Assembly (NCBI GenBank): GCA_035270125.1 | Contig: DATFIM010000163.1 | Span: 1 to 34,662 of the forward strand | Length of the DNA stretch: 34,662 bases | Direction: 5' to 3' | Source of the DNA: Halanaerobiales bacterium | GTDB taxonomy: Bacteria > Bacillota > Halanaerobiia > Halanaerobiales > DATFIM01 | Part shown: positions 1 through 34,662 of the stretch, piece by piece | How positions within the stretch are numbered: position 1 is the stretch's first letter | Layout: the number at the start of each line of letters is the position of its first letter | The notes under the pieces: model-generated | What the model was told of the DNA's origin: nothing | Databases searched by the model: none | The model's input: only the letters and a program-made list of their open reading frames with translations | Position numbers and translations under genes: made by a program

Positions 1-372
1 GATTTTAAATCCGAGGATTTAACAGATAAACTAGAATATCTAAAAGATGACTTACCAGTAATAATTGAAGAGCTAGAAGATCTGGATACTGATGGGTTAC
101 GTAATTTAGCAGATGAATTACAAAATGAACTTAATTCATTAATTGTTTTATTAGCATCAAGATTTGATAATAAGGTAGTGTTTGTGTGTTCAATTAGTGA
201 TGATTTAGTTGAAAAAGGTTATCATGCAGGAAAATTAATTTCACAAGTCGCCCAAATTACTGGTGGTGGCGGTGGTGGTCGTCCTGATATGGCCCAGGCT
301 GGAGGTAGTAAAACTAAAAAACTTCCTGAAGCTCTGAAAGAAGCAAAAAATATTCTAAAAGAAATGAATTAA
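1..372 (+). CDS. alaS: Alanyl-tRNA synthetase, C-terminal fragment (5' end outside window)
   Basis: The frame is open from base 1 and ends at TAA 370-372, so only the last 123 codons are present. The glycine-rich GGGGGGRPDMAQAGG near the end is the signature of the AlaRS C-terminal DHHA1/C-Ala region, which helps tRNA binding and connects editing with aminoacylation. The catalytic and editing cores lie upstream of the window. An alaS gene directly before ireB and ruvX is the usual order in Firmicutes, which supports the call. The 79 bases between this gene and ireB show no clear terminator or promoter, so read-through into ireB is possible. Confidence 0.95.
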   Translation, partial: DFKSEDLTDKLEYLKDDLPVIIEELEDLDTDGLRNLADELQNELNSLIVLLASRFDNKVVFVCSISDDLVEKGYHAGKLISQVAQITGGGGGGRPDMAQAGGSKTKKLPEALKEAKNILKEMN

Positions 373-451
373 AAACAGGATTTTGGTCATTGATAAAGAA
401 TTTTAATAATAAGCTGTTTAAAATCAGGGATAATAAAAAGGAAGTGATTTT

Positions 452-721
452 ATGTCTAATGATAATGATAAAACTATGAAATTTAAAAGAGATATGGAAG
501 ATTTAAATGAAGCTGAGTATATTATTGAAAGAGTATACCTGGCTTTAAAAGAAAAGGGATATAACCCAGTAAATCAGATAGTAGGTTATCTTTTATCTGG
601 AGATCCAGCATATATTACCAGTTATAAAGAAGCTAGAACTATGATTAGATCTATAGATAGAGATGAGATAATTGAAGAATTATTAACAAAATATATAGAT
701 AACTTTGAAAAAAATTATTAA
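452..721 (+). CDS. ireB: IreB family (UPF0297) regulatory phosphoprotein
   Basis: This is an 89-residue, highly charged, soluble protein. It carries the family's recognisable central block (EYIIERVYLALKEKGYNP, then VGYLLSGDPAYITSYKEAR). In enterococci the IreB protein is a substrate of the PASTA-domain Ser/Thr kinase IreK and negatively affects cephalosporin resistance. That role is family knowledge, not visible here. The start ATG has GGAAG upstream. Position between alaS and ruvX is the standard synteny. Length matches the family, and no truncation is seen. Confidence 0.93.
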   Translation: MSNDNDKTMKFKRDMEDLNEAEYIIERVYLALKEKGYNPVNQIVGYLLSGDPAYITSYKEARTMIRSIDRDEIIEELLTKYIDNFEKNY

Positions 722-748
722 AGGCAGGCGAATACCTGCCTCCTTTTT
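722..748 (+). terminator. Intrinsic terminator-like hairpin between ireB and ruvX
   Basis: AGGCAGG (722-728) pairs with CCTGCCT (735-741) around a six-base loop, followed directly by CCTTTTTCT. It begins at the last base of the ireB stop codon. No strong promoter is seen before ruvX, so it may be a partial terminator that sets the ireB:ruvX ratio. Confidence 0.8.
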
Positions 749-786
749 CTGATACAATTTTGATATTAATTAAAGAGGTGAATTAT

Positions 787-1215
787 TTGCGTAAATTAGG
801 TTTGGATTTTGGAGATAAAAGAATTGGAGTAGCTGTGAGTGACGCATTAGGGATTACTGCCCAGGGAAAAGGATATATTTCTAGAACTGATTTGAAAAAA
901 GATTTGGAAATAATAAAAGATTATATAAAAAAATATTCTATAGATGAAATAGTTGTTGGAATGCCAAAAAATATGGATGGTAGTCATGGACCACGTGCTA
1001 AAAAAACACAGGAATTTGTAAATTTTTTAAAAAACAATTTAGAAATACCAATAAAAACCTGGGATGAAAGACTTTCTTCTAAAGAAGCAGAAAGAGTTCT
1101 AATTAAAGCAGATATGAGTAGAAAAAAAAGAAAAGAAGTTATAGATAAAATGGCAGCATCATTAATTTTGGATAGTTATTTAAAAGCAAATAATAGGAGG
1201 AAAAACGATGAGTAA
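787..1215 (+). CDS. ruvX: RuvX/YqgF family Holliday-junction resolvase-like nuclease
   Basis: The protein begins MRKLGLDFGDKRIGVAVSD, the hallmark RNase H-fold first strand with the catalytic Asp at residue 7. It also contains DERLSS (93-98) and a C-terminal Asp120 region (VIDKMAA), the other acidic positions of the fold. The family is implicated in Holliday-junction resolution and/or 16S rRNA 5'-end maturation. The TTG at 787 is preferred over an upstream in-frame TTG at 760, because AAAGAGGTG sits six bases before it and the family starts at this point. It gives 142 residues, a normal length. The gene overlaps the next one by 8 nt (ATGAGTAA). Confidence 0.93.
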   Translation: MRKLGLDFGDKRIGVAVSDALGITAQGKGYISRTDLKKDLEIIKDYIKKYSIDEIVVGMPKNMDGSHGPRAKKTQEFVNFLKNNLEIPIKTWDERLSSKEAERVLIKADMSRKKRKEVIDKMAASLILDSYLKANNRRKNDE

Positions 1216-1480
1216 AAAAAACGAAGGAAATTTTTGGATTGATGAAGAAAATGAAGAGTTAGTTTTGGAAGATGAAAGTGGTGAAGAGAGATTTTATATT
1301 GATGAGGAATTTAATTATGAAGGTACTACCTATTTAATTTTAATTCCTGCAGAAGAAGGAGAGGAAGAAGAGGAAGCACTTTTACTCAAATTAATTAAAC
1401 AAGATGGAGAAGAAATGCTTTCTTTAATTGAAGATGATGAAGAATTTGAAAAAGTAAAAAATTATTATATGCAAAGATAG
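1208..1480 (+). CDS. DUF1292 (UPF0473, YrzB-type) acidic protein
   Basis: This is a 90-residue, strongly acidic protein with long Glu/Asp runs and a DESGEERFYIDEEFNYEGTTY-type core typical of DUF1292. The function of the family is unknown. It almost always sits next to ruvX in Firmicutes, as here. The start is translationally coupled: ATGAGTAA contains both this ATG and the ruvX stop, and AGGAGG lies 7 bases upstream. Confidence 0.9.
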   Translation: MSKKNEGNFWIDEENEELVLEDESGEERFYIDEEFNYEGTTYLILIPAEEGEEEEEALLLKLIKQDGEEMLSLIEDDEEFEKVKNYYMQR

Positions 1481-1510
1481 ATTAAAATCAGAAAATTATT
1501 TTCAATATTT

Positions 1511-1541
1511 CCTTCCCAAAGTATTAATTGGGGAGGTTTTT
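1511..1541 (+). terminator. Rho-independent terminator after the ruvX-DUF1292 pair
   Basis: CCTTCCCAA (1511-1519) pairs with TTGGGGAGG (1528-1536), nine pairs with one G-T, followed by TTTTTAT. It cleanly separates the ruvX pair from mltG, which has its own promoter directly downstream. Confidence 0.88.
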
Positions 1542-1547
1542 ATTATA

Positions 1548-1576
1548 TTGCATGAAAGTATACCTTCTGATATAAT
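1548..1576 (+). promoter_or_regulatory. SigA-type promoter for mltG
   Basis: TTGCAT (1548-1553), a 17-bp spacer, then a perfect TATAAT (1571-1576). It lies immediately after a terminator and 38 bases before the mltG start, which supports its use. Confidence 0.75.
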
Positions 1577-1614
1577 TGAGAAAACAAGGAATTATTTTAT
1601 GAAGGAGCTGTATT

Positions 1615-2610
1615 ATGAAAAAATCAGCTATTATACTTTTTATATTAATAATATTAATTACTTTCTCTGTTCGTTTTATTACTTTTTTGCAGCCTGTAGA
1701 AAGGAACACTGATGATGTTTATTCTGTGAATATTGATTATGGAAGTACAAGTAAAAAAGTAGCTAATGTATTAGAAGATAATAATATTATTAGGTCATCT
1801 TTTGCTTTTAATGTGGTAATAAATATCTTAGGTTATGATAATCAACTAAGAGCTGGATATTATGAAATTAGTCCTGAAAATAATATTTTTGAAGTTATAG
1901 ATATAATTAGAAAAGGTAGAGTGGCAACATTTAAAGTTAGTATTCCTGAAGGTAGTACTTTAAAAGAAATCATTTCTCGTTTTGAAGAAAAAACTTTATA
2001 TAGTAAAGAAGATTATTTAAATATAGCTCAAAATATAGATTTCAATAAAGAATATTTATCTAATAATTCTGATGCTATAAAATATAAGTTAGAAGGTTTT
2101 TTATATCCGGATACATATAAGATTCAGAAAAATTATAAACCTACTCAAATATATAAATTAATGGTAAATGAATTTGAAAACAGATGGTTTTTAAGATTAA
2201 AAAATAAAACAGCTAATAGTAATTACTCTATTTTAGAATTAGTGACCATAGCTTCTATAGTTGAAAAAGAAGCTAAATTAAAAGAAGAAAAACCTATTAT
2301 TGCCGGGATTATTTATAATAGATTAGAGAAAAATATGAAATTACAAATAGATGCTACGATTCAGTACGCATTACCTAAGCGAAAAGAAAGGTTATTATAT
2401 AGTGATTTAAAAATTGAATCAAAATATAATACTTATTTGTATCAAGGTCTTCCACCAGGTCCTATTTCTAATCCTGGAGATGCTTCATTAAATGCAGTTT
2501 TGAATCCCCAAAAAACAGAATATCTATTTTACTTTGCTCGGGAAGATGGAAGTCATGAATTTTCTAAAACATATCAGGAACATCTTGAAAAACAAAATGA
2601 ACTAAATTAA
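1615..2610 (+). CDS. mltG: Endolytic transglycosylase MltG (YceG-like)
   Basis: One N-terminal membrane segment (about residues 4-25) is followed by a periplasmic/extracytoplasmic YceG domain. Signatures include LEGFLYPDTY (159-168), SIVEKEA with the catalytic-region glutamates E217/E219, LQIDATIQYAL (243-253), and GLPPGPISNPG near the C-terminus. MltG cleaves nascent peptidoglycan strands at the membrane and helps set glycan length. At 331 residues it is full-length. The preceding GAAGGAGCTG is the ribosome site. The gene is followed 22 bases later by the U32 gene, so the two are probably one transcript from the promoter at 1548. Confidence 0.95.
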   Translation: MKKSAIILFILIILITFSVRFITFLQPVERNTDDVYSVNIDYGSTSKKVANVLEDNNIIRSSFAFNVVINILGYDNQLRAGYYEISPENNIFEVIDIIRKGRVATFKVSIPEGSTLKEIISRFEEKTLYSKEDYLNIAQNIDFNKEYLSNNSDAIKYKLEGFLYPDTYKIQKNYKPTQIYKLMVNEFENRWFLRLKNKTANSNYSILELVTIASIVEKEAKLKEEKPIIAGIIYNRLEKNMKLQIDATIQYALPKRKERLLYSDLKIESKYNTYLYQGLPPGPISNPGDASLNAVLNPQKTEYLFYFAREDGSHEFSKTYQEHLEKQNELN

Positions 2611-2632
2611 AGATTTTAAGGAGGAAGATTTA

Positions 2633-3868
2633 ATGAATAAACCAGAATTGTTAGCACCTGCCGGAAATTTAGAAAAATTAAAAATTGCAATAGATTATGG
2701 AGCTGATGCTGTTTATTGTGGTGGACATAACTATGGTTTGAGATCTGGTGCAGATAATTTTACATTAGAAGAACTTAAAGAAGCTAAAAATTATGCTCAT
2801 AAAAATAATAGCAATATTTATATAACTGTAAATATGATGCCCCATAATAGGGAATTAAATAATTTACCAGAATATTTACATGAATTAGATGAATTAGGGG
2901 TGGATTCGTTAATTGTATCTGACCCTGGTGTTATTCAAATAATAAAAGATGAAAACATAAATACTCCTATTCATTTGAGTACTCAGGCTAATACTGTTAA
3001 TTGGGCAAGCGCTAATTTTTGGTATAATCAGGGAATAGAAAGAGTGATTCTTGCTCGTGAATTAAGTAAAGAAGAAATAAAGGAATTCGCTCATAATAGT
3101 AATATTGAAAGAGAGATGTTTATTCATGGTTCTATGTGTATTTCCTATTCTGGTAGATGTTTATTGAGTAATTATATGGTAGGAAGAGATGCAAATAGAG
3201 GGGAATGTGCTCATTCCTGTAGATGGAAATATCATTTAGTTGAAGAAAAAAGACCAGGTGAGTATTATCCTATTTATGAAGATGAAAATGGTGCTTATAT
3301 TATGAATTCAAAAGATCTATGTTTGCTTGAATATATACCAGAAATTATGGATTTAAATTTAACTTCATTAAAAATAGAAGGTAGAATGAAAAGTATTCAT
3401 TATGTAGCAACAGTTGTTGGAGTTTATAGAAGAGCTATAGATAATTTCTTTGCTGACCCCAAAAATTATAAAATGAAAGATGAGTGGTTAAAAGAGCTAA
3501 AAAAGGTAAGTAATCGAGGATATACCACTGGATTTTTCCATTCAAAACCTGATGGAAAAGACCATAATTATGAAAGTTCTGCTTATAGAAGAAAATATGA
3601 TTTTATGGGAGTAGTGAAAGATTATGATCGCAAAAATAAATTAGCGGTTGTAGAAGTTAGGAATAAGTTTTTTGAGGGAGATATTATAGAATTTTTTGGT
3701 CCAGATAGAAAAGCATTTAATGAAAAAGTAAATTATATAATAAATAGTGAAGGTGAAAAAGTAGAAAATGCTCCTCATCCTAAAGAATTAATAAAGATAC
3801 CAGTTGATAAAAAAGTTGAAAAAGGCTATATTGTTCGTAGAAAAAAAGAAGGTGAAAAAATTGAGTAA
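2633..3868 (+). CDS. U32-family protein, likely TrhP-type tRNA uridine hydroxylation factor
   Basis: The 411-residue protein starts with KPELLAPAGN and has GADAVYCGG (24-31), as in peptidase family U32. The central block carries four spaced cysteines, C169, C176, C192 and C196 (GSMCISYSGRC and GECAHSC). Members of this family beside ruvX/mltG in Firmicutes correspond to YrrN/YrrO (TrhP), needed for 5-hydroxyuridine at tRNA position 34. The older label is collagenase-like protease. Assignment to the tRNA role is from family knowledge and synteny; proteolysis is not supported by anything seen. AAGGAGG precedes the ATG. The last 8 nt overlap the next gene. Confidence 0.88.
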   Translation: MNKPELLAPAGNLEKLKIAIDYGADAVYCGGHNYGLRSGADNFTLEELKEAKNYAHKNNSNIYITVNMMPHNRELNNLPEYLHELDELGVDSLIVSDPGVIQIIKDENINTPIHLSTQANTVNWASANFWYNQGIERVILARELSKEEIKEFAHNSNIEREMFIHGSMCISYSGRCLLSNYMVGRDANRGECAHSCRWKYHLVEEKRPGEYYPIYEDENGAYIMNSKDLCLLEYIPEIMDLNLTSLKIEGRMKSIHYVATVVGVYRRAIDNFFADPKNYKMKDEWLKELKKVSNRGYTTGFFHSKPDGKDHNYESSAYRRKYDFMGVVKDYDRKNKLAVVEVRNKFFEGDIIEFFGPDRKAFNEKVNYIINSEGEKVENAPHPKELIKIPVDKKVEKGYIVRRKKEGEKIE

Positions 3869-4106
3869 AAATAAAAATCAGTCTGAAGAAAAAGATACTC
3901 ATCAAATAATAATCAAAATTCCTCAAGAAGAAATAGTATATGTAGATATGATATTTAAAGCTTATGGTGGTTTAGCTATGTTAACAATGAGTCATGAAGA
4001 AGAGGGAGTAATATTTTTAGATGTTACTGAAGGTACCCATGATATTGTTATGGAAATTGTAGAAGGATTAAGAGAAGAATTTCCTGTAGAAATAATTAAA
4101 GATTAA
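3861..4106 (+). CDS. Small DUF4911-like protein
   Basis: This 81-residue soluble protein has a predicted ACT-like alternation of strands and helices (IIIKIPQEEIVYVDMIFKAY, then GVIFLDVT). The resemblance to DUF4911 proteins is from memory and not certain. The start chosen is TTG 3861, part of TTGAGTAA that also holds the stop of the U32 gene. GAAGGTG lies six bases upstream. A longer in-frame start at 3804 would bury 57 bases in the U32 gene and lacks a ribosome site. Tight coupling suggests that it acts with, or is dosed with, the U32 protein. Confidence 0.7.
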   Translation: MSKNKNQSEEKDTHQIIIKIPQEEIVYVDMIFKAYGGLAMLTMSHEEEGVIFLDVTEGTHDIVMEIVEGLREEFPVEIIKD

Positions 4107-4144
4107 ATAATAACATTAGAATTAAATAGTAATATAGTCTCAAT

Positions 4145-4173
4145 TTGACATTAATTCATTATTTGGTTATTAT
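4145..4173 (+). promoter_or_regulatory. SigA-type promoter for the SleB-type hydrolase
   Basis: Perfect TTGACA (4145-4150), 17-bp spacer, TATTAT (4168-4173). It lies 41 bases before the start codon. One mismatch from full consensus predicts strong vegetative expression. Confidence 0.82.
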
Positions 4174-4214
4174 ATATTTAAACAATTGACCTCGGCAGAT
4201 AAAGGAGGTATATT

Positions 4215-4907
4215 ATGAGATTTAAAAAAGTTAAAGTTACTTTAACTTTGATAATGTTATTATTTATGTTTTTACTTATAAATAATGAAACAAAAGCAGA
4301 GGGATATAATTTAGAGTTAGGTTCTAGAATTTTAGAATATGGCTCTGAAGGGGCAGATGTTGCTTTATTACAAAAAATATTAAAAGACCTTAAATATTAT
4401 AATGGTGATATAGATGGTATTTATGGAAAAGGTACTTTTTTGGCAGTGAAAAACTTTCAGCAGACCAATGGTTTAAGTGTTGATGGTATAGTTGGGCCAA
4501 AAACAATAAAGCATTTTAAAGAAAATTCACTATCTAATAGTATGCATGTAGATAGAGAAGAAGCTATTATTTTGGCCAGAGTAATAAATGGAGAAGCCCG
4601 GGGAGAAACTTTTGAAGGAAAAGTAGCTGTTGGTGCTGTGATTTTAAATAGAGTAGAAAATGATGAATTTCCAGATACAATAAGAGAAGTTATTTTACAA
4701 CAGGGTCAATTTAGTTCTCTTTTGGATGGGCAGGCAAATTCTTATCCAGTAGAAAGTTCAATAGCAGCTGCTAAGGCGGCTTTAATTGGGTATGATCCAA
4801 GTATGGATTCTTTATATTTTTATAATCCAGAAGTTGCAACTAATTTAGATTGGATACGTAAAAGACCGGTAACTTTAATAATAGGTAATCATGTTTTTGC
4901 AAAATAA
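4215..4907 (+). CDS. Secreted SleB/CwlJ-type cell wall hydrolase with peptidoglycan-binding domain
   Basis: A signal peptide or anchor (residues 1-28, hydrophobic 9-22) precedes a PG_binding_1 domain (about 37-101, with YYNGDIDGIYGKGT and GLSVDGIVGPKT). A Hydrolase_2 domain follows (about 114-230), with NGEARGE at 125-131; Glu127 matches the catalytic glutamate of SleB lytic transglycosylases. SleB in Bacillus degrades spore cortex, but related proteins serve vegetative wall turnover in non-spore formers. The vegetative-type promoter here argues for the latter. GGAGG is 7 bases before ATG. It is monocistronic, between its own promoter and terminator. Confidence 0.9.
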   Translation: MRFKKVKVTLTLIMLLFMFLLINNETKAEGYNLELGSRILEYGSEGADVALLQKILKDLKYYNGDIDGIYGKGTFLAVKNFQQTNGLSVDGIVGPKTIKHFKENSLSNSMHVDREEAIILARVINGEARGETFEGKVAVGAVILNRVENDEFPDTIREVILQQGQFSSLLDGQANSYPVESSIAAAKAALIGYDPSMDSLYFYNPEVATNLDWIRKRPVTLIIGNHVFAK

Positions 4908-4928
4908 AAAATTAATAAAAAATGTCTA

Positions 4929-4968
4929 ACTCACTATCGGTTTGAAATGATAGTGGGTTTTATTTTTT
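4929..4968 (+). terminator. Rho-independent terminator after the hydrolase gene
   Basis: ACTCACTATC (4929-4938) pairs with GATAGTGGGT (4949-4958), ten pairs with one G-T, followed by a T-rich tail (TTATTTTTT). Confidence 0.88.
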
Positions 4969-4996
4969 AAAAATAGATTAAAGTAGTAGACTTTAT

Positions 4997-5029
4997 TTGT
5001 AGAATAAAGAAAATTATATTATAATATAA
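4997..5029 (+). promoter_or_regulatory. fur promoter with overlapping palindrome (possible autoregulatory box)
   Basis: TTGTAG (4997-5002), 17-bp spacer, TATAAT (5020-5025). A perfect 16-bp palindrome, TTATATTATAATATAA (5014-5029), covers the -10 box. It resembles the AT-rich inverted repeats bound by Fur/PerR proteins, so autoregulation by the gene downstream is plausible. In DNA this AT-rich, short palindromes arise by chance, so the operator claim is tentative. Confidence 0.55.
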
Positions 5030-5048
5030 GTCAAAGAGGTGTTTAATA

Positions 5049-5489
5049 GTGAGTGATTTATATGAAAAGTTCAGAAACATATTGAGTTCAAATAATTATA
5101 AATTAACTTCTCAAAGAGAAGATATATTAAAAGTTTTAATTGAAAATCAAAATCAGCATTTTAGAGCAGATACATTATTGAAAAAAGTAAAGGAAAAAAA
5201 TCCTGATATTGGTTTGGCCACTATTTATCGAAATCTTGAATTGTTTTGTGAATTAGATATTACTAATGAATTAGATTTTGATAGTTCGTATAAATATTAT
5301 GAATTAAATTTGGATGAAAACCATCATCATCATTTAGTATGTGTTAATTGTGACAAAATTATAGAGTTTAATGATGAGGTTTTAGAAAAATTCGAAAAAA
5401 AAGTCGAGGAAAAATATGATTTTGAAATAGTTAATCATCAAATAAAATTTTATGGGATTTGTAAAGATTGTTCCAAAAAGGAAAAATAA
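5049..5489 (+). CDS. Fur-family metal-responsive transcriptional repressor
   Basis: This 146-residue protein has a winged-helix DNA-binding half (about 1-80, with TSQREDILKVL and GLATIYRNLE) and a metal-binding dimerisation half. The latter has HHHH (92-95) and two CxxC pairs (C98/C101 and C138/C141) for the structural zinc. The position equivalent to the peroxide-sensing Asp104 of Bacillus PerR is Glu106 (KIIEF), as in Fur itself. That favours iron (or another metal) sensing over peroxide sensing. Start is GTG 5049 with AAAGAGGTG upstream. A Crp/Fnr regulator follows 35 bases later and is probably co-transcribed. Confidence 0.9.
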   Translation: MSDLYEKFRNILSSNNYKLTSQREDILKVLIENQNQHFRADTLLKKVKEKNPDIGLATIYRNLELFCELDITNELDFDSSYKYYELNLDENHHHHLVCVNCDKIIEFNDEVLEKFEKKVEEKYDFEIVNHQIKFYGICKDCSKKEK

Positions 5490-5524
5490 TATTTATTATA
5501 ATTTTTTGAAAAGGGGATAATAAT

Positions 5525-6223
5525 ATGGTAGAACCACAACAAAAACAATGTTTAAAAGATATGTCAGTTTTTTCAAAACTTAATGGAGAAGAGTTAGAGT
5601 TAATATGTCGAGGAAGTTATGATAAAACTTATCAAAAAGGTGAAATTATTTTTTTTGAAAATGATAGTTTTAAAAAACTATATTTATTGGTTTCTGGAAG
5701 AGTAAAATTATCAATGCTTTCTCCAGATGGAAAAGAGAAAGTTATTACTATTTTACAATCTGGTGATATTCTTGGTGAAATTTCTTTATTTGATGAAGAT
5801 CCTCATCCTTTAACAGCAGAAGTTATGGAAGAAGCAAAATTAATGATTTTACCATGGAATGATCTTGAAAAAATAATTATTGAGAGACCCAGATTAGCTT
5901 TAAAAATAATTGAAGCAATGTCTAAGAAAACCAGGCTTTTAACCAGTCAGATTAGGGATTTAGTATTTCAGGATGCTGCTGGCAGATTGGCCAGTTTATT
6001 AGTTCGTTTTGGAGAAGATTTTGGAATAGATATTGAAGATGGAAGAAAAATTGATATTGTTCTTACCCATCAAGAAATTGCAAATTTATTAGGAACTTCT
6101 AGAGTTACAGTAACAAAAATGATTAATAAGTTTATTGATGAAGGATTATTAAAAATAGAAAAAAGGAAGATGATTCTTCTGGATGAAGAAAAATTGGGAG
6201 AACGTTTACATACTATAATTTAA
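5525..6223 (+). CDS. Crp/Fnr-family transcriptional regulator
   Basis: An N-terminal cyclic-nucleotide-binding-type beta barrel (about 15-125) is followed by a long dimer helix and a Crp-type winged helix (about 180-220, THQEIANLLGTSRVTVTKMI). The segment equivalent to the phosphate-binding cassette (GEISLFDEDPHPLTAEV) lacks the Arg-Ser pair that contacts cAMP in Crp. The N-terminus has a single Cys (C9), not an Fnr-type cluster. The effector is therefore unknown; cAMP and an Fe-S cluster both look unlikely. GGGGAT precedes the ATG. The gene ends before a strong terminator. Confidence 0.88.
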   Translation: MVEPQQKQCLKDMSVFSKLNGEELELICRGSYDKTYQKGEIIFFENDSFKKLYLLVSGRVKLSMLSPDGKEKVITILQSGDILGEISLFDEDPHPLTAEVMEEAKLMILPWNDLEKIIIERPRLALKIIEAMSKKTRLLTSQIRDLVFQDAAGRLASLLVRFGEDFGIDIEDGRKIDIVLTHQEIANLLGTSRVTVTKMINKFIDEGLLKIEKRKMILLDEEKLGERLHTII

Positions 6224-6262
6224 ATAGCTGTTTAATTAACTAAGGAAAAATAAATAATGACT

Positions 6263-6303
6263 AAAAAATACTACCATGAAATATTTTATGGTAGTATTTT
6301 TTT
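6263..6303 (+). terminator. Strong rho-independent terminator after the fur-crp pair
   Basis: A 15-bp perfect stem (6263-6277 with 6288-6302; core ATACTACCAT/ATGGTAGTAT) with a T run in the 3' arm. The A run on the 5' side means that it could also act on the other strand, but no minus-strand gene is near. Confidence 0.9.
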
Positions 6304-6406
6304 ATTTAAAATAGAAAAATATAGAAAAAAAGAAGGAAAATGTAAATCAATCGCGAAATAGAATAAATAAGAAAATAATGGAAAAAATGACCAAGGAGGT
6401 GAATAA

Positions 6407-8083
6407 ATGAATAACTTATTAGAAAATAAATTAATTGAAGAAAGTTATCTAAGTCAAAGTGAATTGGATGAAATTAAAGAACTAATGGATTTGAAAGATT
6501 ATAATGAACTAACTTTTGAAGAAATATTGGTTAAAGAAAATTATTTAAAAGAAAATGAATTAATAGAAATTTTACATCTTATATATCATATTCCAATAAT
6601 AAATTTAGAAGATTTTAAAATAAATTATAAATTATTAAAAATATTTAGCGAAGAGTTCTTAAGAAAAAACATAATAATTCCTCTTCGTATTGATGATAAT
6701 AATATAGAAATAGCTATGACAGATCCAACAGAAATAGTATTAATAGATGATATTGAAAAAATGACTGGTTTGAAAGTAAAATTATTTTTGTCTACTTCAA
6801 AAAAAATATTAAAAGTAATTAATCAACTTTATGATAAAAACTATGATTATAAAGAAAAAATATTTTCAGAAATTAATGAAAATACGAAATTAATTCGAGA
6901 AACTGATGAAATGAATGAAATGGTCCAGAAAGCTCCAATAGTAAAATTGGCAAATATGATATTGAGAGAAGCAGTTATTAATAAGGCAAGTGATATACAT
7001 ATTGAACCCGAGGAAAATAAAGTGAGAATAAGATTTAGAATAGATGGTATTTTAACTACAAAAATGGTTTTGCCCTATCAAAGTATCAATTCTTTAATTT
7101 CTAGAATTAAGATTATTTCAGATCTTGATATTACTGAAAATAGATTGCCTCAGGATGGCAGAATTGAAAAAGAAATAGATGGGGAAAAAATTGATATGCG
7201 GGTTTCAACAATCCCTACTATTTATGGTGAAAAGGCAGTAATTAGACTATTAAAAAAAGAAAATTCATTAATTAATATTAACAAAATAGGTTTTAGTAAA
7301 AACAATTTAAATAAATTTAATAAATTAATTAAAAAACAAAAAGGCGTAATATTATTGACCGGTCCTACTGGTAGTGGGAAATCTACTACTTTATTTTCCG
7401 CTTTAAATAAATTAAAAGATGATAGTAAAAATATAATTACAATTGAAGATCCAGTTGAATATAGAATTCCAGGTATAAATCAAATTCAATTAAATAAAAA
7501 AATAAATTTTGATTTTCCTAATGCATTAAAATCAATATTAAGACAGGATCCAGATATAATTATGGTTGGAGAAATTAGAGATAAAAACACAGCTTCTATT
7601 GCTATTAGAGCTGCTCTCACAGGTCATTTAGTATTAACAACACTTCACACAAATGATGCAGTTAGTTCAATTATTAGATTAATAGATATGGGAATCCCTT
7701 CATATCTTGTAGCAGCAGCAGTTAAGGGAGTTGTGGCACAGAGACTGGTAAGAAGAATTTGTGATAATTGCAAACAAAAATATTTATTATCTGAAAAAGA
7801 TAAAAGAATGTATAGTTATTTAAATGAAATTAAAAAAATATATAAAGGTAAAAAGTGTGAGAAATGTCATAAAACAGGATATAGTGGTAGAATTGCTATC
7901 CATGAAATATTAGTAATTGACAATCAAATCCAAAAAATGATTGGAAATAATATTAATGAAAGAAAAATACGCGAATATTTGGAAAGTGAAAATATGAAAT
8001 TTTTAATTGAAGATGGTTTTGAAAAGGTTAAGAAAGGTATTACAACTATAGAGGAAATTATTAGAGTTTTAGAATTAAAATAA
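6407..8083 (+). CDS. pilB: PilB/GspE-type assembly ATPase
   Basis: The 558-residue cytoplasmic motor powers pilin polymerisation. An N-terminal T2SSE_N-like domain (about 1-145) precedes the ATPase core: Walker A GPTGSGKST (319-327), Asp box ITIEDPVEY (344-352), Walker B DPDIIMVGEIRD (381-392), and the His box TGHLVLTTLHTNDA. A tetracysteine zinc site (C452, C455, C484, C487) is typical of PilB/GspE and absent from PilT retraction motors. AAGGAGGTG precedes the ATG. This is the first gene of an eleven-gene cluster. No consensus promoter is clear in the 100 bases before it, even though a terminator separates it from the crp gene. Confidence 0.95.
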   Translation: MNNLLENKLIEESYLSQSELDEIKELMDLKDYNELTFEEILVKENYLKENELIEILHLIYHIPIINLEDFKINYKLLKIFSEEFLRKNIIIPLRIDDNNIEIAMTDPTEIVLIDDIEKMTGLKVKLFLSTSKKILKVINQLYDKNYDYKEKIFSEINENTKLIRETDEMNEMVQKAPIVKLANMILREAVINKASDIHIEPEENKVRIRFRIDGILTTKMVLPYQSINSLISRIKIISDLDITENRLPQDGRIEKEIDGEKIDMRVSTIPTIYGEKAVIRLLKKENSLININKIGFSKNNLNKFNKLIKKQKGVILLTGPTGSGKSTTLFSALNKLKDDSKNIITIEDPVEYRIPGINQIQLNKKINFDFPNALKSILRQDPDIIMVGEIRDKNTASIAIRAALTGHLVLTTLHTNDAVSSIIRLIDMGIPSYLVAAAVKGVVAQRLVRRICDNCKQKYLLSEKDKRMYSYLNEIKKIYKGKKCEKCHKTGYSGRIAIHEILVIDNQIQKMIGNNINERKIREYLESENMKFLIEDGFEKVKKGITTIEEIIRVLELK

Positions 8084-8106
8084 AAAAAAGAGGGGGATAA
8101 TTGATT

Positions 8107-9330
8107 ATGGCTCCATATTTTAAATATACTGCTAAAAATAGTAAAGGTGATGAAATTAAAAAAATAGTTAAATCAGATAATCCTATAGCTATTGCTAAAA
8201 AAGCAAAAAACAAAGGTTATCATATAATTGAAATAAAAAAAACAAAAGGTATGACAATTAATAAAAAAAAGAAAAATTATTTATTAATAAAACAAAAAAA
8301 GGTTGATAAAGCTGATTTGTTTCTTTTTACAGAACAATTTGCTGTTATGACCGGTAGTGGACTTTCGATTGTAGAATCACTATTAATTTTAGAAGATCAA
8401 ATAAAAAATAAAATGTTTAAAAAAAGCATTAAAAAAATTGTAGAAAATATTGAAAAAGGAAGTTCATTGTCAGAAGCTATTAAAGTGGAGAAAAATGTTT
8501 TCCCGTATTTTTATCAACAAATGGTAAAAATAGGAGAAATGGCCGGTGTGCTACCTAAAATTTTGAAAGATTTAAGTTTATATTATAAATGGCAAATAGA
8601 AATCAGAAAAAAAGTTCTAAGTTCATTATATTATCCCATGTTATTATTAGCAGCAACATTTTTAACAATTATTCTTCTATTAACATATGTAATTCCTTCA
8701 TTTGAAGAAATTTTTCAATCTTTTAACACAAGATTGCCCTATCCAACTAGAGTCATTTTATTTATAAGTAAAAATTTAAATAATTATTTTTTATACATTA
8801 TTTTATTTATATTTTTATTAGTAGTTTTAATTAAAATATATTTTAGAACTGAGAAGGGTTCTTACACAAAAGATAAATTAATTTTAAAACTACCATTTAT
8901 AGCAAAATTAAAAAAATATATTTTACTATGGAGATTTTCCAATATGTTAAATCTGCTTATTAAAAATGGTATTTCTCTATTAGATTCATTAATTATTATA
9001 GAAAAAATAACCAAAAATAAAATAATGAAAGGAATGATACATAAAATACAGATAAATATACGAGAAGGACAGGATTTATCAACTGCTCTCTCTGAATCAG
9101 GTTTTTTTCCGAAAATAATGATAAAAATGATTAACACCGGTGAGAAAACAGGAAAATTAGAAAAAATGTTAAAAGAATTAGCAAAATTCTTTCATAAAAA
9201 ATTAAATGAAAAAGTTAAAAAAACAGTTACTATTTTAGAACCTATTTTAGTGATTTTTATGGCAGCAATAATTGCTTTTATTGCTATTTCAGTATTGCTT
9301 CCCATGTTTAATATGTATTCTTTAATTTAG
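8107..9330 (+). CDS. pilC: PilC/GspF-type inner-membrane platform protein
   Basis: This 407-residue protein has two T2SF repeats. Each holds a cytoplasmic helical bundle (about 65-170 and 265-370) with the FxxQFAVMTGSGLSIVESL and FSNMLNLLIKNGISLLDSL family signatures. Three membrane segments lie at about 173-200, 224-243 and 376-402. ATG 8107 is preferred over TTG 8101 because GAGGGGG sits about 10 bases before it and the family begins near PYFKYTAKN. It forms the platform that couples PilB to pilin insertion. It lies 23 bases after pilB. Confidence 0.93.
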   Translation: MAPYFKYTAKNSKGDEIKKIVKSDNPIAIAKKAKNKGYHIIEIKKTKGMTINKKKKNYLLIKQKKVDKADLFLFTEQFAVMTGSGLSIVESLLILEDQIKNKMFKKSIKKIVENIEKGSSLSEAIKVEKNVFPYFYQQMVKIGEMAGVLPKILKDLSLYYKWQIEIRKKVLSSLYYPMLLLAATFLTIILLLTYVIPSFEEIFQSFNTRLPYPTRVILFISKNLNNYFLYIILFIFLLVVLIKIYFRTEKGSYTKDKLILKLPFIAKLKKYILLWRFSNMLNLLIKNGISLLDSLIIIEKITKNKIMKGMIHKIQINIREGQDLSTALSESGFFPKIMIKMINTGEKTGKLEKMLKELAKFFHKKLNEKVKKTVTILEPILVIFMAAIIAFIAISVLLPMFNMYSLI

Positions 9331-9346
9331 AACAGGAGGTAATTTG

Positions 9347-9718
9347 ATGAATAATTTACAAAAAGAAAGAGGATTTACTTTAATTGAATTAATAGTAGTT
9401 ATTGCTGTAATAGGAATATTAGCCAGTATTGCTGTTCCTAGATATACTAATGTAAAAGATAAAGCTGATTTAACTGTTATAAAAATGGATTTAAAAAACA
9501 TTCAGACTCTTGTTGAAATTTATGCTCTGGAAAACGAAAATCAATATCCTTCACAAACAGAATTTGAAAACCTGGATTTTGTAAAACAAAATTATATTTA
9601 CTTAACAAATGTTGATGAATATTTAGTATATTATGAGAAAACTATAAATAATAATTTTTATTATATAAAAAATGGTGATAATAATATAAAAAATTCAGAA
9701 ACAATCCCTGAAATTTAA
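9347..9718 (+). CDS. Type IV pilin / GspG-like major (pseudo)pilin
   Basis: A short leader ending in Gly9 is followed by the class III prepilin cleavage and N-methylation motif GFTLIELIVVIAVIGILA with Glu at +5 of the mature protein. The C-terminal part is small (123 residues in all) and repeats FYYIKNGD-type polar segments. Its short globular domain and first place among the pilins suggest the major subunit of the fibre. Start is ATG 9347, with AGGAGGT six bases upstream. A prepilin peptidase gene is not in the window. Confidence 0.9.
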   Translation: MNNLQKERGFTLIELIVVIAVIGILASIAVPRYTNVKDKADLTVIKMDLKNIQTLVEIYALENENQYPSQTEFENLDFVKQNYIYLTNVDEYLVYYEKTINNNFYYIKNGDNNIKNSETIPEI

Positions 9719-9743
9719 AATTTATAAATAAAGGAGAATAAAT

Positions 9744-10244
9744 ATGGTATTTAACTATGAAAATGGTTATACCCTAATTGAAGTTATAATAGTAACTGTG
9801 ATTATTTCAATGGTAGCAACTTTTTTTAGCCTGAAAATTTCAGATGTTTATGATCTAACATTGGAAGCAACTATTGATAATATTGTTTATGATTTGAGAT
9901 GGGCCAGAATCCAGGCAATTTTAAATAATGAAAATTATTATCTCAGGGTTTATCGTAAAGATGATATTTATAAAAAAGACGATGATTATAGAAGTGATTA
10001 TATTATTTATGTCAAAGATGAAAATGAAAATATTATAGTTAAAAAAGAAGGTGTATTTTCTTCAAAATATATATTATATAAAAATCTTACACCTGTGAAA
10101 ATTGAAGATGATTATTATGATAAAATTACTTTCACTTCATTTGGTACTGCAAACCTGGGAACAATTGGTTTAAAATCTGGTAATGGAAAATTAATAAAAA
10201 TAACAGTAAATCATTTTGGGAGGATTAGAATAGAATATGACTAA
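9744..10244 (+). CDS. Prepilin-like protein, GspH/minor pilin type
   Basis: The prepilin motif is NGYTLIEVIIVTVIIS, so the mature protein would start with Tyr9 rather than Phe, with Glu at +5 (E13). The 166-residue length and the DLRWARIQAILNNENYYLRV block shortly after the N-terminal helix resemble GspH/FimT minor pseudopilins. It probably belongs to the tip complex with the next three genes. GGAG precedes ATG. The stop overlaps the next start in ATGACTAA. Confidence 0.85.
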   Translation: MVFNYENGYTLIEVIIVTVIISMVATFFSLKISDVYDLTLEATIDNIVYDLRWARIQAILNNENYYLRVYRKDDIYKKDDDYRSDYIIYVKDENENIIVKKEGVFSSKYILYKNLTPVKIEDDYYDKITFTSFGTANLGTIGLKSGNGKLIKITVNHFGRIRIEYD

Positions 10245-10653
10245 TAGAGGTTTTACATTAATAGAAATTTTGATCTCATTACTGATTATAGCTGCATTAA
10301 TTTTGGCTGTGAACAAAGTAGTTTATACAGTTAAAAAAATAAATATTAGAGCTGAAAATAATTATCAGGCCAGTGTTTATGCTCAAAATATAATTGAATA
10401 TTTAAAAAGTGAAAAAACAAATTTAAATGAAGGTGATTTCAAACTTGAAGAAATTATTAATGATAATATAAAAGACTTTTTGCAAAAAAATACAGAAAAT
10501 AGAAAGTTTGAAAATTCTTTAATAAAAATAAATAAAATTTATGAAGACCTTGAGTTAGGTATTAAATTATTTGAAGTAAAAATGATAATAGCCTGGAAAG
10601 GGGTTGATGATGTTCAAAATTATAAAATTGGCACCTATATTTATCAAAAGTAA
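10237..10653 (+). CDS. Prepilin-like protein, GspI/minor pilin type
   Basis: The leader is only five residues (MTNRG), then FTLIEILISLLIIAALI with Glu at +5 (E10). At 138 residues and with the position after the GspH-like gene, it fits a GspI/PilV-type minor subunit. Sequence beyond the helix is not diagnostic. Its start lies inside the previous gene's end (8-nt overlap) and its 3' end overlaps the next gene by 44 nt, so translation is tightly coupled. Confidence 0.82.
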   Translation: MTNRGFTLIEILISLLIIAALILAVNKVVYTVKKINIRAENNYQASVYAQNIIEYLKSEKTNLNEGDFKLEEIINDNIKDFLQKNTENRKFENSLIKINKIYEDLELGIKLFEVKMIIAWKGVDDVQNYKIGTYIYQK

Positions 10654-11125
10654 AATTAAAAAAATATATTTTAAAAAAGAAGGTTTTACCTTATTAGAAG
10701 TAATTTTGGTAATAATTATTATTGAATTATTAATGTTTAGTAGTATGACCTTTATTAGTTCATTTATAAATTTTTATTCCGATCAGGATTCAAATATATT
10801 TAGTACTACAGAAGAAAAAATTGGTGTTTTAATATTAAGTAATGATTTATTTTCAGCAAAAAATATGGTTGTAAAAGATAATGAAATATTATTTGACAGT
10901 TATTATAAAGGAAAGGAAAAAAGTTTGATTTATAGAGTTTATGACTCATCTTATGGTACTGCTTTAGGTAAAATTACTAAAGAAAATATAGAAGCTGTTA
11001 TAAATAATGTAAAAACAATAAATTTTACTAAAGAGGAAGATCTTCTTTTAGTTGATTTAGAATTTATTGATCCCAATCAAAATATAAGACATGTTAAAAG
11101 GGTTTATTATTTAAGAATTAAATAG
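10610..11125 (+). CDS. Prepilin-like protein, GspJ/minor pilin type, long leader
   Basis: The prepilin motif KKEGFTLLEVILVIIIIELLM places the cleavage at Gly25 with Glu at +5 (E30). The 25-residue basic leader is longer than those of its neighbours (5-9 residues). The first 44 bases lie inside the preceding gene. ATG 10610 is chosen because AAAGGGG sits six bases upstream; ATG 10607 and TTG 10604 are in frame and cannot be excluded. About 171 residues. GspJ/PilW-like by order and length. Confidence 0.8.
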   Translation: MFKIIKLAPIFIKSKIKKIYFKKEGFTLLEVILVIIIIELLMFSSMTFISSFINFYSDQDSNIFSTTEEKIGVLILSNDLFSAKNMVVKDNEILFDSYYKGKEKSLIYRVYDSSYGTALGKITKENIEAVINNVKTINFTKEEDLLLVDLEFIDPNQNIRHVKRVYYLRIK

Positions 11126-11146
11126 ATTCATAAGTGAGGAGATAAA

Positions 11147-11569
11147 ATGTTCAAAGAGAATGAAGGATTTACCTTATATCTTATTTTAATATCAATTATT
11201 GCTGCTAGTATTTTTGTTTTAACTTTATATAACGGGGCTTATGTCAATGTGAAATTATCTAAAAATTTAACATATCAAAATAAGGCATTTTATGCAGCAG
11301 AAGCAGCAATAGACTATTCTAAAATAATATTGATAGATAATAATGGGATACCTTTAGAAAATAAGAGTGGTGAGTTATATGTAAATGGAGAAATATATGA
11401 AAAAAGAAATATATATGGTAATAGCAGTTTTCAATTAAAATTTTATTTATTAGAAGGAGAAACAGATTACTATAAAGTTGATATTCAGGGAAAACATAAT
11501 AAAAATGTATGTAAAATTAGTGTCCAATATAATGAGCAATTTGAATTAATTAATTGTAAAAAAATTTAA
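11147..11569 (+). CDS. Minor pilin of GspK/PilX type lacking the +5 glutamate
   Basis: After a seven-residue leader (MFKENEG) the helix reads FTLYLILISIIAAS, so Leu12 replaces the conserved Glu at +5. A non-acidic +5 residue is typical of GspK and some PilX-like tip subunits. The following AFYAAEAAIDYSK is a PilX/GspK-type signature. At 140 residues it is much shorter than true GspK, so PilX-like is closer. It closes the run of five prepilin-like genes and precedes pilM by 15 bases. Confidence 0.8.
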   Translation: MFKENEGFTLYLILISIIAASIFVLTLYNGAYVNVKLSKNLTYQNKAFYAAEAAIDYSKIILIDNNGIPLENKSGELYVNGEIYEKRNIYGNSSFQLKFYLLEGETDYYKVDIQGKHNKNVCKISVQYNEQFELINCKKI

Positions 11570-11584
11570 GGAAGGAGTAGTAAT

Positions 11585-12556
11585 ATGTTATTTAAAAAAG
11601 GGAATTTAATTTATGGTTTAGATATTGGTAATTATTCCATTAAATTAGTTACTATTTTATCTAAGAATAAAAATTTAGAATTACTAAAAGCAAAATATTA
11701 CCAATTAGAAGAAAGTGTTTTTAATGAAGGAATATTGGAAAAAAAAGATATACTGAGAAAAAAAATAGACAGATATTTTGAAGAAGAAAATAATATAAGA
11801 GGTAAATTAAGTTGTTCAGTAGCTAATGAATTTGTGGTGATAAAAAATATTAATTTACCTTATATGGAAAGAAATGCAGTTATTGAAACCTTGAAATGGG
11901 AATTTGAAGATCATTTGCCTTTTTCCAGTCAGGAATCAGTTATTGATTATATGATAAGAGATAAAAACAAAGATGAAATGGAAATAACGGCAGTATTAGC
12001 TCCTTTGAAAATAATAGAAAGCTATGAACAATCTCTCGATTTATATAATTTAAGAACTTTAAATATTGAAGCTGCCGCACTTTTGAGTATATTAAAATTC
12101 AAAAATATAAAAACCACAAATTTGATTATTGATATAGGTTTTTTTAATACAAAGCTTATAGTAGGTAATAGCAAAAATATTTTTTTTACTAGAAATTTAA
12201 AATTTGGTGCTAATGAATTAAATGGTTTAGAAAATTTTAATTCAGAAATTGATAAAGAACTATATATAGAAGAATTAAAACAGGAAGTTAAAAGGGCATT
12301 TAGATTTTATAATAGAAATAATTCCAATCAAAAAATTGAAAATATTTATTTAACAGGTGGAGGAGCATATATAAAAAGAATTGGAGATAATATAAAAAAT
12401 AATGATATACTATCTCCTAAAATATTAAAACCATTTGATACAATTAACATAGATGAAAATAGGATAAAAAATAATTATAATTCCAGTTTAGATTTTACAG
12501 AATATTCAATTGCTTTTGGATTATGTTTGAGTGAGGTCTATGATTATGAAAATTGA
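11585..12556 (+). CDS. pilM: PilM, actin-like cytoplasmic assembly protein
   Basis: The 323-residue soluble protein has the actin/FtsA-fold phosphate motifs GLDIGNYSIKLV (11-22), IIDIGFFNTKLIVG (about 181-194) and LTGGGAYI (256-263). PilM binds ATP and the short cytoplasmic tail of PilN, forming a ring beneath the pilus base. AAGGAGTAGTAAT precedes ATG. It overlaps the start of pilN by 11 bases, consistent with the PilM-PilN pairing. Confidence 0.93.
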   Translation: MLFKKGNLIYGLDIGNYSIKLVTILSKNKNLELLKAKYYQLEESVFNEGILEKKDILRKKIDRYFEEENNIRGKLSCSVANEFVVIKNINLPYMERNAVIETLKWEFEDHLPFSSQESVIDYMIRDKNKDEMEITAVLAPLKIIESYEQSLDLYNLRTLNIEAAALLSILKFKNIKTTNLIIDIGFFNTKLIVGNSKNIFFTRNLKFGANELNGLENFNSEIDKELYIEELKQEVKRAFRFYNRNNSNQKIENIYLTGGGAYIKRIGDNIKNNDILSPKILKPFDTINIDENRIKNNYNSSLDFTEYSIAFGLCLSEVYDYEN

Positions 12557-13028
12557 TTTAAAAACTAAAAACAAAAATCTTAATTTAGAATATAAAAAAA
12601 TTCTTTTATATATTTTATTTTTTAGTTTTATATTTTCTTTATTTTTTAATAGTTATTTAAAAGCAAATGAATTTTTTAATTTAAAAAAAGAATATGAAAA
12701 ATTAATGGATATCTCTAATACATATAGTAATTATCAAAATAAATATAAGAAAAAACAAGAAGAAATTTTAAGCCAAAAAAATAATCAAGTAAATTGGGGA
12801 ATGATTTTTTTTAATATATATTCTAAAGTACCAGAAAATATATTTATTACTAAAATCAAATACAGTAATGCTGAACTTTCTATAATTGGAACTACAAACA
12901 TAAAAAATAATATTTTTATATTTAGTGAAGAATTAAAAAAATTAGATTTTTGTACTGAGGTCTTTGTAGATGATATTCAAAATGGTAGTAAAATATTATA
13001 TACAATAAATATTTTATTATCCAATTAG
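12546..13028 (+). CDS. pilN: PilN-like inner-membrane alignment protein
   Basis: This 160-residue protein has a basic cytoplasmic tail (1-20), one membrane helix (about 23-39), a coiled-coil segment (about 48-80), and a ferredoxin-like C-terminal domain with NWGMIFFNIYSKVPENIFIT. That is the PilN layout. The start is set at ATG 12546, with GAGG nine bases upstream. Earlier in-frame starts (GTG 12531, ATG 12540) have poorer spacing. It is one of the most AT-biased genes of the window, rich in Lys, Asn and Ile. Confidence 0.85.
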   Translation: MKIDLKTKNKNLNLEYKKILLYILFFSFIFSLFFNSYLKANEFFNLKKEYEKLMDISNTYSNYQNKYKKKQEEILSQKNNQVNWGMIFFNIYSKVPENIFITKIKYSNAELSIIGTTNIKNNIFIFSEELKKLDFCTEVFVDDIQNGSKILYTINILLSN

Positions 13029-13041
13029 AGAGGAGATTTAT

Positions 13042-13848
13042 ATGTTTGATAAGAAAAATAATTTACACATAAAAATCTTAGGAATTATCTTTATAGTTTT
13101 GCTTTTCTTTTATATTAATAGACAGCTAAATGTAAAAATTAATTCTTATGAAAATTTAATATTAAAAAAGCAAAACGAAATAAAAGTTGAAAATAAATAT
13201 AAGCAAAAATATATTCATTTAGAAGAAAAATATGATTTTAAAATTTTCAAAAAAGATGAAATAATTGAGAATTTAAACTTAATTATAGATAAAAATAATA
13301 TAAAACTAGTTAATATGAAAACAAGGGAAAAAGAAGATAAATTTTTAGTTAGTCTTAAAATATCAGTAAAATTTGATAATTTAAATTTATTTTTAGATAA
13401 TATATCTCAAGAAAAAAATTTTTATAATTTAAAAACTATTATGATTCAAAAAGATATGAATTATGAAGATAATTTATTGGTTGAAATAGAGATTTTATTT
13501 AATTTATCAGTTTTTATTGATAATAATTCTAATAATTTCTTATCAAAAAAAATATATAGTAACCTAAAGAATCCTTATAAATCAAAAATTAGCAATTCTG
13601 ATTATGTTTTGAATTATAATAATAAAGAAATAGAAATATCTTTACCAATGAGACTAACTGGAATAATAATAGGTAAAAAAAACAAATTGGCTATAATTGA
13701 AATAAATAATGAAATTAAATCTATAAAAGAGGGTTTCAAAAAATTTGGAGTTGAAGTTATGGACATCAATATAGATAATATTATAGTTAAATATAAAGAT
13801 TTATTTTTAAAAATTAATTTAGGAGGTAATAAAGGTGTATTACAATAA
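13042..13848 (+). CDS. pilO: PilO-like protein with C-terminal PilP/GspC-like domain
   Basis: A single membrane helix (about 10-27) and coiled coil (about 30-65) are followed by a PilO-type ferredoxin fold (about 75-160). A low-complexity linker (about 160-195) then leads to an extra domain, residues 200-262, starting LPMRLTGIIIGKKNKLAIIE. That pattern (L-x-G-I-I, then a strand about nature of an effector or gate, then VMDINIDNIIVKY) resembles the PilP/GspC HR domain that contacts the secretin. No separate pilP exists in the cluster. The fusion is inferred from sequence pattern, not from a profile search. At 268 residues it is longer than usual PilO (about 200). Confidence 0.75.
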   Translation: MFDKKNNLHIKILGIIFIVLLFFYINRQLNVKINSYENLILKKQNEIKVENKYKQKYIHLEEKYDFKIFKKDEIIENLNLIIDKNNIKLVNMKTREKEDKFLVSLKISVKFDNLNLFLDNISQEKNFYNLKTIMIQKDMNYEDNLLVEIEILFNLSVFIDNNSNNFLSKKIYSNLKNPYKSKISNSDYVLNYNNKEIEISLPMRLTGIIIGKKNKLAIIEINNEIKSIKEGFKKFGVEVMDINIDNIIVKYKDLFLKINLGGNKGVLQ

Positions 13849-15661
13849 AAAAATTAATTTTATTTTTGTTATGTTAGTATTGACAATTTTATTATCAGGA
13901 ACAGGCTATACTAGTGATGAAAAAATAAATCTGAACTTTAAAGCGGTAGATTTAAGAGATGCTTTGAGAACAATTGCAGAATATGCTGAAGTAAATCTAA
14001 TTGCTGATGAATCTGTGCAGGGTAAAATTACAATTAATTTGAAAGATTTAAGTTTCAAAAATGCTTTAAAATTAATTTCTGAAAGTAGTGGGCTTGGTTG
14101 GGAATATAAAAATAATACTTTTTTTGTGGCAAAAGAAAGTAGAATTCATGATTTGTTTTCTGTATTTACTCTAAAAAAGATAGAAATAAAAAATAGAGAT
14201 GTAAAAGAAGTAAAATTGATTTTAAAAGAAATATATCCTGAATTGCAAATTTCTGCAGATCTAAAAAATAACAATCTCTTTTTGAGAGGGGAAATAAAAA
14301 AGTTAAAAGAAATAGAAGAACTTATTTTGTTAATTGATCAAAAATTACCTGTTATTAATGAAATAAAAGATTTTGAATTTATTGAAGTAAATAATAATAA
14401 TAATCTAGAAGAAATATTAAAAACCATAAAACTATTATATCCAGATGTAAATTCAATAATATTAAAAGAAAATAATAAAATTTTAATTTATGGAAATTCA
14501 GAGAAAAATAAAGAAATAAAAAATATTATAAAAAATAATTTTCAAAATAAAATTAATCAAAATAAATATAAACATTCTTTAATTATAGATAAGTTACTTT
14601 TTGAACAGCTAAAAAAAATAATAAATAAGTTTGAAAATGGAGTTGATTATTTTTATGAAAACAAAAGCGGGATTCTTTATTTAGAAGGGAAAAAGGGTGA
14701 TATTGAATTTTTATTAGCTTTATTGAAAAAAATAAAAGAAAATAGAAAACCAATATATATAACAAAAAATAAAAATTTAGAATATATTGATATTAAATCA
14801 GTAGAAAATTTAAAAAAGAAAATATTTCCTGAAATAAAATTATATAGTAATTTTAAAAGATCATTGATAACAATAAAAGGAGAAAAAAATAAAATTAGAG
14901 AGTTTATAAATATATTAGAAGAAATAGATAAACCTAGAATACAGGTTATGATTGAAGCTCAAATACTGGAAGTTTCTTTTCGTGAGTTAAAAGAATTGGG
15001 TGTAAATCCTGGTGATTTAAGTAGAATAAAGATATTAGATAAAAAAGAATTAGATATTGATATAGAATTAGCTGAAATGTTTAAATTATTAAAGGAAAAT
15101 GGGAGTGCTAAGGTACTTGCTTCTCCGACTCTTATGACAGTTGAAGGAGAAAAAGCTGAATTATTGATAGGTGATAAGATACCAATGAAAATAGATAAAG
15201 ATGATCATGAAGAAATTAAATATATTGAAGCTGGTATTAAACTTCAATTTTTACCTTTAGTAACAACAAATAATGAAATTTTATTAGAAGTAAATCCTAG
15301 AGTAAGTAGTTTAGGAGAAAGTATATCAGGCTCTTTACCTTCTATTAATACAAGAGAAGTAAGTACTAATGTAAGATTGAAAAATCGCGAAACCTTTATT
15401 ATTGCTGGCTTAATACAGGAAGATATTATTAAATCAAAAATTAAAGTTCCAGTTTTAGGTGATATACCTGTATTGGGTAATATTTTCAAAAGCTATGAAA
15501 AAAGCACTAGACAAAATGAAGTTATAATTATGTTGAAGCCATATATTATAGAAAATACTCATATTAAAAAAGATAATTATCCTCAAAAGGAAGGAAAATT
15601 CAGGATTAGTATAGAAGAGTATAATGTATGGAAAGAGAAAATGGAAAATTTAAAATTTTAA
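13835..15661 (+). CDS. pilQ: PilQ/GspD-type outer-membrane secretin
   Basis: A signal peptide (1-26) precedes an STN/N0 domain (about 30-98: INLNFKAVDLRDALRTIAEY). Several N1-like repeats follow (about 110-170, 175-232, 305-365), then the secretin barrel (about 368-572) with AKVLASPTLMTVEGEKA and the hallmark VPVLGDIPVLGNIF (538-551). It should form the gated pore for a pilus or secreted substrate through an outer membrane, direct evidence that this Firmicute is diderm. Start is GTG 13835 inside the end of pilO, with AGGAGG upstream. 608 residues. The DUF-like C-terminal tail (573-608) is unassigned. Confidence 0.93.
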   Translation: MYYNKKINFIFVMLVLTILLSGTGYTSDEKINLNFKAVDLRDALRTIAEYAEVNLIADESVQGKITINLKDLSFKNALKLISESSGLGWEYKNNTFFVAKESRIHDLFSVFTLKKIEIKNRDVKEVKLILKEIYPELQISADLKNNNLFLRGEIKKLKEIEELILLIDQKLPVINEIKDFEFIEVNNNNNLEEILKTIKLLYPDVNSIILKENNKILIYGNSEKNKEIKNIIKNNFQNKINQNKYKHSLIIDKLLFEQLKKIINKFENGVDYFYENKSGILYLEGKKGDIEFLLALLKKIKENRKPIYITKNKNLEYIDIKSVENLKKKIFPEIKLYSNFKRSLITIKGEKNKIREFINILEEIDKPRIQVMIEAQILEVSFRELKELGVNPGDLSRIKILDKKELDIDIELAEMFKLLKENGSAKVLASPTLMTVEGEKAELLIGDKIPMKIDKDDHEEIKYIEAGIKLQFLPLVTTNNEILLEVNPRVSSLGESISGSLPSINTREVSTNVRLKNRETFIIAGLIQEDIIKSKIKVPVLGDIPVLGNIFKSYEKSTRQNEVIIMLKPYIIENTHIKKDNYPQKEGKFRISIEEYNVWKEKMENLKF

Positions 15662-15677
15662 ATAAGGGGTAGTGATT

Positions 15678-16748
15678 ATGAAAAAAAGAATAGAAAAAAC
15701 AAGGTCTTTAATGCAAGAAAAAGGTATTGATTCTTTATTAATTACAACAGATGTAAATCGCTTTTATCTTAGTGGTTTTACAGGTAGTTCCGGTTTAATT
15801 TTATTTACTTCTGAAAACAACTATTTTATAACTGATTTTAGATATACTGAACAGGCTAAAAATCAAACTAATGGATTTAAAATTATTGAATTCAATAAAA
15901 ATATTCCAGAAAAAATTAATGATATTTTAATTGAAGATAATTGTGAAAAACTTGGATTTGAGTCTAAGAATGTTACTTATAACAAATATAACGAATATAA
16001 AGAAAAATTTACTGAAGTTGAATTAATTACTACTGAAGATTTAATAAAGAAACTGAGGATAACAAAAGATAAAGAAGAAATAGACAAAATAAAAAAAGCA
16101 ATAGAAATAACTGATAATGCTTTTAAACACATTTTAGATTTTATAGAAGTAGGAAAAACTGAAAGAGAAGTAGCCTTAGAATTAGAGTATTTTATGAAAC
16201 AGGCTGGGGGCGAAAAAAATGCTTTTGATTTTATAGTTGCTTCTGGTAAAAGATCTTCAATGCCGCATGGGGTTGCCAGTGATAAAAAACTTGAATATGG
16301 AGATTTTATTACTATGGATTTTGGAACTTTTTATAAGGGTTATTGTTCAGATATGACTAGAACAGTAGTTCTTGGAGAGGCTACTGATAAACAACGTAAA
16401 ATTTACAATATTGTTTTGGAAGCTCAAAAAGAAGTTATAAATAAGATAAAACCCGGTATGTCTGGAAAAGAAGTAGATGCTATAGCAAGAGATATTATTA
16501 AAGATGCAGGATATGAAGATAATTTTGGTCATGGTCTTGGACATGGAATAGGAGTTGAAGTTCATGAAGGACCACGAGCTTCTTATAAATCTGATGACTT
16601 TATTGAAGAAGCTATGGTAGTTACAGATGAACCAGGAATATATATTCCTGATTGGGGTGGAGTAAGGATTGAAGATGATTTATTAATTACGGAGAATGGT
16701 TGTGAAGTTCTAAATAATTCTCCTAAAGAACTAATTATTATAGATTAA
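15678..16748 (+). CDS. M24-family Xaa-Pro aminopeptidase
   Basis: A creatinase N-terminal domain (about 1-125) precedes the pita-bread metallopeptidase. The five metal ligands are all visible: D214 (MDFGTF), D225 (SDMTRT), H289 (GHGLGHGIG), E318 (TDEPGIY) and E332 (RIEDDLL). It removes N-terminal residues preceding proline in the cytoplasm. ATG 15678 is chosen over GTG 15672 for spacing to AAGGGGT. Its location directly before efp is a common Firmicute pairing, both relating to proline-containing proteins. Confidence 0.93.
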   Translation: MKKRIEKTRSLMQEKGIDSLLITTDVNRFYLSGFTGSSGLILFTSENNYFITDFRYTEQAKNQTNGFKIIEFNKNIPEKINDILIEDNCEKLGFESKNVTYNKYNEYKEKFTEVELITTEDLIKKLRITKDKEEIDKIKKAIEITDNAFKHILDFIEVGKTEREVALELEYFMKQAGGEKNAFDFIVASGKRSSMPHGVASDKKLEYGDFITMDFGTFYKGYCSDMTRTVVLGEATDKQRKIYNIVLEAQKEVINKIKPGMSGKEVDAIARDIIKDAGYEDNFGHGLGHGIGVEVHEGPRASYKSDDFIEEAMVVTDEPGIYIPDWGGVRIEDDLLITENGCEVLNNSPKELIIID

Positions 16749-16754
16749 AACAAA

Positions 16755-16801
16755 AAGGAGGTGTCTTATCTGATCATATCGAACTGGTCAGATAAATAAG
16801 T
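16755..16801 (+). promoter_or_regulatory. Structured efp leader: distant Shine-Dalgarno, hairpin and mini-ORF
   Basis: A near-perfect Shine-Dalgarno AAGGAGGTG (16755-16763) lies about 40 bases before the efp ATG, far outside normal spacing. Between them TTATCTGATC (16766-16775) pairs with GGTCAGATAA (16786-16795) around a ten-base loop. Folding this stem leaves about ten bases from GGAGG to ATG. Alternatively, a CTG at 16770 (eight bases after GGAGG) opens a nine-codon reading frame ending at TAA 16797-16799, two bases before the efp ATG. An in-frame TAA at 16793-16795 excludes any earlier efp start. Confidence 0.7.
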
Positions 16802-17359
16802 ATGGTATCAACAAATGATTTTAAAACTGGAATGACCATCGAATTAGATGGAACAGTTTATTCTGTAGAGGAGTTTCAACATTCTAAATCAGGTAGAGGT
16901 GGCGCATTTGTTAGAACTAAGTTAAAAAATCTTGAAGAAAATTATGTTGTAGAAAAAACATTTAGAGCTGGTGAAAAAGTTAATGATGCTCATATAGATG
17001 AAAGAAATGTAAAATTTCTTTATTGGGATGGTCAGGATTATGTTTTTATGGATAATGAAACTTATGATCAAATCACTTTAACTAAAGAGCAATTGGGAGA
17101 TAAAATAAATTATCTCAAAGAAAATATGAATTTAAGTATTTCTATGTATGAAAGAAGACCAATCAATGTCAATTTGCCAACATTCGTAGAATTGGAAGTA
17201 ACAGATACCCAACCTGGTGTAAAAGGTAATACGGTTTCTGGTGGTACAAAACCTGCTACTGTAGAAACAGGTTTAGTAGTAAAAGTTCCATTGTTTATTA
17301 GTGAAGGTACTGTCATAAAGGTTGATACTAGAACTGATGAATATGTTGAAAAAGTATAG
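16802..17359 (+). CDS. efp: Translation elongation factor P
   Basis: Full-length at 185 residues with the three OB-like domains; C-terminal signature [23 protein letters not shown]-type ending. EF-P enters the ribosomal E site and rescues polyproline stalls. The tip of domain I reads SKSGRGGAF, so the residue normally modified is Arg32 rather than the Lys common in Firmicutes. Arg is the acceptor in EarP-type rhamnosylated EF-Ps, but no modification gene is nearby. The start is fixed by an in-frame stop two codons upstream. See the separate leader entry for its unusual ribosome site. Confidence 0.95.
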
Positions 17360-17370
17360 GAGGAGTTGAG

Positions 17371-18501
17371 ATGGATTATTTAGTAATTGGTTCAGGTGTG
17401 GCTGGTATTTCAGCTGTAAAAGAACTTATTAAGAAAAAAAATAAAAAAGATAAAATAACAGTAGTGAGTAAGGAAAAATATCCCTTTTATTATCGCCCGA
17501 GACTTATAGAATATTTATCTGGAGAAGTAGATATTGATGATATAATTATAAATGATAAAAATTGGTTTGAAAAAAATAATATTAATTTAAATTTAGAAGA
17601 AAAAGTGATTAATATTATACCTGAAAAGAAAAAAGTTATATCTGAAAAAAACAGATATAAATATGATAAATTACTTTTAGCTAATGGTGCTCACTGTTTT
17701 GTACCTCCAATAAAAGGTACAGATAGGGAGAATGTTTTTACTTTGAGAAATGCTGAGGATGCTGAAAAAATATACAAGTCAGCAATAGAAAAAGAAAAGG
17801 CTATTGTGATTGGAGGAGGACTTTTAGGTTTAGAGTCTGCTTATAATTTAAGCCAGGCAGGACTTGATGTTACTGTTATGGAAAGAGGTTCTTACCTGTT
17901 AAATCGACAATTAGATAAAAAAGGAGCAAAAACATTACAAAATAAACTTGAAAATAAAGGACTTAATTTTGTATTAAATGCATCTACAGAGCAAATCAAG
18001 AAAAAAGCAAATAATTTAGAAGTTATTATTAGTGAAAAAGGAGAATATTCTGCTGGTCTTGTTCTGTTATCTACTGGAGTAAGGTCAAATATTTCTCTTG
18101 TTAAAGATACTGATATTGAAGTAAATAAAGGAATAATTGTTGATGAAAATATGAAAACAAATTTTAAAGATATTTATGCAGCTGGAGATGTAGCTGAATA
18201 TAATGGTAAAGTATATGGCATTTGGCCTCCATCTATGAAACAGGGAAAAGTGGCAGGAAAAAATATGATGGGAACTGGAAGCAAATTTGATGGATATGTT
18301 AGTTCTTACAGTCTTAAAGTTGCTGGTGTTTCTTTAGTTTCTAAAGGTATTATAGATGATGAAGGATATAAAAGTGAAACAACTAAAGAAAATGGTAAAT
18401 ATAAGAAGATAATATGGAAAGATGATAAAATAATTGGAATTATACTTATTGGGGATTTTGATGATAAAAATCAGCTTATAAGTAAAGTGGAAAACATCTA
18501 A
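17371..18501 (+). CDS. FAD-dependent NAD(P)H oxidoreductase (rubredoxin reductase / NirB N-terminal type)
   Basis: The 376-residue protein has an N-terminal FAD dinucleotide fold (VIGSGVAGISA, 5-15), a central NAD(P)H fold (VIGGGLLGLESA, about 146-157), and the flavin-contacting YAAGDVAEYNG (about 269-279). PFYYRPRLIEYLSG (about 38-51) is characteristic of the NADH:rubredoxin reductase and nitrite-reductase N-terminal group. The electron acceptor is not identifiable; no rubredoxin gene is adjacent. In anaerobes such enzymes often take part in oxygen or peroxide detoxification. GGAGG precedes ATG 12 bases after efp, so co-transcription is likely. Confidence 0.85.
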   Translation: MDYLVIGSGVAGISAVKELIKKKNKKDKITVVSKEKYPFYYRPRLIEYLSGEVDIDDIIINDKNWFEKNNINLNLEEKVINIIPEKKKVISEKNRYKYDKLLLANGAHCFVPPIKGTDRENVFTLRNAEDAEKIYKSAIEKEKAIVIGGGLLGLESAYNLSQAGLDVTVMERGSYLLNRQLDKKGAKTLQNKLENKGLNFVLNASTEQIKKKANNLEVIISEKGEYSAGLVLLSTGVRSNISLVKDTDIEVNKGIIVDENMKTNFKDIYAAGDVAEYNGKVYGIWPPSMKQGKVAGKNMMGTGSKFDGYVSSYSLKVAGVSLVSKGIIDDEGYKSETTKENGKYKKIIWKDDKIIGIILIGDFDDKNQLISKVENI

Positions 18502-18506
18502 GTTTG

Positions 18507-18536
18507 AAGGGCAAGAAGTTATTCTTGCCCTTTATT
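18507..18536 (+). terminator. Terminator hairpin after the FAD reductase gene
   Basis: AAGGGCAAGAA (18507-18517) pairs perfectly with TTCTTGCCCTT (18522-18532) around GTTA. The T tract is short and interrupted, so termination may be partial. Confidence 0.78.
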
Positions 18537-18542
18537 AATGTA

Positions 18543-18564
18543 AATTTTACGAAATAGTAAAATT
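18543..18564. promoter_or_regulatory. Inverted repeat upstream of accB, possible operator
   Basis: AATTTTAC (18543-18550) and GTAAAATT (18557-18564) form a perfect 8-bp inverted repeat with a six-base spacer, 42 bases before accB. A weak -10-like TATATAAG follows at 18578. It does not match the FapR consensus that I know. It may bind a regulator of acyl-lipid synthesis, or be chance in AT-rich DNA. Confidence 0.35.
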
Positions 18565-18605
18565 ATGATAAAGTAAGTATATAAGATTTATGAAGGAGGA
18601 TTTTT

Positions 18606-19058
18606 ATGGATTTGAAACAAATTGAAGAACTAATAGAAATTTTGAAAGATACTGATGTTAGTGAGTTAAAAATTGAAGAAGACGATATAGAAATTGATAT
18701 TAAGAGAGGTTTTAACAATAATGTTGTTACAGGTCAGCCTGTAGTAAATACTAAAGTAAGTAATGAGTCTGAAGTAAAAAATAAAAAATCTGAAAAAAAT
18801 GAAAAAGAAAATACAGATAGGGAAGAAATTGTAGCTCCAATGGTAGGTACTTTTTATAGATCACCTTCTCCAGAGGCAGATCCATTTGTAGAGATTGGAG
18901 ATACTGTTGAAAATGGAGATGTTGTTTGTATTTTAGAAGCAATGAAATTAATGAATGAGATAGAGGCTGAAACAAAATGTAAAATCATTGATGTCCTTGT
19001 AGAAGATGGGGAAGCTATTGAGTATGGCCAACCTCTTTTTGAGATTGAGAAATTATAA
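18606..19058 (+). CDS. accB: Biotin carboxyl carrier protein of acetyl-CoA carboxylase
   Basis: The 150-residue protein has a short N-terminal helix region (1-34), a charged flexible linker (about 50-75) and the biotinyl domain (75-150). EAMKLMNEI carries the biotinylated Lys114, and the preceding [20 protein letters not shown] contains the thumb typical of AccB. It carries carboxybiotin between AccC and the carboxyltransferase for malonyl-CoA formation. GAAGGAGG precedes ATG. accC follows after 11 bases. The transferase genes accA/accD are not in the window. Confidence 0.95.
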
Positions 19059-19069
19059 GGAGTGATATT

Positions 19070-20416
19070 TTGTTTGAAAAAGTTCTGATAGCTAATAGAG
19101 GAGAAATTGCAGTAAGGATAATTAGGGCTTTACATGAAATGGGAATAGAAGCAGTTGCAGTTTATTCTGAAGCTGATAAAGACTCGTTACATGTCCAGTT
19201 AGCTGATGAAGCCTATTGTATTGGTCCTGCTAATCCAGCTCAAAGTTATTTAAATATACCGAGTATTATCAGTGTAGCTGAGGTTAGTGGAGCAGATGCT
19301 ATTCATCCTGGATATGGATTTTTATCGGAAAATGCCCATTTTGCTGAAGTTTGTGAAAGTAGTGGACTTAATTTTATAGGTCCAAGTTCAGAAGTAATAT
19401 CTTTAATGGGGGACAAAACTAAAGCCAGAGAAACTATGATAAATGCTGATGTACCAATAGTACCTGGTACTGAAAAAGGTTTAAAAGATAAAGAAGAGGC
19501 AATTGAAGTTGCAAAAAAAATTGGTTATCCTTTAATAATTAAAGCTGCTGCTGGTGGTGGCGGTAAAGGTATGAGAATTGTTCATAAGGAATCAAATTTA
19601 GAAAATGCTATTCAAACCGCTAAAAATGAAGCAGACAAATCTTTCGGAAATGATGAAGTCTATCTTGAAAAATATGTAGAAGAGCCAAGACATATAGAAT
19701 TTCAAATTTTAGGAGATGAAAAAGGAAATATAATCCATTTAAATGAAAGAGATTGCTCTATTCAAAGAAGACATCAAAAAGTTATTGAAGAATCTCCTTC
19801 TCCGGCCCTAAGCCCGGAACTGAGAAAAGAAATGGGTGAGGTAGCAGTTAAAGCTGCCAAAAGTGTTAATTATGTAAATGCCGGTACAGTTGAGTTTTTA
19901 CTTGATAATGAAAATAATTACTATTTTATAGAAATGAATACTAGAATTCAGGTTGAGCATCCAGTTACAGAGTTTATAACAGGAGTAGATATTCTAAAAG
20001 AACAAATTAATATAGCTGCTGGAAAAGAGTTGAGTATAAAACAGGATGAAGTTGAAATTAGAGGTTCAGCTATGGAATGTAGAATTAATGCTGAAGATCC
20101 TGATAATGATTTTCGTCCAACTCCAGGTAAAATAGAAAATTATATAGTACCAGGAGGTCCAGGTGTTAGAATTGATAGTGGGGTTTATCCTGGTTATTTT
20201 ATTAATCCATATTATGACTCTATGATTGGGAAATTAATTGTTCATGGAGAAAATAGAGAAGAGACTCTTGCAAGAATGGAAAGAGCTTTATCTGAATATA
20301 TAATTGAAGGCCTGGTAACAAATATTCCTTTTCATTTAAAAGTATTAAATAATGCATTTTTTAGAAAAGGAGAATACTATACTAATTTTATTAATAGGAG
20401 AATTATGATAGAATAG
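19070..20416 (+). CDS. accC: Biotin carboxylase subunit of acetyl-CoA carboxylase
   Basis: This is a 448-residue ATP-grasp enzyme. It starts [19 protein letters not shown] and holds the glycine-rich [14 protein letters not shown]-binding loop, the HIEFQILGD segment, the catalytic [14 protein letters not shown], and a C-terminal biotin-carboxylase domain with ECRINAEDP. It carboxylates AccB-bound biotin using ATP and bicarbonate. Start is TTG 19070 with AAGGAG upstream. Length and motifs are complete. Confidence 0.96.
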
Positions 20417-20459
20417 TAATATAGAGAGAGTTAGAGCAGAATAACAAGGAGGTTTAATC

Positions 20460-20843
20460 ATGGAAAATAAAAAAAGTGAAGAATTAGGTACAATTAAAAT
20501 TGCAAATGAGGTAGTAGCTATTATTTCAGGATTGGCAGCTACTGAAGTAGAAGGAGTAGCCGGAATGAGTGGTGGAATTGCTGGTGGTATAGCAGATATG
20601 CTAGGTAGAAAGAACCTCTCTAAAGGAGTAAAAGTAGAAGTTGGAGATTCTGAAACTTCTGTTGATATTTTTGTAATTGTTGATTATGGTTCTTCAATAC
20701 CAGATGTTGCCTGGAATATACAGGATAATGTAAGAAAAGCTATAGAAAGTATGACCGGTTTAAATGCTGTAGAAATAAATGTTCATGTCCAGGGCGTAGA
20801 TTTTGAAAGTGAAGAAGAAATTGAAGAGAATGAGGAAGAATAA
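20460..20843 (+). CDS. Asp23/Gls24 family envelope-stress protein
   Basis: The 127-residue acidic protein has the Asp23 core: TIKIANEVVAIISGLAATEVEGVAGMSGG-type opening, then VEVGDSETSVDIFVIVDYG and the amphipathic VAWNIQDNVRKAIESMTGL. Family members polymerise on the membrane through the AmaP anchor and affect cell-wall stress. The gene for such an anchor follows directly, supporting that pairing. AAGGAGG precedes ATG. Asp23 between accC and nusB is the usual Firmicute order. Confidence 0.93.
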   Translation: MENKKSEELGTIKIANEVVAIISGLAATEVEGVAGMSGGIAGGIADMLGRKNLSKGVKVEVGDSETSVDIFVIVDYGSSIPDVAWNIQDNVRKAIESMTGLNAVEINVHVQGVDFESEEEIEENEEE

Positions 20844-20847
20844 AAAT

Positions 20848-20871
20848 AAAGGTCAAGGTTTCTTGGCCTTT
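20848..20871 (+). terminator. Hairpin between asp23 and amaP, possible attenuator
   Basis: AAAGGTCAAG (20848-20857) pairs with CTTGGCCTTT (20862-20871), ten pairs with one T-G and a GTTT loop. Only a weak T-rich tail follows. It may lower expression of the membrane anchor relative to Asp23, or stabilise the upstream message. Confidence 0.55.
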
Positions 20872-20897
20872 ATCTAAATTTTTGGGAGGGGTAGCTA

Positions 20898-21437
20898 ATG
20901 AAACTGGCATATCGATCAATGATTTTTATTATGACAATTATTTTTATGTTTGTGAGTATAGTATTAGCTTTTTATGCTTTTGGTTTTGCCCAACAAAACT
21001 TTTTACCCGTCTTATTTGAAAATATTTATTCACAATGGGAGTATGGAATATTATTTTTATTTTTGTTTTTGGCTTCTTCAGCTATTTTATATCCTTTTTT
21101 CAATATTGAAAAAAGCTATAAAAAAACTTTAATTAATAGCACTGATCTTGGTGATGTTAATATAACCTTGGGGGCTATAGATAATCTGGTAAAAAAAATT
21201 GTAAAAAAACGAGAAGGAATTTTTGATATTAATACTGATATAGATAGTGATGATTCAGGTTTAAATATTAGTCTTTCTGTAAAAGTTTATTCTGATTATA
21301 TTATCCCGGAGTTAACTAATGAATTACAGAAAGTGGTTAAGTCTTATTTGGAAGATACTACCGGAGTAACGGTTAATAGTGTTAAAATTTTAGTAAGCGA
21401 GATAGATAGTAAAAAAAATAAAGTTAAAGAAAAATAG
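20898..21437 (+). CDS. amaP: Alkaline-shock membrane anchor protein AmaP-like
   Basis: The 179-residue protein has two membrane segments (about 8-29 and 48-68), followed by a soluble Asp23-like domain with DVNITLGAIDNLVKKIVKK and VKVYSDYIIPELTNELQKVVKSYLE. This is the AmaP layout, which tethers Asp23 to the membrane. The ATG follows GGGAGGGG. The next two genes are spaced by 11 and 17 bases, so the group is likely a single transcript. Confidence 0.85.
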   Translation: MKLAYRSMIFIMTIIFMFVSIVLAFYAFGFAQQNFLPVLFENIYSQWEYGILFLFLFLASSAILYPFFNIEKSYKKTLINSTDLGDVNITLGAIDNLVKKIVKKREGIFDINTDIDSDDSGLNISLSVKVYSDYIIPELTNELQKVVKSYLEDTTGVTVNSVKILVSEIDSKKNKVKEK

Positions 21438-21448
21438 AAGGTGGTATA

Positions 21449-21685
21449 ATGAAAAAAGAAGAATTTTATGAAGAGCTTCTAAAAATGTTTAAAAAAGACA
21501 AAGGAAAAATTATTGGGGCTCTAATTGGTTTATTAGCAGGAATATTGTTTTTAGTAGTTGGTTTTTTTAAAACCATTTTAATAATAATATGTACCCTTAT
21601 TGGTTTATACTTAGGATCAAGATGGGATGTAGAAGGTGATGTGAAAAAAATTCTACACAAAATTCTACCACCTGGAATGCACTAA
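21449..21685 (+). CDS. DUF2273 small membrane protein
   Basis: The 78-residue protein has a basic N-terminus and a hydrophobic hairpin of two segments (about 20-38 and 43-58), including GALIGLLAGILFLVVGFF. This pattern fits DUF2273, which commonly lies beside Asp23/AmaP genes. Its function is unknown; a membrane partner of the Asp23-AmaP assembly is the contextual guess. The start has AAGGTGG upstream. Confidence 0.8.
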   Translation: MKKEEFYEELLKMFKKDKGKIIGALIGLLAGILFLVVGFFKTILIIICTLIGLYLGSRWDVEGDVKKILHKILPPGMH

Positions 21686-21702
21686 AGGAGATGTAATAGA
21701 TT

Positions 21703-22104
21703 ATGTCAAAAATCACCCGTCATCAACAAAGAATATGGAGTTTGCAAATTTTATATAGTATTGATTTAAAAAATAAATTCAATCTAGAAAATGCAGAAAA
21801 AGAAATTAAAAATATAAAAGAAAAAAATAAATTAATGGAAAAAAAATATTATTTTGAAAAGTTAGTTATAGGAATAGTAGAAGATAGAAATAATTTAGAT
21901 AAATATATAAATGAAAAAGCTGTGGATTGGACAATAGAAAGAATGGCTGTTATAGATCGAAATATTTTGCGTTTATCATTATATGAAATGGAAGAGGATT
22001 TAGTACCTGTTGGAGTAGCTATTAATGAAGCAGTAGAATTAGCTAAAGAATATGGTGATGATAAATCTTCTGGATTTATTAATGGAATTTTAGCCAGGAC
22101 TTGA
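21703..22104 (+). CDS. nusB: Transcription antitermination factor NusB
   Basis: This 133-residue all-helical protein begins with the RNA-binding basic segment (ITRHQQRIWSLQILYSID). It ends with the conserved block VAINEAVELAKEYGDDKSSGFINGILA. NusB with NusE/S10 binds boxA of rRNA operons. GGAGATG precedes ATG. In most Firmicutes folD follows directly; here about 5.6 kb of other genes intervenes. Confidence 0.94.
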   Translation: MSKITRHQQRIWSLQILYSIDLKNKFNLENAEKEIKNIKEKNKLMEKKYYFEKLVIGIVEDRNNLDKYINEKAVDWTIERMAVIDRNILRLSLYEMEEDLVPVGVAINEAVELAKEYGDDKSSGFINGILART

Positions 22105-22126
22105 TTTTTTAGTTTTTTTATATTAA

Positions 22127-22182
22127 AATTTATTATAAGAAATAAAGTGAGTAAATTCACAAATAAATTTTTATAATAAATT
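22127..22182. promoter_or_regulatory. Nested inverted repeats and Rex/Crp-like box before the zinc-ribbon gene
   Basis: An outer 12-bp perfect inverted repeat, AATTTATTATAA (22127-22138) and TTATAATAAATT (22171-22182), encloses GTGAGTAAATTCAC (22147-22160). The inner box fits GTGA-N6-TCAC, the core of Crp/Fnr sites, and one half matches the Rex half-site TTCACAA. A TATAAT at 22172-22177 could be the -10 box of the gene at 22198, with no good -35 box. This suggests regulated expression. The outer repeat may also fold as the nusB message 3' end. Confidence 0.5.
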
Positions 22183-22197
22183 CAGAGGAGGGATAGA

Positions 22198-22362
22198 ATG
22201 GAATGTAGAGTTTGTGGAGTTGAAACGAAAGATACTTGTTTGTGTGGTGATTGTAAAAGGCAGGTTGATTTTGTATCAAGTAAAATGACAAGTTCAAAGA
22301 AGAAAATCAATCTTCAATTTGATGAACATAGATTTTTTACAAGGGAAAGTACTGCAAATTAA
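22198..22362 (+). CDS. 54-residue zinc-ribbon-like protein, function unknown
   Basis: The ORF starts ATG with GGAGGG five bases upstream and ends at TAA 22360-22362. The N-terminal third holds five cysteines (C3, C6, C14, C16, C19) arranged CxxC then CxCxxC, as expected for a zinc-binding knuckle. The rest (SSKKKINLQFDEHRFFTREST) is polar and basic. I do not recognise the family. It stands alone between Rex/Crp-like palindromes and a terminator, which suggests a separately regulated small protein; a metal- or redox-responsive regulator partner is only a guess. Confidence 0.7.
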   Translation: MECRVCGVETKDTCLCGDCKRQVDFVSSKMTSSKKKINLQFDEHRFFTRESTAN

Positions 22363-22372
22363 TTGGCTGAAA

Positions 22373-22388
22373 TGTGAAAATTTTCACT
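22373..22388. promoter_or_regulatory. Rex/Crp-like palindrome after the zinc-ribbon gene
   Basis: TGTGAAAATTTTCACT contains the perfect palindrome GTGAAAATTTTCAC, which fits the Rex core GTGAA-N4-TTCAC and the Crp/Fnr core GTGA-N6-TCAC. A TATAAT follows at 22392-22397, but only about 60 bases lie before a terminator. Either a very short RNA is made or the site works together with the one upstream. Confidence 0.45.
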
Positions 22389-22428
22389 GAATATAATATA
22401 AATATTTTGAAAAAGAAAATAATTATTA

Positions 22429-22458
22429 AAAACACTCCTGAAATTAAAGGAGTGTTTT
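22429..22458. terminator. Bidirectional terminator between zinc-ribbon gene and otsB
   Basis: AAAACACTCCT (22429-22439) pairs with AGGAGTGTTTT (22448-22458), 11 perfect pairs, with T/A runs on both sides. It lies between convergent genes and ends 5 bases before the otsB stop codon, so it can serve both. Confidence 0.85.
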
Positions 22459-22463
22459 AATAA

Positions 22464-23243
22464 TTATCTTAAATTTTTTAATGTATTATTAAATTTATTT
22501 AAAAATTTGTAAACTTCATCAGGACTATTAAGAAAAAAATCAGCTTGTTTACTCATTTCTTTTTCATTTTTCACATAGATAGAAAAACCATTAATAACTG
22601 AAAAAGCGTCTTCATCTGTAGTATCATCACCTATATATATTTCAAATGGACTTTGATTTATAAAAGATTTTTTTCTTATCATTTTTACTGCTTTACCCTT
22701 ATCCCATCCTTTTGGTCTTATTTCTATTATTTTTCTTCCTTCCATTACTTCAAATTGTTTTTTATCGACCAAATTATTAATAAAATTTTTAAGTTTTTTA
22801 ACTTCCTTAAAATTATTTCTATAGTGAATAGAAAGTACAAATTTTTTATCTTCTAAATAAAGTTGGTCTTTATTAATTTTTTCCTTATATTTTTCTTTTA
22901 TCATATTAATATAATATTTTATTTCATTTTGATTTAAATTTTTCGGATTATAATCTTTCATTTCTAAACCGTGCAGCCCGGCATAATTAATATTATTTAA
23001 TTTAATTTTTTCTTTTAAATCTTCTAAATTTCTTCCGGAAATAATAGTTATATTAATAAATTTTGATTCTGATATTTTTTTGATTATGTTTTTAACACCT
23101 TTAACCGGATAAGCTGTTTTGGGATTCTTTTTAAAATGAGAGAGAGTGCCATCATAATCAAGAAAGAGCAAAATATTTTTATTTATTTTTAATTTTTGTT
23201 CTAGTTTCAAAAAATTTTCATCTTTAAGAATGTTTTTATTCAT
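22464..23243 (-). CDS. otsB: Trehalose-6-phosphate phosphatase (HAD superfamily)
   Basis: The 259-residue protein has HAD motif I DYDGT (29-33), with nucleophile Asp29 and acid/base Asp31. It also has IISGRNLEDL (motif II region), YAGLHGLEM (OtsB cap signature) and GDDTTDEDAF (motif IV). It would dephosphorylate trehalose-6-phosphate, giving trehalose, a compatible solute useful in salt. The start is ATG at 23243, with AGAGTGAT upstream; longer in-frame extension lacks a ribosome site and covers the promoter. No otsA is adjacent, so the phosphate donor enzyme must lie elsewhere. Strongly AT-rich, Lys/Asn-rich. Confidence 0.9.
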   Translation of the reverse strand: MNKNILKDENFLKLEQKLKINKNILLFLDYDGTLSHFKKNPKTAYPVKGVKNIIKKISESKFINITIISGRNLEDLKEKIKLNNINYAGLHGLEMKDYNPKNLNQNEIKYYINMIKEKYKEKINKDQLYLEDKKFVLSIHYRNNFKEVKKLKNFINNLVDKKQFEVMEGRKIIEIRPKGWDKGKAVKMIRKKSFINQSPFEIYIGDDTTDEDAFSVINGFSIYVKNEKEMSKQADFFLNSPDEVYKFLNKFNNTLKNLR

Positions 23244-23273
23244 AAATATCACTCTTTCTATAAAGTTAATTAT

Positions 23274-23302
23274 ATTATAACAGCTATAAATTTTTACTTC
23301 AA
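23274..23302 (-). promoter_or_regulatory. SigA-type promoter for otsB
   Basis: On the minus strand: TTGAAG (23302-23297), a 17-bp spacer, and a perfect TATAAT (23279-23274). It lies in the gap between the radical SAM gene and otsB, 30 bases before the otsB ATG. Confidence 0.72.
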
Positions 23303-23322
23303 TTTTTTGTATTTTAAATAAT

Positions 23323-24201
23323 TTAAAGGCGTCTCCAATTTTCATTTTTGAGATTATATTTTTTAGGATTATTTAAAATATAATTTAGTTTGTTTAATAT
23401 TTTTTCTTTATCTGCAGGTAATGTTCCTTTAATTGAATAATAGTTAGAAGCATGATTTGATCTGAAAACACATTTTTTCTCAACTTTTATATTATTGATA
23501 ATTTCATAAAGTTCATCTAAAACTTCGGTAGGGTTTAGTAATTGGAATTTATCATTTTTAATTTTTTTATATAAAGGAATCTCTTTTTTCACCATAAGAG
23601 TTAATGCACTTAAATATTCTGGTTCTATTTTTGAAACTAAATTACCTGTTTTTTGGGCATGTAATTTTGATTTTTCTTTACCACCTAATCCTAAAATTAT
23701 TGTAATAGAATTTTTGATATTTGCTTTTTTTAACTTTTTTGCCGCTTTTAAAAAGTCTTCTGGATTAGCGCCTTTTTTCATTTCTTTTAGAACTTTTTCA
23801 GAACCAGATTCTAAACCTAAATAAACCATTTTCAATCCCTTTTTTCTTAGTTTTTTTAGATCATTTATTGATTTATCATTTATACTTTTTGGGGTAGCAT
23901 AAGTAGTAATTCTGTGTAAATATTGAAATTTATTATTCAAATAATCTAATATTTTTAATAATTTATCAGTAGGTATTATTAGAGCATCACCATCAGCCAG
24001 AAAAACTCTTCGATGATTTTTATAATTTTTAAATCCTTCATCAATATCTTTTTTAATTATATCTATATCCTTAATTTTAAATTTTTTATTTTTGTACATA
24101 TTACAGAATTTACATTTATTATGGGAACAACCTACTGTTGTCTGTAATATAAAACTATTTCCTTCACTGGGAGGGCGCCATATTTTGCCAACATAATCCA
24201 T
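23323..24201 (-). CDS. Radical SAM protein of unknown substrate, CX4CX2C cluster motif
   Basis: This 292-residue protein begins with the cluster motif GCSHNKCKFCNMY: C25, C30, C33, spaced CX4CX2C rather than the classical CX3CX2C. Downstream are VFLADGDALI (SAM-contacting strand), MVYLGLESGSEKVLKEMKKG (GxxSGS-type segment) and ILGLGG. It belongs to the COG1032-like radical SAM group whose members carry this GCSHNKCxFCxMY motif, as far as I recall. There is no cobalamin domain. Substrate unknown. AAAGGTGG lies before ATG. It sits after the nadE terminator with no clear own promoter. Confidence 0.82.
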   Translation of the reverse strand: MDYVGKIWRPPSEGNSFILQTTVGCSHNKCKFCNMYKNKKFKIKDIDIIKKDIDEGFKNYKNHRRVFLADGDALIIPTDKLLKILDYLNNKFQYLHRITTYATPKSINDKSINDLKKLRKKGLKMVYLGLESGSEKVLKEMKKGANPEDFLKAAKKLKKANIKNSITIILGLGGKEKSKLHAQKTGNLVSKIEPEYLSALTLMVKKEIPLYKKIKNDKFQLLNPTEVLDELYEIINNIKVEKKCVFRSNHASNYYSIKGTLPADKEKILNKLNYILNNPKKYNLKNENWRRL

Positions 24202-24233
24202 AAATTGATTCCACCTTTCTGAGATAATATTTA

Positions 24234-24264
24234 TATAAAAAAACCGGGATAAAAATCCCGGTTT
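24234..24264 (-). terminator. Rho-independent terminator of nadE
   Basis: AAACCGGGAT (24241-24250) pairs perfectly with ATCCCGGTTT (24255-24264). Read on the minus strand it ends in a seven-T run. It lies 18 bases after the nadE stop codon. Confidence 0.9.
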
Positions 24265-24281
24265 AATTCTATCATATTGAG

Positions 24282-25070
24282 TTATCTTCTAAAAGTGGGT
24301 ATTTTTTCTTTATCTTCAGCTGCTTCCACCAGTTCTTTTGTTCTTTTAACATTTTCTTCATCAAATTTACTGAGATCTTCATTGTTTTCAATTGCTTCAT
24401 AAATTTCATCTAATTTTTCATAAGCAATTCCAAATTCTTTTTCGTCTCTATCTCCTTCATCTCCTCTACAACCACCGGTAGGAGGACGATTAATAATTTC
24501 TTCAGGTACACCAATTTGTTCTGCAAGCTCCCAAACTTCTGATTTAGTTAAATCCCCAATTGGTCTCATATCTGTTGCTCCATCTCCATATAATGTATAA
24601 TAACCAACTTTTATTTCACTTTTATTACTTGTTCCCATTACCACATAATTTAACTTTTCTGCTATATAATAAAGAGTCATCATACGTAAACGAGTTTGGA
24701 TATTTTGGTCTGCTGGGTTTGGAGTAGGTATTTTTGTTTGAGGCCAATAATCTCTTTCAACTTTTTCTATATCAATATTATGAAATGTTTTTTCTAGAGC
24801 CTCATTTGCATCTTTTACATTTACTTTAATGGTTTCTAAGTCAAATTTGTCAGCTAATTTCTGAGCATATTCAACATCTTTTGTTATAGTACCTCCAGCA
24901 GGAAGCATAACTCCAAGACTATTTTCACCAAAAGCTTCTTTAGCTAAAGCACCGACTACTGAAGAATCAATACCTCCGCTTAATCCTACAAGAGCACCAT
25001 CAGCATTTCTTTTTTCAACTTCTTTTTTCATCCATTCCTGTATTTCTTTACTAAGATTTTCTTTTACCAT
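24282..25070 (-). CDS. nadE: NAD synthetase, ammonia-dependent type
   Basis: This 262-residue enzyme lacks the glutaminase domain and so uses ammonia to amidate nicotinate adenine dinucleotide to NAD+. The PP-loop is LSGGIDSS (30-37). NPADQNIQTRLRMMTLYY and GTSNKSEIKVGYYTLYGD are conserved substrate-binding segments. It ends PTFRR. AAGGAGGT precedes ATG. It has a perfect-consensus promoter with a palindrome downstream, suggesting controlled NAD synthesis. It is monocistronic, because a strong terminator follows. Confidence 0.95.
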   Translation of the reverse strand: MVKENLSKEIQEWMKKEVEKRNADGALVGLSGGIDSSVVGALAKEAFGENSLGVMLPAGGTITKDVEYAQKLADKFDLETIKVNVKDANEALEKTFHNIDIEKVERDYWPQTKIPTPNPADQNIQTRLRMMTLYYIAEKLNYVVMGTSNKSEIKVGYYTLYGDGATDMRPIGDLTKSEVWELAEQIGVPEEIINRPPTGGCRGDEGDRDEKEFGIAYEKLDEIYEAIENNEDLSKFDEENVKRTKELVEAAEDKEKIPTFRR

Positions 25071-25090
25071 AATTATGAATACCTCCTTGA

Positions 25091-25110
25091 TTGGTAATCA
25101 TGATTATCAA
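25091..25110. promoter_or_regulatory. Palindrome between the nadE start point and ribosome site, likely operator
   Basis: TTGGTAATCATGATTATCAA is palindromic at 9 of 10 base pairs' worth of positions (one mismatched pair). It lies just downstream of the predicted nadE transcription start (about 25115) and upstream of the Shine-Dalgarno, a typical repressor position. It matches neither the NiaR nor the NrtR consensus that I know. Confidence 0.55.
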
Positions 25111-25121
25111 CTTCGTTAAAC

Positions 25122-25150
25122 ATTATAGGGAAGATGAGAAGCTATGTCAA
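25122..25150 (-). promoter_or_regulatory. Perfect-consensus SigA promoter of nadE
   Basis: On the minus strand, TTGACA (25150-25145), exactly 17 bp, then TATAAT (25127-25122). Both boxes match consensus fully. Confidence 0.88.
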
Positions 25151-25468
25151 GCTATATAGAATATTTTTTTAATTATATAGTCAATTAACTCTTTATTTCT
25201 TTGGAATATACATATATTTGGTTATTTGCGATAAAATATACATTATTTATGCAGCAATTTATAACTTTAATGTATAAAAAATATGTAATCATTTTACTGA
25301 AATATATTAATATTAAAACTTATAATGATATATTGAAGTAAAAAAATGAAGATTATTTTCAAATAAAATTTTATTAAATGCAGGATATAATATGTATATC
25401 AAGAATATTTGATATGGATAACTATTTATTTTATTAATAAATTTTTAAATAAAGAATGGGGGATTAAA
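25151..25468. other. AT-rich divergent spacer between nadE and nfnA
   Basis: This 318-base stretch has no convincing ORF. Near nfnA it has TATAAT (25386-25391) without a recognisable -35 box. Five bases on, the perfect inverted repeat ATATCAAGAATATTTGATAT (25396-25415; arms of 7, spacer of 6) overlaps the expected transcription start, a plausible operator for nfnAB. The rest is AT-rich sequence in which I see no further structure. A reading frame that extends nfnA upstream to 25409 lacks a ribosome site and is not accepted. Confidence 0.5.
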
Positions 25469-26287
25469 ATGTATAAAATTCTAGAAAAAGATGTATTGGC
25501 TCCTGCTATTAAAAGATTAAAAGTAAAAGCACCTTTAATAGCAGAAAAAACTAGACCAGGTAATTTCATAATTTTACGCGTTGATGACAAAGGAGAAAGA
25601 ATACCTTTGACAATTGCTGATCATGACAAAAATACAGGCATAATAACTCTCATTTTTCAGGAAGTTGGCTATACAACAAAATTATTAGGTTCTCTTGAAG
25701 AAGGTGAAAGTATTGAAGATATTGTTGGTCCCCTGGGACAACATATAGATGTTGAAGGTTATGATAAAGTAGTATTATTAGGGGGAGGTTCAGGAACTGC
25801 TCTTTTATATCCAAAAGTGAAAGCTTTTTATGAAGCAGGTTCTGAGGTTATTGCTATTACTGGAGCTAGAACTAAGAATCTTATTTTTCTTGAAGATGAA
25901 TTAGAAGAGGCCAGTGATCGATTATATGTAGCTACAGATGATGGTAGCTATGGTCACCATGGTTTTGTCACAGATATTTTAAAAGATATTTTAGAAGAAG
26001 AGAATGTAGATCTTGTTATGGCAATAGGCCCGGTACCAATGATGAAGGCAGTTACTGATATGACTAAAAAAGATAATATAAAAACAATAGTAAGTCTCAA
26101 TTCTCTGATGGTAGATGGTACAGGAATGTGTGGGGCCTGTAGAGTTACTGTAGGGGGAGAGACTAAATTTACCTGTGTAGATGGGCCTGCTTTTGACGGT
26201 CATGAAGTTGACTTCGATGAACTAATGAGTAGAATAAACTTTTATGAAGATGAAGAAGAATTAGTGCAGGAAGAAGAGGTGAAATAA
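25469..26287 (+). CDS. nfnA: NfnA-type small subunit of bifurcating ferredoxin:NADP oxidoreductase (sulfide dehydrogenase-like)
   Basis: The 272-residue protein has an FAD-binding barrel, an NAD-binding fold (VVLLGGGSGTALLYP, 101-115), and a C-terminal [2Fe-2S] site. The site includes C221, C224 (GMCGACRVTVGG) and C236 (KFTCVDGP), with an acidic fourth ligand expected from NfnA structures. With the next gene it makes the NfnAB complex, which couples NADH and reduced ferredoxin to NADP+ reduction by electron bifurcation. It is a hallmark of fermentative anaerobes. SudB-like sulfide dehydrogenase is the alternative label. Start ATG with GGGGGA six bases upstream. Confidence 0.88.
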   Translation: MYKILEKDVLAPAIKRLKVKAPLIAEKTRPGNFIILRVDDKGERIPLTIADHDKNTGIITLIFQEVGYTTKLLGSLEEGESIEDIVGPLGQHIDVEGYDKVVLLGGGSGTALLYPKVKAFYEAGSEVIAITGARTKNLIFLEDELEEASDRLYVATDDGSYGHHGFVTDILKDILEEENVDLVMAIGPVPMMKAVTDMTKKDNIKTIVSLNSLMVDGTGMCGACRVTVGGETKFTCVDGPAFDGHEVDFDELMSRINFYEDEEELVQEEEVK

Positions 26288-26288
26288 T

Positions 26289-27674
26289 ATGGCTTTGCAA
26301 AAAGAAAAAACACCAATGAAGAGTCAGGATCCCCAAAAAAGAATAAATAATTTTGATGAAGTACCTTTAGGATATACCGATGAAGAAGCTATGCAGGAAG
26401 CAGAAAGATGTTTACAATGCAAGCATCAGCCTTGTGTAGACGGCTGTCCTGTTAGTGTACCAATTCCTCAATTTATTAAAAAGGTAAAAGAAGGTGAATT
26501 TAGTCAAGCTAATGAAATTATTAAATCTAAAAATAATTTACCGGCTGTTTGTGGTAGAGTCTGCCCTCAGGAAGAGCAGTGTGAAGAAGTTTGTGTTATG
26601 GGAGAAAAATTTGAACCAGTAGCAATCGGTAAATTAGAAAGATTTGTTTCTGATAAAGCTCTTGAAAATGAAGATGAGAAGGATAACAAAATTGAAAAAA
26701 AGAGAGATGAAAAAGTAGCAGTAGTAGGGGCTGGCCCTGCAGGATTAACTGCAGCTGCAGATTTAGCTAAAGAAGGATTTTCAGTTACATTATTTGAATC
26801 CTTACATGCTACAGGTGGAGTTTTACGATATGGAATTCCTCAATTTAGATTACCTAAAGAAATAGTAGATCAGGAAGTGGAATTAATTAAAAATTTAGGT
26901 GTAGATATAAAATTGAATACAATTATCGGTAAAACTTTAACTATTGATGAACTTTTTGAAGATGGTTATAAAGCTGTTTTTATTGGTGCAGGAGCGGGTT
27001 TGCCACGTTTTCTTGGTTTAGAAGGAGAAAATTTAAATGGAGTTTATTCTGCAAATGAATATTTAACAAGAGTTAATTTAATGAAAGCATATAAGTATCC
27101 TGAATATAAAACTCCTATTAAAGTTGGTCATAAAGTTGCTGTAATTGGTGGAGGGAATGTAGCAATGGACTCTGCCCGTACAGCTAAAAGATTGGGAGCA
27201 GATGAAGTTACAGTAGTATATAGACGTTCTGAACCACAAATGCCAGCAAGGGATGAAGAAATTGAACATGCAAAAGAAGAAGGAATAGAGTTTAAATTAT
27301 TAAATAATCCAGTTGCTTTTTATGGAGAAGATGGAAAGTTAACAAAAATGGAAGTTAAAAAAATGAAATTAGGTGAAAAGGATGATTCAGGCCGTAGACG
27401 TCCTATTCCTATTGAAGATTCAAACTGGATTATGGATGTAGATATTGTTATAATTGCTATAGGTCAAAGTCCTAATCCAGTTCTTACAAATAATACTCGA
27501 GGAATTGAAACAAAGTCCTGGGGTGGAATTAAAGTGGATGATAATTTAGAAACTACTCGAAAAGGAGTATTTGCTGGTGGTGATGTTGTTACAGGAGCTG
27601 CCACAGTAATTAAAGCTATGGGAGCTGGAAAAGAGGGTGCTAAAAATATTACTAAATACATTGATTCATTATAA
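26289..27674 (+). CDS. nfnB: NfnB-type large subunit (glutamate synthase small-chain-like, gltA homotetrameric family)
   Basis: Eight N-terminal cysteines (C41, C44, C49, C53; C88, C92, C98, C102) bind two [4Fe-4S] clusters. The FAD fold VVGAGPAGLTAAADL and the NADPH fold VIGGGNVAMDSARTAKRLG follow, then GVFAGGDVVTGAATVI. The 461-residue length fits NfnB/SudA rather than a full glutamate synthase. It begins one base after the nfnA stop, so the subunits are translationally linked. Its role is the NADP(H)-side, bifurcating flavin subunit of NfnAB. Confidence 0.9.
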   Translation: MALQKEKTPMKSQDPQKRINNFDEVPLGYTDEEAMQEAERCLQCKHQPCVDGCPVSVPIPQFIKKVKEGEFSQANEIIKSKNNLPAVCGRVCPQEEQCEEVCVMGEKFEPVAIGKLERFVSDKALENEDEKDNKIEKKRDEKVAVVGAGPAGLTAAADLAKEGFSVTLFESLHATGGVLRYGIPQFRLPKEIVDQEVELIKNLGVDIKLNTIIGKTLTIDELFEDGYKAVFIGAGAGLPRFLGLEGENLNGVYSANEYLTRVNLMKAYKYPEYKTPIKVGHKVAVIGGGNVAMDSARTAKRLGADEVTVVYRRSEPQMPARDEEIEHAKEEGIEFKLLNNPVAFYGEDGKLTKMEVKKMKLGEKDDSGRRRPIPIEDSNWIMDVDIVIIAIGQSPNPVLTNNTRGIETKSWGGIKVDDNLETTRKGVFAGGDVVTGAATVIKAMGAGKEGAKNITKYIDSL

Positions 27675-27694
27675 TTTTCAGGAGGGATATTTTT

Positions 27695-28552
27695 ATGTCA
27701 GCTAAAATAATTGATGGAAGCAAATTAGCAGGAGAAATCAAAGAAAATCTAAAGGGAGAAATTGATGAATTAAAAAAAGAAGGAAGAGTTCCAGGCCAGG
27801 CTACCATACTTATTGGTGATGATCCTGCAGCTAAATCGTATGTAAATATGAAAAAAAAGGTTGCAAAAAATTTAGGAATAAAATCTCAGGTTCATCAACT
27901 GGACTCAAATATTGAAGAAAAGGAATTACTAAATTTAATTTATGATCTAAATAATGATCCAGAAATTGATGGTATATTGATACAATTACCACTACCAGAA
28001 CATATTAATGAAACCAGGGTAATAGAAAATATGGATCCAACTAAAGATGTTGATGGATTTCACCCTCTTAATACAGGAAGGTTATTTAGTAATTTAGATG
28101 AAAATCTACATTTTGTTCCCTGTACTCCAGCAGGTGTTATGGAGCTTATAAAAAGTACAGGAGTAAAGATAAAAGGTAAAAAAGCTGTAATGGTAGGTCA
28201 TAGCAATATTGTTGGTAAACCTGCAGCTCATCTATTGTTGGATGAATTTGCCACAGTTACAGTTTGTCATATCCATACAAAAGATTTAGCTAAAGAAACA
28301 AAACAGGCTGATATTTTAATCAGTGCAGCGGGTAAAGCAAATTTAATTACTGAAGATATGGTCAAAGAAGATGCAATTGTAATTGATGTAGGTATAAATA
28401 AAGTAGATGGCAAGATCACCGGTGATGTAGATTTTGAAGCAGTAAAAGAAAAAGCTTCATATATTACTCCTGTTCCTGGAGGATCAGGTCCAATGACTAT
28501 TGCTATGCTAATGAAAAATACTGTTAAAGCCAGAAAATACCATGGAGTATAA
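27695..28552 (+). CDS. folD: Bifunctional methylene-THF dehydrogenase / methenyl-THF cyclohydrolase
   Basis: The 285-residue protein has YVNMKKKVAKNLGI (catalytic Tyr and Lys), QLPLPEHI, PTKDVDGFHPLNTGRL, PCTPAGVMELI, the NAD(P)-binding GHSNIVGKPAAHLLL, and PVPGGSGPMTIAMLM near the end. It interconverts 5,10-methylene-, methenyl- and 10-formyl-THF. The start has AGGAGGG upstream. xseA follows after two bases. Its neighbour nfnB ends 20 bases before, so transcription may continue from there. Confidence 0.96.
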   Translation: MSAKIIDGSKLAGEIKENLKGEIDELKKEGRVPGQATILIGDDPAAKSYVNMKKKVAKNLGIKSQVHQLDSNIEEKELLNLIYDLNNDPEIDGILIQLPLPEHINETRVIENMDPTKDVDGFHPLNTGRLFSNLDENLHFVPCTPAGVMELIKSTGVKIKGKKAVMVGHSNIVGKPAAHLLLDEFATVTVCHIHTKDLAKETKQADILISAAGKANLITEDMVKEDAIVIDVGINKVDGKITGDVDFEAVKEKASYITPVPGGSGPMTIAMLMKNTVKARKYHGV

Positions 28553-28554
28553 TA

Positions 28555-29769
28555 ATGGCACATAAAATATATTCAGTTTCAGAATTAAATAAATATATTA
28601 ATCAGATTATTAAATCAGATGAAATTTTGGCTGATCTTTATATTAAAGGTGAAATATCCAATTTTTATCATCATAATTCAGGCCATATGTATTTTACTAT
28701 TAAAGATGAAAAATCAGCTGTAAAGGCTGTTATGTTTAAAAGTAGAAATAAAAACTTGAAATATGATTTGAAGGATGGTCTGGAGGTAACTGCCCATGGA
28801 TCTATTGGTGTTTATGAACCACGGGGACAATATCAATTTTATGTTGATGATATAAATCCTAAAGGGAAGGGTTCTCTTTATCTTGCTTATGAGCAATTAA
28901 AAGAAAAGCTTGAAAAAGAAGGTTTATTTGCAGAAGAAGAAAAAGCAGATATTCCGGTTATACCTCACAAAATTGGAGTAGTTACTTCTCCTACAGGAGC
29001 AGCTATTAGAGACATTTTATCTGTTGTAAAAAGAAGATTTGAGAATGTCTCGTTACTTATTGTTCCTTCTTTAGTACAGGGAGATAGAGCTGCTTCACAA
29101 ATAGTATCTGCAATTAAATATTTAAATAAAAAAGAAGATATTGATTTGATTATTGTTAGTCGTGGTGGAGGTTCAATTGAACAATTATGGCCTTTTAATG
29201 AAGAAAAAGTAGCGAGAGCTATTTTTGAATCGAAAATTCCAGTTATAAGTGGAGTAGGCCATGAGACAGATTTTAGTATTTCAGATTTTGTTGCTGACCT
29301 TAGAGCTCCTACGCCTTCAGCTGCTGCTGAATTAGCTATATCTAATAAAGTAGATTTAGAGAATAAACTTGATAATTTAAGTAATAGATTAGAGAAAGCT
29401 GCAGAATTAAAAATCAAAAATAGAAAAGATAAGCTTAAATCAATTGCCGAAAAGCAAGTTTTTAGAAGACCAGAAAAATTGTTTTCTGATAAAATTCAAA
29501 AATTAGACAATCTTAGTTTAAAACTTGGCTGGAATATTAAGAAAAATTTTAATGAAGCCCAAAAAAAATTTAATCTTTTAAATAGTAAATTAGATAGTCT
29601 GAGTCCTTTAAAAACTATAAAAAGAGGATATAGTGTATTAACTGATGAAAATAATACTACTGTAAAGAGTAAGGATGAAATTAATAGAGGGGATTATATA
29701 TATAATATTTTAAAAGATGGAAAAATAAAAAGTGAAGTTATAGATAAAGAGGGTGAAAATCTTGAGTAA
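28555..29769 (+). CDS. xseA: Exodeoxyribonuclease VII large subunit
   Basis: This 404-residue protein has an N-terminal OB fold (about 1-100, with DLYIKGEISNFYHHNSGHMYFTIKD-type opening). The central nuclease domain has TSPTGAAIRD, SRGGGSIEQLWPFNEE, VGHETDF and DLRAPTPSAAAELA, then a long coiled coil (about 265-360). With XseB it degrades single-stranded DNA. GGAG lies eight bases before ATG. It overlaps xseB by 8 nt. Confidence 0.96.
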   Translation: MAHKIYSVSELNKYINQIIKSDEILADLYIKGEISNFYHHNSGHMYFTIKDEKSAVKAVMFKSRNKNLKYDLKDGLEVTAHGSIGVYEPRGQYQFYVDDINPKGKGSLYLAYEQLKEKLEKEGLFAEEEKADIPVIPHKIGVVTSPTGAAIRDILSVVKRRFENVSLLIVPSLVQGDRAASQIVSAIKYLNKKEDIDLIIVSRGGGSIEQLWPFNEEKVARAIFESKIPVISGVGHETDFSISDFVADLRAPTPSAAAELAISNKVDLENKLDNLSNRLEKAAELKIKNRKDKLKSIAEKQVFRRPEKLFSDKIQKLDNLSLKLGWNIKKNFNEAQKKFNLLNSKLDSLSPLKTIKRGYSVLTDENNTTVKSKDEINRGDYIYNILKDGKIKSEVIDKEGENLE

Positions 29770-30004
29770 AAAAAATGAAGATATTGAATTTGAAAAAGCT
29801 TTAGAAGAACTTGAAAAAATAGTAGAAAAACTTGAATCTGGTGATTTATCTCTTTCTGAGTCCCTAGATAATTTTTCAGATGGTGTAGAATTGATTAAAT
29901 ACTGTAGAAATGAACTAAATAAAGCTGAAAAAAAGGTTGAAACAGTTTTAAAAGATAATGAAGGTGAATTTGGAGATATAGTTCCTTTTGATGAGGAGGA
30001 GTAA
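29762..30004 (+). CDS. xseB: Exodeoxyribonuclease VII small subunit
   Basis: The 80-residue helical protein has the diagnostic FEKALEELEKIVEKLESGDLSLSESL. The start chosen is TTG 29762 within TTGAGTAA, shared with the xseA stop, with GAGGGTG upstream at the right spacing. A GTG at 29753 is in frame but overlaps that ribosome site. The acidic C-terminus (DIVPFDEEE) matches the family. It ends four bases before ispA; its last codons contain the ispA ribosome site. Confidence 0.93.
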   Translation: MSKKNEDIEFEKALEELEKIVEKLESGDLSLSESLDNFSDGVELIKYCRNELNKAEKKVETVLKDNEGEFGDIVPFDEEE

Positions 30005-30008
30005 AAAG

Positions 30009-30893
30009 TTGTGCAATATAATTGAGGACATTAACAAAAAGGCTGAAGAAGTTGAAAAAACTCTTAAAGAATTAATGAAGAGTTTTAAACCGGTTATTTC
30101 TAAAACACTCTTTGATTCAATGGAATATAGTCTCTTTTCTGGTGGTAAAAGAATTAGGCCTGTTTTGGCAATGTATAGTGCTGAAATTGTAAATGGTGAT
30201 CAAAAAACTGCCTGTAAGGTTGGGTCAGCTTTAGAGTTAATTCATACCTATTCATTAATACATGATGACCTTCCTAGTATGGATGATGATGATTACAGAA
30301 GAGGAGAAAAGGCGAATCATATTGTTTATGGCCCGGGAATAGCAATTTTAGCTGGAGATGGATTGTTGACTGGTGCTTTTGAAATTTTAAGTGATATGAA
30401 TCTTGAGCCTACTAAAAAAATAAAAATAATAAAGATAATAAGTAAAAACGCCGGAGCAAACGGTATGGTAGGTGGTCAGGTATTAGATCTTGAATCTGAA
30501 GATAAAGATATTGAAATTGAGGATTTAAAAAACATTCATTTAGCAAAAACAGGAGCTCTTTTTAAAGCTGCTATTCTAGCTGGTGCCTATACAGCAAATC
30601 CTACCAAAAAAGAAATTGAAGCATTTAAAATTTATTCTGAAAAGTTAGGTTTATTATTTCAAATAACAGATGATATTCTTGATATCATTGGCGATGAAAA
30701 AAAATTAGGCAAAGCAGTAGGAAGTGATGATCAATCAAATAAAAGTACTTATCCTAAAATTCTTGGTTTAAATGGAGCAAAGAAAGAAGCTGAAAAAATG
30801 TTTACAGAAGCTCAAAAATCATTGAATATTTTTGAAGGGAAAGCTACAAAATTAAATGAATTAGCAAAATATGTTTTAAATAGAGATCATTAA
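30009..30893 (+). CDS. ispA: Polyprenyl (farnesyl/geranyl) diphosphate synthase
   Basis: This 294-residue trans-prenyltransferase has GGKRIRP (45-51), the first aspartate-rich motif HDDLPSMDDDD (85-95), GNGMVGGQ-type segment and the second motif FQITDDILD (217-225). Tyr81, five residues before the first motif, is bulky and favours short products such as FPP. TTG 30009 is preferred, with AGGAGGA about 8 bases upstream; an extension to 29988 would place the ribosome site inside the gene. It supplies isoprenoids; dxs, for the first step of the MEP pathway, is 1.2 kb downstream. Confidence 0.93.
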   Translation: MCNIIEDINKKAEEVEKTLKELMKSFKPVISKTLFDSMEYSLFSGGKRIRPVLAMYSAEIVNGDQKTACKVGSALELIHTYSLIHDDLPSMDDDDYRRGEKANHIVYGPGIAILAGDGLLTGAFEILSDMNLEPTKKIKIIKIISKNAGANGMVGGQVLDLESEDKDIEIEDLKNIHLAKTGALFKAAILAGAYTANPTKKEIEAFKIYSEKLGLLFQITDDILDIIGDEKKLGKAVGSDDQSNKSTYPKILGLNGAKKEAEKMFTEAQKSLNIFEGKATKLNELAKYVLNRDH

Positions 30894-30917
30894 AATAGAA
30901 AATAGATTTACAGCAAA

Positions 30918-30946
30918 TTGAATGTGTATTTTTTCTATGTTATAAT
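30918..30946 (+). promoter_or_regulatory. SigA-type promoter of OLE RNA
   Basis: TTGAAT (30918-30923), a 17-bp spacer, perfect TATAAT (30941-30946). The predicted start is near 30953, twelve bases before the closing helix of the RNA. This implies independent expression of OLE RNA in addition to any read-through from ispA. Confidence 0.78.
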
Positions 30947-30952
30947 AATGAC

Positions 30953-31540
30953 AGTGTATAAAAATAGCTCAGATGGTGCAGTATTCTAGTCAACACCCTA
31001 TTTTTGAAGGCGGGCCTAAAAATCCGTCAAGGGCATATCGATGAAGTTTCTGGTATTGGCTGCTGACGCCCAGTCGGGGGTCGATACTGGGAGTTAAGGG
31101 ATAGGGGCGATCCACAATGGCATGTGGGCGTTGACCCCTTACCCGTGGAGGCCTGGATTTTCTAGTGGCCAACGGGAAATCCAGGTTTAACCTACCTGTG
31201 TCGAAAGATGTGGGTAGTGTAGCCTGCTTTGAAGTGGTAGGGGAGAGAGTGAACTGTAGTATATTCCATACCCGGAATAGTCTATAGTTTCCTGGAAACT
31301 CCTACTGCAAAAGAAGCTAGGGAATAAGAGGTGTTGTCAAGGAAAACTTCTAGACTGTCTGAGATGGATATACTGGGGATTAAAGTGTGTTCTTAGTGGT
31401 AATCCAGTTCTGTAAAGGGAGACCTTACAGTCAGATTTTAAAGGGAAACCACCTGATTGGCGACAATAAGGGAATCTGCAGGGAAAACCTACTGGACCTA
31501 AGTCACAGCATTTACCCAGGATATTACCATCTGAGCTAGT
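30953..31540 (+). ncRNA. ole: OLE RNA (ornate, large, extremophilic RNA)
   Basis: The roughly 590-nt stretch is GC-rich (33 G/C of 60 in 31021-31080, against 12 of 60 in 31561-31620) and has no credible ORF. Its ends close with a perfect 13-bp helix: TAGCTCAGATGGT (30965-30977) with ACCATCTGAGCTA (31526-31538). Other stems: CCCAGT/ACTGGG (31069-31074, 31086-31091); CCTGGATTT/AAATCCAGG (31152-31160, 31177-31185); and an 11-bp helix capped by GAAA (31192-31217). Size, structure and location between ispA and oapA-dxs match OLE RNA, a membrane-associated ribonucleoprotein linked in Bacillus halodurans to ethanol and magnesium stress. Termini are estimated. Confidence 0.92.
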
Positions 31541-31599
31541 TTTATATCTATCTTTATAATTATGATAATATTTTTTCAATAACTGAGGTGAATTAATAA

Positions 31600-32163
31600 T
31601 TGGATAATTTTAAAGCAAGTTTATTTATTGCTTTAGTTACATTTATTATTGCAATAGTAGTATCTTTTATTTCTCAATCAAGAGTACATGGAATGAGTCT
31701 GATACCAGCAGTTATAATTCTACTAATAATAATTTTCACCGGTGTTTTTTCTGATATGATTGGAGTGGCTGCAACTGTTGCCAGAGAAGAGCCATTTAAT
31801 GCTAAGGCAGCCAAAAAAGTTTTTGGCGCTAAAGAAGGTCTTTATTTAGCTAAACATGGCGAAAGAGTTGCAAGTTTAATGTGTGACATTGTTGGTGATA
31901 TATGTGGTACAATAAGTGGAGCAATAGGTGCTGTTATTGTTTTACGAATAGTTAGTAATTTTTCTTTTCCTCAAACTCCTATAAATCTTGTTCTTATTGG
32001 TTTGATTTCTGCGCTTACTGTAGGGGGAAAAGCTTATTGTAAAAGATTTGCTATGAGAAAATCTGAAGAGATTATTTTTTTTGTAGGGAAAATTTTGGCA
32101 TTTTTAAAAATGATAAAAAATGTATTTGTAAGAAAAATAAGAGGTGTATATTTAAATGAGTAA
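31600..32163 (+). CDS. oapA: OLE-associated membrane protein OapA
   Basis: The 187-residue protein has four hydrophobic helices (about 7-26, 33-55, 97-118, 126-145) and basic loops and tail. The DxxxD motif (D96-IVG-D100, in CDIVGDICG) opens the third helix, and RVASLMC precedes it. This is the layout of OapA, which dimerises in the membrane and binds OLE RNA. The gene lies 60 bases after the RNA and is coupled to dxs by ATGAGTAA. Start is TTG with GAGGTG nine bases upstream. The basic C-terminal tail (KMIKNVFVRKIRG) may face the RNA. OapB and OapC genes are not in the window. Confidence 0.92.
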   Translation: MDNFKASLFIALVTFIIAIVVSFISQSRVHGMSLIPAVIILLIIIFTGVFSDMIGVAATVAREEPFNAKAAKKVFGAKEGLYLAKHGERVASLMCDIVGDICGTISGAIGAVIVLRIVSNFSFPQTPINLVLIGLISALTVGGKAYCKRFAMRKSEEIIFFVGKILAFLKMIKNVFVRKIRGVYLNE

Positions 32164-34066
32164 AATTTTAGATAATATTAATAATCCTGATGACTTAAAT
32201 TCTTTGAATAACGAAGAGTTAGATAAATTAGCTTCGGAAATTCGAGAATTTATTATAAATAAACTTTCGGAAACTGGAGGACATCTTGCTCCTAATCTTG
32301 GTGTGGTTGAGCTAACTTTGGCTTTACACCAACATTTAAATAGTCCAAAAGATAAAATAATTTGGGATGTTGGCCATCAAAGTTACACACATAAAATAAT
32401 TACAGGTCGTAAAGATCAGTTTTCAACAATACGTCAGAAAAATGGAATAAGTGGATATCCAAAATCTAAAGAAAGCATTCACGATATAATTGAAACAGGT
32501 CATACAGCAACTTCTATTTCTTCAGCTTTAGGTTTATCTTTAGCAAGAGATTTAAAAGGGAGAAATGATAAGGTTTATGCAATAATAGGTGATGGTGCTT
32601 TAACCGGTGGTATGGCTTTTGAAGCTCTAAATCATGCAGGACATCTTGGTGTTGATTTTAATGTAATATTAAATGATAATGAAATGTCAATTGCTTCAAA
32701 TGTAGGAGCCCTATCTCATTATCTTTCTAATGTTAGAAGTGATCCAAAACTCAAAAAATTAAAAGAAGATCTTGAATTTTTATTAAATAAAATTCCTAAA
32801 ATAGGAAATAGAGTTTCCAATACTGTAGAGAGAGTTAAAAATGGGTTAAAATATACTATTATTCCAGGTATATTATTTGAAGAAATGGGCTTTACTTATA
32901 TTGGTCCTGTAGATGGACATAATATATCAAAATTAAAAGAAAGTATGCAAAAAGCAGATAAAGTAAAAGGACCTTCTATTATTCATGTTAATACAATTAA
33001 AGGAAAAGGTTATAAACCAGCTGAAAAAAATCCGGCTAATTATCATGGAGTTGGAGCTTTTGATATTGAAACTGGAAAATCTAAAAGTACTAAAGATAAT
33101 TTAACATATAGTCAGGTTTTTGGAAAAACAATGGTTAAATTGGGAAAAAAGGATAAAGATATTGTGGGAATTACTGCAGCAATGCCTAAAGGAACAGGAT
33201 TAGAAATTTTCGAAAAAGAATTTCCAGATAGAAGTTTTGATGTCGGTATTGCTGAACAACATGCTGTAACTTTAAGTGCTGGTTTAGCTAGAGGAGGTAA
33301 AAAACCAGTTGTAGCTCTTTATTCTACTTTTTTACAAAGAGCCTATGATCAGGTGATACATGATTTGTGTATCCAAAATCTACCTGTTAGTATTGCGATT
33401 GATAGAGCTGGAATAGTTGGTAATGATGGTGAAACTCATCAAGGAGCCTTTGATTATTCTTATTTGCGTGCTATACCAAATATGACAGTTATGGCCCCAA
33501 TGGATGAAAACGAATTACAACATATGTTATATACATCAGTAAATTATTCATATCCTACTGCAGTTCGTTATCCTAGAGGTGAAGGTTTGGGAGTTGAATT
33601 AGATAAAGATCTTAATAAAATTGAGATTGGAAAAGGTGAAGTTTTAAAAGAAGGTAAAGATCTTTTATTACTGGCTGTTGGTTCTATGGTAAAACCAGCT
33701 AAAAACGCTGCTGAAATTCTTGAAAAAGAAGGGATATCAGTATCTGTAATAAATGCTCGTTTTATTAAACCACTTGACCGAGAACTGATTACAGAATATG
33801 TTAAGAAAAATAATAAGGTAATTACAATTGAAGAACAGGCTTTAAAAGGTGGTTTTGGTAGTGCGGTGTTAGAGTTGTTAAATGATAAAAACATAAAAAA
33901 TTATGAATTGAAAAGAATGGGTATTCCTGATAATTTTGTTTTACATGGAGATCAGGATGAAATGAGAGCAGAATACAATCTTGATCAACGTGGAATTGTT
34001 GAATTTTCCTTAAAATTTCTTAATAAAAGGCCGGAGGTAGATTTATGGCCCAAAAAGAACGCATAG
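32156..34066 (+). CDS. dxs: 1-deoxy-D-xylulose-5-phosphate synthase
   Basis: The 636-residue thiamine-diphosphate enzyme condenses pyruvate and glyceraldehyde-3-phosphate in the first step of the MEP isoprenoid pathway. Visible are GGHLAPNLGVVEL (41-53), DVGHQSYTHK (71-80), the TPP motif GDGALTGG (145-152) leading to NDN, and the pyrimidine-domain FDVGIAEQHAVTLSAGLA; a C-terminal transketolase domain follows. Length is normal. The start shares ATGAGTAA with the oapA stop. Its last 22 bases overlap tlyA. Confidence 0.96.
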   Translation: MSKILDNINNPDDLNSLNNEELDKLASEIREFIINKLSETGGHLAPNLGVVELTLALHQHLNSPKDKIIWDVGHQSYTHKIITGRKDQFSTIRQKNGISGYPKSKESIHDIIETGHTATSISSALGLSLARDLKGRNDKVYAIIGDGALTGGMAFEALNHAGHLGVDFNVILNDNEMSIASNVGALSHYLSNVRSDPKLKKLKEDLEFLLNKIPKIGNRVSNTVERVKNGLKYTIIPGILFEEMGFTYIGPVDGHNISKLKESMQKADKVKGPSIIHVNTIKGKGYKPAEKNPANYHGVGAFDIETGKSKSTKDNLTYSQVFGKTMVKLGKKDKDIVGITAAMPKGTGLEIFEKEFPDRSFDVGIAEQHAVTLSAGLARGGKKPVVALYSTFLQRAYDQVIHDLCIQNLPVSIAIDRAGIVGNDGETHQGAFDYSYLRAIPNMTVMAPMDENELQHMLYTSVNYSYPTAVRYPRGEGLGVELDKDLNKIEIGKGEVLKEGKDLLLLAVGSMVKPAKNAAEILEKEGISVSVINARFIKPLDRELITEYVKKNNKVITIEEQALKGGFGSAVLELLNDKNIKNYELKRMGIPDNFVLHGDQDEMRAEYNLDQRGIVEFSLKFLNKRPEVDLWPKKNA

Positions 34067-34662
34067 ATATTTTATTGGCAGAAAAAGGTATTTATTCAAG
34101 CAGAAGTAAAGCCAAAAGAGCTATTATGGCAGGCAAGATATATGTAAATAATCAACTGGTAGATAAAGCAGGAACAAAAGTCGAAAAAAATTCTGATATT
34201 AGAGTTAAAGGCCGAAAAATTCCCTATGTCAGTCGAGGTGGTTTGAAACTTGAAAAGGCATTGGATGTATTTTCAATTGATGTTAAAAATAAAGAAGCAA
34301 TTGATATAGGAGCTTCTACTGGAGGTTTTACTGATTGTCTTTTACAAAATGGAGCTAAAAAGGTATATGCTATTGATGTTGGTTATGGTCAGTTAGCCTG
34401 GAAACTTCGTCAGGATGAGAGAGTAGAAGTGAAAGAACGCTGTAATTTTCGTTATCTCACACCTGATGAATTCCCAGTAAAAGTTCCTTTGATTGTCACA
34501 GATGTATCTTTTATCTCACTCAAATTGATAATACCACAAGCTCTTAAATTTCTTTCTAAAAATGGAGAATTTGTAGCTTTAGTAAAACCTCAATTTGAAG
34601 CTGGCAGGGAAAGAGTAGGAAAAAATGGTCTTGTAAAAGATAAAAATGTGCATATAGATATT
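34045..34662 (+). CDS. tlyA: TlyA-family rRNA 2'-O-methyltransferase, 5' part (3' end outside window)
   Basis: The frame starts at ATG 34045 (GGAGG nine bases upstream, within dxs) and stays open to the last base: 206 codons. Residues 5-60 form an S4 RNA-binding domain (RIDILLAEKGIYSSRSKAKR). An FtsJ-type methyltransferase follows, with SAM motif DIGASTGGFTD (87-97), VTDVSFISLK and ALVKPQFEAGRE. Family members methylate 16S and/or 23S rRNA; the old name is hemolysin A. dxs-tlyA is standard Firmicute order. About 60 residues of the usual 270 should lie beyond the window. Confidence 0.93.
   Translation, partial: MAQKERIDILLAEKGIYSSRSKAKRAIMAGKIYVNNQLVDKAGTKVEKNSDIRVKGRKIPYVSRGGLKLEKALDVFSIDVKNKEAIDIGASTGGFTDCLLQNGAKKVYAIDVGYGQLAWKLRQDERVEVKERCNFRYLTPDEFPVKVPLIVTDVSFISLKLIIPQALKFLSKNGEFVALVKPQFEAGRERVGKNGLVKDKNVHIDI

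Follow-up and report, generated by a model that had tools for sequence, protein, structure and literature searches.

The whole stretch of DNA analysed here, 34,662 nucleotides in length and called the window below, was found to hold a full-length OLE RNA (Rfam RF01071) on its plus strand at positions 30957..31546, in a genome whose gene content points to a diderm, i.e. outer-membrane-bearing, Halanaerobiales-type bacterium. Judged from the sequence, we consider it highly likely that the identity of the RNA, the diderm nature of the host and a function as OLE complex hold together, the transport mechanism being treated apart. Among conserved RNAs of bacteria that lack a known biochemical function, OLE is one of the largest, and it acts together with membrane proteins. 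As a kind of RNA it was already known; the window adds a member and a natural test system.

The initial annotation had proposed an OLE RNA at 30953-31540. The corresponding covariance search was run, and the Rfam scan of the window at gathering threshold gave OLE RNA as its single match, covering the model from end to end (model positions 1-616 of 616) with 478.2 bits (E 1.7e-137; gathering score 50). Because of this covariance-model match the identity is settled to near certainty, and the proposed limits were right within few bases. The same genome carried 1 copy of the RNA, and the covariance-model scan of 14 control genomes yielded no match. With a G+C content of 46% versus approximately 26-36% in the flanking coding sequence, the region is GC-rich relative to its surroundings, as had been noted, but not in absolute terms. 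On the plus strand no open reading frame of at least 80 amino acids spanned the RNA, and one 80-amino-acid frame on the minus strand is incidental. The annotated perfect 13-bp terminal helix was exact, its 5' arm lying at 30965..30977 and its 3' arm at 31526..31538 (both plus strand). As the Rfam model leaves the ends of OLE unpaired, this helix was examined separately. Outward, past one A.C mismatch, 7 further pairs followed, so that 20 of 21 positions were paired. Helix positions 1-7 were paired in all 22 class sequences compared with anchored ends and without a tree (8 of the 30 class sequences lacked an anchor and were omitted), and at positions 4, 5, 7 and 8 both partners had changed (for instance T-A to C-G or A-T to G-C). 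By this sequence comparison the terminal helix covaries among the relatives from the class.

The plus-strand sequences of several published contact sites agreed with the family consensus. These were the A-rich loop L4 at 31015..31026 (CCUAAAAAUCCG), which forms the inter-molecular A-A bridge B1 in cryo-EM (PMC12286853), the J4a/5 region at 31037..31048 (AUCGAUGAAGUU), known as the k-turn/OapC site (PMC9723947), and the hairpin loops of the P5 region at 31065..31075 (GACGCCCAGUC) and of the P6 region at 31115..31124 (CAAUGGCAUG). The P5-region loop was assigned from the text of PMC12265935 as one half of the published dimer kissing contact, and the P6-region loop is presumed to be its partner.

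The gene order was folD-xseA-xseB-ispA-ole-oapA-dxs, followed by an FtsJ/S4 protein gene, folD and xseA being named by eye; the part from xseA to dxs is the customary operon of OLE. More precisely, the RNA sits between ispA and oapA: its placement between ispA and dxs in the initial annotation was correct for the upstream gene, an ispA-type polyprenyl synthetase gene (29988..30893, plus strand; PF00348, E 1.5e-59), but oapA directly follows the RNA and dxs (32156..34066, plus strand; PF13292, E 4.8e-118) comes only after oapA. A putative ole promoter with an extended -10 element (TG), TTGAAT-17-TATAAT, was found at 30918..30946 on the plus strand with 10 of 12 consensus matches; it ends at 30946, about 10 bases ahead of the RNA. 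Overall, the promoter scan was not significant (6 sites versus 3.8 +/- 2.2 in shuffles). The promoter call is supported by recurrence of the box in relatives and not by the scan alone, since nearly every class member listed has a TGTTATAAT or TGGTATAAT box directly upstream of OLE (L044 was unclear). Elsewhere in the window an Asp23-family, YqhY-like protein is encoded (20460..20843, plus strand; PF03780, E 3.6e-38), and yqhY is among the OLE-associated genes (PMC12265935).

The adjacent OapA of the initial annotation was present at 31600..32163 (plus strand) as a protein of 187 amino acids with a TTG start, recognised by a weak CNNM match and its likeness to OLE-adjacent OapA proteins. Its residues 39-177 matched CNNM with E 1.1e-4, under the Pfam cut-off, which agrees with the relation to CNNM domains published for OapA, and it was 36-62% identical to seven further OapA proteins encoded next to OLE. 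Hydrophobic peaks were located near residues 6-24, 32-50 and 97-123, with a weaker one at 158-176. Both further partners, a common but not universal trait of OLE genomes, were encoded as well. OapB was missed by a search for KOW domains and was revealed by gene order, between map and infA (G000:C227:11899-12180), together with a match to OLE-associated protein B (PDB 7k9b, E 2.6e-13). An L7Ae-type, OapC-like protein of 79 amino acids is encoded at G000:C179:1503-1742, with the gene for the RNA polymerase beta' subunit on one side and that for S12 on the other; it was assigned to the OapC/YbxF kind by family scan, under the NCBIfam cut-offs, and by gene position.

OLE was detected in 284 of 399 genomes of the phylum sample and in 32 of the 59 genomes of the class, where the window's genome is the sole one of its family in the comparison set. 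Full-length OapA was found in exactly the same 32 class genomes. Using counts whose Fisher values ignore shared ancestry and were not taken as probabilities, OapB was present in 25/32 genomes with OLE versus 3/27 without, the L7Ae protein in 27/32 versus 3/27, and the CorC_HlyC domain in 22/32 (21/32 without a copy in G406 cut by a contig end) versus 27/27. The OLE-less genomes with OapB were the same as those with the L7Ae protein (G407, G408, G431). Some absences may be due to incomplete genomes. In G423 and G424, OLE and OapA were present, while OapB, the L7Ae-type and the CorC_HlyC protein were not found.

As for the mechanism, we consider a CNNM-type Mg2+ transporter core regulated by an RNA the most likely one, at about an even chance of being right. 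Following the literature, two OLE RNAs would dimerise via loops L4, P5/P6 and P9, and the dimer would be seated on OapA in the inner membrane, with OapC bound to the k-turn and OapB to the P13 arm. OapA would then be the core of a CNNM-type transporter of divalent cations (Mg2+), OLE RNA would supply the regulatory part, a role that in MpfA-type proteins falls to the CBS and CorC domains, and the complex would couple Mg2+ handling to membrane stress. This mechanism is favoured by the strict pairing of OLE and OapA, the published Mg2+ phenotype and the weak CNNM relation. A possible but less probable reading sees in OLE chiefly a ribozyme or structural scaffold, with OapA as membrane anchor only and ion transport as secondary. 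The size and conservation of OLE, the catalysis proposed in the field (PMC11332333) and the conserved sequences of the published contacts in the window RNA all fit it; on the other hand, catalytic activity was not reported in the OLE literature examined, and OLE and its OapA were retained or lost as a pair, a pattern that speaks for a joint function while still being compatible with a scaffold.

Two observations count against the main reading, the P9 loop described below and a complete CNNM-CBS-CorC_HlyC protein that the window's genome encodes alongside OLE, so that OapA and this protein are not simple substitutes and OapA is not the host's only protein with a CNNM core. In this class MpfA and OLE show only a weak form of their published anticorrelation, because the CorC_HlyC domain occurs in most OLE genomes as well as in all others. 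A clean swap from OLE to an MpfA-type protein in genus g269 had been considered, as PF03471 gave no match in the OLE-bearing G406 and a divergent protein was found in the OLE-less G407 and G408. It was rejected, since G406 has a copy of 85% identity that is truncated at a contig end; for the same reason the gene probably predates the loss of OLE in this genus. The CNNM-CBS-CorC_HlyC proteins of g269 (L108, L109, G406:C23:20083-20586) shared only approximately 36% identity with the one encoded in the window's genome.

Losses of OLE were traced in the same genus. The gap between ispA and dxs measured 296 and 288 bases in G407 and G408, leaving no room for the RNA, and contained the promoter box and a recognisable, decayed N-terminal oapA fragment (L085:2986-3281 and L084). 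Both genomes still encode OapB and the OapC-like protein, and G406 has kept OLE as well as oapA. G407 and G408 have undergone a recent deletion of OLE, with oapA left as a fossil. A second kind of change concerned the P9 kissing loop, which is symmetric in cryo-EM structures with a palindrome alternating between GGCC, GAUC and AGCU (PMC12286853). This loop is a structural feature and no part of the OLE family definition. Since minimum-energy folding misfolded P9 in several Halanaerobium RNAs, the loops were read partly by eye from the sequence. Palindromic cores were found in 27 of 30 class RNAs (GAUC in 18, GGCC in 8, GUAC in 1), the exceptions being GAAC in G409, a missing arm in G203 and AUAC in the window, where the apical loop L9.3 reads AUACCC at 31268..31273 (plus strand). 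The AUAC core is not self-complementary, and the symmetric kissing loop for dimer bridge B3 is thus absent from the window RNA; the core may also be a sequencing error. The OLE RNA of G203 (L048, 544 nt) has lost the P9 arm together with the kissing loop, its conserved flanks being joined by a short stretch, and otherwise covers the whole model with 489 bits. Given the broken cores of the window and G409 and the absent arm of G203, the P9 bridge appears to have become relaxed in some members of the order, and published OLE variants with a shortened P9 are also known (PMC11332333).

The broken P9 loop, along with the outright loss of OLE in relatives that keep an oapA fossil, could suggest that the locus is a decaying relic and the RNA out of use in this lineage. 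We consider this very improbable in view of 478 bits over the full model, a near-perfect terminal helix of 21 positions, the promoter box and an open oapA frame of 187 codons. Expression and function of OLE in this host are graded as very probable.

The outer membrane of the host, already suspected in the initial annotation of an anaerobe, is predicted from genes for lipid A synthesis and outer membrane assembly. LpxC was identified in the window's genome with E 4.5e-101 and in 55 of the 59 class genomes. The open reading frames beside lpxC resembled BamA, Skp, LpxD, LptF/G and LptA (named by eye from sequence and order), and a secretin is encoded at 13835-15661 on the same contig as OLE. It belongs to a type II secretion or type IV pilus operon at 6407-15661 with an ATPase, an inner-membrane protein, several pseudopilin-like frames and a PilM-like frame, of which ATPase and secretin were assigned by family scan. 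Outer membranes with LPS are stated for Halanaerobiales (PMC5007114). In G425 and G426 (genus g275), both without OLE, the LpxC match was split in two inside a single open frame of 355-400 amino acids. That the OLE contig is instead a Gram-positive contaminant in the bin, as an assembly of 243 contigs with 2.15% estimated contamination might allow, is extremely improbable given the secretin on the same contig, the OapA relatives found, which all came from Halanaerobiales, and the presence of both OLE and lpxC in further genomes of the order and class, some of them assembled as single contigs. The emphasis of the initial annotation on OLE in an outer-membrane host was correct in substance, but carriage is widespread in the class and the window is no isolated case.

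OLE in Bacillota that encode lipid A bears on the model of contact with a thick Gram-positive wall. In the literature examined OLE is treated as a Gram-positive RNA. A 2024 survey placed OLE in most Bacillota classes except the Gram-negative-staining Negativicutes and suggested a link to Gram-positive cell walls (PMC11332333), and in 2025 domain 2 was proposed to cross the membrane and maybe to reach the peptidoglycan (PMC12265935). If domain 2 protrudes through the inner membrane, it would lie in the periplasm in this class, and contact with a thick wall could then not be its general role. We tentatively propose, at less than even chance, that OLE works inside a two-membrane envelope, that wall contact is not its general role and that the P9 arch and kissing loop are dispensable in several species. 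The word Halanaerob is absent from the text of the 2024 survey (PMC11332333), and no paper pairing OLE RNA with Halanaerobi or Halothermothrix was found in a search of largely freely accessible literature; since the data set of the survey will have contained these genomes, carriage by diderms is not claimed as unreported. With about half of its genomes with and half without OLE, and with fresh losses visible as fossils, the class offers a natural test set. It could reveal the requirements of the OLE complex (OapB, OapC), possible replacements for it and the importance, if any, of a thick wall or the P9 bridge.

Compared with known systems, MpfA-type transporters share with OapA a weakly related transmembrane (CNNM) core, and an overlapping role in Mg2+ export was proposed for them and OLE/OapA. 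Unlike OLE/OapA, they contain no RNA and carry their regulatory domains on the same polypeptide as the core; a protein of this architecture accompanies OLE in the majority of OLE genomes in this class. The OLE systems of Halalkalibacterium halodurans and Clostridium acetobutylicum (RF01071) are closest: the window RNA likewise spans the whole model, occupies the same operon place by oapA and dxs, agrees with the consensus in L4, the k-turn region and the P5/P6 loops, and is accompanied by genes for OapB and an OapC-like protein. It differs from them in the P9 palindrome (GGCC in most, AUAC here) and in a host with genes for lipid A and for the assembly of an outer membrane. 'Variant 1' and 'variant 2' of the TANB77 and RF39 clades (PMC11332333) have a domain 1 reduced at P7-P9, as seen in the relative G203. 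Unlike these variants, the window RNA matches the model throughout, also in P7 to P9, and with OapB and the OapC-like protein kept in its genome it is therefore of the full-length type.
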